Assembly (NCBI RefSeq): GCF_041320605.1
Contig: NZ_CP166679.1
Location: 1,178,001 to 1,242,000, forward strand
Length of the DNA stretch: 64,000 nucleotides
Direction of reading: 5' to 3'
Origin: Arenibacter antarcticus
GTDB lineage: Bacteria; Bacteroidota; Bacteroidia; Flavobacteriales; Flavobacteriaceae
This document shows, one piece after another, positions 1 to 64,000 of the stretch. Within the stretch, counting starts at the first letter, position 1; every line of letters begins with the position of its first letter. Made by a program: the position numbers and the translations under genes. A model generated the notes under the pieces. The model saw nothing but the letters and a program-made list of their open reading frames with translations, made no database searches and had not been told where the DNA came from.

Positions 1-1
1 T

Positions 2-193
2 GTGGTGGTATTCGATCAAAATTCGTCCTATCGATTCCTGGAGGATCCCATACCCTATCTACATCAACCCATAAAAAAAATAGGTCAAAAGGCATTGCGA
101 ATCCTTATAGGGCAGATAGAGGACCCAAGCCAAGCCATTCAACAGATCTCCTTTGAAACCCGTCTAGAAACTAGCGCACTAAAATTAGAATAA
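2..193 (+). CDS. LacI-family transcriptional regulator, C-terminal fragment (5' end outside window)
   Basis: The reading frame is open at the left window edge, so only the last 63 codons are present and no start can be assigned. The fragment contains the run PYLHQPIKKIGQKALRILI followed by a short acidic stretch and an ending FETRLETSAL. This matches the last strand-helix of the periplasmic-binding-protein-like effector domain of LacI regulators (consensus: plttv.qPi.eiG..A...Ll...l.t.L..R.S). The DNA-binding domain is not visible. It ends convergently with the fucose operon, separated by a perfect hairpin at 263-306. By position it could regulate sugar use, but no target can be shown. Confidence 0.65.
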   Translation: MVVFDQNSSYRFLEDPIPYLHQPIKKIGQKALRILIGQIEDPSQAIQQISFETRLETSALKLE

Positions 194-262
194 AGTTGTT
201 CAAAACTGAATTAGATAAGGTTTAATTCAATTTACCATTAAGCTAAGGATTGGGTCTATAAT

Positions 263-306
263 AGCCTGATTAGTGGATTTCAATAAAACACTCCACTAAT
301 CAGGCT
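263..306. terminator. Bidirectional hairpin terminator between convergent genes
   Basis: A perfect 15-bp stem (AGCCTGATTAGTGGA at 263-277, complement at 292-306) encloses a 14-nt loop and lies between the stops of the plus-strand LacI-type gene and the minus-strand lactate dehydrogenase gene. The flanks are AT-rich (TTTAATTTA on the right), without a long uninterrupted T-run. Its position between convergent stops supports termination in both directions. Confidence 0.75.
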
Positions 307-332
307 TTAATTTATCTTGAAGGGTATCACTT

Positions 333-1493
333 TTAGATCAAGTGATTAGGGAAATCCCTTACATCTTCACAGCAAATCTGTTCCATTACCTGTTGCAATT
401 CTGTTTTTAAAAGTGATATAGTATGATCTCCGCCCGCAGCACCCAAGGCTGCCACTCCGTACATAAAAGAGCGCCCAAGAAAAGTGAATTCTGCACCGCT
501 GGCTAAAGTTCTGGCGATATCCGGACCACCTCTTAATCCACTATCCATCATCACCTTTATTTGGTCTCCGTATTTTTCAGCAATTCTGACCAAGGGCTTT
601 ATGGTAGACTCCCCGGCATCCAATTGCCTACCACCGTGATTAGAAACGATAATGCCGTCTAGTCCCAACTTAATGGCACTCTCGGCATCGGCCTCATTGG
701 CGACACCTTTTATCACTAATTTCCCTTTCCACATATCGCGGATCGGCTTTATTTTTTCTTCGTTTAATCTACCCGTAAATGTTTGGTCCATAAATTTCCC
801 CAACTGTGCCAAGTCTAGCCCCTTAGGCATATAGGGTCTTAAGGTCTCAAAATTAGGCTGACCATATTTTAGGGTATTCACGGCCCAACTAGGTTTTCCC
901 AATACCTGAAGAATATTTTTTACGGACATTTTGGGTGGCATGGCCAAACCATTTCTAATATCGCGTGGCCTAAATCCGAAAGTAGGGACATCGGCCAAAA
1001 TCACTAATACAGGGCATTCTGCAGCTTCTGCCCTTTTAATAATATCGTCCCTAACACTATCCTCCGTTGGATGGTACAATTGAAACCACGCCTTACCCTC
1101 GGTAATTTCACTTATCCGCTCTATACTACTAGTACTAACAGTACTCAATATAAAGGGAATATTATGCTCAAAGGCAGCTTTCGCCAAGATTTCTGGAGCA
1201 TTGGGCCATATAAGTCCTTGTAGTCCTACAGGAGCAATGCCGAAAGGAGCATCGTAGGTATGCCCAAATAGCTCCGTTTTCATACTAGATCCGGTATGCT
1301 TACTTAAATAATAAGGCAAAAGCTCTACTTTCCTAATTTCGGAAGTGTTTTTATGCAAATTCACATCCTCGTTACAACCCCCGTCCAGATATTCAAAAGC
1401 AAATTTTGGAATCCTTTCTATTGCCCTATTTCTTAAATCGGTTACGGAAGGGTATTTGGTATTGATCTTTATCTCTTTCTTATTTTGCTGCAT
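333..1493 (-). CDS. lldD: FMN-dependent L-lactate dehydrogenase / alpha-hydroxy-acid oxidase family
   Basis: 386 residues, the usual length for the FMN alpha-hydroxy-acid dehydrogenase family (LldD, lactate oxidase, glycolate oxidase). The family signature SNHGGRQLD is at about 284-292, with catalytic His286 and substrate-binding Arg289. The FMN-phosphate-binding end (DSGLRGGPDI then GAEFTFLGRSFMYG) is intact. The N-terminal FAFEYLDGG supplies the conserved active-site Tyr (about residue 35). The likely reaction is oxidation of L-lactate to pyruvate at the membrane or into the respiratory chain. It is the last gene of the fucose operon, which fits the fact that cleavage of 2,4-diketo-3-deoxy-L-fuconate yields L-lactate and pyruvate. 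The family cannot be split into dehydrogenase and oxidase by eye. Confidence 0.85.
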   Translation of the reverse strand: MQQNKKEIKINTKYPSVTDLRNRAIERIPKFAFEYLDGGCNEDVNLHKNTSEIRKVELLPYYLSKHTGSSMKTELFGHTYDAPFGIAPVGLQGLIWPNAPEILAKAAFEHNIPFILSTVSTSSIERISEITEGKAWFQLYHPTEDSVRDDIIKRAEAAECPVLVILADVPTFGFRPRDIRNGLAMPPKMSVKNILQVLGKPSWAVNTLKYGQPNFETLRPYMPKGLDLAQLGKFMDQTFTGRLNEEKIKPIRDMWKGKLVIKGVANEADAESAIKLGLDGIIVSNHGGRQLDAGESTIKPLVRIAEKYGDQIKVMMDSGLRGGPDIARTLASGAEFTFLGRSFMYGVAALGAAGGDHTISLLKTELQQVMEQICCEDVRDFPNHLI

Positions 1494-1540
1494 AACGCTT
1501 AAATCCTATGATGATTTGACTTATTCTACTCTAATTGATC

Positions 1541-1870
1541 TTACAATTGAAAAACCCGCTCCATGAGCATCCACTTTTCACCTGGTTCGGCAAAAGGCAA
1601 TGCCTGTTGGTATTTCCACATTAATTCCTCCCACTTTTCATTTTCAGGGTACTTAGCATCGATTTTTGCCTTTTTTTCAAAGGAAAAGCTTTCATCGGCG
1701 TCGATAATCATGAACATACGATTCCTTACCCTATAAATTTCCATATCCTTTATCCCTGACTCCCTAAGGCTTTGAAGAATCTCTGGCCATACTTCCTTAT
1801 GGTAATCGTCATATGCCTTAATCAACTCCGGGTCGTCTTTAAGATCCATGGCCAAACAAAATCTTTTCAT
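1541..1870 (-). CDS. L-rhamnose/L-fucose mutarotase (RhaM-like, DUF718)
   Basis: A 109-residue cytoplasmic protein of the RhaM family (length about 104). It has the family pattern YDDYHKEVWPEI near residue 20, with the conserved His24, a central IYRVRNRMFMIIDAD strand pair and the C-terminal W-rich end. These enzymes interconvert the alpha and beta anomers of 6-deoxy-hexoses. Lying directly upstream of lldD and downstream of the FucP gene in one transcription unit, it most likely acts on L-fucose here rather than L-rhamnose. That substrate assignment is inferred from neighbours only. No signal peptide. Confidence 0.8.
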   Translation of the reverse strand: MKRFCLAMDLKDDPELIKAYDDYHKEVWPEILQSLRESGIKDMEIYRVRNRMFMIIDADESFSFEKKAKIDAKYPENEKWEELMWKYQQALPFAEPGEKWMLMERVFQL

Positions 1871-1925
1871 ATCTTTTATTTAAGAGGTTAAACCAATATT
1901 TAAGCAATCGCTAACTAATACTACT

Positions 1926-3239
1926 TTATGCAAGCTTTATTTCATACTTTTTAAATACGCGGAATCCGTACCAAGCAATGAAGACGAAACACATGAGTGG
2001 GAGGATAAAGGAAAAGTTAACCTCTGAAACTCCTGTAATTCTAATATCGTCCACTGCATTACCCCCTAAATCTATGATCATTCCCTGTAGTTTGGGCATT
2101 AATGCACCTCCTACAATAGCCATAACCAAGCCTGCTGCCCCTATTTTGGATTCTTCTTCATTAAGACCCGTAAGCGCTACTCCATATATAGTGGGAAACA
2201 TAACAGACATAAACAAGGTAATTCCCACCAAACTGTACAAGCCTATTATACCATCTATATAAATAGCCCCGAGCGTACACAATGAAGCACAAATAGCAAA
2301 ATACATCAGCAATTTCCCTGGACTTATAAATCGCAACATAAAGGTACCAATAGCCCTCCCCACTAAAAATAGTATAAATGCGAGTATCTGATAATTGGCA
2401 GCGTCCTCACTAGACATCCCAATAGCTTCCGCATATTGATAGATATAGGTCCAACACATAATTTGGGCCCCCACGTATAAAATCTGAGCTAACACTCCTA
2501 AAATATATTTTTTATTCTTGGCCAAACCGTCAAAAGTCTCTTTTAAACTGGGGATCCCTCCCTCCTCTTTGGCTTGGGGCATTTTGCTCACTAAGATTAG
2601 AAAAAATATGGCTAGGATTACCAACCCCAAAATTACATAGGGATCACGAATTGCCATAAGGTCCGAAGTACGGATCATCGCTTTTTTTGCCTCTGAGAGT
2701 GCGGAAAAATCATCGTAATCCACAGACTGAAGTTTTTTAAGCACAAATTGTTGCGCCGCCAACAACCCCAATAGAAGTCCGACTGGATTAAAAGCCTGGG
2801 CCAAATTTAAGCGTTGGGTAGCCGTCTCTGGTGCCCCCATTGCTAAAATATAAGGATTGGCAGTAGTTTCCAAAAATGCCAATCCAAAGGTGAGTATATA
2901 CAATCCCAGACAAAAAAACCAAAACTGCTCGGTTATGGCTGCTGGGTAGAATAACAATGCCCCAACCGCATATAGTGCAAGCCCAATCAATACCCCCACT
3001 TTATACGAGTATTTACGAACAAAGAGGGCTGCTGGTAAGGCCATACAGAAATACCCTCCATAAAATGCCATTTGCACCCAAGCCGCTTGGGAATTGGAGA
3101 GCTCCAAAACTTTCTTAAAGGCTTGTACCATGGGATCGGTTACCGCATTGGCAAAACCCCAAAGGGCAAATAAGGAGGTAATTAAAATAAATGGAACAAG
3201 TGCCTTTTTAGATACTACTGGTGGTTTTTGGTCTTTCAT
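1926..3239 (-). CDS. fucP: L-fucose:H+ symporter, FucP-type MFS permease
   Basis: 437 residues, almost the length of Escherichia coli FucP, with about twelve hydrophobic segments. The opening SLFALWGFANAVTDPMVQAF and the following AAWVQMAFYGGYFCMALPA are hallmarks of the FucP branch of the major facilitator superfamily, which includes the acidic residue of helix 1. It would import L-fucose released in the periplasm by the fucosidases of this locus. It sits between the mutarotase and the fucose dehydrogenase-like SDR with gaps of about 55 bp, consistent with one operon. Related FucP members also carry other sugars (glucose/galactose in GluP), so the substrate is inferred from context. Confidence 0.87.
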   Translation of the reverse strand: MKDQKPPVVSKKALVPFILITSLFALWGFANAVTDPMVQAFKKVLELSNSQAAWVQMAFYGGYFCMALPAALFVRKYSYKVGVLIGLALYAVGALLFYPAAITEQFWFFCLGLYILTFGLAFLETTANPYILAMGAPETATQRLNLAQAFNPVGLLLGLLAAQQFVLKKLQSVDYDDFSALSEAKKAMIRTSDLMAIRDPYVILGLVILAIFFLILVSKMPQAKEEGGIPSLKETFDGLAKNKKYILGVLAQILYVGAQIMCWTYIYQYAEAIGMSSEDAANYQILAFILFLVGRAIGTFMLRFISPGKLLMYFAICASLCTLGAIYIDGIIGLYSLVGITLFMSVMFPTIYGVALTGLNEEESKIGAAGLVMAIVGGALMPKLQGMIIDLGGNAVDDIRITGVSEVNFSFILPLMCFVFIAWYGFRVFKKYEIKLA

Positions 3240-3294
3240 TGGATTATTGATTGTTATATTGTTCTGCTGGTTTTTGAAATTAGTATTTCAAGAT

Positions 3295-4077
3295 TTATGT
3301 TATTGATCGGTCTAAGTGGGTATAGCCCCCATCTACAAAGAGTAATTGCCCAGTAGTATGACTTGATCTTTTTGAAAGTAAAAAGGCAACGGTGCTAGCA
3401 ATTTCCTCCGAGGTAGTCATTCTCCGTCCCAACGGAATTTTATCGGTAATGCCCTTTAATTTTTCTTCTGGATTGTCAAAAGAGTTGATCCATCGGTCGT
3501 ATAATGGCGTATAGCATTCGGCAACGATAACCGCATTTACGCGAATATTAAAAGGAAGCAGTTCTACGGCCCATTCACGGGTTAAAGCATTACGCCCCCC
3601 GTTGGCAGCAGCATATCCCGATGTACCACCTTGGCCAGTAACCGAAGTCTTGGAGCCTATATTTACAATGGCACCCTGAGACTTCTTAAGTTCTGGCAGC
3701 ACGTAATGGGCCATCATATAATAATGGGTAAGGCTACGGTTTATGGAGCGCAGAAAATCGTCATAATTCCCATTTTCCAAACTAACCCCATCATTTACAC
3801 CCGCATTATTCACCAAACCATCTATCCTACCAAATTTTTCTATAGTACGTTCTACAGCCAGTTTACATTGTTCTGGGTCTGTAAGTTCTGCCAAGGCATA
3901 GTAGGCCTTGCCTCCACTTTTTTCAATGGCGTTAACCGCCTCCGAAACACTTTCCTTATCCCTTCCTATAATAACAGGAATTGCTCCCTCACTGGCGAGT
4001 AGCATACTGATTCCTTGACCAATACCCTTGGAACCACCTGTCACTATAATCACTTTATCTTTAAGATGTAAATCCAT
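3295..4077 (-). CDS. SDR-family oxidoreductase, probable L-fucose dehydrogenase
   Basis: 260 residues with a classical SDR fold: cofactor loop TGGSKGIG near residue 13, NNAG at 90-93, catalytic Ser142 (NIGSKT) and Tyr155 in TGQGGTSGYAAAN. The stretch TGQGGTSGY...ALTREWA is characteristic of the SDR group that oxidises L-fucose and related sugars to lactones. Residue 159, where SDR enzymes normally have the catalytic Lys of YxxxK, is Asn (codon AAC in the DNA). The next residues GGRNALTREWAV are normal, so this is a substitution and not a frame error. By context it would make L-fucono-lactone with NAD(P)+. The substitution leaves the catalytic mechanism open; an epimerase or non-catalytic role is possible. 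Confidence 0.72.
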   Translation of the reverse strand: MDLHLKDKVIIVTGGSKGIGQGISMLLASEGAIPVIIGRDKESVSEAVNAIEKSGGKAYYALAELTDPEQCKLAVERTIEKFGRIDGLVNNAGVNDGVSLENGNYDDFLRSINRSLTHYYMMAHYVLPELKKSQGAIVNIGSKTSVTGQGGTSGYAAANGGRNALTREWAVELLPFNIRVNAVIVAECYTPLYDRWINSFDNPEEKLKGITDKIPLGRRMTTSEEIASTVAFLLSKRSSHTTGQLLFVDGGYTHLDRSIT

Positions 4078-4110
4078 AAATTTTTTAATTTCGTAAAAAA
4101 ATTATTACTA

Positions 4111-5661
4111 CTAAATAACCTCATCAGGGTAGGGAATTTTCACCCCAGTATCTTTTCTAGATGGTATCTGCGCGTCTACTCTACGCAAATGATCAGACAA
4201 TATTTTCGCCAATTCTTTAGCCTTTGCAGGATCTACCTCCACCAAATTTTTGGTTTCCCCAATATCGTTCTTTAAATTAAAAAGTTCCATCCTACTATCC
4301 AGGTAATAATAGATTAGTTTATAATCCCCAACTCGAGTAGTACTGGAAGCTCCTATTCCAGGACCAGAAGGCCCCCATTCATTGGGGTAATGCCAAAACA
4401 GAGGTCGAGCTTCTAAATTGTTATTATTATTTTCCAAAGTAGGCACAAAACTAAAGCCATCTACGGGCTGTACAGTTTTGTAGTTCTTTACTCCTGCCAT
4501 TTCTAAAATGGTAGGATAAAAATCCTCTATGATGACTTGCCTATCGGTAACCGAGTTCGGCATAGTTCTCCCTGGCCATTTCACCAACATGGGCTCCCGA
4601 ATCCCACCTTCATAGGCAGATCCCTTTCCGCTGTTAAGTGGTTTATTATGGGTATTTCTTTCTCCCCCTCTGGCATGGACACTTAATCCGCCATTATCTG
4701 ACATAAAAAGGATAATGGTATTATCGGCTTGACCTTTATCCTCTAGAAAATCCATAATATCTCCCAAACTCTTATCCATTCCCTCAACCAAGGAAGCGTA
4801 TTTTGCCTCAATAGAATCTAGCCCTTTGTCGTAGTATTTTTGCACAAATCGTTCATCCGCCATAATCGGAATATGCACCGCATAATGGGACATATTTAAA
4901 AAGAAAGACTGGTTTTTCTCAATTGCAGAATCCATAGCCTCCATGGCTTCCACAGTAATAGCCTCGGTAAGAAAAATATCTTTACCATGGTATTTTTCCA
5001 AGCCGGGAACTGCCCATACTTCCTTGCCTTTTTTTCCGTTGCCAAAATTCTCTGTACCCAAATAACTCTCTGGTGCACCCGCAGCGTGACCTGCAATATT
5101 CACATCAAAACCTAGATTTAGAGGATCCTCTCCAGGAGTACCAATAGCTCCTAAATGCGCCTTCCCTGCATGGATGGTAAAATAGCCCGCATCATGTAGT
5201 AATTGTGGCAGCGGAGTGGCATAAACCGCTTTATTAATTCCCTCTGTAGGACTCATTCCGTTTACGTTCCATTCTGGAAATTGCAGTGTTTTATGATTGG
5301 TTTCCATAGGCTGCAATTGATCTTTATGCAGTGTCCAATTGGTTACCCGATGTCTTGCTGCATTCATCCCCGTCATTAAACTAACCCGCGTTGGAGTACA
5401 GACCGCAGTAGCATAGGCTTGGGTGAATTTCATTCCCTCCTCTGCTAAACGCTCCATATTTGGGGTTTGGTACAGATCGTTGTAGGGGGTCCTCTCTGTC
5501 CAAAAAGGCACAGAGGTATCTTGCCACCCCATATCATCCACAAAAAACAGTACAATATTGGGCTGGGTGGATGTCGATTCAGATTTATCAGTTGTCTTTT
5601 CCTTACAGCTTCCCAATAAGATCAGTCCAAATATGGCAATTATTTGTTTAGTGCTATTCAT
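4111..5661 (-). CDS. Secreted sulfatase, S1 family (formylglycine type), lipoprotein
   Basis: 516 residues. The signal peptide ends in LLGSC (Cys19), so the protein is likely lipidated. The metal-binding start NIVLFFVDDMGW is near residue 35-46 and the formylglycine motif C88-T-P-T-R92 follows in VCTPTRVSLMTG. The second metal motif FMSDNGG comes later, followed by the GKGSAYEGGIREPMLVKWPG segment typical of arylsulfatases. It should hydrolyse sulfate esters on a glycan in the periplasm or at the cell surface, and needs a formylglycine-generating or anaerobic maturase not seen in this window. First of three sulfatases in the operon; their different sequences suggest different sulfate positions. 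The subfamily number cannot be assigned by eye. Confidence 0.9.
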   Translation of the reverse strand: MNSTKQIIAIFGLILLGSCKEKTTDKSESTSTQPNIVLFFVDDMGWQDTSVPFWTERTPYNDLYQTPNMERLAEEGMKFTQAYATAVCTPTRVSLMTGMNAARHRVTNWTLHKDQLQPMETNHKTLQFPEWNVNGMSPTEGINKAVYATPLPQLLHDAGYFTIHAGKAHLGAIGTPGEDPLNLGFDVNIAGHAAGAPESYLGTENFGNGKKGKEVWAVPGLEKYHGKDIFLTEAITVEAMEAMDSAIEKNQSFFLNMSHYAVHIPIMADERFVQKYYDKGLDSIEAKYASLVEGMDKSLGDIMDFLEDKGQADNTIILFMSDNGGLSVHARGGERNTHNKPLNSGKGSAYEGGIREPMLVKWPGRTMPNSVTDRQVIIEDFYPTILEMAGVKNYKTVQPVDGFSFVPTLENNNNNLEARPLFWHYPNEWGPSGPGIGASSTTRVGDYKLIYYYLDSRMELFNLKNDIGETKNLVEVDPAKAKELAKILSDHLRRVDAQIPSRKDTGVKIPYPDEVI

Positions 5662-5676
5662 TTAAATCCATTGTTT

Positions 5677-6591
5677 TTAATTGCTAAAAGCCTCCAATAC
5701 TGGTTTTCCTCTCCAGAAATCAGGCATCTTTAATCCAAGGGCATATGCAATAGTCGCTGCCGTATCATAGGTGACTATGCTGGAATTCAACTTTCCTTTG
5801 GCAAGAATATTTGTCCCATAAATTATCCATGGAATTTCTACCTCAGCTAATGTTTTTCCTCCGTGGCCTTTACCTATTCCACCGTGATCTGAGGTGAATA
5901 TAATAATGGTATCATCCATCATCCCTGCCTTCTTTACAGATGCCAAAATCTCTCCTACCTGAGCATCTACCTTTTCTATTGCAGTATAATATTCGGGCGT
6001 TCCGTGCCCAATCTCATGACCTTCATTATCTGGATGGGTAAGATGTATAAACGTTAGGGTCGATTTATTTTCCAAATGAAAATCCATGGCTTTTTCAATC
6101 GTTTCCTCATCTGTCCTTCCATTAAAATCCAGATCTACCATGTCTTTTTCAAACAAATAGCCAATTCCGCCCCAAGTATAAGAAACTCCTTTTTTGGCAG
6201 ATGGCATTTGTTCATCAACCAAACTAAATACGGTAGGATATATATTGCCCTTCCCTAAAATTCTGGAAGGTAATTCCGGCGTTTTACTTCCCCATTCCGT
6301 GTACCCGTGCAACTCTGGTCCTGACCCCATAATCATGGAAGCCCAGTTCACCGCGCTAGAAGACGGCAAAACCGATCTTGCCTGTAAGGAGTACGTTCCA
6401 TCTGCCATCATCTTACGGAGATGTGGAAGTTTTGCATTTTCAAACGCATAGGCACCAAATCCATCCGAACCGATTAAAATAACGTGTTTTGCTAGAGGCT
6501 TTTGCGCTACTGCAGATTGACTGCTTTTACAGGATATTACAAGGACAGATAAAATAATACCTACTAATACGTTTTTAAGTAAATCTTTCAT
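5677..6591 (-). CDS. Alkaline-phosphatase-superfamily (nucleotide pyrophosphatase/phosphodiesterase-like) lipoprotein
   Basis: 304 residues with a lipobox ending at Cys21 (LVISC). It shares the fold of type I phosphodiesterase/NPP: first metal ligand in LIGSDGFGAYAF, a nucleophile region LPSSSAVNWASMIMGSGPELHG in which Ser79 aligns with the usual Thr/Ser nucleophile and Asn82 with the conserved Asn, then HPDNEGHEIGH and TSDHGGIGKGHGG metal ligands. Within this superfamily members cleave phosphodiesters, phosphate monoesters or sulfate esters. It lies 15 bp downstream of a sulfatase and just upstream of a GH29 gene, so it probably strips a charged substituent from the glycan or recovers phosphate. 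The actual substrate is unknown. Confidence 0.75.
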   Translation of the reverse strand: MKDLLKNVLVGIILSVLVISCKSSQSAVAQKPLAKHVILIGSDGFGAYAFENAKLPHLRKMMADGTYSLQARSVLPSSSAVNWASMIMGSGPELHGYTEWGSKTPELPSRILGKGNIYPTVFSLVDEQMPSAKKGVSYTWGGIGYLFEKDMVDLDFNGRTDEETIEKAMDFHLENKSTLTFIHLTHPDNEGHEIGHGTPEYYTAIEKVDAQVGEILASVKKAGMMDDTIIIFTSDHGGIGKGHGGKTLAEVEIPWIIYGTNILAKGKLNSSIVTYDTAATIAYALGLKMPDFWRGKPVLEAFSN

Positions 6592-6616
6592 TGGTTCGAT
6601 TATGATGTTATTAGTT

Positions 6617-7957
6617 TTAATTACTCTCTATTACCGCTCCGTCTTCACGGTAAAGATCCACTTTACCATCTAACAATAGGGCAAGTACGGTCATGTTCTC
6701 ATCCAATACGTGTTCGGGCAGTTTAATGTATTTTATACCTGGATAATGACTCCAGTACACTTTCCCTAACACCTGATGTGATAATTTAGTGCCTTCACCC
6801 ACTACCCAAATCCGATTGATATTATTTTTAAGTCCGCGCACCACAACTTCCCCGCCTGCATTACCTTTTACAAATAGATACAGTATGGTTTGATCCTTTG
6901 ATAAAGTGGTTGGCCCATAAAAGTGTTCCTTAGGAATCCCCGAACGGGTACCGTATATGGCTTCTTTATGCTTATTGGTCCACCTCCCAAGTCCTTCTAA
7001 AATGGCAGCTTGTTCTTCTGGAATACTCCCATCCCCCTTTGGTCCAATATCAAGCAATAGGTTACCCCCATTACCAATTACGTCAGCAAAAATCCCAATA
7101 ATTTGATCCGTAGTTTTATAATTGTGATCGTTCTTTTGAAAACCCCACGAATCGTTCATAGTAAGGCACAGTTCCCAATATTTATTCTCAGGTCTGGTAA
7201 TGGGCATACCTTGTTCCGGAGTGGCATAATCCCCCTGATCCTTTAGTCTAGAATTAAGGATGGTATTTGGATTCCTATCTAAAAGCATTTGTCGCACTTT
7301 TGGCGCCTGCCATTCTTCGGAACTATGTTCCCAATCCCCATCAAACCAATATACATCAGGATTATAATTGTCTGAAAGTTCTTTTAGTTGCCCCTGATAG
7401 TATTTTAAGAATTTATCCCATCTTTTAGATTCATCCGCTATTTTGTAGCGCATGGAATCCTTGGTAAAGTGGGTATAATCGGCATAGGACCAGTCCGGAA
7501 GAGAATAATAAATACCCACCTTTAAATTATTTTTTCGCAGCTCCTTAACAAAGGGGGTGAGTACGTCTCGTTTTGCGGGGGTACTTTTAACCGAATTAAA
7601 ATCCCCAAATTTAGTATCCCATAGTGCAAATCCTTCATGGTGCTTAGAGGTGATGACCGAATATTTGGCTCCGCTCCTTTTTATAAGATCTACCCAAGCG
7701 GTTGGATCATATTTCGTGGCCGTAAATCCCTTGGTTTGTTTTAGATAATCTTTGTGGGAGATATATCCATTAAAAAAGGACCATGATTCGTCTATCCCAT
7801 TAACGGAGTATAGTCCCCAATGGATAAAAATCCCCAATTTGGCATCTTTAAACCACTGCATTTTTTCTTCATTTTGGGATACAGTATCCGATACTTGTTC
7901 TTGGGCAAAGTTTGAAGTGATGGTCAATAAGAAAATAGCAGTAATCAGTTTCTTCAT
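6617..7957 (-). CDS. Alpha-L-fucosidase, GH29
   Basis: 446 residues with a signal peptide (cleavage near NFAQ). It shows the GH29 hallmarks WFKDAKLGIFIHWGLYSV near residue 35, SKHHEGFALWDTKF with His106-His107 near 104, and DVYWFDGDWE where Asp206 is the predicted nucleophile of the retaining mechanism. The C-terminal half has GNGGNLLLDIGPKGDG and a beta-sandwich end. It removes terminal alpha-linked L-fucose from glycans or oligosaccharides in the periplasm. There is no C-terminal binding module, unlike the second GH29 enzyme of the locus at 20598-22853, so the two probably differ in linkage or chain-length preference. Confidence 0.92.
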   Translation of the reverse strand: MKKLITAIFLLTITSNFAQEQVSDTVSQNEEKMQWFKDAKLGIFIHWGLYSVNGIDESWSFFNGYISHKDYLKQTKGFTATKYDPTAWVDLIKRSGAKYSVITSKHHEGFALWDTKFGDFNSVKSTPAKRDVLTPFVKELRKNNLKVGIYYSLPDWSYADYTHFTKDSMRYKIADESKRWDKFLKYYQGQLKELSDNYNPDVYWFDGDWEHSSEEWQAPKVRQMLLDRNPNTILNSRLKDQGDYATPEQGMPITRPENKYWELCLTMNDSWGFQKNDHNYKTTDQIIGIFADVIGNGGNLLLDIGPKGDGSIPEEQAAILEGLGRWTNKHKEAIYGTRSGIPKEHFYGPTTLSKDQTILYLFVKGNAGGEVVVRGLKNNINRIWVVGEGTKLSHQVLGKVYWSHYPGIKYIKLPEHVLDENMTVLALLLDGKVDLYREDGAVIESN

Positions 7958-7989
7958 TTGTATAGATATATAGTGTACCCAATAGGGGG

Positions 7990-10353
7990 TTAATCAATTA
8001 TTTTCAGTGCTGAGTTCAACCAAATTTTCTGATCTTTTTCTAGGGCAATATTTGCATTGGTATTACCGTACACCAACTTTATCTCTGTTGTATTTTTGGA
8101 TTTAAGACCCACTTTTTCCAAATTGCCATTCTTCCACTCCAAGTCGACTTCAATATTACCACGGGCCACTAAACCAGTTATCGATCCCGTATTCCAGTTT
8201 TGGGGCAATGCAGGCAGCAATCTTAAAAACCCTTCATGGGATTGTAACAGCAATTCTGCTACTGCGGCAGTATATCCAAAATTACCATCTATTTGAAATG
8301 GTGGATGCTCGTCAAATAAATTATCCGCAACGGAAATCTGCATAAATTTATTAATATTCACTTCTGCCGATGCAGCATCTAGCAATCGTGCATTGAAGTT
8401 AATCATCCAAGCCCTACTCCATCCCGTACCCGCACCACCGTGTTGCAGTCGGTAATCGATTGTTTTTTGAGCTGCTTCAAATGCCTCTTTATCCTTTGAG
8501 GTAATAGCTACACCAGGATGAAGTGCATAGAGGTGAGACATATGGCGGTGCCCTTTTTCCGGTTCCTCATATTCCTCGTTCCATTCCAAAATCCTACCAT
8601 CTTTTCCAATCTTAACTCCTGGGTAGAGATCTTTTAATTTAGTTTTTACTTCTTTAATAAATTCGTCCTCTATTTGTAATACTTGCGCAGCTGCCAAGGT
8701 ATTCTCAAAAGCTTCGGCTATAATTTGATGCCCCATAGCCGACCCCATAGCCATAGCAACCGACTTACCATCTGCCGCATAATAAGAATTCTCCGGTGAG
8801 GCTTCTGGATATGAAATCCAATTGTCATTTTCATCTTTCTGCAACCAGTCCAAATAAAACTCGCTTATCCCTTTTAAGAATGGATAGGCACGCTCTTGGA
8901 GAAACTCCTCATCCTCCGTAAATTTATAGTGTTCCCAATAATGTTGGGCAAGCCAGCCGCCACCGTGAATCCATGCACCCCAATAGGTTCTTTCTGCGCG
9001 CATCCATGCAGTTGCCCACAAATCAGATGCTTGGTGCATTACTGCTCCACGATCTATTCCGTATTGATCCTTAGCCGTAATTCTCCCCCTTTCCAACAAG
9101 CGATCTCCAAAATCGAACAAGGGCATATGAAGTTCTGAGAGATTGGTTACCTCGGCTGGCCAATAATTCATTTGTAAGTTAATATTAAGATGGTAATCGG
9201 CATTCCAAGGAGCCTCTAAATGATTGTTCCAAATACCTTGCAGGTTGGCAGGATTAGTCCCTGGCCTAGAAGACGATATCAGCAAATAACGACCATAGTG
9301 AAACAATTTAGCGGCTAAATCTGGATCATCTTTACCCTCTTTAATTCTTTGTAACCTTACATCTGTAGGTAGGGAATCTAGCTCCTTCCCCCCTAGGTCC
9401 AAAGTAACTCGGTTATACAGGGAGGTATAATCTTCACTATGCTTGTCCAGTAAGTTCGAAAATGTCTTCCCCTTCAAGCTATTCAGCGTTTCAATATTTT
9501 TTGCTTTATAATCGTCTGAATAAAAGGAAGTGTTGGCCACAAGGTAAATGGTAGCTTCTTTTACTCCTTTTAGGCTTAAAGTTCCATTTTTGGCGATTAC
9601 CTTTCCTGTAGAATTTTCTACCTTCAGTCTAGTTTCAAATTTCACACCGTAATCGATCTCAATGGGTTGAGATTCTCTTTTCCCTCCGTATTGGGTCACC
9701 ATTCCGAGCATACTTATCTCTGATTCTGAAGGATTTGAAGTGGTTACCGTTTTATGACCGTGATCTTCTGGACGATCTAATTTTAGGTCAAAATCCATTC
9801 CCTCAGCAGCAGTGGTACTCAACTGAATTACCATAACGTCATCTACATTGGAAGAAAATACTTTTTCTGAATATTCGGCTCCATTACTGGTATACTTCAC
9901 TTCTACCAAGGCATTGTTTAGGTTTAAAGACCTCTTGTAGTTCTCTACCTTCTTATCCCCTTTAAAATCTATAAAAAGATCGCCCATAGTCTGGTGTGAT
10001 CTTACCACTGTTTTAAAAGAAAACTTATCCATGTAGGTAGCATCCACTTCATGGGGTTTTCCCTCCCTCAACAATTTTCTAAAATGTTCTAGGTCCTCTG
10101 GAGTTCCTTTGGAGTCTCCCCAATCCGGACCTCCGGGCCACATAGAATCTTCATTAAGCTGAATGCGCTCATTCTGCGGATCCCCAAAAACCATTGCTCC
10201 CAATCTACCATTACCAACGGGTAAAGCCTCCATCCATTTGGCCGCTGGCTGTGCATACCATATCTCATTAGAAGGTAAAACCTTTTCCTGAGTCTGACAA
10301 CAATAAAATGTTAACCCAACTAGTGTTAGAATAAGCGTCTTGATCTGATTCAT
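7990..10353 (-). CDS. Alpha-L-fucosidase, GH95 (inverting)
   Basis: 787 residues, normal for GH95. Begins with a lipoprotein-like signal (LTFYCC, Cys18 or Cys19), then [22 protein letters not shown], the N-terminal beta-domain signature. The catalytic machinery of the family can be read: Asn390 and Asn392 in [15 protein letters not shown], the general acid Glu521 in ASPENSYY, and the general base Asp689 in [12 protein letters not shown]. Known members act on alpha-1,2-linked L-fucose or on alpha-L-galactose. It is encoded 32 bp upstream of the GH29 gene in the same transcription unit. The intact active site contrasts with the divergent GH95-like protein at 31977-34274. Confidence 0.92.
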
Positions 10354-10366
10354 TCCTTAATTAATT

Positions 10367-11761
10367 TTATTTTAATTCCCAATTGTCTGTTCTAAATGCG
10401 GATGCGGGTAATCCGGCCGAATTGTAAAAATTTGGTAATGCCCCGTTGGCAAAGGCAAATCTGATTGCTGTTGGCTCTTTAACTTTTGTGGATGTTACAA
10501 TTATGGAACTACCTTTAATTTTAGCCCTTGCTGGATAAAACACTTTATCTTCCCCAGCGATATAAAATTCCTCCAATTCCTTCCCTTTTTTCTCCAATCC
10601 GTTTTCTGCAAAGTCAAAACTAAGTACAATTTTTTTCTTATTTATTTCCATCGACTTATAAACTGGACCAGAATACACTAGATCCTTATTCCCATAGGTC
10701 TTTGCCAAGGCCCAGCGTGCCAATCGGTTTCCTACGTCTTGTTTATTGGAGGGGTGGATGTTATCTAAATTCCCAATATCATTGGTGACCACCATACCCG
10801 TATTACCTACATTTTTCATGGTGTATAATTGGGCGTCACGTACATGGGCAGCATCTGTGGCATTGGGGTCATCATATTTAAATGGGGCTATCTGCACAAA
10901 ATAAAAGGGGAGTTCCTTGCCCCATTCCGCTCTCCAAGATTTTATCATTAAAGGGAAAGATTTATAATATGATTTTGGATTAACTCTATTAGATTCCCCT
11001 TGGTACCATATAAATCCTGCTATATTGAATTTAGTAATCGGATGAATCATAGCATTATAAGCATAACCAGGTTTATTGGGCCACCAGGCAACCTCCCTTA
11101 GTTTACTTGCAGCTTCCCCCAATTCCTCATCTTCAGTAATCAGCTCTTTTTTCAACCAAACTTCTACTGGTGTGCCTCCCCAACTGGAATTTATTAATCC
11201 TACCGGAACCGATAATTTCTGGTGTAATTCCCTACCGAAAAAATACGCCACAGAACTAAATTTCTGCATGGTTTCAGGACTACATACCACCCATTTACCT
11301 CTTAATTGGTCTTGTGGGGTTTGGGATATTTTTTGAGCCACCTGAAAAAATCGAATCTCGGGATAATTGGCGTTATTTATTTCTTCCTCCGCGTTCTCTA
11401 ATCCCTGATTGGGCGTCCATTGCATATTACTTTGGCCCGATCCCAACCAAACTTCTCCGATTAAAACATTGCTTATCTCCAACTTTTCATGGCCTTCCAC
11501 TATAACCGTATAAGTGCCTCCGGCTTTGGGAGTTGGTAATTGAATGGTCCAAACTCCTTGATGGGCTTTAGTGGTTATCTTTTCATTGTTCCAAGTGCCA
11601 TATACCGTTATCTCCTCACTGGTAGCCGTAGTCCAGCCCCAAATAGTGACGTCGGAATTCTGTTGCAGCACCATATTGTCTGAAAGAATGGAAGGAAGCC
11701 ATATTTCCGCATAGGAATTGGCCATAGATAGTAATGTAAATAATACTAGTAGTTTTTTCAT
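10367..11761 (-). CDS. Sialate O-acetylesterase-like carbohydrate esterase (SGNH fold)
   Basis: 464 residues with a signal peptide (SMANSYA). After an N-terminal beta-domain of about 100 residues comes the SASA/DUF303 SGNH-hydrolase core with nucleophile Ser111 in WLGSGQSNMQW, then NSSWGGTPVEVW, WYQGESN and the acid-His pair in the region DNIHPSNKQDVG. These enzymes remove O-acetyl groups from sugars. In a fucan locus this suggests de-acetylation of an acetylated algal polysaccharide rather than of sialic acid. Its ATG overlaps the upstream esterase stop by 4 bp (ATGA), indicating translational coupling with the tri-domain esterase at 11758-13905. Confidence 0.85.
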   Translation of the reverse strand: MKKLLVLFTLLSMANSYAEIWLPSILSDNMVLQQNSDVTIWGWTTATSEEITVYGTWNNEKITTKAHQGVWTIQLPTPKAGGTYTVIVEGHEKLEISNVLIGEVWLGSGQSNMQWTPNQGLENAEEEINNANYPEIRFFQVAQKISQTPQDQLRGKWVVCSPETMQKFSSVAYFFGRELHQKLSVPVGLINSSWGGTPVEVWLKKELITEDEELGEAASKLREVAWWPNKPGYAYNAMIHPITKFNIAGFIWYQGESNRVNPKSYYKSFPLMIKSWRAEWGKELPFYFVQIAPFKYDDPNATDAAHVRDAQLYTMKNVGNTGMVVTNDIGNLDNIHPSNKQDVGNRLARWALAKTYGNKDLVYSGPVYKSMEINKKKIVLSFDFAENGLEKKGKELEEFYIAGEDKVFYPARAKIKGSSIIVTSTKVKEPTAIRFAFANGALPNFYNSAGLPASAFRTDNWELK

Positions 11762-13905
11762 GGCTTTCTTATTTGATTGTTATGTAGACTATTATTGCGA
11801 ATAAACTCGCCCAAAACTTTATATCCTTCCGGCAGTAAATGAATCCCGTCATTTGAATAATAGGCTGTTTTTAAAAAGCCCTTATCATCCGAAAACTCGT
11901 TGACCACATTGTAATAGAATACATTTCTTTGATCTCCAAGGTTCTTGATGAGGGAATGAATTTTATTGTATTTTTCCCTTCTATCGGTAGTTGGATCCAA
12001 GCCTGTAGGCAATGGACCGAACAGCATTATTTTTGTGGCCGGTGAAAATTTTTCTTGAATGGCTTTTACTGCTTCTCTAATTCCAGCGGCTATTTCAGAA
12101 GCGGTATTATTCCCAAAATTATTAACTCCGATCGCCAGTACTATCATCTTCGGATTTGCAGCTTCATAATTCCAATTTTTAATCCGGTATAAAACATGCT
12201 GGGTTCGGTCTCCGGAAATCCCTGCACCGATCCAGTTTAAATCCTTAAAATAAAGTTCTGCAGCTTCTTTTCCTGGGGCATGGGTAACATTGGGCCTATT
12301 CCCTCCCCACCCTTGGGTAATGGAATTGCCAATTAACAGTAAATCAATTTCTTTTGAAGCTTGGCACAGGGAATCAATATCGTTCGCTTGTGCCCACCAA
12401 TCTTTTCCTTCTATCCAGCCTGCGGCCGATCTATATTCTGGCGAAGGGGCCGGTATTACGGCAAAATTCACTTTTTGATTCGTTGCTCTAAGGATAAAGT
12501 CGACTATCGGGCTGGGGTTCTCCAAACTATGTGGATGATGCCCAATCCCTTCCTTATAAATCACTTCTATTGCGCCCCCATGTGCTTTGATGCCTTCTTC
12601 AAATAGCTTTGTATTTTCTGCAATGGGAACCACCTCATCGGCGGCACCACATACATGCAACATTGGATAACCTCCCTTTGCAATGGATTTTATCTTATAA
12701 ATAGGATCACCTTTAAAATTAGCGATATCCCTATCACTTTTTAGGGCATACACTTTTTTAAATGCTTCCCAATCAGAGAGACTTCCCTTTCCATTTTCCA
12801 ATCCACCAGGCCAACTCTTTCCATTAAGAACAGGAGCATCGGCATATACCGCCGCTATTTTTCCAGGATTCTTCTCCGCCCAATTATAAACAATCAATCC
12901 ACCTCTACTCATACCCTCCAACACTACTTTTTTGGAAAGTCCCGCGTGAGTCATTAACTCATAAAATACATCCCAACGTTTAACCGCTTCGGGACCTCCA
13001 AACAAATTGGCAACATCACAGTAAGCAATATGGAAACCCCTTTCCAATAAAGCAATATCCGTTTGAGATTCATGCCCCCAGAATCGTGCTCGCAACACCC
13101 AAGGCCTACCAGCGGCAATTATTTTAGGTTCTACCACTTTAGAAGGGATTCCGTTAAATTCAAAATTGGTTTGCCGGTATCCGTAAAAATTTTCGGTTTC
13201 CTTAATTTTTATATCGTCGGATTCAAAAATATTTATGGTACTACTTTCTTGAAACATCACAGTTTCATAAAGTCGGTTTGCGATAACCGTCGCCCCTAAT
13301 GATGAAGGGTGCACGTTATCTGGCAATAATTCTGGCTGATCTATAAAAAGTTGATACAGATCCAATACCTCGGAAGCGGTCTTATAGGCAACCGAACGGG
13401 CTTTGGGAATAATTTCATCTTTTAATATCGGATTCCAAATATTGGTAGTATCCGAAGTAAAAGCAGGTAAGGGCAATAATATTACTATCCTGACCTTATC
13501 ATTTACTGCTTTAAAACTTGCGATCAAATCGGTATAATCCGATTCATATTCCTCCAAATAAACTCTATTTTGAAGCTTACTATCGTTAGTCCCCAATTTT
13601 ATAAAAACGATATCGGGTTCAAATTCCAATGCATTGGAATAAGCCTCTGTTTCCCAGTAGGGTCTATCTCCCTTTTTTAAAAGGGTCCTTCCGCTGACCC
13701 CAAAATTCCGAACCTCGTAGGAATCACCCAGCAATTCCTGTAATTGGGCGGGATAGGAATTCTTTTCCCTATTGACTACCTTGGAGCCATAGGTGATGCT
13801 ATTACCCACGGTGGCAATTTTAATAGGTTCCTGAAACGTCGCCCAAGAAGCCTCCACCACTAAGAAAAAACATAAAACCAATAATACTAGTTTGTTTTTT
13901 TCCAT
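11758..13905 (-). CDS. Three-domain secreted esterase: SGNH - alpha/beta hydrolase - SGNH
   Basis: 715 residues with an N-terminal signal peptide. Domain 1 (about 27-220) is a GDSL/SGNH hydrolase with Ser36 in TVGNSITYG, Asn106 in LGTNDSK and Asp196/His199 in DNVHPSSLG. Domain 2 (about 240-475) is an alpha/beta hydrolase with Ser333 in EGMSRGG, an acid in the CGAADEVVP region and His456 in GIGHHPHS. Domain 3 (about 520-715) is a second SGNH hydrolase with Ser528 in LIGNSITQGW, Asn in GVNNFGNN and Asp686/His689 in NDGIHLLPEG. All three triads look complete. It probably removes several acyl groups (acetyl or others) from the same glycan. It overlaps the following esterase by 4 bp and the preceding sulfatase by 1 bp. 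Confidence 0.85.
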   Translation of the reverse strand: MEKNKLVLLVLCFFLVVEASWATFQEPIKIATVGNSITYGSKVVNREKNSYPAQLQELLGDSYEVRNFGVSGRTLLKKGDRPYWETEAYSNALEFEPDIVFIKLGTNDSKLQNRVYLEEYESDYTDLIASFKAVNDKVRIVILLPLPAFTSDTTNIWNPILKDEIIPKARSVAYKTASEVLDLYQLFIDQPELLPDNVHPSSLGATVIANRLYETVMFQESSTINIFESDDIKIKETENFYGYRQTNFEFNGIPSKVVEPKIIAAGRPWVLRARFWGHESQTDIALLERGFHIAYCDVANLFGGPEAVKRWDVFYELMTHAGLSKKVVLEGMSRGGLIVYNWAEKNPGKIAAVYADAPVLNGKSWPGGLENGKGSLSDWEAFKKVYALKSDRDIANFKGDPIYKIKSIAKGGYPMLHVCGAADEVVPIAENTKLFEEGIKAHGGAIEVIYKEGIGHHPHSLENPSPIVDFILRATNQKVNFAVIPAPSPEYRSAAGWIEGKDWWAQANDIDSLCQASKEIDLLLIGNSITQGWGGNRPNVTHAPGKEAAELYFKDLNWIGAGISGDRTQHVLYRIKNWNYEAANPKMIVLAIGVNNFGNNTASEIAAGIREAVKAIQEKFSPATKIMLFGPLPTGLDPTTDRREKYNKIHSLIKNLGDQRNVFYYNVVNEFSDDKGFLKTAYYSNDGIHLLPEGYKVLGEFIRNNSLHNNQIRKP

Positions 13906-15365
13906 TACATCAAATTATAAATAGGCTTTAGATCGAGCTTATCGCCCATCGTTTGCTGCAAAAGCATTAGTTCTTCAAAAAGAAGCTTTATTCTGACTTT
14001 GTTTTCAGGTGCCTCCGCTATATCCTCTAATTCCTCAGGATCAGCCACCAGATCATATAACCGTAACACTTCAAATTTTGGATAAACAATTAGCTTATAT
14101 CCGTCCTTCCTGATCATTCGCTGAGAACCTTTCTCATAGGTACCGTAAATAGCATTATAATTTCCCTGTGCTTCCGATGCTCTAATCAAATTCATCAGGC
14201 TATTAAATTCCACATAATCGGGCTTCTCCACCCCTCCCAAATCGAGCGCTGTTGCCATCACATCTTGTACATATACATCGGTGGCCACTTTTTTCCCTTT
14301 TGGAATATCTGGCCCAATAACCATTAAGGGTACCCGAATACTATGATCGTACATGCTCTGCTTCCCCATAAGTCCATGCTCTCCTACGGCCAGACCGTGG
14401 TCCGAAGTGTAGATGATATAGGTATTATCCATTTGGCCATTTTTTTCCAAGGCTTCCAGAATATCCTTTAATTGATCGTCTAAATGAGAAGTAATGGCGT
14501 AGTATTCTTGTCGGTTTACTTTTACCGAGTATTCTGTCCTAGGAAAGGGAGCTAACTTTTCATCCCGCAAAGTTGGTCCGGCTCCCATGGTTTCTGCATA
14601 CGGATATTGAGGTAGAAAACTATTGGGAACAGAAATACTATCTAGATTGTACATGTCCACATATTCTTTTGGCGATTGTCTTGGATCGTGTGGCGCATTG
14701 AAGGCTACATACATGAAGAATGGATTCTTTCTATTGGCGGCACTATCCAAAAATGCTACGGCATCGTCCTTTACCAGTTCGCTCCAGTGCTTACCGCCTT
14801 TCCAGTATCCGCCAAACTCTTTTTTCCATGGCTTCCAAACGGTATCATGGACATTTAGGGGCCTATTGTATCCTTCGGGCGTATCAAAGGGCATTCCCCT
14901 GAGCACATGCCCTACATGGTTAAAAATATCTTTTGGTTTTGCTTGTACATGCCATTTTCCGGTCATATAAGTATCATAACCAGAAGTCTGCATTAGCTTT
15001 GGCCATGTTTTGTCAGTTTCCTTATCCTTGGCATATTGATCGGAAATTTCTTGTGCCCTCCAAATAGAGCGACCACTAATGATCATCGCCCTAGAAGCAA
15101 CACAAATGGCTCCGTTCCAACCCCCCATATTATACGCGTGTGTAAAAGTGGTGCCCTCCCTTACCAACTTATCCATAGTCGGAGTTTTCACCTCTTTATT
15201 CCCAAGAGCATGCACATCCTTAAAACTCTGGTCGTCCGAAAATAGAAAAATGATATTCGGTTTTTTCTGTTCCTCCAATTCTGCGGTCCCCTCTTTCTTC
15301 TCAACCGGTTTGCAGGTGGAAAAGAGGGCTCCCAGAATCAGTAGAGAAAATATATTCTTTCTCAT
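13905..15365 (-). CDS. Secreted sulfatase, S1 family, lipoprotein (C-V-A-S-R motif)
   Basis: 486 residues with lipobox LFSTC (Cys18). Metal ligands lie in NIIFLFSDDQSFKD, and the formylglycine motif is C88-V-A-S-R92 (ICVASRAMIISGR), the allowed C-x-A-x-R variant. The later metal site YTSDHGLAVGEHGLMGKQSMYDHSIRVPLMV matches the branch of S1 sulfatases that includes many choline-sulfatase- and iduronate-sulfatase-like enzymes from algal degraders. Different motif and sequence from the two CTPTR sulfatases of this locus indicate a different sulfate position or sugar context. The stop TAA and the next start ATG share one base (TAATG), so it is co-translated with the tri-domain esterase. Confidence 0.9.
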   Translation of the reverse strand: MRKNIFSLLILGALFSTCKPVEKKEGTAELEEQKKPNIIFLFSDDQSFKDVHALGNKEVKTPTMDKLVREGTTFTHAYNMGGWNGAICVASRAMIISGRSIWRAQEISDQYAKDKETDKTWPKLMQTSGYDTYMTGKWHVQAKPKDIFNHVGHVLRGMPFDTPEGYNRPLNVHDTVWKPWKKEFGGYWKGGKHWSELVKDDAVAFLDSAANRKNPFFMYVAFNAPHDPRQSPKEYVDMYNLDSISVPNSFLPQYPYAETMGAGPTLRDEKLAPFPRTEYSVKVNRQEYYAITSHLDDQLKDILEALEKNGQMDNTYIIYTSDHGLAVGEHGLMGKQSMYDHSIRVPLMVIGPDIPKGKKVATDVYVQDVMATALDLGGVEKPDYVEFNSLMNLIRASEAQGNYNAIYGTYEKGSQRMIRKDGYKLIVYPKFEVLRLYDLVADPEELEDIAEAPENKVRIKLLFEELMLLQQTMGDKLDLKPIYNLM

Positions 15366-15427
15366 TTTACATGGAGTTTGTACGAATGCTTTATTTATTA
15401 TAGGTCGATTTGGATTTACTATAGATA

Positions 15428-15460
15428 AATTGCCCTCATACTAATTTTATGAGGGCAATT
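15428..15460 (-). terminator. Hairpin downstream of the FAH-family hydrolase gene
   Basis: A perfect 13-bp stem (AATTGCCCTCATA at 15428-15440, complement at 15448-15460) has a 7-nt loop. It lies 20 bp past the stop of the FAH-family gene and about 60 bp before the sulfatase start on the minus strand. No strong T-run follows, so it may be a partial terminator or an RNA-stabilising element that sets different levels for the upstream and downstream halves of the long operon. Confidence 0.5.
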
Positions 15461-15479
15461 TCAATTTCTAAATCAATTA

Positions 15480-16337
15480 TTAACCTTGGTATGCCTTTGC
15501 TGTCTGCTTGGAGCTTCCTAATCCTTCGATTCCTAATTCTACCACATCACCTTGTTTTAAGTATTTAGGGGGATTAAATCCTAAACCAACCCCAAACGGA
15601 GTTCCAGTAGAAATAATATCTCCTGGCAAAAGGGTCATAAACTGACTGATATAGCTCACTACTTCCTGAATGTTAAAAATAAAGTCGGAGGTAGAGCTAT
15701 CCTGTACGGTCTCCCCGTTCAACTTTAGCCAAAGGTGCAGGTTGTTAGGGTCTTTAATTTCATCTTTTGTTGCAATAAATGGCCCTACAGGCGCAAAAGT
15801 GTCACAACTCTTTCCTTTTACCCATTGTCCTTCCCGTTCAATTTGAAATTCCCTTTCGCTATAATCGTTGTGCAGCACGTAACCAGCAACATGTTCCATA
15901 GCGTTTTCTTCCGAAACATAGGAGGCTTTCTTACCGATAACAACCGCCAATTCTACCTCCCAATCTGTTTTTTTACTTCCTTTTGGAATGATAAGGTCAT
16001 CGTTAGGACCTACTATTGCAGAAGTAGCCTTAAAGAACAATACTGGCTCCTTAGGGACCGCCATGCCACTTTCAGCCGCGTGTTTCGCGTAATTAAGTCC
16101 AACACATACAATTTTCGAGGGTCTAACCAAGGGAGCTCCCAAACGAACATTATCAGCTACTTTAGGACAGTTACTTTCATTTTCTGCCAACCATTTTTTT
16201 AATTGCTCCAATCCGTCTGTTCCAAAGAAATCCTCGTTGTAATCCCTTCCAAATGCAGATACGTCTATCCTGGCACCGTTTTCCAACTGTACACCAGGCT
16301 TTTCCTTTCCTACCTCTCCAAATCGAATTAATTTCAT
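15480..16337 (-). CDS. Fumarylacetoacetate-hydrolase family protein, probable 2,4-diketo-3-deoxy-L-fuconate hydrolase
   Basis: 285 residues, cytoplasmic. The FAH core is clear: KIVCVGLNYAKHAAESG, EPVLFFKATSAIVGPND, DWEVELAVVIGKKA (metal-binding Glu residues), GYVLHNDYSEREFQ and ISTGTPFGVGLGFNPP near the end. Members of this branch cleave beta-diketo acids, for example 2,4-diketo-3-deoxy-L-rhamnonate or -fuconate, to pyruvate and L-lactate. In this locus the matching upstream enzymes (fuconate dehydratase and an SDR) and a lactate dehydrogenase are all present, which supports that assignment over acylpyruvate hydrolase. It is separated from the other catabolic genes by sulfatase genes. Confidence 0.82.
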   Translation of the reverse strand: MKLIRFGEVGKEKPGVQLENGARIDVSAFGRDYNEDFFGTDGLEQLKKWLAENESNCPKVADNVRLGAPLVRPSKIVCVGLNYAKHAAESGMAVPKEPVLFFKATSAIVGPNDDLIIPKGSKKTDWEVELAVVIGKKASYVSEENAMEHVAGYVLHNDYSEREFQIEREGQWVKGKSCDTFAPVGPFIATKDEIKDPNNLHLWLKLNGETVQDSSTSDFIFNIQEVVSYISQFMTLLPGDIISTGTPFGVGLGFNPPKYLKQGDVVELGIEGLGSSKQTAKAYQG

Positions 16338-16401
16338 TTTTTTATTATTTTTAAATTGATTTTTATTCTAATCTTAATCTCCGAGAATGATGGTTACAGA
16401 G

Positions 16402-16468
16402 CCTGCCTATCGGCAGGTATGGTCAAAGCCACCTCTCAATACTCACTACTTTGTACTCAATACTCATC
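16402..16468 (-). repeat. Intergenic repeat: CCTGCCGATAGGCAGG hairpin plus TTGAGTACAAAGTAGTGAG arm
   Basis: Read on the minus strand, this element starts inside the last codons of the sulfatase gene (the TGA stop is inside it), contains TATTGAGTACAAAGTAGTGAG and ends in the 6-bp hairpin CCTGCCGATAGGCAGG (16402-16417). A second copy with the same order of parts sits at 20497-20593, also immediately 3' of a stop codon and in the same orientation. The hairpin part alone recurs at 55764-55778 and the CTACTTTGTACT part at about 51902-51914. Confidence 0.7.
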
Positions 16469-18055
16469 ACCAAAAACTTCCAATTGCTTCCAATTCTTAC
16501 TACCATAACCTTCTGGGTCGTTTTCCTGATTTTTCCCAGGCGTACTTCTTCCATTCTTAATATAGGCAACCATCAACTGCGTAAGTTCTTTTTCCACTTC
16601 CTGGAACTGTCCATAAAGATTGGTCGATTCACTTGGATCATTAGCCAAGTCATACAACTGGAATTTAGGAAGCTCCCCAATATTTTCCGAATTTGGTTTG
16701 GGGTCACTCCATCCACCGGAATCCGGACTAAATATCATTTTCCAATTTTCTTTTCTAATCGCAAAATTTCCGTTTATGGAATGATGTACGGTAGCCTCTC
16801 TCCTATAGGCTTCAGAATTGGAATCATATAGTACGGGTAAAATGGAAAAGCTATCTTCTGCCTCATTATCCATTAAATCTACCCCAACAATATCTGCACA
16901 TGTAGCTAGGAGGTCTGTGGTACAAATCGTTTTATCGGAAACTGAACCCGCTTTTATTTTGGATGGCCATTTTACCATAAACGGCACTCGGTGTCCTCCT
17001 TCAAAAATATCGGCCTTGTGACCTCTGTAAATTCCGTTAGGACTATGCCCTTTTGCTAGCATCTCATTAATATCTGCTGCTGGTGAACAGCCATTATCGC
17101 TCGTAAAGATAACGATAGTATTATTTTCTATACCCGATTCTTTAATTGCATCTGCCAACTGTCCCATATAGGCATCTATCAGCATCATAAAATCCCCATA
17201 AGGATTTAAATTACTTTTTCCCGCCCATTCTTCGGTGGGTAGAATTGGGGTATGTGGTGAAGGGAGTGCCAAGTATAAAAAGAAAGGGTTTTCATTTTTG
17301 GATTTTTCTTTAACATAGTCAATGGATCTTCTGAAAAAATTGGGGGTAACATCCTCAAAATCGAAGTCACGGGCTGTAGGACCTTTTCGCCACCAGCCAT
17401 ATTTATCTTTGCTTTCGGTAACCGTATCGGGCACCATAGTAGGCATTCCATTTTCCACATAAACATAAGGGGCCATATCTAGCGACCCGCTATGTCCGTA
17501 AGAATAGGTGAAGCCTAAATCCTTGGGTGAATTTTTTACTGCTTTTGAAAAATTTATATTTTCAAAATCGTTAGGATTCCAACCTTCACCAGATATAGCC
17601 TTGGGATCTTTAAGGGCCCAGTCCCAGCCCAAATGCCATTTCCCAATAAAAGCGGTTTCATACCCTTCCTTTAGAAGCAATGAAGCTACAGTAGTCCTAT
17701 TATTGGGAATAAGCGCCTTAGAGTTCCCTGTAAGCACACTGCTTTTTAAGGGGCTTCTCCAATTATACCTTCCCGTTATGATTCCGTAACGAGTGGGAGT
17801 ACATACCGCAGAGGAGGTATGGGCATCCGTAAACCGCATCCCTTGTTTAGCAATGGCATCTAGATTTGGTGTCTTTATCTTACCATCAGGATTATAAATG
17901 GCGATATCCCCATAACCAAGGTCATCGGCAAGGACATAGATGATATTGGGCATTATTTTTCCCTTTTTTACTTTTGTCTTGCTTGTAGCACCACAGGAAG
18001 ATAATGACCCAGCCATTATAACCAAAATTAAATAACTTAAAAATCTACTATTCAT
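16457..18055 (-). CDS. Secreted sulfatase, S1 family, lipoprotein (C-T-P-T-R motif)
   Basis: 532 residues with lipobox SLSSC (Cys21). NIIYVLADDLGYGD supplies the first metal ligands and C85-T-P-T-R89 (AVCTPTRYGIITGRYNWRS) the formylglycine site. FTSDNGCSPAADI then RGHKADIFEGGHRVPFMVKWPS complete the active-site frame, as in arylsulfatase A-like enzymes. It acts on sulfated glycan in the periplasm. Its stop codon lies inside a repeat element that also follows the GH29 gene at 20598, so the very C-terminus (GDEY) may have been set by insertion of that element. The GH141-like gene ends 13 bp upstream of its start, indicating one transcript. Confidence 0.9.
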   Translation of the reverse strand: MNSRFLSYLILVIMAGSLSSCGATSKTKVKKGKIMPNIIYVLADDLGYGDIAIYNPDGKIKTPNLDAIAKQGMRFTDAHTSSAVCTPTRYGIITGRYNWRSPLKSSVLTGNSKALIPNNRTTVASLLLKEGYETAFIGKWHLGWDWALKDPKAISGEGWNPNDFENINFSKAVKNSPKDLGFTYSYGHSGSLDMAPYVYVENGMPTMVPDTVTESKDKYGWWRKGPTARDFDFEDVTPNFFRRSIDYVKEKSKNENPFFLYLALPSPHTPILPTEEWAGKSNLNPYGDFMMLIDAYMGQLADAIKESGIENNTIVIFTSDNGCSPAADINEMLAKGHSPNGIYRGHKADIFEGGHRVPFMVKWPSKIKAGSVSDKTICTTDLLATCADIVGVDLMDNEAEDSFSILPVLYDSNSEAYRREATVHHSINGNFAIRKENWKMIFSPDSGGWSDPKPNSENIGELPKFQLYDLANDPSESTNLYGQFQEVEKELTQLMVAYIKNGRSTPGKNQENDPEGYGSKNWKQLEVFGDEY

Positions 18056-18068
18056 ATCCGATCAGCGT

Positions 18069-20420
18069 TTAGATTTTTGTGTTTATTATAATTTTATTTT
18101 CCTTCTGGTCCCTTATTACGGTAAGGTTTAATTTTCCCATCCAATTATAGGTTTGGTACGCTTTCATAAGATCTGCGACCGTATCTATTTGGTGTCCTTC
18201 TGCTAGAACAATGACATCTCCTTGCTGTAATTCCGAATTTCCAGCGACGGATTCCCCTTCAATGGATACTAATAAAACACCTGCCGTCTTGTTTAATCCA
18301 GATGCCGACCGTTCTGCCATGGTGGTGATATTTTTAATTTTAGCACCCAACCAATCGAATATTGCTTCCTTATCACTGTCTTCCCCGAAAAATAGCTGAG
18401 GGTTCTCTGGAATTTTTGCAAGCGACTTCAGTTTTTCATTAGTAACTCCAAACTGATCCATTTCAAAATTCTTGAATCCAATTTTCAATGCATGGGAACC
18501 TTCTTTAACCTTATAATTTCCGGCTTCTGCATTTAGGAATTGAACCTCACCATACATACTATTTTGATCGACTCCCTTATTTTGAGCATATAACAAGCTT
18601 TCTTCATCCGGAAAAAAGTTAAAGTCTATCTCTTTACCCCATGCATCCAAGCGAATATCCTTATGCTGAGTGAAAACGATATTGTGCTTAAATACATCTT
18701 CACTATTCTTAAACCATACATGAGGATGAAATCCGTTGTTCAACATGATGTTATTTTCTACGGTACGATAAAATCCTTCCCGTAATTTAATACCTCCGTT
18801 TAAACAGAGATTGTTATAGATATGATAATTGGAAGAACCGTCATCCAAGTCTATATCCCATCCATGATCACAGCGGAATCTATTATTTCTAATAATCGTA
18901 GTCTTGATGGCGTCCCATTTTGGCAACTCTGGATTATCGGTCACAATTTGATTCATCGTATTCCGATTAGGGTGCCAAAAGCGGTCTCTACCCCAAGAAT
19001 TAAATGCCCCGTGATCTCCAGATTCCAATACAGTATTAAAAACATCGTTGTACTCAAGTATGTGTCCGCCCCAAGTACCGTCCCCAATATTTATCCCCGC
19101 TCTAGGAACATCATAAATACTGTTATGACTTACGGTTATATCCATGGCCATGGCAATTTGCACACCCGCCGTTTGTTTCTCTACTCTTCCCGTACGATGA
19201 ATCAGATTATTATCTACAACAGAATTACTGGGATAGGTATTGTTTTTTGGTCCTTTAACGGTGTCCATTTCTGCTACGGGAACAAATTTTCCATACTGAA
19301 ATGAAGGTGACCGCACCGCTTCGGGACTTCCTACGAAACTAATGCCCGATGCCCCCACGTTATGAATATGGTTTTCGGATAGGGTTACTTCCCTATTAAA
19401 ATTACTTACAAAGATGGCATTCCCCCCCAGGTTGGTCAGTTCACAATTCTGAACACTTACATTATGTGTCCCTTCCAAAAAAATGGCGCCACCTCTATAG
19501 ATGGTCCAATCGCTTCTAAGCAAAGGTTCATAATCTTCCATAATTGTACGTTGAGCATGTTCAAAGCGTATTCCACTTATTTGAATATCACGCACCGGAT
19601 TTTCCTCAACGCCCACTATCTCTAATAAATGCTTTTGTTGAACTCCTTCCATTAGGGCATTGGTAATAGTGTTTCCCTCTTTGGGCCAATAAAACAACTT
19701 ATAGTCTTTATCTAAATACCACTCCCCTGGAACGTCTAATTCTTCAAATACATTCTCAACCATGCGATACTTATTGTGCATATCTGAAGGACGGTTATTC
19801 TGATGTCCACCAGACAATATAAGTTTGCCATTTTCATCAACCCCTCTAGAAACGTAATGGAATCCACCCCACTCCCCACTATGCATCGCATGAATTATGG
19901 CTCCTTCAGGATTTGCCCAAGTATTTATTCTTTCTGGAGATATGGCATCGGCAGCATGACCTTGCCAGTGCCCTCCATTCTCATCATAATTGGGGTAACG
20001 GGCCAATATTTGCTGTTTTCCATCAACAAAAAGCTGATCAAACTTATCCTCTTTTTGTAATTGTGCTACCCATATATTATCGTTGTACTTTTCCCATTTA
20101 GGGGTAAGCACTTTAGAACCTTTAATTATAGTCTTATCTGCACCTTTGCCAACTATTTTTAAAGGTCCGTGTTCTGGTTGAATCCTAATTGGGGAACTTA
20201 ACCGATACTCCCCTTCCATTAAGTGTAGTGTCAATGTATTTTGAACCCCTTCACTTCTCAATTGAACTACGGCATTAAGTCCTTCATCAAGAGCGTTAAA
20301 ACCCAGTTCTCCATCTTTAGATTCTTTCCCATTGGCCGTTATATAAATATCGGATACCGATGGGGAACACCCTATTAAGCATAAGGCTATCACTAAAATA
20401 AATGGCACTGTTTTTTTCAT
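18069..20420 (-). CDS. GH141-like right-handed beta-helix protein with C-terminal PDZ domain (probable fucosidase-type lipoprotein)
   Basis: 783 residues with lipobox CLIGC (Cys18). Residues about 25-690 form a parallel beta-helix enzyme: an entry segment ITANGKESKDGELGF, the GEYRLSSPIRI coil, FDQLFVDGKQQILARYPNYD, then repeated coils rich in isolated Asn such as ISGIRFEHAQRT, VQNCELTNLGGNAI and ENHIHNVGASGISF. This arrangement resembles GH141, where alpha-L-fucosidase and xylanase activities are known. Residues about 695-783 read as a PDZ domain (GVLLVSIEGESVAGN, LQQGDVIVLAEGHQI, KLNLTVIRDQ). The family call is by pattern only; a plain polysaccharide lyase-like beta-helix is the alternative. 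Lies between a sulfatase and a GH29 gene in the same operon. Confidence 0.68.
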   Translation of the reverse strand: MKKTVPFILVIALCLIGCSPSVSDIYITANGKESKDGELGFNALDEGLNAVVQLRSEGVQNTLTLHLMEGEYRLSSPIRIQPEHGPLKIVGKGADKTIIKGSKVLTPKWEKYNDNIWVAQLQKEDKFDQLFVDGKQQILARYPNYDENGGHWQGHAADAISPERINTWANPEGAIIHAMHSGEWGGFHYVSRGVDENGKLILSGGHQNNRPSDMHNKYRMVENVFEELDVPGEWYLDKDYKLFYWPKEGNTITNALMEGVQQKHLLEIVGVEENPVRDIQISGIRFEHAQRTIMEDYEPLLRSDWTIYRGGAIFLEGTHNVSVQNCELTNLGGNAIFVSNFNREVTLSENHIHNVGASGISFVGSPEAVRSPSFQYGKFVPVAEMDTVKGPKNNTYPSNSVVDNNLIHRTGRVEKQTAGVQIAMAMDITVSHNSIYDVPRAGINIGDGTWGGHILEYNDVFNTVLESGDHGAFNSWGRDRFWHPNRNTMNQIVTDNPELPKWDAIKTTIIRNNRFRCDHGWDIDLDDGSSNYHIYNNLCLNGGIKLREGFYRTVENNIMLNNGFHPHVWFKNSEDVFKHNIVFTQHKDIRLDAWGKEIDFNFFPDEESLLYAQNKGVDQNSMYGEVQFLNAEAGNYKVKEGSHALKIGFKNFEMDQFGVTNEKLKSLAKIPENPQLFFGEDSDKEAIFDWLGAKIKNITTMAERSASGLNKTAGVLLVSIEGESVAGNSELQQGDVIVLAEGHQIDTVADLMKAYQTYNWMGKLNLTVIRDQKENKIIINTKI

Positions 20421-20496
20421 TTCTATTATAAAAGTTTCTTACCTAAATTCTCACTAGTCGATACTAGGCTCACAACTATATGCGATTTCGACAACG

Positions 20497-20593
20497 CCTG
20501 CCTATCGGCAGGTAAACTAAATCATCATCAAAACCTAATGGCGGAGCGGGGCCGAAGCCACATCTCACTACTCAATACTTTGTACTCAATACT
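20497..20593 (-). repeat. Second copy of the stop-codon-linked intergenic repeat
   Basis: On the minus strand it begins 4 nt past the TGA of the GH29 gene with TATTGAGTACAAAGTATTGAG, continues with AGATGTGGCTTC, has an extra CCCCGCTCCGCC segment, and ends with CCTGCCGATAGGCAGG (20497-20512). The order and orientation match the copy at 16402-16468; the two differ mainly by the middle insertion. Confidence 0.7.
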
Positions 20594-20597
20594 ATTT

Positions 20598-22853
20598 TCA
20601 ATCTACCAAAAAATCGACCTCCGCGATAGCTGCAACTTTACTACCACCTGCAATTTCTTTGGACTCCACTCTAATATATCGAGTACTTATAGCCGATTTA
20701 AAGTCATGCTTTCTGGTCACCGGATCGTTAATCAGGTTTCCAAATTCAAAATCCTCCACCGTTTTCCAAGATTTCCCATCAGCACTAGATAGTATCCGAC
20801 CCTGTTGAATCATCCCTTCCGAAGACTCCGTCTGTGGGGTATAAGTAAATCCTTTTAGTGAATACTCCTCTCCCAAATCGATATTGATATAATGTGGGGC
20901 TCCCTTATCACCGGAACTCCAGAAAGTGGCCGGATCGCCATCAAAGGCCTTTTCTGCTGTTTGTTCACCGATATAGCTATCCTCACCCAAGGATTTCCAA
21001 TCCTTTTTGATAATCCCGAATTCGGTATTGGCAACACTGCCCATTTCTTCCTTAATCTGGGACACTGCTTTTATCTCTCCTGAGGGAAATAAAAACTTTT
21101 CTGTATAGATAGGGGAATCTGCTGTTGGATTGGATCCATCCTTGGTATACCTAATGGTATACTCCCCATTTAAATTTCCGCTAATATCCTGACCATGGGG
21201 CTTCCATCCAAAATCTTCCTTTTTAGGGAAAATGCTTACCATTCCATCTACATTTCTTTCGATTGTAAGTTGTGGGGGGCGTGTATTATAATAATAGGCC
21301 CCGATATTGGAAATGGCTGGATACCACCTAGATTGCAACAACCTCACCCTTAATTTATTGGTGGTCACTTCAGGGAATCGCAATATTCTCTTATACCCAA
21401 TATTAGTGGATACCGCTATTTCTTTCCATTCATTGTTAATCCAAGCATCCAAAGCATGATTTTCTACCCTTTCCCCATGTGTTGCTATAGCCTCCTGTAA
21501 TACAAATCTATTTAGAGTAATGGGATTCCTTGTGCTTATGATAATTTCACTATTCTCCTTGTCGAACACCTCAAAGCTGTCCGTATCCGTATCTAGGACC
21601 ATCTTGGGGCCATCAGCGCCTGCCAATAAATTATCCGTATAGGTTTCCTTTATCCGCTGCCCTACTTCTTCCAGAACTCGAACATCTTCTGGAGAAAATC
21701 TCCCCTCTCTGTTCGGAGGAATATTTAATAGGAACGTAGTATTACCACCTACAGATCTTTCGTAAATATCAAAAACATCGTCTGTGCTACGCACCTTTTG
21801 ATCGGTATCGTCCCTATAAAACCAACCTTCTCTGATGGAAGTATTGATTTCAGCTTGTTGATAATGCAAAAACTTGCCTTCATACAGTTTTTCACGGCTT
21901 CCTATATCTTCAGCGGTTATGTCATCAAATCTGTTCAGGTTAGCTGGATCCTCTAAGTACGGAATTACATTCCACTCCGTATCCCTTGTATCCCCAGCTT
22001 CATTACCGCACCATCGGATATCTTCTTTACCGAAAATTACCGTTTCTGGCGCCAACGTCCTTATCAATTTTTTCCAAGCCAAATAGTTATAAGTCTGTCC
22101 CCCCTTGCGTTTCGGGTGAGCACCATCAAACCACACTTCGTGGATTGGGCCGTATTCGGTTAACAGCTCAAAAAGCTGATTTAAGAAGTATTCGTTATAA
22201 TCGTCTACCTTAAAATTAAAGGTGGTCTTATTTTCAAAAGGCCTTCCTTCAACCGTTCTTGGAATGGTGCGTTCGGTATACTCACTTAAGTTCCCATAAA
22301 GGCCTTCCTCATTTTCTATCTGGTACAAATCTGCTGGAGACAGATACACCCCTAGTTTAAGACCGTACTTTTCGCATGATTCCGAAAGCTCTTTTAACAC
22401 ATCACCCTTTCCGTCTTTAAATGGAGTGGACATTATTCCGTGTTCGGTATATCTACTTTGCCACAGTACAAATCCGTCATGGTGCTTTACCGTAAGGATT
22501 ACTTTTTTCATTCCCGCATCACTCATAGCCTTACACCATTGATCCGTGTCCAAATTCTGAAGGTCGAATACCGTAGGATCTTCCATCCCATTTCCCCATT
22601 CCATTCTAGTAAAAGTATTAGGTCCAAAATGGATAAACGCGATAAATTCGTTTTTTAAGGCCTCATACTGGTTAGACGTAGGAACTACATGCGCCGCTTT
22701 TAAAATGATGGAGTCCTTGGTATCCGTATCCTTTACGGGAATGGTATTGGAAACAGGCATAATCAAAGCATCAAACTTTGGTTTTTGGGAACAAGCCGTT
22801 AAAAAAACTGCTATAGCTAAAAATTGAAATACTTTATTCATTTTATTATTCAT
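20598..22853 (-). CDS. Alpha-L-fucosidase, GH29, with C-terminal F5/8 type C (discoidin) domain
   Basis: 751 residues with lipobox FLTAC (Cys21). The GH29 catalytic domain (about 60-400) has FIAFIHFGPNTFTRMEWGNG, TVKHHDGFVLWQSRYTEHG and EVWFDGAHP, with predicted nucleophile Asp243, and NTTFLLNIPPNREGRF at its end. About residues 510-600 look like a chitobiase-C-terminal-like beta-sandwich (YTIRYTKDGSNPTADSPIYT). About residues 610-751 form an F5/8 type C/CBM32-like domain (AFDGDPATFWSSGDKGAPHY). This layout is common for fucosidases that act on branched or surface-displayed glycans. It is predicted to be lipid-anchored. A repeat element follows the stop codon directly. Confidence 0.92.
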   Translation of the reverse strand: MNNKMNKVFQFLAIAVFLTACSQKPKFDALIMPVSNTIPVKDTDTKDSIILKAAHVVPTSNQYEALKNEFIAFIHFGPNTFTRMEWGNGMEDPTVFDLQNLDTDQWCKAMSDAGMKKVILTVKHHDGFVLWQSRYTEHGIMSTPFKDGKGDVLKELSESCEKYGLKLGVYLSPADLYQIENEEGLYGNLSEYTERTIPRTVEGRPFENKTTFNFKVDDYNEYFLNQLFELLTEYGPIHEVWFDGAHPKRKGGQTYNYLAWKKLIRTLAPETVIFGKEDIRWCGNEAGDTRDTEWNVIPYLEDPANLNRFDDITAEDIGSREKLYEGKFLHYQQAEINTSIREGWFYRDDTDQKVRSTDDVFDIYERSVGGNTTFLLNIPPNREGRFSPEDVRVLEEVGQRIKETYTDNLLAGADGPKMVLDTDTDSFEVFDKENSEIIISTRNPITLNRFVLQEAIATHGERVENHALDAWINNEWKEIAVSTNIGYKRILRFPEVTTNKLRVRLLQSRWYPAISNIGAYYYNTRPPQLTIERNVDGMVSIFPKKEDFGWKPHGQDISGNLNGEYTIRYTKDGSNPTADSPIYTEKFLFPSGEIKAVSQIKEEMGSVANTEFGIIKKDWKSLGEDSYIGEQTAEKAFDGDPATFWSSGDKGAPHYINIDLGEEYSLKGFTYTPQTESSEGMIQQGRILSSADGKSWKTVEDFEFGNLINDPVTRKHDFKSAISTRYIRVESKEIAGGSKVAAIAEVDFLVD

Positions 22854-22876
22854 TCACTTTTGTTACTAATCAATTT

Positions 22877-22916
22877 CCTCAGGGTAAGCTCAAAAGGCAA
22901 TGGACGGAAAATTCCG
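22877..22916. repeat. Dispersed intergenic repeat CTCAGGGTAAGC-N12-GGACGGAAA, copy 1
   Basis: CCTCAGGGTAAGC is followed after exactly 12 nt by GGACGGAAA and a short inverted CGGAAAATTCCGG. The same two blocks with the same 12-nt spacing recur at 53107-53140 in an unrelated operon. Located upstream of the GH29 start. Confidence 0.6.
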
Positions 22917-23050
22917 GATTGCTCAGGAATAGGAACTATTGGTAATTGGCTTTACGATTAGGTTGTTAATAATCGTCTAATTTGCCCATCTAAAAATTAC
23001 CGCTTTTTCAAATTGACAAATTAGCACATTGATATATTAGCACACTAAAC

Positions 23051-23827
23051 CTATCCATTCAGCTTTATATATCCTCCATCAATTGGGAAATCGGTTCCCG
23101 TTATAAAGGAAGCCTCATCCGAACACAGATACAATGCTAGATTAGCAACTTCTTCTGGTTTCCCCATTCTACCAATAGGCTGTGTTTTAGAAAGTTTTTC
23201 AAACATCTCTGCTTCCTTTCCTGGATAGTTCTTACCTATAAATCCGTCAACAAAGGGGGTATGGATTCTTGCTGGAGAAATACTGTTACAACGGATTCCC
23301 TGATCCAAATAGTCCTTTGCTACAGAAAGCGTCATAGTCATCACCGCACCTTTGGACATGGAATAGGCAAACCGGTCCGATATTCCTACCGAAGAAGCAA
23401 TGGAGGCCATATTGACTATTACGCCACCTTTTTCTTTCATTTTTCCTATTACCGCGTGCATACAATTATACACTCCTTTAATATTTACATTGTAGATCCG
23501 GTCCATATCGGCTACAGCCGTCCCTTCCAAGTTCCCAACATGGGCAATACCAGCATTGTTCACAAGGATGTCTATATATTGTTTTTCGGCGATGGTTGCC
23601 ACAATTTGAGCTACTTGCTCCGTATTGGAGACATCACAGGAGTGAAAAGTAGCTTTACCTCCCGCAGCAGAAATTTCCGCTACCGTTCTATCTCCGTTTT
23701 CCGCATTAAATTCCAATATATGCACTTGCGCCCCTTGGGCCGCAAATTTTTTGGAAATGGCTTCTCCAATACCACTGGCCCCGCCAGTAACAATTGCTGT
23801 TTTATTCTTTAAACTAAAAAGTGTCAT
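23051..23827 (-). CDS. SDR-family dehydrogenase, probable 2-keto-3-deoxy-L-fuconate dehydrogenase
   Basis: 258 residues, classical SDR: TGGASGIGEA near residue 14, NNAG at 90-93, ASIAS with the catalytic Ser, and an intact Y155-S-M-S-K159 catalytic pair. The C-terminus GTDFPIDGGYIKLNG is typical. It directly follows the fuconate dehydratase gene (41 bp gap) and is its natural partner: dehydratase product 2-keto-3-deoxy-L-fuconate is oxidised at C4 to the 2,4-diketo acid, which the FAH-family enzyme at 15480-16337 can cleave. The assignment rests on operon order, because SDR sequences alone do not define substrate. Confidence 0.78.
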   Translation of the reverse strand: MTLFSLKNKTAIVTGGASGIGEAISKKFAAQGAQVHILEFNAENGDRTVAEISAAGGKATFHSCDVSNTEQVAQIVATIAEKQYIDILVNNAGIAHVGNLEGTAVADMDRIYNVNIKGVYNCMHAVIGKMKEKGGVIVNMASIASSVGISDRFAYSMSKGAVMTMTLSVAKDYLDQGIRCNSISPARIHTPFVDGFIGKNYPGKEAEMFEKLSKTQPIGRMGKPEEVANLALYLCSDEASFITGTDFPIDGGYIKLNG

Positions 23828-23867
23828 GTTCTTGTTCAGATTAATATTCTATTATAAATCCTTTTTT

Positions 23868-25199
23868 TTATTGCTTTGATTTTTCGGCCGCATCCTGCTG
23901 CCAAATAATACCATTTGGAAAACTGTAATCCTCCAAGGATTGCTCCTTCATGGTAATACTATATCCAGGCATGGAAGGAGGCATATAGGCCCCGTTCTTA
24001 ATCACCACTGGGTCGTAAAAATGCTCGTGCAAATGATCTACATACTCAATTATTCTATCCTCCATGGTTCCACTAATCGCAATAAAATCGATCATAGAAA
24101 GGTGCTGAACATATTCACATAATCCTACCCCACCTGCATGTGGACAAACAGGGATATTAAATTTAGCCGCCATTAAAAGGATGGCCAAAATTTCATTTAC
24201 GCCACCAACCCTACAACTATCAATTTGGCAGATACCAATGGCATCGGCCTGCATTAATTGCTTAAACATCACCCTGTTCTGGCAGTGCTCACCGGTAGCT
24301 ACTTTTATTGGGTGGACCGCCTTTGCTATTTTAGCGTGACCCAAAATATCATCGGGACTAGTAGGCTCTTCAATCCACCATGGCTCAAACTTCTTAAGTG
24401 CTGCCATATTGGTTATCGCCTCGTCCACATCCCATTTCTGATTGGCATCCATCATCAATTTTAGATCTGATCCAATTTCTTCCCGGATAATAGCTGCGCG
24501 TCGCATATCGTCTTGTAAATCAGAACCTACCTTAATTTTCATATGCTTAAATCCAGCTTCTTTTGCCTCCCTACAGAGGCGCCTCATCTTATCATCCGAG
24601 TAACCCAACCATCCAGCAGAAGTCGTATAGGCAGGATAACCATTTTTAAGCAAATAGTCTATTCTTTCCTGCTTCCCAGCCTCTTTTACCTTCAAAAGCT
24701 GCAGGGCCTCATCAGGTGTAATAGCATCTGTAATATACGTGAAATCGATACAGGACACCAACTCCTCTGGAGACATGTCCGCCAACAATTTCCATAGCGG
24801 TTTCTTTTCCATTTTAGCGTATAGATCCCAAACTGCATTTACAACGGCACCAGTGGCAAGATGGATCACCCCTTTCTCCGGGCCTAACCACCTCAACTGA
24901 CTGTCTCCGGTAATCATCTTCCAGAAAGCTCCCATGTTCTGGATAAAGCTTTCCATAGATTTTCCTTTCACCAAAGGAGCAAGGGAGTGGATCGCCGCTG
25001 CACAAAGTTCATTGCCCCTACCTATAGTAAAGGTAAGCCCATGACCTTCCAAACCGTCTGGATGGTCCGTTTTCAAAATAACATAGGCCGCGGAATAATC
25101 CGGATCAGGATTCATTGCATCCGAACCATCTAAGGATTTACTAGTAGGGAATCGGACATCTTTTACTAAAACATCCGTGATTATGGTTTTACTACTCAT
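23868..25199 (-). CDS. L-fuconate dehydratase (enolase superfamily)
   Basis: 443 residues from the ATG at 25199, the start at which similarity to fuconate dehydratases begins (TDVLVKDVRFPTSKSLDGSDAMNP). A longer in-frame extension upstream (20 residues, Cys-rich, overlapping the predicted promoter) is not credible. The catalytic elements are visible: Lys221-x-Lys223 in HMKIKVG, metal ligands Asp251 (MMDANQKW), Glu277 (WWIEEPT) and Glu304 (ATGEHCQ), and base His354 (CPHAGGVGL). It converts L-fuconate to 2-keto-3-deoxy-L-fuconate. It is first in the long minus-strand operon and is preceded by a TTG-N20-TAATTTTG promoter with a candidate AraC box. Confidence 0.92.
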   Translation of the reverse strand: MSSKTIITDVLVKDVRFPTSKSLDGSDAMNPDPDYSAAYVILKTDHPDGLEGHGLTFTIGRGNELCAAAIHSLAPLVKGKSMESFIQNMGAFWKMITGDSQLRWLGPEKGVIHLATGAVVNAVWDLYAKMEKKPLWKLLADMSPEELVSCIDFTYITDAITPDEALQLLKVKEAGKQERIDYLLKNGYPAYTTSAGWLGYSDDKMRRLCREAKEAGFKHMKIKVGSDLQDDMRRAAIIREEIGSDLKLMMDANQKWDVDEAITNMAALKKFEPWWIEEPTSPDDILGHAKIAKAVHPIKVATGEHCQNRVMFKQLMQADAIGICQIDSCRVGGVNEILAILLMAAKFNIPVCPHAGGVGLCEYVQHLSMIDFIAISGTMEDRIIEYVDHLHEHFYDPVVIKNGAYMPPSMPGYSITMKEQSLEDYSFPNGIIWQQDAAEKSKQ

Positions 25200-25219
25200 T
25201 GCATAATGTATTAGACAAA

Positions 25220-25285
25220 CAAAATTAAAACTAACCCTACAACATCTCAACCACCACAAGTCTCATTTCTGATACTTTTTTGACC
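25220..25285 (-). promoter_or_regulatory. Promoter of the fucose/fucan operon with candidate AraC-family box
   Basis: On the minus strand: box GGTCAAAAAAGTATC (25285-25271) followed by AGAAATG; the G of GTATC is 25 nt before TTG (25250-25248), which is 20 nt before the -7 element TAATTTTG (25227-25220, perfect TAnnTTTG). The ATG at 25199 would leave a leader of about 14 nt. The same spacing is found at 26247-26313 and 31817-31883. Confidence 0.7.
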
Positions 25286-25296
25286 TTTTTATAGTT

Positions 25297-26169
25297 CTAA
25301 TCCTGTTTTTGAGTATGAAGTTTAATATAAGCAGAAGGAGACATGCCCATTATTGATTTAAAATGTCGGTTAAAATTGGAAATATTATTAAATCCCGATT
25401 CATAACAGACCGGGGTAATATTATCCCTATTCTCTATCAACAATTTACAGGCATACCCAATTCTTATTTCATTAAGGTAGCTCGTAAATGTCTTCCTGTG
25501 AATCCTTTTAAAGAACCTGCTAAAGGCCGAGGGATTCATCTTGGCTATTTCCGCCACATCCTTAGAGCCTATGGGTTGATTAAAGTTTTTGAAAATAAAT
25601 TCATAGATTTCATCCAAATTCTTATTATCCGTTTTATTAAACGAATTTAAAAACCCCGGACTGGATAATAATTGGTATTCCTCATGAATGGCGAGTAGCT
25701 GAAGAATTTCTAAAAGCCTTATCGTCTTGTTAAACGGGTCCAAAGTGAGCAGGCCCCTAATCTTCGTGAGTACAGTAGTATCTATACCTACAAATTTAAT
25801 TCCCTGGCTTGCTCTTTTTATCAATTGGGAAATGGATTTCATTTCCATAGTCTTTAAAAAATCCATCCCTAAAAAATCTTCCTTAAAATGGATGGCGATC
25901 GCCTCGGAAGACAATTCGGAATGGTCTTCAAAATAAACTTCATCATTGAGCCACATATGAGGCAGATTTTCACCTAGAAGCACCAATTCACCCTCCTCAA
26001 ACTTCTCAATTCCATCCCCTATAAATCGGGTTCCCGTACTTTTTACAATATACACTAATTCCAATTCTGGATGATAATGCCACACTTTTAAAAAATAGGG
26101 AAAACTGTTTTGGGTAACAGTGAAGGAACTATTTTGCAAACTGGTCCTATCAAGTAAATGTAGTTTCAT
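25297..26169 (-). CDS. AraC-family transcriptional regulator with N-terminal cupin domain
   Basis: 290 residues. The N-terminal half is a cupin sensor (VWHYHPELELVYIVKSTGTRFIGD, GELVLLGENLPHMW), and the C-terminal about 100 residues form the two helix-turn-helix motifs of AraC/XylS proteins (SKDVAEIAKMNPSAFSRFFKR and VCYESGFNNISNFNRHFKSIMGMSPSAYI). Cytoplasmic, presumably sensing a sugar or catabolic intermediate. It stands between the fuconate dehydratase operon and the divergently oriented susCD operon, and three promoters around it share a common box, so it is the obvious candidate regulator of the locus. A weaker GGTCAAAA site lies upstream of its own gene (about 26229-26236 on the minus strand). 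Confidence 0.88.
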   Translation of the reverse strand: MKLHLLDRTSLQNSSFTVTQNSFPYFLKVWHYHPELELVYIVKSTGTRFIGDGIEKFEEGELVLLGENLPHMWLNDEVYFEDHSELSSEAIAIHFKEDFLGMDFLKTMEMKSISQLIKRASQGIKFVGIDTTVLTKIRGLLTLDPFNKTIRLLEILQLLAIHEEYQLLSSPGFLNSFNKTDNKNLDEIYEFIFKNFNQPIGSKDVAEIAKMNPSAFSRFFKRIHRKTFTSYLNEIRIGYACKLLIENRDNITPVCYESGFNNISNFNRHFKSIMGMSPSAYIKLHTQKQD

Positions 26170-26631
26170 AATATGGTATAGATAAACAACTAAAACAATC
26201 TATTTTAGACTATAAATATACTCACTTTTGACCAATTTTACGACTTGGGCAAAAAAAGTATCGTAAATTGCTTGTTATTTGGTTGACTCATAAATAAATA
26301 CCAAATATATTCGAATATTCCTTTTTTTACAGATAACTACTTACACATAAAGGATACAGTTATAATCACTAATTAATTCCAAAAATCGAAACTGTATAAG
26401 GGCTATTTAAAAATGCTCTAAAAGAATTAGTAAGCTCTTGGGTATAAGGTTATCTGAATTTACAAAGGAATCACAACTAACTAAACTAACTTAATAAAAA
26501 CACTTATGAAAATGTATTGAAAAAGAGAAACATCAAAGGATTCACTTTCACAAATAATCTATTATTATTGGCGAATTCGCAGTTTAAGAAAGTGATGTAA
26601 AAAATTAGCCAACTAACAAAACACCAAAAAC
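26170..26631 (+). other. Intergenic region between araC-type gene and susC: promoter plus long structured leader
   Basis: No credible ORF. It holds the susC promoter (26247-26313) and then about 310 nt of leader. Inverted repeats in the leader: ATACAGTT (26354-26361) with AACTGTAT (26390-26397), and TCACTTTC (26542-26549) with GAAAGTGA (26588-26595) enclosing the palindrome GCGAATTCGC (26571-26580). TTTACGA (26237-26243) and TCGTAAA (26261-26267) flank the A-tract box. Confidence 0.6.
26247..26313 (+). promoter_or_regulatory. Promoter of susCD with candidate AraC-family box
   Basis: Box GGGCAAAAAAAGTATC (26247-26262), then TTG at 26283-26285 (25 nt after the G of GTATC), 20-nt spacer, and TATATTCG at 26306-26313 (one mismatch to TAnnTTTG). 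Same geometry as the promoter at 25220-25285. Transcription would start near 26320, about 310 nt before the susC ATG. Confidence 0.65.
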
Positions 26632-29600
26632 ATGAAAAAATTAAACTCAGCGGAGCCTTTCCCCTCGGATTGGCCAAGCAAGTATCATTTAAAGATGAAA
26701 CTGACCGCCCTTTTGCTTGTAATTTCACTATTTAAAATTCAAGCTAATTCTTACGCAGAGACCACGAAACCAACATTAGACCTTATAAATGCTAGTGCTC
26801 TACAACATTCGGTTAGCGGAACAATTACGGATACTCACGGTAGTCCACTCCCCGGAGCAAACATCGTAGAAAAAGGATCCAGTAATGGGGTTACCTCTGA
26901 TTTTGACGGTAATTTTTCAATTAATGTTGCCAATGTAAATGCAACCCTTGTTATTTCTTACATTGGGTTTGCTTCTAAAGAAGTCCCCCTCAACGGACAA
27001 AACACTGTTGCCGTTAGCTTGGAAGAAAGCGCTTCCGGACTGGATGAGGTAGTGTTAATCGGTTACGGAACACAGAAAAAAAGTGACCTCACCGGCGCCG
27101 TGGGCTCCGTTAAGGCAGAAGAATTGGCAGAAAGACCGGCAGCCTCATTGAACCAGGCCATTGCCGGTAGGGTTTCCGGTGTGAACGTTACTTCTGGCTC
27201 GGGAAGACCTGGGGGTAGAACAGCCGTACGGATCCGTGGAAATACATCGGTAAGCATCGCCAATACACCACTTTACGTAATTGACGGTGTAATACTGAGT
27301 GCCGCCAGCCTACCCAATGGCAGTACTCCGATAGATTACATGAACCCCAATGATATCGAATCTATTGAAGTTTTAAAAGATGCTTCCGCGACAGCCATAT
27401 ACGGTGCAAGAGGCGCCAATGGGGTAATTCTGGTGAGCACCAAAAAAGGCACCACTACTGGTCGCACCAATATTAGTTATGATGTAGATTTCAGCTTAGG
27501 GACATTACCAAAGAAACTTGATTTATTGAATTCAGAAGAGTTTCTGCGTGTTGAGGAAATCGCATATGCCAATGCTGAAAAGTACGACCCCGATGGGTGG
27601 GCAGGTGGAAGATATACCGACCCTAGATTAAAGAGAACGGATCCTAGACTTTTTGACACCAACGGCAACCCACTTTATGATACCGATTGGCAGGATGAAG
27701 CAATTAGGGACGCTTTTATCCAAAATCACCAACTTTCTTTTACTGGTGGTAATGAAAACTCCAATTTCGGACTATTTATGGGTTTCAGGGATGAAGAGGG
27801 ACTAATCATAGAATCATGGCTGAAACGCTATTCTGGTAGATTTACATTAGATACCGATGTTACCGACTGGTTAAAGATTGGAGGAAGTTTAAGCTATAAC
27901 GACCAAAACGAAAAGCAAGTAGACCAACTTGGTGGCGGTGGTATCACTACAATGCGCCAAGTTTATGAAGCCCTACCGATTATACCGGTCCGTTATGAAG
28001 ACGGCAGTTGGGGATCCAACATACACTATCCAGGGATGGAAGGAGGCGGCAGCCCTGTGGCGGTAGCAAATGATCGCAGATATTTCCTAAAGACCCAGAC
28101 TGTTCTAGGGAATTTCTATAGCAATATTAAATTCAATGAAAACCTTCAATTAAGAACTACTCTAGGCGCCAATATCCTTAATCAAAGAAATGATTATTAC
28201 GGAGGTAAGGACCTAAGATATATAGCTATGCCCGATGGAGCCGCATATGTAGACAACGCTCGTTATAACTCATGGCAGTTTGAAAACTATTTGACCTATA
28301 CCAAAGATTTTGATCGTGACAATTCATTATCGGCCATGTTAGGCCTTTCTTGGCAACATATAGATGAGTTTAGCGCAAGGGCATCCACCCGTGGGTTTGC
28401 CGATGACTTTTACGGTTTTAACAACCTCGGGGCAGGGTCCAACCCACAGGCGCCGTCTTCCAGTAAAATCGCTTACGGGCTAAACTCTTATTTTGGGCGT
28501 GTCAACTATAACTACAAGAACAAATACTTGTTCACTCTTACAGGTAGAGCTGACGGATCTTCAAAATTTGGACCAGAAAATCAATTTGCATTTTTCCCTT
28601 CGGCGGCATTGGCATGGAGGGTATCAGAAGAGGATTTTTTACAAGAAGCTTCTGCTATTTCCAATCTAAAGCTTAGAGCAAGTTACGGTACAACAGGCAA
28701 CTCTGAAATACCAGCTTACAGAGCATTGGCCGGCTTGTCCAATGGCACGGTGATTTTTGATGGCGCTCGTTCTCCCTATACCGTCCCAGGACGTATGGCC
28801 AATCCGGATTTAAAATGGGAAAAAACGGACCAGGTAGATGCCGGTCTTGAAATAGCCCTATTCAATAATCGTATTGGGTTAGAAATTGATGTATATAGAA
28901 AGTTGACCACCGATATGCTCTTAAATGCCCCCGTACCCTCTTCAAGTGGCTTTACCAATGTATTTAGAAACGTGGGAAGTATGGAAAACAAGGGTATTGA
29001 AGTTAATTTGAATACTACCAATATAGATAATGAAATTTTTGGCTGGAACAGCAACTTCAATATTTCAATTAATAAAAATAAAGTAGTTGAGCTTTCAGGA
29101 GGCTCCGATATATTCTTGGGGTCAACATTGATCCGTGTTGGTGAACCTGTCGGTACTTTCTTCGGATATATCGATGAGGGCACATGGAACACCGATGAGG
29201 CAGCCCAGGCAGCAATCTATGACAGGTTGCCCGGCGACATCAAATACCGCGACCTCAACAATGATGGGGCCATCAATAGCGATGATAGGGCAATCATCGG
29301 AAAAGGTATAGCCGACGGTTTCGGAACCTTTTCAAATACCTTCAGATATGGCAATCTAGAGCTACTGGTTGACCTGCAGTTTCAATATGGCAATAGTGTG
29401 ATGTACCGAGACGAACATTCTTCTGAAGACCGTCAAACAATTGCCAATAGTTTCAAGACTGTTTTAAATGCGTGGACTCCTGAAAATCAGGATACCCATA
29501 TTGCCCAGATAAGACCTATTGCTGCCGGATATGACACTAATAACGATTCAGGAAAATTAAAGGATGCTTCATTTCTAAGAGGAAGAAATTTGATGCTATC

Positions 29601-29808
29601 CTATGTTTTTAAACCTGAATTGGTCCAGCGTTTGCACTTGAATCGCATAAGAGTATATACTTCAGTTCAGAACTTTTTTGTAGCAACGAATTATCCAGGG
29701 TATGACCCTGAAAGTTCGAATGGTGGTGGGGCTTTCGACCAAGGATTCTCCCTTTACGATTATCCGAGACCCCGTACCTTTATGCTAGGATTAAATGTTG
29801 GACTATAA
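26632..29808 (+). CDS. SusC/RagA-family TonB-linked outer-membrane transporter
   Basis: 1058 residues. The start gives an N-terminus of the type MKKLNSAEPF...KMKLTALLLVISLF seen in many flavobacterial SusC proteins; a shorter start at the internal Met22 (26695) is possible. After the signal peptide (about residue 42) comes a carboxypeptidase-D-regulatory-like domain (about 58-132: VSGTITDTHGSPLPGANI), a TonB-box region LDEVVLIGYG, the plug domain (about 150-265, with IRGNTS and YVIDGVI) and a 22-strand barrel ending in FMLGLNVGL. No STN domain, so not an anti-sigma-coupled type. With the adjacent SusD it should import fucan oligosaccharides across the outer membrane. Confidence 0.93.
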   Translation: MKKLNSAEPFPSDWPSKYHLKMKLTALLLVISLFKIQANSYAETTKPTLDLINASALQHSVSGTITDTHGSPLPGANIVEKGSSNGVTSDFDGNFSINVANVNATLVISYIGFASKEVPLNGQNTVAVSLEESASGLDEVVLIGYGTQKKSDLTGAVGSVKAEELAERPAASLNQAIAGRVSGVNVTSGSGRPGGRTAVRIRGNTSVSIANTPLYVIDGVILSAASLPNGSTPIDYMNPNDIESIEVLKDASATAIYGARGANGVILVSTKKGTTTGRTNISYDVDFSLGTLPKKLDLLNSEEFLRVEEIAYANAEKYDPDGWAGGRYTDPRLKRTDPRLFDTNGNPLYDTDWQDEAIRDAFIQNHQLSFTGGNENSNFGLFMGFRDEEGLIIESWLKRYSGRFTLDTDVTDWLKIGGSLSYNDQNEKQVDQLGGGGITTMRQVYEALPIIPVRYEDGSWGSNIHYPGMEGGGSPVAVANDRRYFLKTQTVLGNFYSNIKFNENLQLRTTLGANILNQRNDYYGGKDLRYIAMPDGAAYVDNARYNSWQFENYLTYTKDFDRDNSLSAMLGLSWQHIDEFSARASTRGFADDFYGFNNLGAGSNPQAPSSSKIAYGLNSYFGRVNYNYKNKYLFTLTGRADGSSKFGPENQFAFFPSAALAWRVSEEDFLQEASAISNLKLRASYGTTGNSEIPAYRALAGLSNGTVIFDGARSPYTVPGRMANPDLKWEKTDQVDAGLEIALFNNRIGLEIDVYRKLTTDMLLNAPVPSSSGFTNVFRNVGSMENKGIEVNLNTTNIDNEIFGWNSNFNISINKNKVVELSGGSDIFLGSTLIRVGEPVGTFFGYIDEGTWNTDEAAQAAIYDRLPGDIKYRDLNNDGAINSDDRAIIGKGIADGFGTFSNTFRYGNLELLVDLQFQYGNSVMYRDEHSSEDRQTIANSFKTVLNAWTPENQDTHIAQIRPIAAGYDTNNDSGKLKDASFLRGRNLMLSYVFKPELVQRLHLNRIRVYTSVQNFFVATNYPGYDPESSNGGGAFDQGFSLYDYPRPRTFMLGLNVGL

Positions 29809-29827
29809 CCATATAAAAGATAAAAAA

Positions 29828-31336
29828 ATGAATATCTATAGAAACTTTATAAGAACTATAGCCGTAGTAACCGCATTATCATGCATAACGGCATGTAGTG
29901 ATTTTTTAGATGAAGAGGATGCGTCTAACTTCACTACCGACACCTACTTCACAACGGCTGAACATGCCAAGAGCGCTGTAAATGGGATATACCAACCTTT
30001 GATTTCAATTACCGAAAGTGGATTTGGTGGAGGCCCATGGTTAATGTTGGAATTTGCCACAGGCTTGGCCAATACCTCCTTAGGGCAGGCTACGAATATA
30101 TACTTGGTTAAAGATTTAATTAACAATTCAGACAATGGATATGGCAACAGTTTCTGGACCGGCTATTACTCAGGAATCTCTAGGGCCAACTTGGCAATTG
30201 AAAAAATCCCTGAAATTAATATGGACGAGACAGTGAAGCAAAAATATTTGGCTGAAGCTAAATTCCTTAGAGCTTACTATTATTTTGGCTTGGTACGCAT
30301 GTTCGGAAACATTCCTATCATTACCAATTCGGTCGATTTGGGCTCGGAGCAATTATACCCTCAACAATCTTCCCCTGAGGCAGTCTATGATTTAATCGTT
30401 AGCGATCTTAAAGAAGCAGAGAACGCCGGTCTACCTTGGAAAAATGAATCAGGAAGAGTTTCAATGGGAGCAATTAAAACGCTATTGGCAGATGTATATT
30501 TGACCATGGCAGGCCACCCACTCCAAAAGACTGAGAATTTTGCGCTTGCAGCCGCCAAGGCTAAAGAGGTAATCGATTCAGGAGAATTTAGGCTTTTTGA
30601 CACCTATGATGAACTACATGACCCTGCTACTAAAAATACAGGAGAATACATCTTCATGACCCAATATGCGGCGAATATTCAATCAGGTAACTGGCAGCCA
30701 GCAATATTGCCATATAACCTAGGAATATCAGCCTATTCGTCTCAAACTGGCGGCATATTTGCAACAAATGAGTTTGCAAGCTCCTACGAGGTGGGTGACA
30801 AACGTGCTGAAGAAAAGCAATTCTATTTTACAAGCTATTCCTTAGAGGCTGATAGAAACAACAGTATAAATCTAGGAGCACCGTATATCTATAAGCTTTT
30901 TGATATTGAAGCGAATGAAGCGAGCGCCCAGTCCGACTTGAATTGGAGCATCTACAGATATGCCGATGTATTACTGATGTACGCGGAAGCGCAAAACGAA
31001 GCTGAAGGAGCGCCTTCAACAGATGCATATAGTGCAGTTAATCTAATTAGGCAACGTGCTGAAATTAACGATTTGGCTGGTCTCTCACAAGGCGACTTTA
31101 GGACTGCAGTACGAATTGAGCAAGTTCATGAGTTAAGTTTTGAAAACCAGACATGGTACGACATGGTTAGGTGGAGAAAGGCGTATGACCCTGAAGCCAA
31201 TACATTGGAAGAATTTGTGGGCCATAATTTTTCATACTTAACAAATAAAGCGCTTTCAGATAGGGAACTTTTGTTTCCGATACCAACATCTGAAATGCAG
31301 AACAACCCTAATCTAGCACAAAACACAGGATACTAA
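29828..31336 (+). CDS. SusD/RagB-family glycan-binding lipoprotein
   Basis: 502 residues from the ATG at 29828, which gives a clean lipoprotein signal ending in LSCITAC. The longer frame start at 29795 overlaps the susC end and lacks a signal. Typical SusD features: CSDFLDEEDAS then TYFTTAEHAKSAVNGIYQPL, tetratricopeptide-like helices with AEAKFLRAYYYFGLVRMFGNIP, and the C-terminal RYADVLLMYAEAQNEA and FENQTWYDMVRWRKAY motifs. It forms the surface lid of the SusC channel and binds the oligosaccharide. The start lies 19 bp after the SusC stop, and a strong hairpin terminator follows at 31387-31436. Confidence 0.93.
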   Translation: MNIYRNFIRTIAVVTALSCITACSDFLDEEDASNFTTDTYFTTAEHAKSAVNGIYQPLISITESGFGGGPWLMLEFATGLANTSLGQATNIYLVKDLINNSDNGYGNSFWTGYYSGISRANLAIEKIPEINMDETVKQKYLAEAKFLRAYYYFGLVRMFGNIPIITNSVDLGSEQLYPQQSSPEAVYDLIVSDLKEAENAGLPWKNESGRVSMGAIKTLLADVYLTMAGHPLQKTENFALAAAKAKEVIDSGEFRLFDTYDELHDPATKNTGEYIFMTQYAANIQSGNWQPAILPYNLGISAYSSQTGGIFATNEFASSYEVGDKRAEEKQFYFTSYSLEADRNNSINLGAPYIYKLFDIEANEASAQSDLNWSIYRYADVLLMYAEAQNEAEGAPSTDAYSAVNLIRQRAEINDLAGLSQGDFRTAVRIEQVHELSFENQTWYDMVRWRKAYDPEANTLEEFVGHNFSYLTNKALSDRELLFPIPTSEMQNNPNLAQNTGY

Positions 31337-31386
31337 TTTCGATAGTGACACATAATACTATTAGGCATACATAAGAGCCTTACAAC

Positions 31387-31436
31387 TTGGCAGGACATGG
31401 ATAAAGTATTGTAATACCCATGTCCTTGCCAATTTG
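31387..31436 (+). terminator. Terminator hairpin after susD
   Basis: Left arm TTGGCAGGACATGG (31387-31400) pairs with CCATGTCCTTGCCAA (31418-31432, one bulged T); an inner GTATT-GT-AATAC stem extends the hairpin. Followed by TTTGTT. It lies 50 nt after the susD stop. Confidence 0.75.
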
Positions 31437-31674
31437 TTCTATTCATTATCCGTAAAAAGCTCATTGGATAACAATATTAAAATATACCTCATTAATTCAC
31501 AGTTCCGTTTTTTAATGAAATTATAATTCGATTCCTTATAAGCAAAATAAATAGTACCATTAACACTTGGATAGGTAATTCAGGTCAAATTCTTCACCTA
31601 TTTATAGCTAAGATTAGTGAAAAATAATTGGCGCGGATAAAGGCGTCAAATGTTAATTGAGTTAGTTTTAGAGA

Positions 31675-31708
31675 ATCTGGAACCTAAAAGGTGTCCAGAT
31701 TTTTTTTT
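31675..31708 (+). terminator. Intrinsic terminator with no coding gene directly upstream
   Basis: ATCTGG (31675-31680) pairs with CCAGAT (31695-31700), extended by ACC/GGT across a bulge, followed by a run of nine T (31700-31708). The previous ORF ended 340 nt earlier and has its own hairpin, so this one either insulates the next promoter or ends a small RNA. Confidence 0.75.
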
Positions 31709-31816
31709 ACCACTAATTGTATTTCCAGTTTTATTTCAAGTGATTATAAGCCTTGGTTCCGAATACACGGTTTCCCGTAATCAAATCACCTCATAAAATT
31801 AAGAACACCCGAAAAA

Positions 31817-31883
31817 GAGCAAAAAAAATATTGAACATAGTTTTCGTATTAGTTGCTCTATTCTTGCAGGTTAGGTATATTGG
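31817..31883 (+). promoter_or_regulatory. Promoter of the GH95-like gene with weaker AraC-type box
   Basis: Box-like GAGCAAAAAAAATATT (31817-31832); TTG at 31853-31855 is exactly 25 nt after the pentamer start, and TATATTGG (31876-31883, one mismatch to TAnnTTTG) follows a 20-nt spacer. The geometry equals that of the other two promoters, although the box itself is less well conserved. Confidence 0.55.
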
Positions 31884-31976
31884 GGCGCGCTAAAAAACCC
31901 GCAGATTAACAGAATAAAATCTACTATTTATCAAAATTCATGCAAGGGAAAATACTCAATAGCTTAACCAGATCCA

Positions 31977-34274
31977 ATGAACTATAAAATAATATTCCCG
32001 CTCCTATGCATATGCTTACTTGTAAGTTGCAAGAAGGACATTACAAATACGGAACTGGACCGTATTCCAAAGTATGAACTTAAATTCAACGAATTAGCCT
32101 CCTCTTGGGACGAAGCCATCCCCTTAGGAAATGCCACAGTAGGTGCGCTTATATGGGAGAAAAATGGAAAGCTGCGCTTTTCCCTAGACAGGGCAGACTT
32201 ATGGGACCTACGCCCTATGGAAAATTTAAATTTTAAGGAGTACGGGTTCGATTGGGTAGAACAACAATGGGAAAATGATACCTATAAAAATGTACAGGAT
32301 CGCTATGACCTACCTTATGACCAATTACCAGCACCTTCCAAAATTCCTGGTGGCGCCTTGGAATTTGACATAAGCGGACTTGGGGAGGTAGATTACGTAA
32401 AATTAAATGTTGCTACGGCAGTATGCGAAATTAAATGGAAAAATGGGGCTACTCTTAAAACCTTTGTACACGCTACGGAGCCTGTTGGCTGGTATTCTTT
32501 TGAAAACGTAAACAGCGACCTAAATCCCACTATCATCCCCCCTCCATACGTATCCCTACAACAAGCGGGAAATGAAGATCCTGTAGCGGGACAAGACCTC
32601 CGAAGATTAGATTATGATGGAGGAAGGGTCACTCAAAAGGAGAATACCATTACCTATGACCAGCAGGGATGGGAAGACTTTAGATTTCAAGTGCACACCC
32701 AATGGGAGCCCACTCCTACCCATTTAAAGGGCAGTTGGAGTATCAGCTCAAAAAATTCGGCATCGGATACAGCTAAGACTGCCCAACAAGTTGTTGCCAA
32801 TAGCCTTAAATCTGGAATATCTACTGCTTTGGAAAGTCACACAAATTGGTGGCATAACTTCTGGAATCAATCTACGGTTAGCGTACCAGATCCCATTTTA
32901 CAGCACCAATGGTATATGGAAATGTACAAATTTGGCTCGGCGGCACGACAAGGAGCACCCCCAATTTCCCTGCAAAGTGTGTGGACGGCAGACAATGGGA
33001 AATTACCACCTTGGAAGGGCGATTTTCATCACGATCTAAACACCCAATTAAGTTATTGGCCCGCTTATTCAGGGAACCACCTTGCCTTAGAACAGGGGTT
33101 TATAGATTGGATGAGTACCTACAAATCAACGTTTAAGAAATACACCAAAGATTATTACGGCACCAACGGTCTAAACGTTCCAGGAGTGACCACCTTAACT
33201 GGAGACCCTATGGGTGGCTGGATACAATACTCCTTTGGACCAACAGTTGGAGCCTGGTTGGGACAACACTTTTACTTGCACTGGCGTTATTCTATGGACA
33301 GGGAATTTCTTAAGAACGAAGCCTATCCTTGGATCAAGGACGTAGCCCTCCATTTTGATGAATTGTCGGAAATGGACGAAAATGGCAAGCGAAAACTTCC
33401 GATGAGCTCTAGTCCAGAAATCCATAACAACGCTCACAATGCTTGGTTTGCCGATATCACCAATTTTGACCTTTCCCTAATAAGGTGGACCTATTCCCAT
33501 GCCGCTGAATTGGCCATGGAATTAGGTTTAAAGGAAGAGGCCGATAAATGGAATGCTACCTTAAAAGAATGGCCAGAGTATGCCATTGATGAAAATGGGT
33601 TAATGGTATCTCCAAGCCTTCCGTATAACGAATCGCACCGACATTTTTCTCATCTTATGGCCATTCATCCCCTTGGACTTTTAGATGTTTCCCATGGAGA
33701 AGAAGAAAAACAGATTATACAAAAGACTATTGCCAATTTGGACGAAATAGGTTCTGGACAATGGGTAGGCTATTCTTTTAGTTGGTTGGGCAATTTAAAA
33801 GCACGGGCCCTAGATGGTAAAGGAGCCGCAAAAGCATTAAAAGATTTTGCCACTTCTTTTGTTCTGCCCAATAGTTTCCATGTAAACGGGGATCAATCGG
33901 GAACCGGGAAATCAGATTTAACGTATAGGCCATTTACCTTGGAAGGTAATTTTGCCTTTGCATCTGGGTTACAGGAAATGCTAATACAAAGCCATACTGG
34001 AACCATAAAAATATTTCCAGCCATACCTAAGGATTGGGAGAATGTGGAATTTAGCCAATTACGAACAGAGGGAGCCTTCTTGATATCGGCTCAAAAGAAA
34101 TCTGGGGAAGTAAAATGGGTAAAGATAATCTCTGAGAAAGGCGGAGAATTAAGACTAAAAAATCCGTTTAACAAAAAGGATATTTTCATTGATGAGGGTA
34201 TCAACATTAAAGGGGTTGGTGAGACCATAGCTATTGAGACCCATCCAGGACAAGAAATATGGCTTAGACCATAG
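31977..34274 (+). CDS. GH95-like (alpha,alpha)6-barrel lipoprotein with altered catalytic residues
   Basis: 765 residues with lipobox LLVSC (Cys18). The fold follows GH95: SSWDEAIPLGNATVGALIW at the N-terminus, DFHHDLNTQLSYWPAYSGNH in the barrel, SSSPEIHNN, HRHFSHLMAIHPLG and the beta-domain end. Compared with the canonical enzyme at 7990-10353, the Asn-x-Asn pair is Asp353-x-Asn355, the acid Glu481 is kept, and the general base Asp is replaced by Glu656 (FTLEGNFAFAS). It may be a GH95-clan enzyme with another substrate (for example another alpha-L-sugar or a sulfated fucoside) or a weakly active homologue. It has its own promoter and is probably co-regulated with susCD. Confidence 0.75.
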   Translation: MNYKIIFPLLCICLLVSCKKDITNTELDRIPKYELKFNELASSWDEAIPLGNATVGALIWEKNGKLRFSLDRADLWDLRPMENLNFKEYGFDWVEQQWENDTYKNVQDRYDLPYDQLPAPSKIPGGALEFDISGLGEVDYVKLNVATAVCEIKWKNGATLKTFVHATEPVGWYSFENVNSDLNPTIIPPPYVSLQQAGNEDPVAGQDLRRLDYDGGRVTQKENTITYDQQGWEDFRFQVHTQWEPTPTHLKGSWSISSKNSASDTAKTAQQVVANSLKSGISTALESHTNWWHNFWNQSTVSVPDPILQHQWYMEMYKFGSAARQGAPPISLQSVWTADNGKLPPWKGDFHHDLNTQLSYWPAYSGNHLALEQGFIDWMSTYKSTFKKYTKDYYGTNGLNVPGVTTLTGDPMGGWIQYSFGPTVGAWLGQHFYLHWRYSMDREFLKNEAYPWIKDVALHFDELSEMDENGKRKLPMSSSPEIHNNAHNAWFADITNFDLSLIRWTYSHAAELAMELGLKEEADKWNATLKEWPEYAIDENGLMVSPSLPYNESHRHFSHLMAIHPLGLLDVSHGEEEKQIIQKTIANLDEIGSGQWVGYSFSWLGNLKARALDGKGAAKALKDFATSFVLPNSFHVNGDQSGTGKSDLTYRPFTLEGNFAFASGLQEMLIQSHTGTIKIFPAIPKDWENVEFSQLRTEGAFLISAQKKSGEVKWVKIISEKGGELRLKNPFNKKDIFIDEGINIKGVGETIAIETHPGQEIWLRP

Positions 34275-34433
34275 GGTCTGAATATTGAATAACGCATTAA
34301 GTTTATTCTCTATAGATGAAACGCTTACACGACCAATCCGACCAATTGGTTTGTTTAAAAAATATTACATTAGCAATTAATAGAGATTCTCCGAAAGGAT
34401 AAATAAGAAAATTAACCACTAAAAAACCAACCA

Positions 34434-35417
34434 ATGCCTAATTTTAAAACGATTTTAATAAGCGGGTTAGCCCTTTTAATTGGGATGTCCTGTTTTTCTC
34501 AGAAAATTGACAATCCCTATAATCCTGAACCAAAAATGGAACGGCTAAGGGCAGAGAAGGGAAAGAAGCCCACTAAGATGCACTTCTTGGTGTTTGGGGA
34601 CAGTAAGGGGTCTATACATTTTCCCGATGTTCTTAAAAGAGCGGACATGCTTCAACCTGATTTTTGTATTACTACCGCTGATCTAGTGAACCGAGGTGCA
34701 GGAGATCAGGGTAAAGTGGATTACAAGACCCTAGACGAGGATGGAGGATGGTTTATGCGAAAATATCCAATGTGGCCCACCGTTGGAAACCACGAAGAAT
34801 CTGGCGGGGAAGATGGTATAGAGAACTTCTCCAATTTCTTTGGAATGGAAAAGGAAATGTACAGTTTTACTTATGGCAACGCTAAATTTATTGCCCTTCC
34901 TTGGCCAAAAGTAAAGGACGATCCTAAAAAATTAAGATGGTTAAAGCGCGAACTACGCAAAGCGAAGGGAAAGCACATTTTTGTTTACAAACACCGTCCA
35001 CACTATACCTTAGGCAGCAAATCTTATGACGATGTGGAGGGTGAAGAAACAGCCACCACCAAATTATATGACAAATACAATGTCACTGCTGTTTTTAGCG
35101 GTCATGATCATATTTATCACCGTACCAAAAGAAAAAATACTACCTATATTATTTCCGCTGGTGCAGGGGCTAGTATTTACAAGTTGAAAAGAGAAAAAGA
35201 TGCCATTACAGGAGATGCTTACTATGGCAAACGGACAGATGAGGACCTTAAAGAGGGAGTTGCCCCTTATAAATTTCACGCTATGGACGGTACCGTTACA
35301 GATATCCCCGAAGCCATGTACTATGTACTTTCCGTAAAGATCGATGGGGAAAAGGTTTCCATCCAGATGATCGATGAAAAAACAGGAAAGGTATGGGACG
35401 AGGCAGCTATTAAATAA
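34434..35417 (+). CDS. Secreted calcineurin-like metallophosphoesterase
   Basis: 327 residues with an N-terminal signal peptide (SGLALLIGMSCFSQ, possible lipobox at Cys20). All metallophosphoesterase motifs are present: FGDSKGS (Asp56), ITTADLVNRG (Asp83), VGNHEE (118-122), KHRPHYT and the final GHDHIYHR. It would cleave phosphate mono- or diesters in the periplasm with two metal ions. It follows the GH95-like gene on the same strand after 160 bp and may belong to the fucan locus, where a second phosphoesterase (5677-6591) is also found. The physiological substrate is not known. Confidence 0.82.
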   Translation: MPNFKTILISGLALLIGMSCFSQKIDNPYNPEPKMERLRAEKGKKPTKMHFLVFGDSKGSIHFPDVLKRADMLQPDFCITTADLVNRGAGDQGKVDYKTLDEDGGWFMRKYPMWPTVGNHEESGGEDGIENFSNFFGMEKEMYSFTYGNAKFIALPWPKVKDDPKKLRWLKRELRKAKGKHIFVYKHRPHYTLGSKSYDDVEGEETATTKLYDKYNVTAVFSGHDHIYHRTKRKNTTYIISAGAGASIYKLKREKDAITGDAYYGKRTDEDLKEGVAPYKFHAMDGTVTDIPEAMYYVLSVKIDGEKVSIQMIDEKTGKVWDEAAIK

Positions 35418-35485
35418 GGGCCTTTACACTTGTAAAGCAGGCTTAGCTAGCTACCATTACTTATTAATCAATGATAATAAAGCCA

Positions 35486-35512
35486 TTGCCCATAAAAGTG
35501 GGCAAGCTTTTT
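35486..35512 (+). terminator. Intrinsic terminator after the metallophosphoesterase gene
   Basis: TTGCCCA (35486-35492) pairs with TGGGCAA (35499-35505) around a 6-nt loop, followed by GCTTTTTAT. It lies 70 nt past the stop of the metallophosphoesterase gene and closes the plus-strand part of the fucan locus. Confidence 0.7.
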
Positions 35513-35682
35513 ATCGCTACATGTTACTTTTTGTCCTCAGACATGGTAGTCTATACGGCTATCAAATTGTGAAAGAATTTGACTAAAAATCCAATTCCAA
35601 TCATAAAAAGTCTAATGATGAAACTCATGGTTGGTAGGGTTCAGATAATATTTTCAATATACTTTAACGAACTTACATGTGG

Positions 35683-36660
35683 TTATTCTTGGGAGATATG
35701 GAAAATCGCATCCCCCTGATTAACTATAGGAGATTGATTTATACAAATGACATGGCCATTGGCAGCTGCTTTAATAATGCGTTCAAAGTTGCCAAACGGA
35801 TCGGACACACTCCCTAATAGGTCTCCTTTTTTTACGTGACTCCCCAAAGCAATAAAAGGGTGAAACATCCCCGAATATTTTGCTCTAACCCATTGAGATG
35901 ATTCAATGGTTACAGGTTGAAGGGACCTTCCCTCCATGGATTTTAGTTCCTCGGCAAAGCTCCTCATTCCCAAATGGTCCATCACCCGTAGCGCACCTGA
36001 AATTCCCGATTGTGTAACCCTATCATTAATATCCAAGGATTTTCCTCCTTCAAAAAGCAATACTTTTTTCCCCATATTGGCCAAGGCCTCCCGAAAAGAT
36101 TTCTCCCTCGTATTTGCTAATACTACAAAGGGGGCGCCAAACACTTTTGCCAATTCTTTACTTTCTATATCGTCCTTATTTACCCTAGTTTGCGGTGCAT
36201 TAAATCGGCTTTCCGCTCCCGTATGATAGTCGATACAATAATCTACCATAGGCGCTATCTCTTTCATGATATGATAGGCAAACCTACTAGCCAAAGAACC
36301 ACGGGGACTCCCGGGAAATACCCTATTGAGATCCCGGCCATCGGGAAACTGTCTAGTTTGGTTTAGAAAACCGAAGATATTGACCACTGGGATACAAATG
36401 ACCGTTCCGCAATCTGGCCTGTTATATTTTTTTGAAATTAATTGGCGAATGATTTCCACCCCGTTAATTTCATTCCCATGAATCCCACCCGTAATCAATA
36501 AAACAGGTCCTGGTTTCTTACCTCTCTGTACAATAATGGGAACTTCAATTTTTGTCCCCGTATGCAATTTTGCTATATCTAAATTTAGCAAAAAGCCTTT
36601 TCCAGGCAAAATAGCTTGCCCTAATAACTCCATTTTACTATTCGGCATGTCTTTCCACAT
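35683..36660 (-). CDS. Succinylglutamate desuccinylase/aspartoacylase family zinc hydrolase
   Basis: Up to 325 residues. The zinc site is clear: HGNEINGVE (His61, Glu64), [18 protein letters not shown], and DYHTGAE (His146). A C-terminal beta-domain of about 80 residues ([19 protein letters not shown]) is like that of AstE/ASPA-related proteins. Starts are possible at 36660, 36648 and 36633; the first two overlap the RimK-like gene by 23 and 11 bp, the last leaves a 4-bp gap. The family removes acyl groups from amino acids. Coupling to a RimK ligase suggests it acts on a glutamylated or related N-acylated product, but the reaction is not known. Confidence 0.83.
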
Positions 36661-37513
36661 ATTTTATCATAAGCCCAGCAATATCTTTTCCGGTCGCAGC
36701 TTCTATCCCTTCCAAACCGGGAGACGAATTTACTTCTAAAATCAATGGTCCCCTAGCTGATTGCAGCATATCCACACCTGCCACTCCAAGTCCCATTACG
36801 CGTGCAGCCTTAATGGCAGCATTCTCTTCTTCATCAGTAAGTTCTATAATATTAGCAGACCCACCACGGTGTAGGTTAGACCTAAATTCTCCCTCTTTTC
36901 CTTGTCTCTTCATAGCACCTACGACCACACCTTCTATAACAAAGGCCCTGATATCAGCTCCTTTGGCCTCTTTTATAAATTCCTGGACAATTACTCTAGC
37001 CTTTAACCCGTTAAAAGCTTCTAAGATCGACTCGGCGGAATTCCTATTATCTGCTAGGACCACCCCAAGGCCTTGAGTACCTTCCAACAATTTTATAACC
37101 ACAGGAGCGCCCCCGGCGTTATCTATAATGGTAGCCACATCTCTAGAATAATTGCTGAATACAGTTTTTGGCAAATCCAGACCAGCCCGCGACAATATTT
37201 GGAGACTTCGCAACTTATCACGTGAGCGGACCAACGCTTGGGATTCCACGGCAGTAAAAACTTTCATCATCTCAAATTGCCTTACCACTGCAGTGCCATA
37301 AAAAGTAATGGAAGCACCAATACGCGGAATCACACCATTTACATTCTTAATCTCCTCCCCTTTATATATAAGTCCTGGCTTCTTTTTTTCAATAACAAGA
37401 TCACATTTACCATGATCCACGACCAACATTTCATGCCCCTTTTTTTCACCTGCCTCAACAAGACGTCTGGTGGAATACAATTTGGGATTTTGGGAAAGAA
37501 TTACAATTTTCAT
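36638..37513 (-). CDS. rimK: RimK-family ATP-grasp alpha-L-glutamate ligase
   Basis: 291 residues. N-terminal pre-ATP-grasp domain ([40 protein letters not shown]) and ATP-grasp core ([86 protein letters not shown]) match RimK, which adds glutamate residues to the C-terminus of ribosomal protein S6 and makes poly-alpha-glutamate in Escherichia coli. The zinc-hydrolase gene downstream overlaps or nearly touches it, so the two are translated together. Whether S6 is the target here is not shown. Confidence 0.88.
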
Positions 37514-37757
37514 ATTTTTATACTGTTAGAGTTCTAAACGTCCAAATTATAAGGACTGGAGTTCTATTTATCTCCTTTGGTATTAATATACGGCAAATCC
37601 TTTTATTATTTTGCCTACTCTATATTATGTTGGTTAAAAACTTTATTTACACCCAATAATATAAATCGAGTACCCCCTAGGAATTTATTTTTTAAACACT
37701 ATTCTATCTTCATTCATATTATTTATCTTTAACACTACCAACCTGATTTATAATTCC

Positions 37758-38672
37758 ATGAAACCATTTGTTTTTCTTATTACCTGCTTTTCCACTATGA
37801 CCATTTTTTCCCAAAATTCTGTTTTACCTTTATGGCCCAAAGAAATCCCGAACTCTATAAAGTCTGATGAAATTGAAGAAATCGTAAATGAGAATATTCT
37901 AAGGATTTCAAAAGTGCAGACTCCTACAATAGAAGTATACCTTCCGGCCAAAAAAATAGCTACGGGACAAGCTGTCTTGATATTTCCAGGTGGAGGATAC
38001 GGAATTTTGGCCTATGATTGGGAAGGAACGGATTTCGCCAAGCTTCTAAATTCCAAAGGCATTGCAGGAATAGTGGTGAAATACCGTTTGCCCAGTTCTA
38101 AATCGGCGACCGAAAAGCATAAGGTTCCCTTACAGGATGCGCAACGCGCTATGAGACTTGTCCGTTCTAAAGCAATGGAATGGAATATTGACTCCAATAA
38201 CATTGGTATCATTGGCTTTTCTGCCGGCGGACATTTAGCTTCTACCTTGGGTACCCATTATAACGAAGCGGTATATGCCAAACAGGACGAAATTGACCAA
38301 CTTAGCGCACGTCCAGACTTTATGACCTTGGCCTACCCAGTTATTACCATGGGAGAAATTAATACCCATGGTGGCTCTAGAAAAAACCTATTGGGCGAGA
38401 ATCCGTCCCAAAAGATGGTAGATCATTTCTCCAATGAACTACAAGTAACAGTAGACACTCCCCCCACTTTTTTGGTCCACGCTACGGACGACACCGCAGT
38501 GCCTGTAGAAAATAGCCTTCTTTTTTATGCCGCGCTACGCAAAAGCAAGGTCGCCGCAGAAATGCATATCTATCCCACTGGCGGACATGGTTTTGCTTTG
38601 GGATTATCTGACCCTCACCTCGCTAGTTGGACAGACCAATGGATAGGGTGGATGTCTGGACTGAAGCCCTAA
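37758..38672 (+). CDS. Secreted alpha/beta-hydrolase, BD-FAE/acetyl-xylan-esterase-like
   Basis: 304 residues with a signal peptide ending near TIFSQ. The alpha/beta-hydrolase_3-like core has the oxyanion motif FPGGGYGILAYDWEG, nucleophile Ser155 in IGFSAGGHLAS, an acid in VHATDDTAVPVENS and the His in GGHGFALG. Such enzymes remove acetyl or other acyl groups from plant and algal polysaccharides. It is a single gene divergent from rimK and not physically linked to the fucan operon. It could contribute to deacetylation but nothing in the sequence ties it to that locus. Confidence 0.83.
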   Translation: MKPFVFLITCFSTMTIFSQNSVLPLWPKEIPNSIKSDEIEEIVNENILRISKVQTPTIEVYLPAKKIATGQAVLIFPGGGYGILAYDWEGTDFAKLLNSKGIAGIVVKYRLPSSKSATEKHKVPLQDAQRAMRLVRSKAMEWNIDSNNIGIIGFSAGGHLASTLGTHYNEAVYAKQDEIDQLSARPDFMTLAYPVITMGEINTHGGSRKNLLGENPSQKMVDHFSNELQVTVDTPPTFLVHATDDTAVPVENSLLFYAALRKSKVAAEMHIYPTGGHGFALGLSDPHLASWTDQWIGWMSGLKP

Positions 38673-38751
38673 TTGACGCTAAATGGTTTAGATTTCGACT
38701 GCGCTCAACCGGACACTGATACTGTTTATAAGATTAATTATGTACAATCAG

Positions 38752-41700
38752 TTACAATTTCATAAAGTCTTCTGCCAAAATTTTTCTTAGATAGTACACT
38801 AATTCTTCCGCATTTTCTTGGGTAAACACCATGGGGGGCTTAATTTTAAGCACGTTGTGATCGGGACCATCCGTACTCATTAAAATCCCGTGTTCTTTCA
38901 TTCTATTGGCCAAATAATCGGTCTGTTCTGCCAAGGGTTCCACGGCATCATTTACCAATTCTATTCCCAAGAACAGTCCTTGCCCTCTTACATCGCCGAT
39001 AATTGGATACTCTGCTGCTAATTTCCTCAATTCCACTTTTAAAAACTCCCCTATCCTATAGGCATGTTCCTGTAGTTTTTCACGCTTGACCACTTTTAGC
39101 ACTTCGGCGCCAATGGCACAGGAAACCGGGTTGCCCCCAAAGGTGTTAAAATACTCCATCCCATTGGCAAATTTTTCGGCTACTTCCGGGGTGCAGGCTA
39201 CCGCCGCAAGAGGATGTCCATTGCCTATAGGCTTCCCTATGGTCACTATATCAGGAACTACATCGTGCAATTGAAAGCCCCAAAAGGTCTTCCCCATACG
39301 GCCGCATCCCACCTGAACCTCATCGGAAATACAAAGGCCCCCGGCTTCTCTTACTATTTGGTAAGCCTCTTTTAAAAATCCTTCCGGCAATTCTATCTGT
39401 CCGCCACAACTGATGATTGGCTCTATAATAAAGGCACCCACATTCCTGCCCTTAGCGCAAATTTTTTCGAGTTGTTTTTTAACCTCCCCAGCATATTTCC
39501 CTGAGGAATTATTACCTCTATATTTACCCCTAAAGGCATCGGGAAGTGGAAAGATATGGGTGTGTTCTGGAGCACCCTGTCCACCCTTTCCATCAAATTT
39601 ATAGGAACTGATATCGATACACATATTGGAATTGCCGTGGTACCCCACCTCTGAGGCAATAATATCCCGTTGTCCGGTAGCGGCTTTCACCATACGAATG
39701 GCTAATTCATTGGCCTCACTTCCCGAATTTACAAAATGGAGCACACTCAATTCTGGAGGCAAAGTCGCTAACAATTCCTTGGCGAGTTCGTTGATGTTTT
39801 CATGTAAATAGCGACTATTGGTATTGATCAAGGCCATCTGCTCCTGCCCTGCCGTTACCACTGAAGGATGTTCGTGGCCCACGTGGGCCACATTGTTTAC
39901 GGTATCCAAGTATTTCCGCCCGTATTGATCCATCAGGTATTGTCCAGCTCCCCGCACCATTTTTATAGGCACTTTATACTGAAGGCTTAAACTTTTACCC
40001 AAATGTTGTTTTCTATAGGCGATGATATCTGCATTGGACACCTCAGTATCCTTCCCCAATGTAGCTGATTTAAACAAGAGATTGGGATCGGGACAAATAC
40101 TTGCCCAAACGGCACGTTGATTGAAATAGGCTACACCCGGATAATCGTCGGTATAGTCCAACAAGGAAAGCATCACTTGAAAATGTAGATGTGGTACCCA
40201 ATTTCCGTTTTCCTGTGCCTCTCCCAATACTCCAATCAACTGCCCCGATACTATTTGATCACCTATCTTATGCTTAGTTGCACTATCTACGGAGAGATGC
40301 CCATAAAGGGAATAGAACTCCAATCTGGCTTCCTTATGTTTTAGAATTACCAGTCCCCCATATTCCTTATCTCCCGTATCGTTTACGGCCACTACCACTT
40401 CCCCCTCTAATAAAGCATGTACAGGCGTAGTAGCAGGCAACCAGAAATCGACCCCTAAGTGTATGGAGCGACTCTCACGGCCCTTGTTCCCAATTTTATC
40501 ATAGGACGATGTAGTATAAATAGGTCGAGGTTCTAAATATCCTCCGGCCAATATTTTAGCAGGATGCTCTCCCTGTAATTTGTTGATTTTATATTGAAAA
40601 TAATCTAGGTCGTTAAAATCCTTTTCATGGCCAATCCAGGCACTGGAAACACTTAGGTCTATACCCTGAATTTCGTCCTGCCCGATACTAGGAAATAGCT
40701 TTGCTAAGGAAAATGTATTCTTTTGGGCCCATAGGGAAAATTTTTCTTGATGGGGATGGGCGGTATACCCACAAGCCTCCCTAAAACTAAAATGGGCAAA
40801 TTCGATATTGATTTGGCGCCATTTTCGCAACACCTCCCAAGCTGGTTTTTCACTGATTAACAGATAAGTATTGTCTGGTTCCGCTATTTTATTGAGGGCA
40901 GATTTAGTCACCGATATTACCAATCGCATCGCGATGGCCATATATAAATGCTCCAACTCTTCTTCCTTTAAGGCAAAAGCCCTATGGTAGCCTTGTACAA
41001 TAGGCAATGCCGCTTCCAAGGGATCGTTGTGGTACATAATGGTATAGGCGCTGGCAATGGCCAGATCGTTGATGATCTGGGTATAAACGGCATCCCCAAA
41101 ATCGATTGCCGAAACCACCTTAGGGTTCACCAAATCTTTGGAAACGATCACATTATTATCATTGGCATCATTGTGTACCACAGCCTTTCTTAGTTGGGAA
41201 TAACTGGGTTGAGCTTGCAGAAAGAGTGCCTGAAAAAAGGAAACGATCTCTTTTTCATCGCCTTTAAAAAGGTGCAGGTGAGCGGTGGTCCAATGGCCTT
41301 GGGCCACATCCCAAACAAATTCGCGATGCGCCTCGGGATGATTAAACCCCTGCAAGGCATGGGTAAGCCTGCCGCAATGTTCCCCTAGACTATACCGTAA
41401 ATTGTCTAATTGCGGATTTACGGCACTCCATACCCTTCCAGATACCCAAGACAAGAGTCGCACTTTCCGCATCTGGTCAAAATCGTCCTTAATTTCTGAA
41501 ATCGGATTCCCCTCCATATCGGCAATGACTCTTGGTGAAATAATATCCTTTCCATGTTTAGCGGCGTATTGCAGTAATTGCTGTTGAAAATCGAGATAAT
41601 TCTCATCTTCTCCAGGGCGCGATACTTTTAGGATATAGGCCTTACCATCCCCTGCATCGATCTTAAAATTAAAATCGATTTCCCCAGGAAGAGATTTTGC

Positions 41701-41778
41701 GGCCCCTTCAACATTAAAAAGCTCCAAGGCTATCTTTTCTGCCTTTTCTGCGGTTATGAGTAAGTTGCTATAGGTCAT
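38752..41778 (-). CDS. Kinase - M23 peptidase-like - class III aminotransferase-fold fusion
   Basis: 1008 residues without a signal peptide. Residues about 1-340 are an APH-type small-molecule kinase related to hydroxylysine kinase ([11 protein letters not shown] catalytic loop, [10 protein letters not shown]). Residues about 420-560 are an M23/LytM-like domain ([27 protein letters not shown] with the HxH). Residues about 590-1008 are a class III PLP enzyme ([30 protein letters not shown] Lys about 849 in [11 protein letters not shown]), most like ethanolamine-phosphate phospho-lyase/5-phosphohydroxylysine phospho-lyase. The natural reading is phosphorylation of an amino-alcohol followed by phospho-elimination. 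The role of the peptidase-like module in the cytoplasm is unclear. Confidence 0.85.
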
Positions 41779-41977
41779 TTATCACTAATTGATTGTATTG
41801 GTATTCCTTTTTATCGCACTTAGGCCTTTGTAGGTACGTTAAAAATACGGCATTGCCGAATTCTACCTTCTTAACAGTAACCCCTATGTAGAATTCTCCT
41901 GCCACCTGTTAAAACCCGGTTATAGGATTAAACCAAAATTACATTCTTCTAATAGTGCAAGTTAAATATAACAACTC

Positions 41978-42012
41978 CACCTGACAGGCCCTAGCCAAGT
42001 CGGGTGATTTTT
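41978..42012 (+). terminator. Possible plus-strand terminator hairpin without an obvious gene
   Basis: CACCTGAC (41978-41985) pairs with GTCGGGTG (41999-42006, one wobble) and is followed by ATTTTTTT. No plus-strand gene lies upstream, so it could end antisense transcription or be fortuitous. Confidence 0.35.
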
Positions 42013-42127
42013 TTGAATAAAAAAATTAAAAAAATGCCGTAGCATACCGCATCTGTCCAAGGGCCAAACCGCTGAACAAAGAAACGACCAAAACATTTTT
42101 ACAGTATCAGCCCCTAAAAATAAAGCA

Positions 42128-42167
42128 TAAAAAAACGCCCTAAAACAGTAAACCGATTTAGGACGTT
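42128..42167 (-). terminator. Intrinsic terminator of the tmm gene
   Basis: On the minus strand: AACGTCCTAAA (42167-42157), 12-nt loop, TTTAGGGCGTT (42144-42134; one G-T wobble), then a run of T (42134-42128 side). It begins 19 nt past the tmm stop codon. Confidence 0.85.
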
Positions 42168-42185
42168 ATTACGTTATAAGTACTC

Positions 42186-43658
<1,473 letters not shown>

Positions 43659-44100
43659 TCACCTATGCAAGCAAAACGCTGCTTAATATTACTTTTTGCT
43701 GCCACCCAATCTTGGAACTTTCGGGCGGAAGAAGCCTTGTTTTTACTAAAACTAGGTCATTGGCTTCTGTGCTGTCGTCATTACTATTCGAAAAATCAAA
43801 AGGACTCCTACGACTACTATCAGAATCGGTTAAAATTGAGAACCCTTAAATCTTTCGAACTGCAAAAGTACAAAAATATGGACAAATGAGCAATAATAGA
43901 AATAATACTCTGATAATCAGCATTTTAACAATAACACCTGACGCACCAACACCCTCTAGCCCTAAACAAAAATGATAGTGATTTTCATCCTAACTATTGG
44001 TCAATTACTCCAAGGCAAACAAAACTCATGTAATACAGAACCTTTGTGTTTTCCAAAAGGATATGTAACAATGGTTACCTCCAATTCATAAAACATGGAT

Positions 44101-44108
44101 TAAATTTG
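44101..44108 (+). promoter_or_regulatory. -7 promoter element TAAATTTG of the rhodanese/HMA genes
   Basis: Perfect match to TAnnTTTG, about 100 nt before the rhodanese ATG. No good TTG was found at the expected -33 distance. Transcripts from here would include the hairpin at 44141-44175. Confidence 0.5.
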
Positions 44109-44140
44109 TAGGACTTAAAAATATTTTTGGTCGGTTGTTC

Positions 44141-44175
44141 AAAAGGCGGTCATTTCCATAAAATGAGCGCCTTTT
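44141..44175 (+). terminator. Leader terminator/attenuator hairpin before the rhodanese gene
   Basis: AAAAGGCG-GT-CATTT (44141-44155) pairs with AAATG-AG-CGCCTTTT (44161-44174) around a 5-nt loop and runs into T5. It lies 35 nt before the rhodanese ATG, downstream of the TAAATTTG element, so it would end transcription inside the leader unless bypassed. Confidence 0.65.
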
Positions 44176-44209
44176 TCTACGCTGACCTTCACCCAAAAAA
44201 GAAATAAAT

Positions 44210-44554
44210 ATGTCATTTTTAGCAAAACTATTCGGATCAAACAAAGTAGCATCAGACAAAATAGAAATCCTGAATGCGGCAGCTTACTCAGAGGCCATCT
44301 CTGGGAAAAAAGTACAATTGGTGGATGTAAGGACCAAAAACGAATTTCTGGACGGACATATTTCTAAGGCAGTCAATATAGACTTTTTTAATTCTGATAA
44401 TTTCACCAAATCATTTGCGAAAATGGACAAAGAGAAACCAATATATCTATATTGCCGTTCTGGCGCCAGGAGTAGAAAAGCCGCTAACAAATTAATAGGA
44501 ATGGGCTTTGAAAAGATTTATGATCTGAAAGGTGGGTATATGCAATGGAAGTAA
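44210..44554 (+). CDS. Single-domain rhodanese-like sulfurtransferase
   Basis: 114 residues, cytoplasmic or membrane-associated through a short N-terminal helix (MSFLAKLFGS). The rhodanese fold is marked by LVDVRTKNEFLDGHISKAVNI and the active-site loop YCRSGARSRKAA with Cys82, then LKGGYMQW. It transfers sulfane sulfur or works in redox/sulfide handling. The next gene 88 bp downstream is a CGGC heavy-metal-associated protein, and a DUF2892 membrane protein occurs at 59138; such proteins often travel together in sulfide- or metal-stress sets. A hairpin terminator in its leader suggests attenuation. Confidence 0.88.
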   Translation: MSFLAKLFGSNKVASDKIEILNAAAYSEAISGKKVQLVDVRTKNEFLDGHISKAVNIDFFNSDNFTKSFAKMDKEKPIYLYCRSGARSRKAANKLIGMGFEKIYDLKGGYMQWK

Positions 44555-44642
44555 AACTAGTAATAGTACACAAAAAGCAGTAGCAGTTGGCACGGTTTAA
44601 TTTATAAACCAAACAAACAATTTCCATATTAAACTTTAGCAC

Positions 44643-44909
44643 ATGATATCAGCTATTAAAGTACAAAACATAAAATGTGGCGGATGTGCCAATACCATAA
44701 CTTCCAAATTATCGGAACTGGAAAATATCACCAACGTATCGGTGGATGTATCCTCTGGGACGGTTTCATTTGAAGCCGAAAACAATATGGGTATCCAAGG
44801 GGTAACGGATAAATTAAAGGCTTTGGGATATCCGGCAGTGGATACAAAAAATGGATTGGCCGATAAGGCTAAATCTTTCTTTAGCTGTGCCACAGGAAGA
44901 ATCAAATAA
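44643..44909 (+). CDS. Heavy-metal-associated (HMA/CopZ-like) domain protein
   Basis: 88 residues. The beta-alpha-beta-beta-alpha-beta HMA pattern is clear: IKVQNIKCGGCANTITSKLSEL with metal-binding Cys12-x-x-Cys15, VSVDVSSGTVSFEA, and ITDKLKALGYPA-like end (here VTDKLKALGYPA). A C-terminal extension contains one more Cys (FFSCATG). It probably binds Cu(I), Zn(II) or another soft metal in the cytoplasm. It follows the rhodanese gene on the same strand; cotranscription is plausible with a gap of 88 bp. Confidence 0.85.
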   Translation: MISAIKVQNIKCGGCANTITSKLSELENITNVSVDVSSGTVSFEAENNMGIQGVTDKLKALGYPAVDTKNGLADKAKSFFSCATGRIK

Positions 44910-45026
44910 AAGAAATACTGGTATAGATTGGAGCTTAAAACTATTCTCTCCTATCATTAAATAGCTCCTTTCCCAATTATAACAACCTATAAATAAGGGA
45001 GATAAATACAATTATATCCGTCTGAT

Positions 45027-45075
45027 TTGGAAACAATCAAAAAAAATTTCTATATTTGTTAACCATATGGTTAAA
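45027..45075 (+). promoter_or_regulatory. TetR-gene promoter with overlapping palindromic operator
   Basis: TTG (45027-45029), 21-nt spacer, TATATTTG (45051-45058, perfect TAnnTTTG). The near-perfect palindrome GTTAACCATATGGTTAAA (45058-45075) starts at the last base of the -7 element and covers the expected transcription start. This is the classic position for autorepression by the TetR protein encoded 12 bp downstream. Confidence 0.75.
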
Positions 45076-45086
45076 CCGTTTAGTTG

Positions 45087-45710
45087 ATGAAAGATAAAAA
45101 TACAGAACTGAATATTTTAAATGCCGCCATAACCGTATTCCAACGGAAAGGCATGGCCGGAGCGCGCATGCAGGAAATAGCGGATGAAGCAAAGATCAAC
45201 AAGGCCATGTTGCACTATTATTATAAGAGTAAGCACAAATTATTCGAGGCAGTTTTTCAGCAAGCCTTCAACAAATTTGCTCCACATATCAGCGCCATTT
45301 TTAATGCTGAAGCTCCCGTATTTGAAAAAATTGAAAATTTTGTGGATCGCTATATAACCTTCGTTCAGGACAATCCCTATCTCCCGTCCTTTTTGATCCA
45401 AGAAATAAACAACAACCCAGCATTTGCCAATTCCTTCTTTCAAACTCATGGGGCACCTAACCCTGAGCACTTCGAAAAACAGATAGCCAGGGAAGTAGAA
45501 CAAGGGATTATAAAACCTATAGATCCAAAACAGTTGCTATTAAACCTGTTTTCCTTAACTGCATTTTCATTTGCCGCGACAGGGTTGGTGAAAGGGATTT
45601 TAAATGTGGAGGAAACCGATTTTAACCTAATGATGGAAGAACGGAAGAGATTAATTCCCAAACTTATTATCGATTCTATAAAAAACAATGAAACTAACCC
45701 ATCCATATAA
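45087..45710 (+). CDS. TetR/AcrR-family transcriptional regulator
   Basis: 207 residues from the ATG at 45087 (a TTG one codon earlier is not needed). The N-terminal helix-turn-helix is typical: LNAAITVFQRKGMAGARMQEIADEAKINKAMLHYYYKSKHKLF. The C-terminal domain resembles the CecR/YbiH-type ligand-binding domain (FVDRYITFVQDNPYLPSFLIQEINNNP). It precedes a nine-gene export operon with the same gene types as cecR-ybhGFSR of Escherichia coli. A palindrome overlapping its promoter is the likely operator, and a related palindrome precedes the TolC-MFP-RND operon at 53263. Confidence 0.88.
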   Translation: MKDKNTELNILNAAITVFQRKGMAGARMQEIADEAKINKAMLHYYYKSKHKLFEAVFQQAFNKFAPHISAIFNAEAPVFEKIENFVDRYITFVQDNPYLPSFLIQEINNNPAFANSFFQTHGAPNPEHFEKQIAREVEQGIIKPIDPKQLLLNLFSLTAFSFAATGLVKGILNVEETDFNLMMEERKRLIPKLIIDSIKNNETNPSI

Positions 45711-45744
45711 AAGCCTATAAACCAGGATAAAAAAAACACATAAG

Positions 45745-47016
45745 ATGAAACGACTAATTTTGACCATAGCCCTCGTTTTCCCGCTTTTGATCACAGCTCA
45801 GCAGCAGCTTAGCCTAGAGGAGTGTTTTTATCTGGTTTCCCAAAATTATCCTTTGGCAAAGCAATCGGGTCTTTTGGAAAACCAGTCCCACTTGGATAAA
45901 GAGGCGATCCAAAAAGGCAAGCTGCCCCAATTGGACCTCAATGCCCAAGCTACGTATCAATCCGACGTAACCATGCTTCCCATTCAAATCCCGAATGCAA
46001 CTATCACTCCTCCCAATAAGGACCAATACAGGGCCACCTTGGATGTAAACCAGACTATTTACAACGGTGGCCTGATCGATGCCAAATCCAAACTAAACGA
46101 AGCCACCTCTAAAGTAAGTCAACAACAGCTAGAGGTTAGTTTATACGCCCTTAAAAATCAGGTAAACCAATTGTACCTTTCCGTTCTGTTACTTCAGGAA
46201 AATCGCGATTTGCTTCTCGCCAAAGAGAAACAAATTATGGCCAAGATCCAGGAAGTAAAGGCAGGTGTCACCTATGGCATCTTATTGGCCTCCTCTGAAC
46301 AGGTACTGGAAGCGGAACGATTAAAAATACGACAACAATTTACAGAACTCGATTTCACTAAATGGGATATGGTACAACGCTTGTCCATATTGATCGGAAA
46401 AGAATTGACCAAAGAAGTAACATTAGAACGGCCAGCGATTTTCATGGCAAACTCAGGATCAAAACGACCCGAATTAGAGCTTTTTGCGCTACAAACAGCA
46501 CAAATAGACCATTCTTCTAAACTGATATCCAAGTCCAAACTCCCAAAACTAAATGCCTTTGCGCAGGGCGGTTATGGAAACCCAGGTTTAAACATGTTGG
46601 ACAATTCCTTTAACACCTTCTATATGGCGGGATTAAAACTAAACTGGAATTTATTCGACTGGAACACGACCAAGGTCGAAAAACAATCCCTTGAAATAAA
46701 TAAGGAGTTAATCAACAGTCAAAAAGAGACTTTTGAGTTAAACAACACGATGGAGCTGGTAAAGATACACTCCGAAATACAAAAAATTGAAGCCCTGATC
46801 ACGACGGACAATGATATAATCGCCCTAAGGGAAGACATCCTGAAAACGTCAGAATCGCTGTTAAAGAACGGGGTAATCACCTCATCGGCTTATATCACCG
46901 AATTCACCAACCTCTATGAAGCAAAAAGCAATCTAAACCTGCATAAAACGCAATTGCTATTGAATCAAATTCAATACCAAATTACAGATGGAACTTATTC
47001 TAAAACAAGATTCTAA
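45745..47016 (+). CDS. TolC-family outer-membrane efflux protein (ABC export operon)
   Basis: 423 residues with a signal peptide (LTIALVFPLLITAQ). Two OEP repeats with long coiled-coil helices, for example LSLEECFYLVSQNYPLAKQSGLLENQ and later FNTFYMAGLKLNWNLFDWNTTKVEKQ. It would form the trimeric outer-membrane exit duct. Encoded 35 bp after the TetR gene and 15 bp before the adaptor gene, so it belongs to the ABC-type exporter operon. A second, distinct TolC homologue is encoded at 53326-54630 for the RND pump. Confidence 0.88.
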   Translation: MKRLILTIALVFPLLITAQQQLSLEECFYLVSQNYPLAKQSGLLENQSHLDKEAIQKGKLPQLDLNAQATYQSDVTMLPIQIPNATITPPNKDQYRATLDVNQTIYNGGLIDAKSKLNEATSKVSQQQLEVSLYALKNQVNQLYLSVLLLQENRDLLLAKEKQIMAKIQEVKAGVTYGILLASSEQVLEAERLKIRQQFTELDFTKWDMVQRLSILIGKELTKEVTLERPAIFMANSGSKRPELELFALQTAQIDHSSKLISKSKLPKLNAFAQGGYGNPGLNMLDNSFNTFYMAGLKLNWNLFDWNTTKVEKQSLEINKELINSQKETFELNNTMELVKIHSEIQKIEALITTDNDIIALREDILKTSESLLKNGVITSSAYITEFTNLYEAKSNLNLHKTQLLLNQIQYQITDGTYSKTRF

Positions 47017-47031
47017 CCTATACCTGACAAA

Positions 47032-47934
47032 ATGAAACGATTACAAAAAGTTACAATACCTCTTTTAATAGTCCTTTTATGGTCTTGCAATGGCACCGGA
47101 GACAAGGCCGATGGTTACGGCAATTTTGAAGCCACGGAAACCACCGTATCTGCAGAGGCCAATGGAAAACTTTTATCCTTCCAAGTAGAAGAAGGGGCCG
47201 TATTAGACCTAAATGCAATAGTAGGCGTAATAGATACCGTGCAGCTCTCCTTAAAGAAAGAGCAATTAATGGCCTCCAAGAATACCATCTTCTCAAAATC
47301 AAGAAATGTCCTCTCGCAACGCGATGTCCTTAGGGAACAATTAAAAATTGCTCAACACGACAAAAACAGGATTGAAAGCCTGATCAAGGAAAATGCAGGA
47401 ACACAAAAGCAACTAGACGACATCAATGGGCAACTGGACATCCTTAAACAACAGATAAGAAGTGTAGAATCGCAAAACTTACCAATTGTAAATGAGGTGA
47501 AAGGCATTGAAATCCAAATACAACAAATAGAAGATCAGCTACAAAAGAGCATCATTACCAACCCAGTAAAAGGTACAGTTCTGGTGAAGTATGCCGAACC
47601 CCATGAAATCACCACCTTTGGAAGACCACTTTATAAGATAGCCGATCTGGACCAGATGACATTAAGGGTCTATATCAGTGAAAACCAATTGGCAAACATT
47701 CATATCGGTCAGGAAGTAAGGGTGAAAATTGATGCTGGCGAAGCAATGCAATCCTACTCTGGGAAGATTACCTGGGTCTCGGAAACAGCAGAGTTTACAC
47801 CCAAAATCATTCAAACCAAAGAAGAACGAGTAAACTTGGTCTATGCCGTGAAGATCAATGTTAAAAATGATGGGAATTTAAAAATTGGAATGCCTGCAGA
47901 AATGTGGATTTCCACAACAACAGAAAAAGAATGA
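47032..47934 (+). CDS. HlyD-type periplasmic adaptor (YbhG-like)
   Basis: 300 residues with a lipobox-like signal (LLWSC, Cys19). The biotinyl-lipoyl-like half-motifs flank a long coiled coil: ATETTVSAEANGKLLSFQVEEGAVLDLN, then a helical hairpin of about 90 residues (LKEQLKIAQHDKNRIESLIKENAG-type pattern), then SIITNPVKGTVLVKYAEPHEITTFGRPLYKIADLDQM. It links an inner-membrane ABC transporter to TolC. Its stop overlaps the start of the next gene by 4 bp (ATGA). Confidence 0.87.
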   Translation: MKRLQKVTIPLLIVLLWSCNGTGDKADGYGNFEATETTVSAEANGKLLSFQVEEGAVLDLNAIVGVIDTVQLSLKKEQLMASKNTIFSKSRNVLSQRDVLREQLKIAQHDKNRIESLIKENAGTQKQLDDINGQLDILKQQIRSVESQNLPIVNEVKGIEIQIQQIEDQLQKSIITNPVKGTVLVKYAEPHEITTFGRPLYKIADLDQMTLRVYISENQLANIHIGQEVRVKIDAGEAMQSYSGKITWVSETAEFTPKIIQTKEERVNLVYAVKINVKNDGNLKIGMPAEMWISTTTEKE

Positions 47935-48305
47935 AAACATCACGGATCATAGCCTCAATACTGGCCGGCTTGGTCGGTCTCCTATCCGTTTTCTCGGGCT
48001 CCATGGTGCTATTAGGGCTACGATCTGTAGATTATACGGTACTGGATTGGTTGGTGATCATTAACGTGGTCCTTGGAATCCTGTCTCTAATTGCCGCTTA
48101 CCTAATTGGCAAGCAACATGCAAAATCAAATTTAATAATTAAAAGCATCCTCTTCCTAAACCTTATCATCTTTTTCTATTTATTCTTTTTTGATGACAGG
48201 GTAGCTGTAGAAAGTATAAAGGCAATGGTCTTTAGGATAGTTGTATGGGCGGTAATACTCCTCCTGATACTCCTAAAAAAACCAAAAACTATTCGTAACA
48301 AATAA
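47931..48305 (+). CDS. Four-TM membrane protein of unknown function
   Basis: 124 residues from the ATG at 47931, which overlaps the adaptor stop (ATGA). A longer frame start at 47904 lies inside the adaptor gene. Four hydrophobic segments can be seen: IIASILAGLVGLLSVFSGSM, WLVIINVVLGILSLIAAYLI, SILFLNLIIFFYLFFF and FRIVVWAVILLLILLKK. I do not recognise the family. Translational coupling to the adaptor suggests that it works with the exporter, for example as an accessory subunit. Confidence 0.75.
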   Translation: MKTSRIIASILAGLVGLLSVFSGSMVLLGLRSVDYTVLDWLVIINVVLGILSLIAAYLIGKQHAKSNLIIKSILFLNLIIFFYLFFFDDRVAVESIKAMVFRIVVWAVILLLILLKKPKTIRNK

Positions 48306-48317
48306 AATAAATACACC

Positions 48318-48794
48318 ATGAAAACAAAAATCACCTTCTTACTATTGCTTTCCCTAAGCCTTATTAACTGTAAGCAAGCGGTAAAGGAGTCCCCAAAATC
48401 AGCAGAGACCCAGATCACAACTATGGAGACAAACCAAGATCTACATTTAAATAATGATTGGGTATCAGAGATTGCACTCAACAATGGAATTAAATGGGAA
48501 GCAAATCTAGAAACTACAACCGGGGTAGCGGCCATGTCTAAACTGATTTCAGAATCCAAGACTACCTCTACGGAAGATTACAAGCGCTTGGGCAATGCTT
48601 TAAACGAAGTAAAAAACACCCTAGTTAAAGAATGCACTATGACCGGAGCATCACATGATAATCTCCATGTTTTTCTGCACCCCTTGATCGAAAAAATTGA
48701 ATTGTTGCAAAAAACGGCCACGACAGATGAGGGAGTAACAATCAAAAATAATATCAGTGATCATTTAGAAGGGTATTACACCTATTTTAAGTGA
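48318..48794 (+). CDS. Putative lipoprotein of unknown function
   Basis: 158 residues with a clear lipobox (LSLINC, Cys19). The mature part is polar and helical, with NDWVSEIALNNGIKWEANLETTTGV and KNTLVKECTMTGASHDNLHVFLHPLIEKIELLQ. The second half resembles small helical-bundle proteins with a His/Met-rich centre (CTMTGASHDNLHVFLHP), which could bind a metal. I cannot name the family. It lies inside the exporter operon, 12 bp after the 4-TM gene and 47 bp before the first ATPase gene. Confidence 0.75.
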   Translation: MKTKITFLLLLSLSLINCKQAVKESPKSAETQITTMETNQDLHLNNDWVSEIALNNGIKWEANLETTTGVAAMSKLISESKTTSTEDYKRLGNALNEVKNTLVKECTMTGASHDNLHVFLHPLIEKIELLQKTATTDEGVTIKNNISDHLEGYYTYFK

Positions 48795-48841
48795 TGGATT
48801 GTTTTAATTTCTATTGAACAACAGAGCAACACCTAAATAAC

Positions 48842-49744
48842 ATGGGTATTATCCTAAACAATATCAGTAAATCCTACAAAAAGGTAAAAGCCTTAGAGGA
48901 CATCTCCTTTGAGGTGAAACCCGGGGAATTGTTTGGACTGATCGGTCCAGACGGGGCGGGAAAGACCACCCTTTTCAGAATATTGACCACCCTCTTGATC
49001 CAGGATGAGGGCAATGCCTCTGTTGCGGGCTACGATGTAGTAAAACAGTATAAGGATATTAGGAAACATGTGGGTTATATGCCCGGTAGGTTTTCCCTCT
49101 ACCAAGACTTAACCGTAGAAGAGAACCTTAATTTTTTCGCTACCATTTTCGGGACCACCATAGCGGAAAACTACGACTTGATAAAGGATATTTATGTTCA
49201 AATAGAACCCTTCAAGAATCGGAGAGCTGGGAAATTATCTGGTGGGATGAAACAAAAGCTGGCCCTCTCTTGTGCGCTTATCCATAAACCTAAGGTATTG
49301 TTTCTAGATGAACCCACTACCGGAGTAGACCCTGTTTCCCGAAAAGAATTTTGGGAAATGCTAAAACGCTTACAACAGAAAGGCATCACAATTTTGGTAT
49401 CTACTCCTTATATGGATGAGGCTGAACTGTGCGATAGGATAGCCTTAATCACCGAAGGTAAAATACTGCAGATCAACACACCCCAAGCAATCATTGCAGC
49501 GTTTCCCAAGAAAATATTTAAGGTACGAACCAAGGAAACCTACCGTCTGATCCAAGATCTAAAAACATATCAAAATACTCATAGTGCCTATCCGTTTGGG
49601 GAATACATGCATTTTACCAGTAATAAGGATAATTTTCAAGGAGATGAGCTGATTCAATTTTTAGAGGAAAAAAATCACGCTCAAATTGAAGTTTCAGAAA
49701 CCGCGGCCACCATTGAGGATTCGTTTATGGAACTGACCAAATAA
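48842..49744 (+). CDS. ABC transporter ATPase, first half of a YbhF-like pair
   Basis: 300 residues. Walker A is GPDGAGKTT, the variant also found in the first ATPase domain of YbhF; signature LSGGMKQKLALS; Walker B VLFLDEPTTGVDP; H-loop position shows STPYMDEAELCD (Thr-Pro instead of the usual Thr-His). The C-terminal 70 residues (after about 230) form an extension. In Escherichia coli YbhF two such domains are fused; here they are separate genes 50 bp apart. It drives export through the two ABC-2 permeases downstream. Confidence 0.88.
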   Translation: MGIILNNISKSYKKVKALEDISFEVKPGELFGLIGPDGAGKTTLFRILTTLLIQDEGNASVAGYDVVKQYKDIRKHVGYMPGRFSLYQDLTVEENLNFFATIFGTTIAENYDLIKDIYVQIEPFKNRRAGKLSGGMKQKLALSCALIHKPKVLFLDEPTTGVDPVSRKEFWEMLKRLQQKGITILVSTPYMDEAELCDRIALITEGKILQINTPQAIIAAFPKKIFKVRTKETYRLIQDLKTYQNTHSAYPFGEYMHFTSNKDNFQGDELIQFLEEKNHAQIEVSETAATIEDSFMELTK

Positions 49745-49794
49745 AAAAAATATTAGGTTTTACATCTTGATAAAACCAACCCGATAAGCAGCAG

Positions 49795-50529
49795 ATGAAC
49801 AAAGAAAACATTATAACCGTTAAAAACCTCACCAAAACTTTTGGCGATTTCACAGCTGTAGACAAGCTAACATTTGAAGTGGGCAAAGGGGAAGTCTTTG
49901 GGTTTTTAGGTGCCAATGGAGCAGGGAAAACGACTGCAATGAAAATGTTGATCGGCATCTCTAAACCCACCCAAGGGCATGCAAATGTCGCCGGATTTGA
50001 TGTGCTTACCCATGCTGAGCAAGTGAAAATGAATATTGGGTATATGAGCCAGCGATTTTCTCTTTACAATGACCTGACCATTAAGGAAAACATCACCTTT
50101 TTTGGCGGCATATATGGCCTAACAGCTTCTACCATAAGGGCAAAATCCAAAGCGTTGATAGACGAATTGGGATTAGGAAAAATGGCCGACTTCCTAGTAG
50201 GGTCCCTCCCTTTGGGGTGGAAACAAAAGGTAGCCTTTTCCGTTGCCCTGCTCCACAACCCGAAAATCATCTTTTTGGATGAACCTACAGGAGGTGTAGA
50301 CCCCATTACAAGGCGCCAGTTTTGGGAAATGATCTATAGGGAAGCAAATAGGGGAGTTACCATTTTTGTAACCACCCATTATATGGACGAGGCAGAATAT
50401 TGTGACCGCGTCTCCATTATGGTAGCCGGAAAGATAGAAGCGTTGGATACCCCGAAGAACCTGAAAGAACAGTATCAAGTGGATTCAATGAACAAAGTGT
50501 TCCTAAAATTGGCTAGGAATGTTGATTAA
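49795..50529 (+). CDS. ABC transporter ATPase, second half of a YbhF-like pair
   Basis: 244 residues. Walker A GANGAGKTT, Q-loop near NIGYMSQRFSLYND, a non-canonical signature LPLGWKQKVAFS in place of LSGGQ, Walker B IIFLDEPTGGVDP and H-loop TTHYMDEAEYCD. The LPLG signature is usual for the second ATPase domain of YbhF-like exporters, so a heterodimer with the protein at 48842-49744 is likely, with one standard and one variant composite site. The lone His switch is on this subunit, the other having Pro. Confidence 0.88.
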   Translation: MNKENIITVKNLTKTFGDFTAVDKLTFEVGKGEVFGFLGANGAGKTTAMKMLIGISKPTQGHANVAGFDVLTHAEQVKMNIGYMSQRFSLYNDLTIKENITFFGGIYGLTASTIRAKSKALIDELGLGKMADFLVGSLPLGWKQKVAFSVALLHNPKIIFLDEPTGGVDPITRRQFWEMIYREANRGVTIFVTTHYMDEAEYCDRVSIMVAGKIEALDTPKNLKEQYQVDSMNKVFLKLARNVD

Positions 50530-50576
50530 TCAATGATCGACGGGTAGCTAGTTAATAAATTAAACATCAAAGAGTT

Positions 50577-50690
50577 ATGCGAGCACTATTTGGGATTCTG
50601 AAAAAAGAGAAAGGGCAAAGCTGTACATTGGGTTGCCGATCCTCATCCCAATACTCATATCTAATCAAATATAAAGTTCAAATGAAATGA
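50577..50690 (+). pseudogene. Possible remnant of a permease gene start
   Basis: A 37-codon frame begins MRALFGILKKEKG, like the cytoplasmic N-terminus of ABC-2 permeases (compare FRIALRKEF-type starts of the two genes downstream), then loses sense. In the +1 frame (from about 50611) the DNA reads LYIGLPILIPILIS, a hydrophobic stretch with the ending expected of the first membrane segment. This looks like a frameshifted and truncated third permease start, or chance. Confidence 0.35.
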
Positions 50691-51793
50691 ACAGATTTAT
50701 AGGATTCATCAGAAAGGAATTTTACCATATTCTACGGGATAGGCGATCGCTGTTTATCCTGTTTGGGATGCCTATAGTTCAGGTTATGCTCTTTGGTTTT
50801 GCCATAACCAACGAGATCAATAATGTGGATATCGCCATATTGGACCATTCAAAGGATACCAACACCAAGAAAATCATTAACAAAATAGCAGCATCACAGT
50901 ACTTTAGCGTTAAGGCCTATTTAAACAGTGAAGCAGAAATTCCGGTAGCGTTTAAAAAGGGAAAAATAAAAGCGGTTCTAAATTTTGAAAAGGACTTTAG
51001 TAAAAACATGGTCACTCAAAAAGTAGCCAAGGTCCAGATCCTTACTGATGCTACAGACCCCAACACCGCCAATACCATAAGTAATTTTGTGGGGGCCATT
51101 CTCCAAAATTACCAACAAGAGACAAATAAGGGAATAAACCTCCCTTATCAAATAGTTCCCAAAACAAGAATGGTCTTTAATCCGGAACTAAAAAGTGTCT
51201 TTATGTTTGTACCTGGCGTCATGACCATAATATTAATGTTGGTTTCGGCCATGATGACCTCCATCTCCATTACTAGGGAAAAAGAGTTGGGCACTATGGA
51301 AATATTATTAGTATCGCCCTTAAAGCCCTTCCAAGTCATTGTGGGTAAGGTAATTCCCTACATTTTATTGTCGATCATCAATGCCGTGGTGATTATACTG
51401 TTAAGCATCTTTGTCTTTAAAATGCCCGTACAGGGAAGCTTGTTATTATTAGGAGCGGAAAGCACCTTGTTTATCATAAATGCGCTGTCTCTCGGGATTT
51501 TAATATCTACCATCTCTACCACCCAGCAAACGGCCATGATGATTTCGTTAATGGGATTAATGCTCCCGGTAATATTATTATCGGGCTTTATTTTTCCCAT
51601 CTCCAGTATGCCTATGCCCTTACAACTGATCAGTAATATAATTCCCGCCAAATGGTTTATCATCATTATAAAAGGCATTATGCTTAAAGGTGTGGGACTT
51701 GCCTTTGTGTGGAAGGAAACCTTGATATTGATCGGGATGACTATATTTTTTATTACCGTTAGCGTAAAAAAATATAAGATTCGATTGGAATAA
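50687..51793 (+). CDS. ABC-2 type permease (YbhS/YbhR-like), first
   Basis: 368 residues. N-terminal cytoplasmic FIRKEFYHILRDRRSLFILFGMPIVQVMLFGFAI leads into TM1; a large extracytoplasmic domain follows (about 45-170), then five more TM segments (VPGVMTIILMLVSAMMTSI, the REKELGTMEILLVSPLKPFQVIVGK coupling helix, LLSIINAVVIILLSIFVF, MISLMGLMLPVILLSGFIFPISSMP). This is the ABC2_membrane_3 topology of YbhS and YbhR. It forms a heterodimer with the permease encoded at 51927-53048. Confidence 0.88.
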   Translation: MNRFIGFIRKEFYHILRDRRSLFILFGMPIVQVMLFGFAITNEINNVDIAILDHSKDTNTKKIINKIAASQYFSVKAYLNSEAEIPVAFKKGKIKAVLNFEKDFSKNMVTQKVAKVQILTDATDPNTANTISNFVGAILQNYQQETNKGINLPYQIVPKTRMVFNPELKSVFMFVPGVMTIILMLVSAMMTSISITREKELGTMEILLVSPLKPFQVIVGKVIPYILLSIINAVVIILLSIFVFKMPVQGSLLLLGAESTLFIINALSLGILISTISTTQQTAMMISLMGLMLPVILLSGFIFPISSMPMPLQLISNIIPAKWFIIIIKGIMLKGVGLAFVWKETLILIGMTIFFITVSVKKYKIRLE

Positions 51794-51926
51794 AAAAAGT
51801 AGGCGGTAGCAGTGGGCAGGTGAGTAAAAGTTGATGATTTATGGCTCAAAAAAATATCGCCTTTAAAGGCAATTAATATTTGTTAATGATTACAACTAAT
51901 CTAACTACTTTGTACTAGAAAAAAAT

Positions 51927-53048
51927 ATGAACATTATCCGTTATATCATCCAAAAGGAATTTAAACAGATCTTTAGAAATAAGGCGATGCTCCCTATTAT
52001 CTTCGTTCTGCCACTGGTTCAATTGATTATTCTCTCCAATGCGGCTACTTTTGATGTAAAAAATATAAAGTTCGCCTATATCGATAATGATAATTCCTCT
52101 ATTTCCAGAGAATTGGTAGAAAAGTTTGATGCTTCTACTTATTTTGACGTAGTGTCCAACTTTCCATCGTCAAAATTGGCCAATAAAGCCATGCTGGAGG
52201 GTAAGGTAGATGTGATCTTAGAAATTCCTTCACACTTTGAACGAGAGCTGGTCAAAAATAAAAAAGCAGATCTTTCCGTTAGTATCAACGCCATTGATGG
52301 TGCTGCGGCTGGAGTGGAAAATGTATACATCAATCAGATTGTACAGCAATTTAATCGTGGGGTCCAAGTACAATCATTTGTTTCTTCAGACCTTGGAAAC
52401 CTCCCCCAAAACATAGAGACCATCCCGTCTTTTTGGTACAACGAGACCTTAAACTACAAAACCTTTATGGTCCCTGGAATACTGGTGCTCTTAGTAACAA
52501 TGATTACGTTATTTCTTTCCGGAATGAACATCGTAAGGGAAAAGGAAATCGGGACTTTAGAGCAAATTAACGTAACCCCCATAAAAAAACACCAATTCAT
52601 CATCGGAAAATTATTTCCATTTCTAGTGTTGGGGATGGTATTATTGACGGTGGGGTTGATCATCTCTAAATTACTGTTTCAGGTTCCTATAGTGGGCAGT
52701 CTAACCTTATTATATTTCTATACCACTATTTACATTTTGGTGATTTTGGGGATGGGCCTCTTTATTTCCAATTTTACGGACACCCAGCAACAGGCCATGT
52801 TTATAGCTTGGTTTTTTATGGTCATTTTTATTTTAATGAGCGGCTTGTTCACACCCATCGAAAGTATGCCACAATGGGCGCAGTGGGTAACGGAATTTAA
52901 TCCCATTAAATATTATGTGGAGGTAATGAGGATGGTGATGCTAAAAGGAGCCGGTCTTTCAGATATTTACCCCCAGGTTTTAAAAACATTACTGTTCGCC
53001 ATTACCATGAATGCGTTGGCTGTAGTCAGTTATAAGAAAGTGAACTAA
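51927..53048 (+). CDS. ABC-2 type permease (YbhS/YbhR-like), second
   Basis: 373 residues with the same plan as the preceding permease: IIQKEFKQIFRNKAMLPIIFVLPLVQLIILSNA at the N-terminus, an extracytoplasmic domain, the coupling helix NIVREKEIGTLEQINVTPIKKHQFIIGK and the re-entrant end MAIWFFMVIFILMSGLFTPIESMP-like segment (here FIAWFFMVIFILMSGLFTP). It is separated from the first permease by 133 bp, which contain the palindrome GCCTTTAAAGGC (51859-51870) and a CTACTTTGTACT block that recurs in the fucan locus. Last gene of the export operon. Confidence 0.88.
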   Translation: MNIIRYIIQKEFKQIFRNKAMLPIIFVLPLVQLIILSNAATFDVKNIKFAYIDNDNSSISRELVEKFDASTYFDVVSNFPSSKLANKAMLEGKVDVILEIPSHFERELVKNKKADLSVSINAIDGAAAGVENVYINQIVQQFNRGVQVQSFVSSDLGNLPQNIETIPSFWYNETLNYKTFMVPGILVLLVTMITLFLSGMNIVREKEIGTLEQINVTPIKKHQFIIGKLFPFLVLGMVLLTVGLIISKLLFQVPIVGSLTLLYFYTTIYILVILGMGLFISNFTDTQQQAMFIAWFFMVIFILMSGLFTPIESMPQWAQWVTEFNPIKYYVEVMRMVMLKGAGLSDIYPQVLKTLLFAITMNALAVVSYKKVN

Positions 53049-53106
53049 GTAAGAGATAACCTTTAGTCGTAGACTGGACCTAGGAGGCTTCAATATAATC
53101 CATTAC

Positions 53107-53140
53107 CTCAGGGTAAGCCCATGAGTCATCGGACGGAAAC
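53107..53140. repeat. Dispersed intergenic repeat CTCAGGGTAAGC-N12-GGACGGAAA, copy 2
   Basis: The two blocks CCTCAGGGTAAGC and GGACGGAAA occur with the same 12-nt spacing as at 22877-22916, followed by a longer inverted segment with CCGATAACATTCCG. It lies between the ABC export operon and the RND operon. Confidence 0.6.
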
Positions 53141-53262
53141 TACCGATAACATTCCGACTCAAGCGTCGGACCGTTCAAATCTCACTTAGTGAGTACACTA
53201 ACCCCAAGTCATATTCTATAAAGCACAATAAACTTCTTCTGTGCAAGTACAACTCTTTGCTT

Positions 53263-53307
53263 GGTAACATATGTTACCGTACGATCTTTATTATCCCCTT
53301 AAATTTG
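53263..53307 (+). promoter_or_regulatory. Promoter of the TolC-MFP-RND operon with perfect palindrome
   Basis: GGTAACATATGTTACC (53263-53278) is a perfect 16-bp palindrome centred on CATATG, like the one in front of the TetR gene at 45058-45075. The -7 element TAAATTTG lies at 53300-53307; the palindrome occupies the -33 region, a good place for a repressor. Confidence 0.65.
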
Positions 53308-53325
53308 TCTTAAATAATGAGAGCG

Positions 53326-54630
53326 ATGAAGAATATCATTTATATACTATCCTTTTTAGGATCTATTTTTTTGGGAAGCGCGCAGCAAACCGTGTTGATT
53401 ACCAAAGAAGAGGTGCTTTCCAGGGTAAAAGAAAACAACAATACGCTAAAAATATCCCAGCAAGATGTTCTGGCCGCTAAAGGTGATTTTAATCAGACCA
53501 ATGCGGTGATATTGCCCAATATAGGAATCTCCCATACCGGTATTGCCACTACCAATCCTTTGATGGCCTTTGGCGTTAAACTAAATCAGGAAATTTTGAC
53601 ACAGGCTGATTTTGATCCCTACTTATTGAACAATCCCAGGCAGATTGAGGATTACGCCACGCGTATTCAGGTACAACAGCCCTTATTAAATTTGGACGGA
53701 ATATTTCAACGCAAGGCAGCCAAGGCAAAATGGAACGCCACCGAATTAAATTCTGAACGTACGGTCGATTTTATCAACCTAGAGGTAGAAAAGGCCTATA
53801 TGCAATTACAATTGGCCTACAAAACCGTAGCGGTACTTGAAGGGGTACAAAAAGCGACCTTGGAAAACAAACGCTTGGCCGACAATAGTTTTAAACAGGG
53901 ATATCTACAAAAATCGGATGTATTGGCTGTAGCGGTAAGGGTTACCGAAATAAACAACCAATTACAATACGCCAAGAGCAATATTCACAATACCTCCAAT
54001 TACCTATCGGTATTAATGAACGATACTGACTATGCCACTTTTCAACCCATAGATTCCCTGACCCTTATGGTTAATGATTTTGTTGTGGAAGGATTGCCCG
54101 ATAACAGAAAAGATCTCCAGGCCATGGCCTTGGCCAGCGAGGCGTACCAACAAATGTATAGGGCAGATAAAATGAGTTTCCTGCCCAGTTTAAATGCCTT
54201 TGGAACCTATGAACTTCACGACGATCAAATTTTTCAGGGCGATGCCAATGGATACTTGTTTGGCGCGGAGCTAAAATGGACGCTATTTGAAGGCAGTAAA
54301 CGGATTGGGAAAGCACAAAAAAGCAGGGCGGAATACGAGAAATCCAAATTGGAACTCCATCAATATAAGGCTGAAAGTCAGGTAGAATTGAACAGGGCCA
54401 TGCGTATGCTCCAGGATGCCAAAAACAATTTAGGACTCACCTCCCTGGCCCTGCAACAATCTGAAGAATCACTCCGTATACGCACTAATCGCTTTAAACA
54501 GGGATTGGAAAAAACTACGGATCTATTACTGGCGGAAACACAATATTCCCAAAAGCAATTGGACTATTTCACTACCGTTTTCAATCACAATTACGCCCTG
54601 CTCTACGTTCAATTTTTAACCAAAGAATAA
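53326..54630 (+). CDS. TolC-family outer-membrane efflux protein (RND operon)
   Basis: 434 residues from the ATG at 53326 (MKNIIYILSFLGSIFLGSAQ, a clean signal peptide). An in-frame ATG three codons earlier is only about 10 nt past the -7 element and would leave almost no leader. Two OEP repeats with long helices are visible: VKENNNTLKISQQDVLAAKGDFNQ and, in the second half, LKWTLFEGSKRIGKAQKSRAEYEKSK. It forms the outer-membrane duct for the RND pump encoded two genes downstream. It is only distantly similar to the TolC homologue at 45745-47016. Confidence 0.88.
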   Translation: MKNIIYILSFLGSIFLGSAQQTVLITKEEVLSRVKENNNTLKISQQDVLAAKGDFNQTNAVILPNIGISHTGIATTNPLMAFGVKLNQEILTQADFDPYLLNNPRQIEDYATRIQVQQPLLNLDGIFQRKAAKAKWNATELNSERTVDFINLEVEKAYMQLQLAYKTVAVLEGVQKATLENKRLADNSFKQGYLQKSDVLAVAVRVTEINNQLQYAKSNIHNTSNYLSVLMNDTDYATFQPIDSLTLMVNDFVVEGLPDNRKDLQAMALASEAYQQMYRADKMSFLPSLNAFGTYELHDDQIFQGDANGYLFGAELKWTLFEGSKRIGKAQKSRAEYEKSKLELHQYKAESQVELNRAMRMLQDAKNNLGLTSLALQQSEESLRIRTNRFKQGLEKTTDLLLAETQYSQKQLDYFTTVFNHNYALLYVQFLTKE

Positions 54631-54643
54631 TAAATATCTACTT

Positions 54644-55723
54644 ATGAAAACAAGACTATATATAGCTGTACTAATCACCTTGGGCATCACAATTTCCAGT
54701 TGCGGGAACGATACCAAAAAAACAACCTCAGATAATTCTCCTGTGGTCGCTGTTAGGATAAGTAGCGTTGCCCAGAAAAACAGCAGTCCCTTTCTATCTA
54801 CCAGTGGAAAAATAGAAGCGGTGAAAAGCGCCGATTTAAGTACGAGAATGATGGGAAACGTAGAAAAAATCCATGTTCAGGTTGGAGAAAAAGTTAAAAA
54901 GGACCAACTCTTATTAAGTTTAAACAATGCAGATCTATCCGCCAAATTGGCTCAGGTTAATGCTGGGATCAACGAAGCAACAGCTGCTTTTGACAATGCC
55001 GAAAAGAATTACCAAAGGTTTAGCGTTCTATTTGGGGAGAACAGTGCTTCTCAAAAGGAATTGGATGATATCACTACCCAATATAACATGGCCAAAGCGC
55101 GATTGGAATCTGCCAAACAAATGAAAAACGAGGTAAATTCCCAATTTTCCTATATCAATATACGGGCACCCTTTAATGGGGTTATTACCAACAAGGCCAT
55201 CAACGTAGGCGATATGGCAAACCCAGGGATGCCCTTATTGGAAATGGAAAGTCCAGGTAATTTTCAAGTATTGGCCATGGTACCGGAATCTGAAATTCTA
55301 CAGATCAAGGCAGATGCGGAAGTTGATGTTTTAATTAAAACGCTTAATGAATCTATAAAGGGAAAAGTGGCGGAAATAAGTACTTCGGCCAAAAATACCG
55401 GTGGACAGTATATGGTAAAAGTGTTGTTAGACAAGTCGGAAACCAATCTTCTCTCTGGCATGTATGCCACAGTTCAGTTTCCCATAGCCAAAAAGGAAAA
55501 TACCAATAGCGTTCAAATTCCCTTGGATGCCATAGTGCACAACGGACAATTGTCTGGAGTGTATACGGTAAGTGAGAGCAATACGGCACTTTTACGATGG
55601 TTGCGGTTGGGTAGGACTTTTGGAGATAATGTAGAAGTGTTATCAGGACTTTCCGCCGAGGAGCACTACATAGTATCTGCTGAGGGGAAGCTGTACAACG
55701 GGGTCAAAATCAGCATCCAATAG
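54644..55723 (+). CDS. RND efflux periplasmic adaptor (membrane fusion protein)
   Basis: 359 residues with a lipobox (ISSC, Cys20). The order is that of AcrA/MexA: barrel-sandwich half-motif SGKIEAVKSADLSTRMMGNVEKIHVQVGEKVKKDQ, alpha-hairpin (about 95-165), second half-motif YINIRAPFNGVITNKAINVGDMANPG, beta-barrel and a membrane-proximal domain ending LYNGVKISIQ. It connects the RND permease to TolC in the periplasm. It starts 13 bp after the TolC stop; a 173-bp repeat-bearing gap separates it from the permease gene. Confidence 0.9.
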   Translation: MKTRLYIAVLITLGITISSCGNDTKKTTSDNSPVVAVRISSVAQKNSSPFLSTSGKIEAVKSADLSTRMMGNVEKIHVQVGEKVKKDQLLLSLNNADLSAKLAQVNAGINEATAAFDNAEKNYQRFSVLFGENSASQKELDDITTQYNMAKARLESAKQMKNEVNSQFSYINIRAPFNGVITNKAINVGDMANPGMPLLEMESPGNFQVLAMVPESEILQIKADAEVDVLIKTLNESIKGKVAEISTSAKNTGGQYMVKVLLDKSETNLLSGMYATVQFPIAKKENTNSVQIPLDAIVHNGQLSGVYTVSESNTALLRWLRLGRTFGDNVEVLSGLSAEEHYIVSAEGKLYNGVKISIQ

Positions 55724-55763
55724 TATAAAATTGATTTAGAAAATGGATTTGCGTTAGGCCTGG

Positions 55764-55880
55764 CTGCCGATAGGCAGGGATTGCAGCGGTTACCCCGCGA
55801 ATTTTTACCTCTTAAAGCAAAAAAAACGCGGCGTAAAAGCGCAAAGCCCGACCTGAGCGCTAAGCGAAGGGAACGTCCAA
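55764..55880 (+). repeat. Complex intergenic repeat (REP-like) inside the RND operon
   Basis: It begins with CTGCCGATAGGCAGG (55764-55778), the hairpin also found twice in the fucan locus in the same sense relative to transcription. It continues with GC-rich pieces GCAGCGGTTACCCCGCG, ACGCGGCGTAAAAGCGC and GAGCGCTAAGCGAAGGGAACG. The composition differs from the AT-rich surroundings and no ORF is present. It splits the adaptor and pump genes by 173 bp. Confidence 0.6.
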
Positions 55881-55896
55881 AAACAATATAAAAAAG

Positions 55897-58800
55897 ATGA
55901 AAGAAGGATTAGCCGGCAAAATTGCCAAAGCGTTTATTGGATCTAAGTTGACGGTGCTCTTAATGATCGTATTCATGGTTATTGGGGTATACAGTTCATT
56001 CTTGATTCCTAGGGAGGAAGAACCACAGATAAACGTGCCTATGGCGGATATATTTGTGGGCTACCCGGGGGCGAGTCCCACAGAAGTGGAAAGCCGGGTA
56101 ACCAAACCTCTTGAAAAATTAATTTCCAATATTAAGGGTGTAGAATACGTCTACTCTACCTCTATGGAGGGACAAGGTATGGTTATAGTGCAGTTTTACG
56201 TGGGCGAAGATATTGAGCGGTCCTATGTAAAACTATACAACGAGATTAATAAACATATGGATCAAATGCCGCAGGGGGTCACCTTCCCTTTGGTGAAGAC
56301 CAGGGCCATAGATGATGTTCCCATGTTAGGGCTTACCCTATGGAGCGAGACCTATGACGATTATCAATTAAAGCAAATAGCCCAAGAGCTTACGGACGAA
56401 ATTGAAAAAGTCACCGATGTGTCCGCCACTCAAAAAATAGGCGGTCGTAACCGACAATTACGGGTAGTATTGGACAAGGATAAATTGGCAGAAAGCGGCC
56501 TGGATTTTCTGTCTGTTGCACAAATGATAAAAGCCAACAACCATCAGAAGAGCAGCGGTTCCTTTGATAAAAACGACACAGAATTTCTGGTGACTACCGG
56601 AAAATTTTTAGAGTCGGTTACCGATGTGGAAAATTTGGTGGTGGGAATCCAGCAGGACCGCCCAATTTATCTAAAACAAATTGCCCAGATCCTGGATGGT
56701 CCCGAAGTTCCAAAAGACTACGTATCCCTAGGGTTTGGACAGGGAAGTACTAAGGCGGAAACCTATAGGTCCGAATACCCGGCCGTTACCATTGCCATTG
56801 CGAAGCGCAAGGGTGCTGATGCCATGAAACTATCCGATATTATTTTGGACAAGGTAGACCACCTAAAAAGAAACCTAATTCCGGATGATGTACATGTTGA
56901 GGTAACCCGTAATTACGGGGAAACGGCCTCCCAAAAAGTATCGGAATTGCTAATGCACCTCCTCGGGGCCATCATTGCGGTAACCTTGGTAGTGATGTTG
57001 GCTATGGGATGGCGCGGGGGGCTGGTGGTATTTTTATCGGTTCCCATAACCTTTGCGCTAACCTTATTGAGTTACTATATGTTGGATTATACCCTAAACC
57101 GCATTACGCTATTTGCCCTTGTGTTTGTAACGGGTATCGTGGTAGATGATTCCATTATTATAGCGGAGAATATGCACCGGCATTTTAAAATGAAGCGACT
57201 TCCGTTTAAGCAGGCTGCACTGTATGCCATAAATGAGGTAGGTAACCCTACCATTTTGGCCACTTTTACGGTAATAGCCTCGGTATTGCCCATGGCCTTT
57301 GTATCTGGCCTTATGGGACCTTATATGTCACCCATGCCTATAGGAGCATCTATTGCGATGTTATTATCTCTTTTTGTTGCCTTAACGATTACTCCTTATT
57401 TAGGGTATATTTTTCTTCGTGAAAAGGAAAAAAAGGGTCAAGAAAAAGTTGAAAAGCCATTGGAGGAAACCTTGATCTATAGAATTTACAATAAGTTTGA
57501 GAGTCCCCTGATAGAAAACAAAAAGAAGCGTTGGTTGTTTTTAGGAGTGACCTTTATATTATTACTAGGTTCAATTGCGATGTTCTTTACCAAATCGGTA
57601 GCGGTAAAAATGTTGCCTTTCGATAATAAGAACGAGTTTCAGGTGGTCATAGACATGCCCGAAGGAACTACCTTGGAACGCACATCGATGGTTGCTAAGG
57701 AGATTGCCCAATACCTGGGTACCCGGCCCGAAATAGTCGATTACCAGACCTATGTGGGCACCTCAGCCCCCATTACGTTTAACGGACTGGTTCGTCATTA
57801 CGATCTACGAGGTGGGAGTAATACGGCCGATATACAGGTAAACCTAATAGACAAGGGCGAACGAAGTGCTCAGAGTCATGATATTGCCAGTTTATTAAGA
57901 CCGGAGATCCAACGAATCGGAGAAAAATTCAATGCCAATGTGAAAATTGTAGAGGTACCGCCAGGGCCACCCGTACTATCTACTATTGTTGGGGAGATTT
58001 ATGGACCGGACTACGATATCCAAATGGATGTTGCTGACCAAGTACAGCAGATTCTAAAAAACACTGTGGATGTGGTGGATGTAGATTGGATGGTAGAAGC
58101 TGACCAGGTGGAGTATCAATTTATTATAGATAAAGAAAAAGCTATGCTCTATGGAGTAGCGCCGGAACAAATTGTACACACCATGAATATGGCCTTGTCC
58201 GAAAAGGCCGTAACCACTTTGTACGATGAAAATGCTTCCAATCAGATTGGGTTGATATTAGCATTGGATGAGAAAGAGAAATCCACCATCCAGGACATTG
58301 CCCAATTGAAGGTGAAATCGCAACAAGGAAATGGCAATATGGTACCTATAGCAGACTTGGTGACCATAGAACAAACTACCAAGGCCAAGAGTATCTATAG
58401 AAAAAACCAAAAACGAGTGGTCTATGTGCTGGCAGACATGGCCGGGGAATTGGAGAGTCCGGTATACGCCATTTTAGGAATGGCCGATAAGTTGAAGACA
58501 GTGAATTTACCAGAAGGCTATTCCTTGGATGAACTCTATATAAAACAACCCGATTTTGAGGACAACTATACCGTTAAGTGGGATGGGGAATGGCAGATTA
58601 CCTTGGAAGTATTCCGGGATTTAGGATTGGCATTCCTTGGTGTTATCATCATTATTTATATCCTGATCGTAGGGTGGTTCCAGAATTTTAGGGCGCCCAT
58701 TGTAATGATGGTGGCCATACCGCTTTCCCTGATCGGAATTGTATTGGGGCATTGGATAATGGGAGCCTTTTTTACAGCAACTTCTTTTATTGGAATGATA

Positions 58801-59094
58801 GCCTTGGCTGGGATCATGGTCCGAAATTCTGTATTACTGATCGATTTTATCAATATTCGGCTAGCAGACGGAGTACCGTTGAAATTAGCGGTGATTGAAG
58901 CTGGGGCGGTAAGGACAACCCCTATCCTCTTAACTGCAGGAACAGTAGTCATTGGAGCTTTTGTGATCTTGTTCGATCCCATCTTCCAAGGGTTGGCCAT
59001 TTCCTTGATGGGAGGAACCATTGTATCTACTGTACTTACCCTATTGGTAGTGCCGTTAGTATATTATATGATCGAAAGAAAGAATTATAAGTAA
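55897..59094 (+). CDS. RND-family efflux transporter permease (AcrB-type)
   Basis: 1065 residues with 12 TM segments and two large periplasmic loops, as in AcrB/MexB. Recognisable are TM1 (SKLTVLLMIVFMVIGVYSSFLIPREEEP), the porter domain start YPGASPTEVESRVTKPLE, the TM4 proton-relay pair in FVTGIVVDDSIIIAENMHRHF, and the pseudo-repeat TM segments MIALAGIMVRNSVLLIDFINIR and TLLVVPLVYYMIERK. It exports hydrophobic or amphiphilic compounds using the proton gradient. The TM4 DD pair fits drug-type (HAE1) pumps; a metal-pump role cannot be excluded from sequence alone. Confidence 0.92.
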   Translation: MKEGLAGKIAKAFIGSKLTVLLMIVFMVIGVYSSFLIPREEEPQINVPMADIFVGYPGASPTEVESRVTKPLEKLISNIKGVEYVYSTSMEGQGMVIVQFYVGEDIERSYVKLYNEINKHMDQMPQGVTFPLVKTRAIDDVPMLGLTLWSETYDDYQLKQIAQELTDEIEKVTDVSATQKIGGRNRQLRVVLDKDKLAESGLDFLSVAQMIKANNHQKSSGSFDKNDTEFLVTTGKFLESVTDVENLVVGIQQDRPIYLKQIAQILDGPEVPKDYVSLGFGQGSTKAETYRSEYPAVTIAIAKRKGADAMKLSDIILDKVDHLKRNLIPDDVHVEVTRNYGETASQKVSELLMHLLGAIIAVTLVVMLAMGWRGGLVVFLSVPITFALTLLSYYMLDYTLNRITLFALVFVTGIVVDDSIIIAENMHRHFKMKRLPFKQAALYAINEVGNPTILATFTVIASVLPMAFVSGLMGPYMSPMPIGASIAMLLSLFVALTITPYLGYIFLREKEKKGQEKVEKPLEETLIYRIYNKFESPLIENKKKRWLFLGVTFILLLGSIAMFFTKSVAVKMLPFDNKNEFQVVIDMPEGTTLERTSMVAKEIAQYLGTRPEIVDYQTYVGTSAPITFNGLVRHYDLRGGSNTADIQVNLIDKGERSAQSHDIASLLRPEIQRIGEKFNANVKIVEVPPGPPVLSTIVGEIYGPDYDIQMDVADQVQQILKNTVDVVDVDWMVEADQVEYQFIIDKEKAMLYGVAPEQIVHTMNMALSEKAVTTLYDENASNQIGLILALDEKEKSTIQDIAQLKVKSQQGNGNMVPIADLVTIEQTTKAKSIYRKNQKRVVYVLADMAGELESPVYAILGMADKLKTVNLPEGYSLDELYIKQPDFEDNYTVKWDGEWQITLEVFRDLGLAFLGVIIIIYILIVGWFQNFRAPIVMMVAIPLSLIGIVLGHWIMGAFFTATSFIGMIALAGIMVRNSVLLIDFINIRLADGVPLKLAVIEAGAVRTTPILLTAGTVVIGAFVILFDPIFQGLAISLMGGTIVSTVLTLLVVPLVYYMIERKNYK

Positions 59095-59137
59095 TGAATA
59101 CAGTGAAAAATTATTTACACCTTTAAAAAATACTAAT

Positions 59138-59344
59138 ATGATCAACAGATATATCAGGGCAATTGCGGGAACATTTATTATTATAAGCGTACTATTGGCC
59201 ATGTACGTAAACATCAACTGGTTATGGTTTACACTCTTCGTTGGCGCCAACCTTTTCCAATCTGCATTTACGCAATGGTGCCTTATGGAAAAGTTTCTAC
59301 ACAAGCTGGGAGTAAAGAAGGATGGGGATAGCTGCACCGTATAG
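59138..59344 (+). CDS. DUF2892 small inner-membrane protein
   Basis: 68 residues. Two TM helices (YIRAIAGTFIIISVLLAMYVNINWLWFTLFVGANLFQSAFT) followed by CLMEKFLHKLGVKK, the typical end of DUF2892/YgaP-membrane-domain proteins, plus a terminal Cys. In other bacteria this domain is fused or adjacent to rhodanese domains. Here it follows the RND permease gene by 43 bp and may be part of that transcript. Confidence 0.8.
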   Translation: MINRYIRAIAGTFIIISVLLAMYVNINWLWFTLFVGANLFQSAFTQWCLMEKFLHKLGVKKDGDSCTV

Positions 59345-59359
59345 GGGAGTAAAATCCCG

Positions 59360-59391
59360 TTGTATGGATATTAATCCCCACAATAAATTTG
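59360..59391 (+). promoter_or_regulatory. Promoter of upp
   Basis: TTG (59360-59362), 21-nt spacer, TAAATTTG (59384-59391, perfect TAnnTTTG), start codon 27 nt further at 59418. Same geometry as the TetR-gene promoter at 45027-45058. Confidence 0.7.
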
Positions 59392-59417
59392 TACTTTTAA
59401 TGCAAATTTAAGGGGAT

Positions 59418-60071
59418 ATGGTTATTCATTATTTAGGGGAAGGAAACTCATTATTAAATCAGTTTGTTGCGGAATTAAGAGATGTTGACATCCAAAAAGA
59501 TGCGATGCGGTTTAGAAAAAATATTGAGCGTATCGGAGAAATCCTGAGTTATGAGTTGAGCAAAACCTTGGAGTATGGACCAAAAACCATTATTACCCCT
59601 TTGGGGACCAAGGAGATGACCTTGCCCCAAAATGAGTTGGTATTGTGTTCCATACTTAGGGCCGGTTTTCCCTTGCACCAGGGAATGCTGAATTATTTTG
59701 ATAAGGCCGAAAATGGGTTTATATCGGCCTTTCGTCATCACCCAAACGATGCCGACGATTTTGAAGTTCTTGTAGAATATTTTGCCACTCCTTCCTTAAA
59801 GGATAAAACATTGGTGCTGATAGATCCTATGCTGGCTACAGGAAGGACTTTGGAGAATGTACTTAAGGCCCTAAAGGATTATGGCACCCCAAAACAGATA
59901 CACCTTGTGTCTGTCATAGGCTCCAAAGAGGGTATCGCCCATGTAGAAAAGGTATTCCCAAAAAACACACATTTATGGATTTCCGCCATTGATGAGGCCT
60001 TAAATAGTAGGGGTTATATTCTTCCTGGACTTGGTGATGCAGGTGATCTGTCCTATGGGAGCAAACTTTAA
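59418..60071 (+). CDS. upp: Uracil phosphoribosyltransferase
   Basis: 217 residues, the usual length. The PRPP-binding loop LVLIDPMLATGRTLENVL (about residues 136-153) and the uracil-binding end YILPGLGDAGDLSYG are diagnostic. The N-terminal region LRDVDIQKDAMRFRKNIERIGEIL and the ILRAGFPLHQGMLNYF segment also match. It makes UMP from uracil and PRPP in pyrimidine salvage. It has its own promoter and a bidirectional terminator at 60249-60280, so it is a stand-alone housekeeping gene. Confidence 0.95.
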   Translation: MVIHYLGEGNSLLNQFVAELRDVDIQKDAMRFRKNIERIGEILSYELSKTLEYGPKTIITPLGTKEMTLPQNELVLCSILRAGFPLHQGMLNYFDKAENGFISAFRHHPNDADDFEVLVEYFATPSLKDKTLVLIDPMLATGRTLENVLKALKDYGTPKQIHLVSVIGSKEGIAHVEKVFPKNTHLWISAIDEALNSRGYILPGLGDAGDLSYGSKL

Positions 60072-60248
60072 TTAAAGTAGGTGCCGGAATTAGGATTATA
60101 AATACTTTTTGTGGTCGATTATCCAAAGCGTTCAAGGTGCCATAAGAATTAAAATATTTAAAATCTCGGGGTTTTGCTTGTTTGGAACTACGTCCTCACG
60201 TGACCCCTTAGGCCTCTTTTCTATAATTCATCCAAACCCAACATCAAA

Positions 60249-60280
60249 AAAAAATACCTGAGTGTCCCCAGGTATTTTTT
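60249..60280. terminator. Bidirectional terminator between upp and the SusD_2-type gene
   Basis: AAAAAATACCTG (60249-60260) pairs with CAGGTATTTTTT (60269-60280) around an 8-nt loop. A-run on the left and T-run on the right allow termination from both strands. It lies between the convergent stops at 60071 and 60314. Confidence 0.85.
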
Positions 60281-60313
60281 AAACTAACTAACTCAAATAA
60301 AATAAACTTATCG

Positions 60314-62008
60314 CTACCAAGGCTTGGCAACACCTTGTAATATCCAAGGTTTGGACCATGGAGTGTCATTTTCTATATATCCTGGCACATCACCCGAGTG
60401 TGATGTAGTTTCCAAATTATTTAATGCAGAATAATAATTATCTCTATTTATAGTGCTATTATTGGTTGGATACACAAAACGTACCGGTATTACTGTAGAT
60501 TTAGCGAATGGACCTGTTTTTAGATCAGGGAATCCGGTTCGTCTCCAATCTAAATATGCTTCGGAGGCAGAACTAAAATTGGCGATCCATTTTTGTTCTA
60601 TAATTTGCTCTAAGCTGCCGTTAAAAGCAACATCTGGGTTCCCTATATAATCAGCATATTCACTCCCTATGCCCCAGGTATCCAAAGAAGCCTGTACCCC
60701 TTTGTTATAATTGCCTTGCGCATCGGTTCCCCAACCTTTTAGAGCGGCTTCAGCCTTTAAGAAACATACCTCCGCGTAAGAGAATACTCGTGCTTTAAGA
60801 TTGTTTCCAGACACTGCATCGAACATGGGATTCATCAAGGACACATGTGGATTTCCACCCCCCTGAACAGGGTTTGGATTTAAATTATAAGTATACGGTT
60901 GACTTCCTTGATTGGAAACGGGAATTCCCACATAAACGCTATTGGTATCAATCATAGTTAAACCGTTTAAACGGTCTTGATACCAGGTATCTGGATTGTA
61001 GATCTTAAAGTTGTTGGCTGCTAAGGTCTCCTCGTTAATGTAACGAACTCCATCTTCCACTACATCATCAACACCTCCTGGAACATCAGCTGCAGGAACA
61101 ACTTTTATCGGTATTTTAACAGCATCGAACCAAATATGCCTTCTTGGGTCGTTTAATTCTTCCAATCTGTAAGTTAAAGTGGCCGCAGGTTTTACCCGTG
61201 TAAAATTGGAAGCAGTTCCTTGCTGTCCATTACTGGGTTGGGAATTGTCCGGACTTATACCCAAATAGGGGATAGCGGCTTCTTCATCAACACTGCTTAT
61301 TAAGGGTTTGGCCAAGATAGCCTGTACTCCTGCACCGGCAAACCCCGGGTCTTTTTCGGACAACCTCATATAGTATCTAAGGGCCAAGGAATTGGCATAT
61401 TTGATCCATTTTTGAGCATCGCCCTTGAAAAATATATCCTGTGTAGCACTAAAAACCTCCAAGCTCCCACTATTGGAGGAAAGCATGGCTGAAGCAGCTT
61501 CAAAATCTGCGATGGCACCCTTATAAACAGATTCCTGAGAATCGTATTTAGGTAAAAGTATTTCCCCATCACCCTGCAGAGCTTCTGTATAAGGCACGTC
61601 ACCATAAAAATCGGTCAGTAGGGCAAAGTTATGAGCCATTAATATTGTGGCTACGGCTTCGTGAAATTTAAAACCCAATTCCACGGATCTTTCCTTCGCT
61701 AATTTAGCGGTACGCAAATTACCGTAATAGCCTTCCCAGCCGCTACCGGTCCAGTCGTAGTTGTTATTGCCCCAGGAATCTTTTTGGGTGTACTGTACAA
61801 AAGCGGAAAGTGGGTCGCTATATCCCTTATTCCCTACATCCATAGCTGTATTGGCCATTACGTCGGTCAATAAAAAACTGGGATTGCCTTCGTTTAGGTT
61901 AACCCCGTTGGGGTTTGTATTTATATCGGTGATGTCGTTGTCACAGGAAGCCGCAAACACTACGCACACCACTAAAAATGATTTGAATAATTTATTTATA
62001 GTCATCAT
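60314..62008 (-). CDS. SusD/RagB-family outer-membrane lipoprotein (SusD_2 type)
   Basis: 564 residues from the ATG at 62008 (MMTINKLFKSF...FAASC, lipobox Cys). A GTG 11 codons earlier touches the SusC stop but gives no better signal. The features CDNDITDINTNPNGV, LTDVMANTAMDVGN and GYYGNLRTAKLAKE, and the end EAYLDWRRTGFPDL, belong to the SusD_2 (PF12771-like) branch, which often serves non-classical substrates including peptides. It forms an import pair with the SusC encoded immediately upstream. There are no carbohydrate enzymes in view next to it, so the substrate is open. Confidence 0.9.
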   Translation of the reverse strand: MMTINKLFKSFLVVCVVFAASCDNDITDINTNPNGVNLNEGNPSFLLTDVMANTAMDVGNKGYSDPLSAFVQYTQKDSWGNNNYDWTGSGWEGYYGNLRTAKLAKERSVELGFKFHEAVATILMAHNFALLTDFYGDVPYTEALQGDGEILLPKYDSQESVYKGAIADFEAASAMLSSNSGSLEVFSATQDIFFKGDAQKWIKYANSLALRYYMRLSEKDPGFAGAGVQAILAKPLISSVDEEAAIPYLGISPDNSQPSNGQQGTASNFTRVKPAATLTYRLEELNDPRRHIWFDAVKIPIKVVPAADVPGGVDDVVEDGVRYINEETLAANNFKIYNPDTWYQDRLNGLTMIDTNSVYVGIPVSNQGSQPYTYNLNPNPVQGGGNPHVSLMNPMFDAVSGNNLKARVFSYAEVCFLKAEAALKGWGTDAQGNYNKGVQASLDTWGIGSEYADYIGNPDVAFNGSLEQIIEQKWIANFSSASEAYLDWRRTGFPDLKTGPFAKSTVIPVRFVYPTNNSTINRDNYYSALNNLETTSHSGDVPGYIENDTPWSKPWILQGVAKPW

Positions 62009-62041
62009 AATTTTATCGTATTTAGTATTAATAGCCTCCAC

Positions 62042-64000
62042 TTAGAAACTTACATTAAGTTTAAACCCTACTGGTATGGCCCATGGGCTAACATTAAAGC
62101 GTTCTATACCCTGCTTAAATTGGATACCACTCTTACCTTGTTCAGAAGATTCTTGTTGAAAAGCCATTTCCGGATCTACACCAATATCGGCTTTAGTCCA
62201 TAAGATGATATTACGGCTAAAAAGCGAAATGGCTACATTCTGTAATCCTATTTGGCGAATTGCCTTACTAGGAACACTATACGTAAGGGATATTTCCCTC
62301 AGTTTAAGAAAATCGGCATCAAAAGCAGATGTTCTGGCAAAATCCCAACCATAATGATCTTGATATCTGGTGTATACCGTACCTGGCCCGCCTAGGTTTT
62401 CGGTAGTGGCTACAAAGTTTCCATTACCGTCATAATCCCCTTGTACACCTGGCATAAACACTCCGTCGTTTAAGGTGATACCACCTTCGCTTACTGGATA
62501 ACCACCAGTGTTTGCGGTAGCTCCTCCTACTAAAACATAAAACTCACCATTTTCGGATAGGTATTTGCCTTCATTATTTTTCAAATAGGTAGGTAAATCC
62601 CCTACATCGCTAAAATTGTGCATCTTATCCAACCAACGTTGAGTATGCATATCTGATTCTCCATATCGGTGGGTTTGCGAAATAAATTGTCCGCCTTTTC
62701 TCCAATCAAAATTCATGGAAATGGACCAATTTTTATAGGAGGCCGAAGTGGTCATCCCCAGGGTGAAATCTGGATTAAAGTTGCCTATAACCGGGGCAAC
62801 CCTTTTTCCATCTGCGTCCTCTAAAGTTCTATCACTATCCTCAAAACCAGAATCATCTATAATAGGCCAGCCATGGTAAGGGGAATTGGGATCGTCTACT
62901 CTCACCAATGCCCTATCTATAATATTCCCAATTTCTTCACCCAACCAAGTGATGGCTCCTCCTTTGGCATCTTCCCAAAAGGTTACTGAATTCATTCCAT
63001 CGGCTAATTCCATTACTTTGGTACGGTTACGCCCAAAGACAAAGCCCATATCCCAATTCCAATCGCCATTGCTTATTAGAGTACCACTTAGACCAGCTTC
63101 TACGCCGCTACTTGTAATTAAACCTGCATTAATAAATCTATCCGGATATCCCGATGCTACATCAGCTTTAACCGGGAATATTTGATTCTTATTCTCACTT
63201 TCATAATAGGTGAAATCCATACGCAATCTGTTCTGGAAGAAAGCTAGATCGGTCCCTATTTCCCAAGAATCTTGAGATTCTGGTTTTAAATCTGGATTTA
63301 ACAACGTTCCAGGAACGGAAAGTCGGGATGCATTACCCCAAGAGCTACCGCTATTAAGTATAGGCTCTAAATTATAGGGATGGGTATCATTACCTACCTC
63401 GGCATAACCTGCTCTTAGTTTTATTAAAGAAACATTTCCCCCTAAATTTAGGGCTCTATTTATCAATAAACTTGTAGATATGGACGGGTAGAAATAGGAA
63501 TTATTATCATCTGGAAGTGTACTGGACCAGTCGTTCCTACCGGTTGCATCTATATAAAACATTTCCTTAAATCCAACACTTACCAAACCATACAAACTAT
63601 TCACTTGACGTTCGCTTTTATAAGACCTATAAACCAGGTTATCTGGAGCAATATTACCTAGGGTAAATAGTCCCGGAGTCAATATACCCGACCCTCTATC
63701 TATGGTTGAGTTCCTTACGGAAGAAGAACTGGTGGTTCGTTTATTACCACCGGCAGAGGCTGAAAAATCCCAGTCGTTAAATTTCTTCGCATAGGTAAGC
63801 AGGAAGTCAATATTTATTTCATTGTTTAGGATATCTTGAATACCATAGGCTCCGTTAATGTCGCCAGTATAGCCCTTGGACATTTTGGTTTCCCTTACCT
63901 CATTTATCTCATCAAAATTATAACGTACCATGGCCGAGAACTCATCTGTAATCTGCCAATCACCTGTTACGTTACCATAGAACCTATTTCTTTCAAAACC
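62042..64000 (-). CDS. SusC/RagA-family TonB-linked outer-membrane transporter, 5' part beyond window
   Basis: The frame stays open to the right window edge: upstream of the first internal Met (63931) the codons read GFERNRFYGNVTGDWQITDEF, a normal barrel segment, so the gene continues outside. About 650 C-terminal residues are present: TonB-dependent barrel strands with RNDWSSTLPDDNNSYFYPSIS, LRAGYAEVGNDT, LNPDLKPESQDSWEIGTDL and the ending ISLFSRNIILWTKADIGVDPE and VGFKLNVSF. The signal peptide, plug and TonB box are not visible. Stop codon and the SusD_2-type gene are 33 bp apart. Confidence 0.93.
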   Translation of the reverse strand, partial: GFERNRFYGNVTGDWQITDEFSAMVRYNFDEINEVRETKMSKGYTGDINGAYGIQDILNNEINIDFLLTYAKKFNDWDFSASAGGNKRTTSSSSVRNSTIDRGSGILTPGLFTLGNIAPDNLVYRSYKSERQVNSLYGLVSVGFKEMFYIDATGRNDWSSTLPDDNNSYFYPSISTSLLINRALNLGGNVSLIKLRAGYAEVGNDTHPYNLEPILNSGSSWGNASRLSVPGTLLNPDLKPESQDSWEIGTDLAFFQNRLRMDFTYYESENKNQIFPVKADVASGYPDRFINAGLITSSGVEAGLSGTLISNGDWNWDMGFVFGRNRTKVMELADGMNSVTFWEDAKGGAITWLGEEIGNIIDRALVRVDDPNSPYHGWPIIDDSGFEDSDRTLEDADGKRVAPVIGNFNPDFTLGMTTSASYKNWSISMNFDWRKGGQFISQTHRYGESDMHTQRWLDKMHNFSDVGDLPTYLKNNEGKYLSENGEFYVLVGGATANTGGYPVSEGGITLNDGVFMPGVQGDYDGNGNFVATTENLGGPGTVYTRYQDHYGWDFARTSAFDADFLKLREISLTYSVPSKAIRQIGLQNVAISLFSRNIILWTKADIGVDPEMAFQQESSEQGKSGIQFKQGIERFNVSPWAIPVGFKLNVSF

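Follow-up and report, generated by a model that had tools for sequence, protein, structure and literature searches.

Three copies of a rigid promoter element in an Arenibacter polysaccharide locus are very probably the operators of the AraC-family activator encoded by the same locus, and they lie over the -33 position of fucose-catabolism promoters. This assignment draws on the anatomy of the sites, their conservation, their specificity within the genome, and their co-occurrence with the AraC gene; from these we infer binding by the AraC protein, activation of transcription, and a fucose-type inducer. The window analyzed is a 64-kb stretch of one 4.69-Mb Arenibacter contig; 17 congeners and over 60 named relatives were used for comparison. 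Site 1 is on the minus strand and consists of an upstream half GGTCAAAAAAGTATC (25271-25285, at about -70 to -56) that is kept in 17 of 17 congeners, a downstream half GAGACTTGTGGTGGTTG (25248-25264) that overlaps the -33 position, and the -7 element TAATTTTG (25220-25227). Sites 2 and 3 are on the plus strand. Site 2 has the upstream half GGCAAAAAAAGTATC (26248-26262; E = 2.3e-9 in the whole-genome scan), a downstream half with TTTGGTTG at its end (26269-26285), and the -7 element TATATTCG of the susC promoter (26306-26313). Site 3 has the weakest upstream half, AGCAAAAAAAATATT (31818-31832; E = 1.1e-3), which is unrecognizable in the closest relative (G001), a downstream half AGTTTTCGTATTAGTTG (31839-31855), and the -7 element TATATTGG of the GH95-like gene promoter (31876-31883), which is conserved in G001. 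An earlier sequence-only reading placed the first base of a pentamer 25 nt before a TTG, followed by 20 nt and then TAATTTTG, TATATTCG, or TATATTGG; these spacings are exact in all three sites, and the coordinates and strands of that reading are correct.

The first gene behind site 1 encodes an enolase-superfamily sugar-acid dehydratase (23868-25199, minus strand) that is taken as a fuconate dehydratase by context and scores below the NCBIfam cut-offs of the named dehydratases. Its start codon (25199) is ~20 nt past the -7 element, a distance that is the same in relatives. Behind the dehydratase, co-directional genes with gaps of at most ~200 nt extend over 1926-23827 (minus strand) and encode SDRs, two GH29 enzymes, a beta-helix protein, three sulfatases, an FAH hydrolase, a GH95 enzyme, an esterase, and an MFS permease. 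These genes are likely transcribed with or downstream of site 1, probably as one transcript. Site 2 precedes susC and susD (26632-31336, plus strand), and site 3 precedes the GH95-like gene (31977-34274, plus strand). The GH29, GH95, sulfatase, and pathway-enzyme families point to fucose or fucan as the substrate.

The literal pattern of the box occurs three times in the window and was absent from 300 first-order Markov randomizations, and a looser form (box, 25 nt, TTG) also has three matches against 0.07 expected. TTG-N20-TAnnTTnG by itself is common, with nine matches in the window where 4.4 are expected; therefore, what makes the sites significant is the box at its constant distance. Scans for plain sigma-70 promoters and for terminators gave chance levels only. 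The abundance of TTG-N20-TAnnTTnG, together with the AT-richness of Bacteroidota promoters, is what would be seen if the box were a general feature of strong flavobacterial promoters, made up of an A-tract, a -33 element, and a -7 element, and not a specific operator. The makeup of the element argues against this explanation, since conservation of GGC...GTATC and of GGTnG equals that of the -7 box and these promoters lack the -33 TTTG.

Alignment of the sites defines the unit as one rigid element of ~38 bp, GGCAAAAAAAGTATC-N6-tGGT-N9-GGTnG, followed by exactly 20 nt and then TAnnTTTG. With the -7 box set as -12 to -5 (PMC9723704), the upstream half is at about -70 to -56 and the downstream half tGGT-N9-GGTnG is at about -49 to -33. 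The A-tract, which had been described as 6 or 7 nt long, is not variable in length; GGTCAAAAAAGTATC in site 1 and GGCAAAAAAAGTATC in site 2 are equally long, and they differ by a C/A substitution within a 15-mer of constant length. Nor does the -33 TTG of the earlier description represent a conserved promoter hexamer. All that persists is TnG, with which the second half closes, and TTG itself is found in 1 of 48 sites from other genera, where the -33 position reads GGTAG, GGTGG, AGTAG, or AGTGG in 43 of 48 sites and mostly only TnG is shared. An independent -33 TTTG element of the Bacteroidota sigma-A promoter is therefore not part of these promoters, as judged from the same 48 sites. The -7 element is retained, with TA in 47 and TAnnTTTG in 32 of the 48. 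TAnnTTTG is the Bacteroidota -7 consensus (PMC9723704); TAATTTTG of site 1 matches it, and TATATTCG of site 2 and TATATTGG of site 3 are near matches. The 20 nt to TAnnTTTG are constant, the aligned sites are gapless, and the second half-site overlaps the -33 position. The suggestion that an AraC box sits just upstream of a -33 element is thereby refined, as the second half-site overlaps the -33 position and there is no intact -33 element behind it. The first conserved bases of the two half-sites (GC and GT) are exactly 21 bp apart, which is two helical turns. A true direct repeat of two half-sites is suggested by this period; overall similarity of the two halves at 21 bp is 34% identity, the best of several modest neighboring shifts.

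A 70-column matrix was built iteratively from non-Arenibacter loci only (81 sites), so the window contributed nothing to it. The seed pattern was suggested by the box in the window, and the upstream half of the matrix is not wholly independent for this reason; the downstream half and the -7 columns are independent. The consensus is taaGGCAAAAAAAGTATcA.taTtgGT..ttTtTttGGTAG..N20..TA.TTTTG. The best three matrix matches in the window coincide with the three sites and score 41.5, 28.0, and 27.0 bits; the next match scores 7.6 bits, and the best score in 60 randomized 64-kb sequences was 9.2 bits. Conservation of the box in orthologous loci, which had been proposed as a check, was confirmed by a site of >20 bits in 77 of the 80 Flavobacteriaceae loci around AraC orthologues, and randomized loci (0.8 Mb) contained no site above the threshold. 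Sites near AraC orthologues are positioned within 150 nt behind the AraC stop codon (58 sites) or divergently within 250 nt before its start (34 sites).

In the congeners, the box flanks the AraC gene on both sides. The dehydratase promoter is directly behind the stop codon, for example GGTCAAAAAAGTATC...GTGGTGG...TAGTTTTG. The divergent box before the AraC start belongs to an ECF sigma promoter in most congeners and to the susC promoter in this genome and in G010. The ECF sigma gene of most congeners occupies the place where this genome has susC directly (L042 9934, L043 10636, and others), and its promoter carries the box. Across genera, the genes behind the box vary while the box is constant; they encode the dehydratase, a Zn-dependent dehydrogenase, a sugar-acid kinase-like protein, an FMN lactate oxidase, LutA-like and UxaA-like proteins, an amidohydrolase, an SDR, GH29, SusC, and ECF sigma factors, several of these names being assigned by reading N-termini. 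Orthologous sites in L111, L116, L117, L122, and L133, which come from Cellulophaga, Flavobacterium, and other genera, carry GGAAG in place of GGTAG in their second half and precede lactate-oxidase or sigma genes. Covariation of this variant with residues of the recognition helices was looked for, and none was found in the helices.

Two gapless sequence models were used to scan the whole genome. R1 was made from 48 sites of other genera, and R2 added the sites of the congeners, with none from this genome. R1 ranked the susC site first (E = 1.5e-7), a site at 632571-632639 (minus strand) second, and the GH95-like site third, and the dehydratase site, which is of the GGTC type, was within noise. 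Over the 4.69 Mb, R2 returned the susC site (E = 2.3e-9), the 632571 site (2.5e-8), the dehydratase site (4.7e-7), and the GH95-like site (1.1e-3), and no other full-length match was above noise. All four adjoin fucose or fucan genes. Random matches in unrelated intergenic DNA, raised earlier as a possible objection, are essentially absent, with these four being the only full-length R2 sites above noise genome-wide. A fifth match upstream of glmS (1885129) is partial, without a proper second half or -7 box, and was treated as chance. The prominence of just four full-length sites in 4.69 Mb is not expected of a general promoter feature, and of the 120 relatives that lack the AraC gene, 119 have no site at E = 1e-4; that explanation is considered extremely improbable, and the operator reading is retained.

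The fourth site is 571 kb away from the home locus and is upstream of a susC-susD-GH95 operon. The layout at this box is divergent, as at the home locus. A short degenerate stretch resembling the AraC N terminus (24 residues, E = 0.03) was observed beside the distant box (L169:10140-10305, ~632.6 kb). The distant locus may be a duplicate that has kept the operator after loss of its own regulator.

The proposed binding protein is encoded between sites 1 and 2 (25297-26169, minus strand) and has a predicted cupin-like N-terminal domain and two helix-turn-helix motifs. The C-terminal domain matches HTH_18 (E = 2.4e-20) and HTH_AraC (E = 2.8e-11). The predicted structure (mean pLDDT 82) consists of beta strands in residues 16-95 that form a beta-barrel, helices in residues 102-161, and the helices of the helix-turn-helix domain in residues 183-289. 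Structural matches of the C-terminal part are AraC-type DNA-binding domains, with a TM score of 0.88 to 3oou over the DNA-binding domain, and those of the N-terminal part are the RhaR regulatory domain (5u93, TM 0.66), cupins, and AraC (2arc). RhaR is the L-rhamnose sensor, and L-rhamnose and L-fucose are both 6-deoxyhexoses. The protein has both features of the AraC/XylS family, a C-terminal domain with two helix-turn-helix motifs and, by prediction, an N-terminal cupin domain for sensing and dimerization. The recognition helices MNxSAFSR and NNISNFNR are nearly invariant in 81 orthologues (56-100% identity) and differ in the three closest paralogues of the same genome. Two species have two adjacent copies of the AraC gene that are 75-76% (L025/L037, G008:C30) and 74% (G012:C23) identical to the one in the window.

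Presence of the box follows presence of this AraC gene. Among 149 relatives, an AraC orthologue is present in 29, an R1 site (E = 1e-4) in 29, and both in 28 (Fisher p = 5e-28, a value that ignores kinship, the relatives not being statistically independent). Stated as frequencies, the box is found in 28 of the 29 relatives that have the AraC gene versus 1 of the 120 that do not. The co-occurrence is partly built in for the non-Arenibacter genomes, as loci around AraC orthologues in some of them went into the training of R1; the Arenibacter genomes and the genomes without the AraC gene are independent of the R1 training set. The one genome that R1 scored as AraC-only (G035) has a 41.6-bit site by the matrix, and the box-only match in G143 is partial and has a matrix score below zero. 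The relative G054 has the dehydratase without this AraC, and there is no box before its dehydratase. The small number of genome matches, the box in 77 of the 80 orthologous loci, and the tracking of the AraC gene across the 149 genomes support the proposal that these promoters form a regulon of the local AraC protein.

The box could instead be the operator of a different regulator that travels with the locus, such as a hybrid two-component system, a LacI- or GntR-type protein, or another AraC paralogue. AraC paralogues do have look-alike boxes, and other regulators are encoded near the sites of some relatives, as in L121, where a weak site is followed by a LacI gene. The 39% paralogue L002 (~3293 kb) has related boxes, GACAAAATAGTACTG and GGCAAAAAAGTGTCA, on both sides (16.4 and 15.6 bits) with a different second half. 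Both the second halves of the paralogue boxes and the recognition helices of the paralogues differ from those of the present pair, the box tracks this AraC gene across genera, mostly shortly behind its stop codon, and it is absent from G054, which alone among the relatives has the dehydratase and lacks this AraC. These points make a different regulator improbable, and the protein encoded at 25297-26169 is preferred as the binder. Another paralogue, L004 (~1820 kb), has a perfect 8-bp repeat GTCAATAT with an exact 21-bp period before a -7-like box TACATTTA, suggesting that AraC paralogues may use the same architecture with other half-sites.

Site 3 was described from the outset as the weaker copy, and it has the lowest genome score (E = 1.1e-3), yet it scores 27 bits versus a maximum of 9.2 in randomized windows. 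The operator reading would be compatible with function being confined to site 1, site 2, and the distant site, and site 3 being decayed or a chance match. Besides its score, two observations in the congeners bear on this version. At the same place before the GH95-like gene, G001 keeps the -33/-7 part and the upstream half is unrecognizable, and the third box of the congeners lies before a candidate non-coding unit instead. Site 3 nevertheless stands well above the randomized maximum, and both half-sites and both spacings fit exactly. Decay of site 3 is accordingly regarded as possible but the less probable outcome, and site 3 is retained as a probable operator.

The stronger box of G001 and most other congeners is located behind susD, before a unit without an open reading frame. 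The order of this unit is the box, the -7 element TATCTTGC, a variable and poorly conserved stretch, an invariant TTGAGTTAG, and an intrinsic terminator. Box-driven units of this type are found at L042:17572-17830 (plus strand), L043:2893-3151 (minus strand), L047:17392-17650 (plus strand), and 12 more Arenibacter loci. The terminator shows compensatory changes, including those of the copy in the window. The window has a relict counterpart at 31538-31708 (plus strand) with a degenerate box (7.6 bits), TTGAGTTAG at 31657-31665, and an intrinsic terminator at ~31675-31708; the box at 31538 is within chance by its score alone and is meaningful only as the counterpart of the congener site. We tentatively suggest, as a possibility with the odds against it, that the AraC operator in Arenibacter also drives a conserved non-coding RNA gene behind susD, such that the activator might turn on the transporter operon together with a small RNA. 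This RNA would belong to a multicopy family that is also located directly behind other susD genes and could be a flavobacterial counterpart of the Bacteroides FopS RNAs. Rfam gave no match in the window at gathering thresholds, and the congener loci gave one match, far below its gathering score. Pairing of the TTGAGTTAG unit with susC leaders was considered and set aside as too weak, the complementary AACTAAC being present in 4 of 29 susC leaders versus 1 of 76 other leaders.

Two further features were seen around sus genes of this genome. TTGAGTTAG followed by a terminator is present immediately behind other susD genes as well. TTGAGTTAGT with an intrinsic terminator occurs within ~25 nt behind other susD stop codons (window 60247-60296, minus strand; L234 ~1501; L238 ~1501), and a reversed control pattern of TTGAGTTAGT plus terminator had no match. 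Several susC leaders (L242, L243, and L254) have a hairpin shortly before the start codon, for example CGGGGAATGTACGACCATTCCCCG and similar forms.

In the proposed mechanism, the AraC N-terminal domain would sense an inducer from the fucose pathway, and the protein would bind the 38-bp element and contact RNA polymerase at a promoter without a -33 element of its own. The promoters lack the standard -33 TTTG and have the end of the second half-site there instead; therefore, the main sigma factor would receive the missing contact from the bound activator. The targets turned on would be the dehydratase with the long catabolic and glycosidase gene set, susCD, probably the GH95-like gene, and the distant susCD-GH95 operon. 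The position of the second half-site over -49 to -33 also allows the opposite sign of control, in which the AraC protein mainly represses by keeping the -33 region blocked as long as no inducer releases it, as protein bound there could block polymerase too. The missing consensus -33 element is expected of activator-dependent promoters, MtlR of Pseudomonas fluorescens has a related architecture and activates (PMC4514859), and deletion of the carrageenan AraC regulator CgrA of Zobellia cut growth on carrageenan (PMC5698469). Repression as the main mode is highly unlikely on these grounds, and activation is preferred.

The arrangement yields a testable rule in which the 38-bp element, 20 nt, and TAnnTTTG predict regulated genes in whole genomes and allow distant operons to be assigned to fucose use with no need of expression data. 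It would mean that the -33 element of the unusual Bacteroidota promoter can give way to an activator site set at a constant distance. Related AraC paralogues, with motifs of their own, may follow the same rule, and marine Flavobacteriaceae commonly have AraC-type regulators at their polysaccharide loci. A search of the open-access literature found no description of a motif or operator for this regulator. The regulon and operator are considered new and of a kind that is already known.

Escherichia coli AraC binds araI1-araI2 at pBAD as two half-sites in the same orientation, 21 bp apart, with the second overlapping the -35 element, and activates a promoter with a poor -35; the protein combines a cupin sensor with two helix-turn-helix motifs. 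The Arenibacter system is alike in the suggested tandem arrangement of the halves with a 21-bp offset, the placement of the second half over the core element, the poor -33, and a protein with a predicted cupin and two helix-turn-helix motifs. It differs in having a -33/-7 Bacteroidota promoter read by another sigma factor and a different half-site sequence, and no distant looping site was identified. The candidate small RNA can be compared with the FopS small RNAs of Bacteroides thetaiotaomicron, which are linked to susC-type operons (PMC11697453). Both are linked to such operons and their sequences differ; for the candidate Arenibacter RNA, the susC-leader pairing test was weak and supported no target.

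Regulation of the same pathway has been predicted for FucR regulons of microbial-mat bacteria, which contain oxidative L-fucose/L-fuconate pathway genes in fuc loci that include one of the Bacteroidetes member Algoriphagus (PMC5507952). The likeness is one of pathway, as predicted control of oxidative L-fucose/L-fuconate genes, with the FucR family and motif lying outside the comparison (PMC5507952). CgrA (ZGAL_3159) of Zobellia galactanivorans is an AraC regulator of carrageenan use with a positive role established by a deletion mutant (PMC5698469). It shares with the Arenibacter protein the AraC family, a seaweed-polysaccharide locus, and the bacterial family; the substrate is another one, and the portion of the CgrA report at hand gives no operator (PMC5698469). 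The mannitol promoter of P. fluorescens has a matching layout: the footprinted MtlR site is 37 bp or longer, and its two 15-bp blocks, the first of them next to a poly-A tract, cover -72 to -58 and -50 to -36 (PMC4514859). Phylum, sugar, and sequence are different, and the MtlR site was footprinted whereas the present one is deduced from DNA sequence. The two-block layout with an A-tract is common to both, with the Arenibacter blocks at about -70 to -56 and -49 to -33 (PMC4514859).
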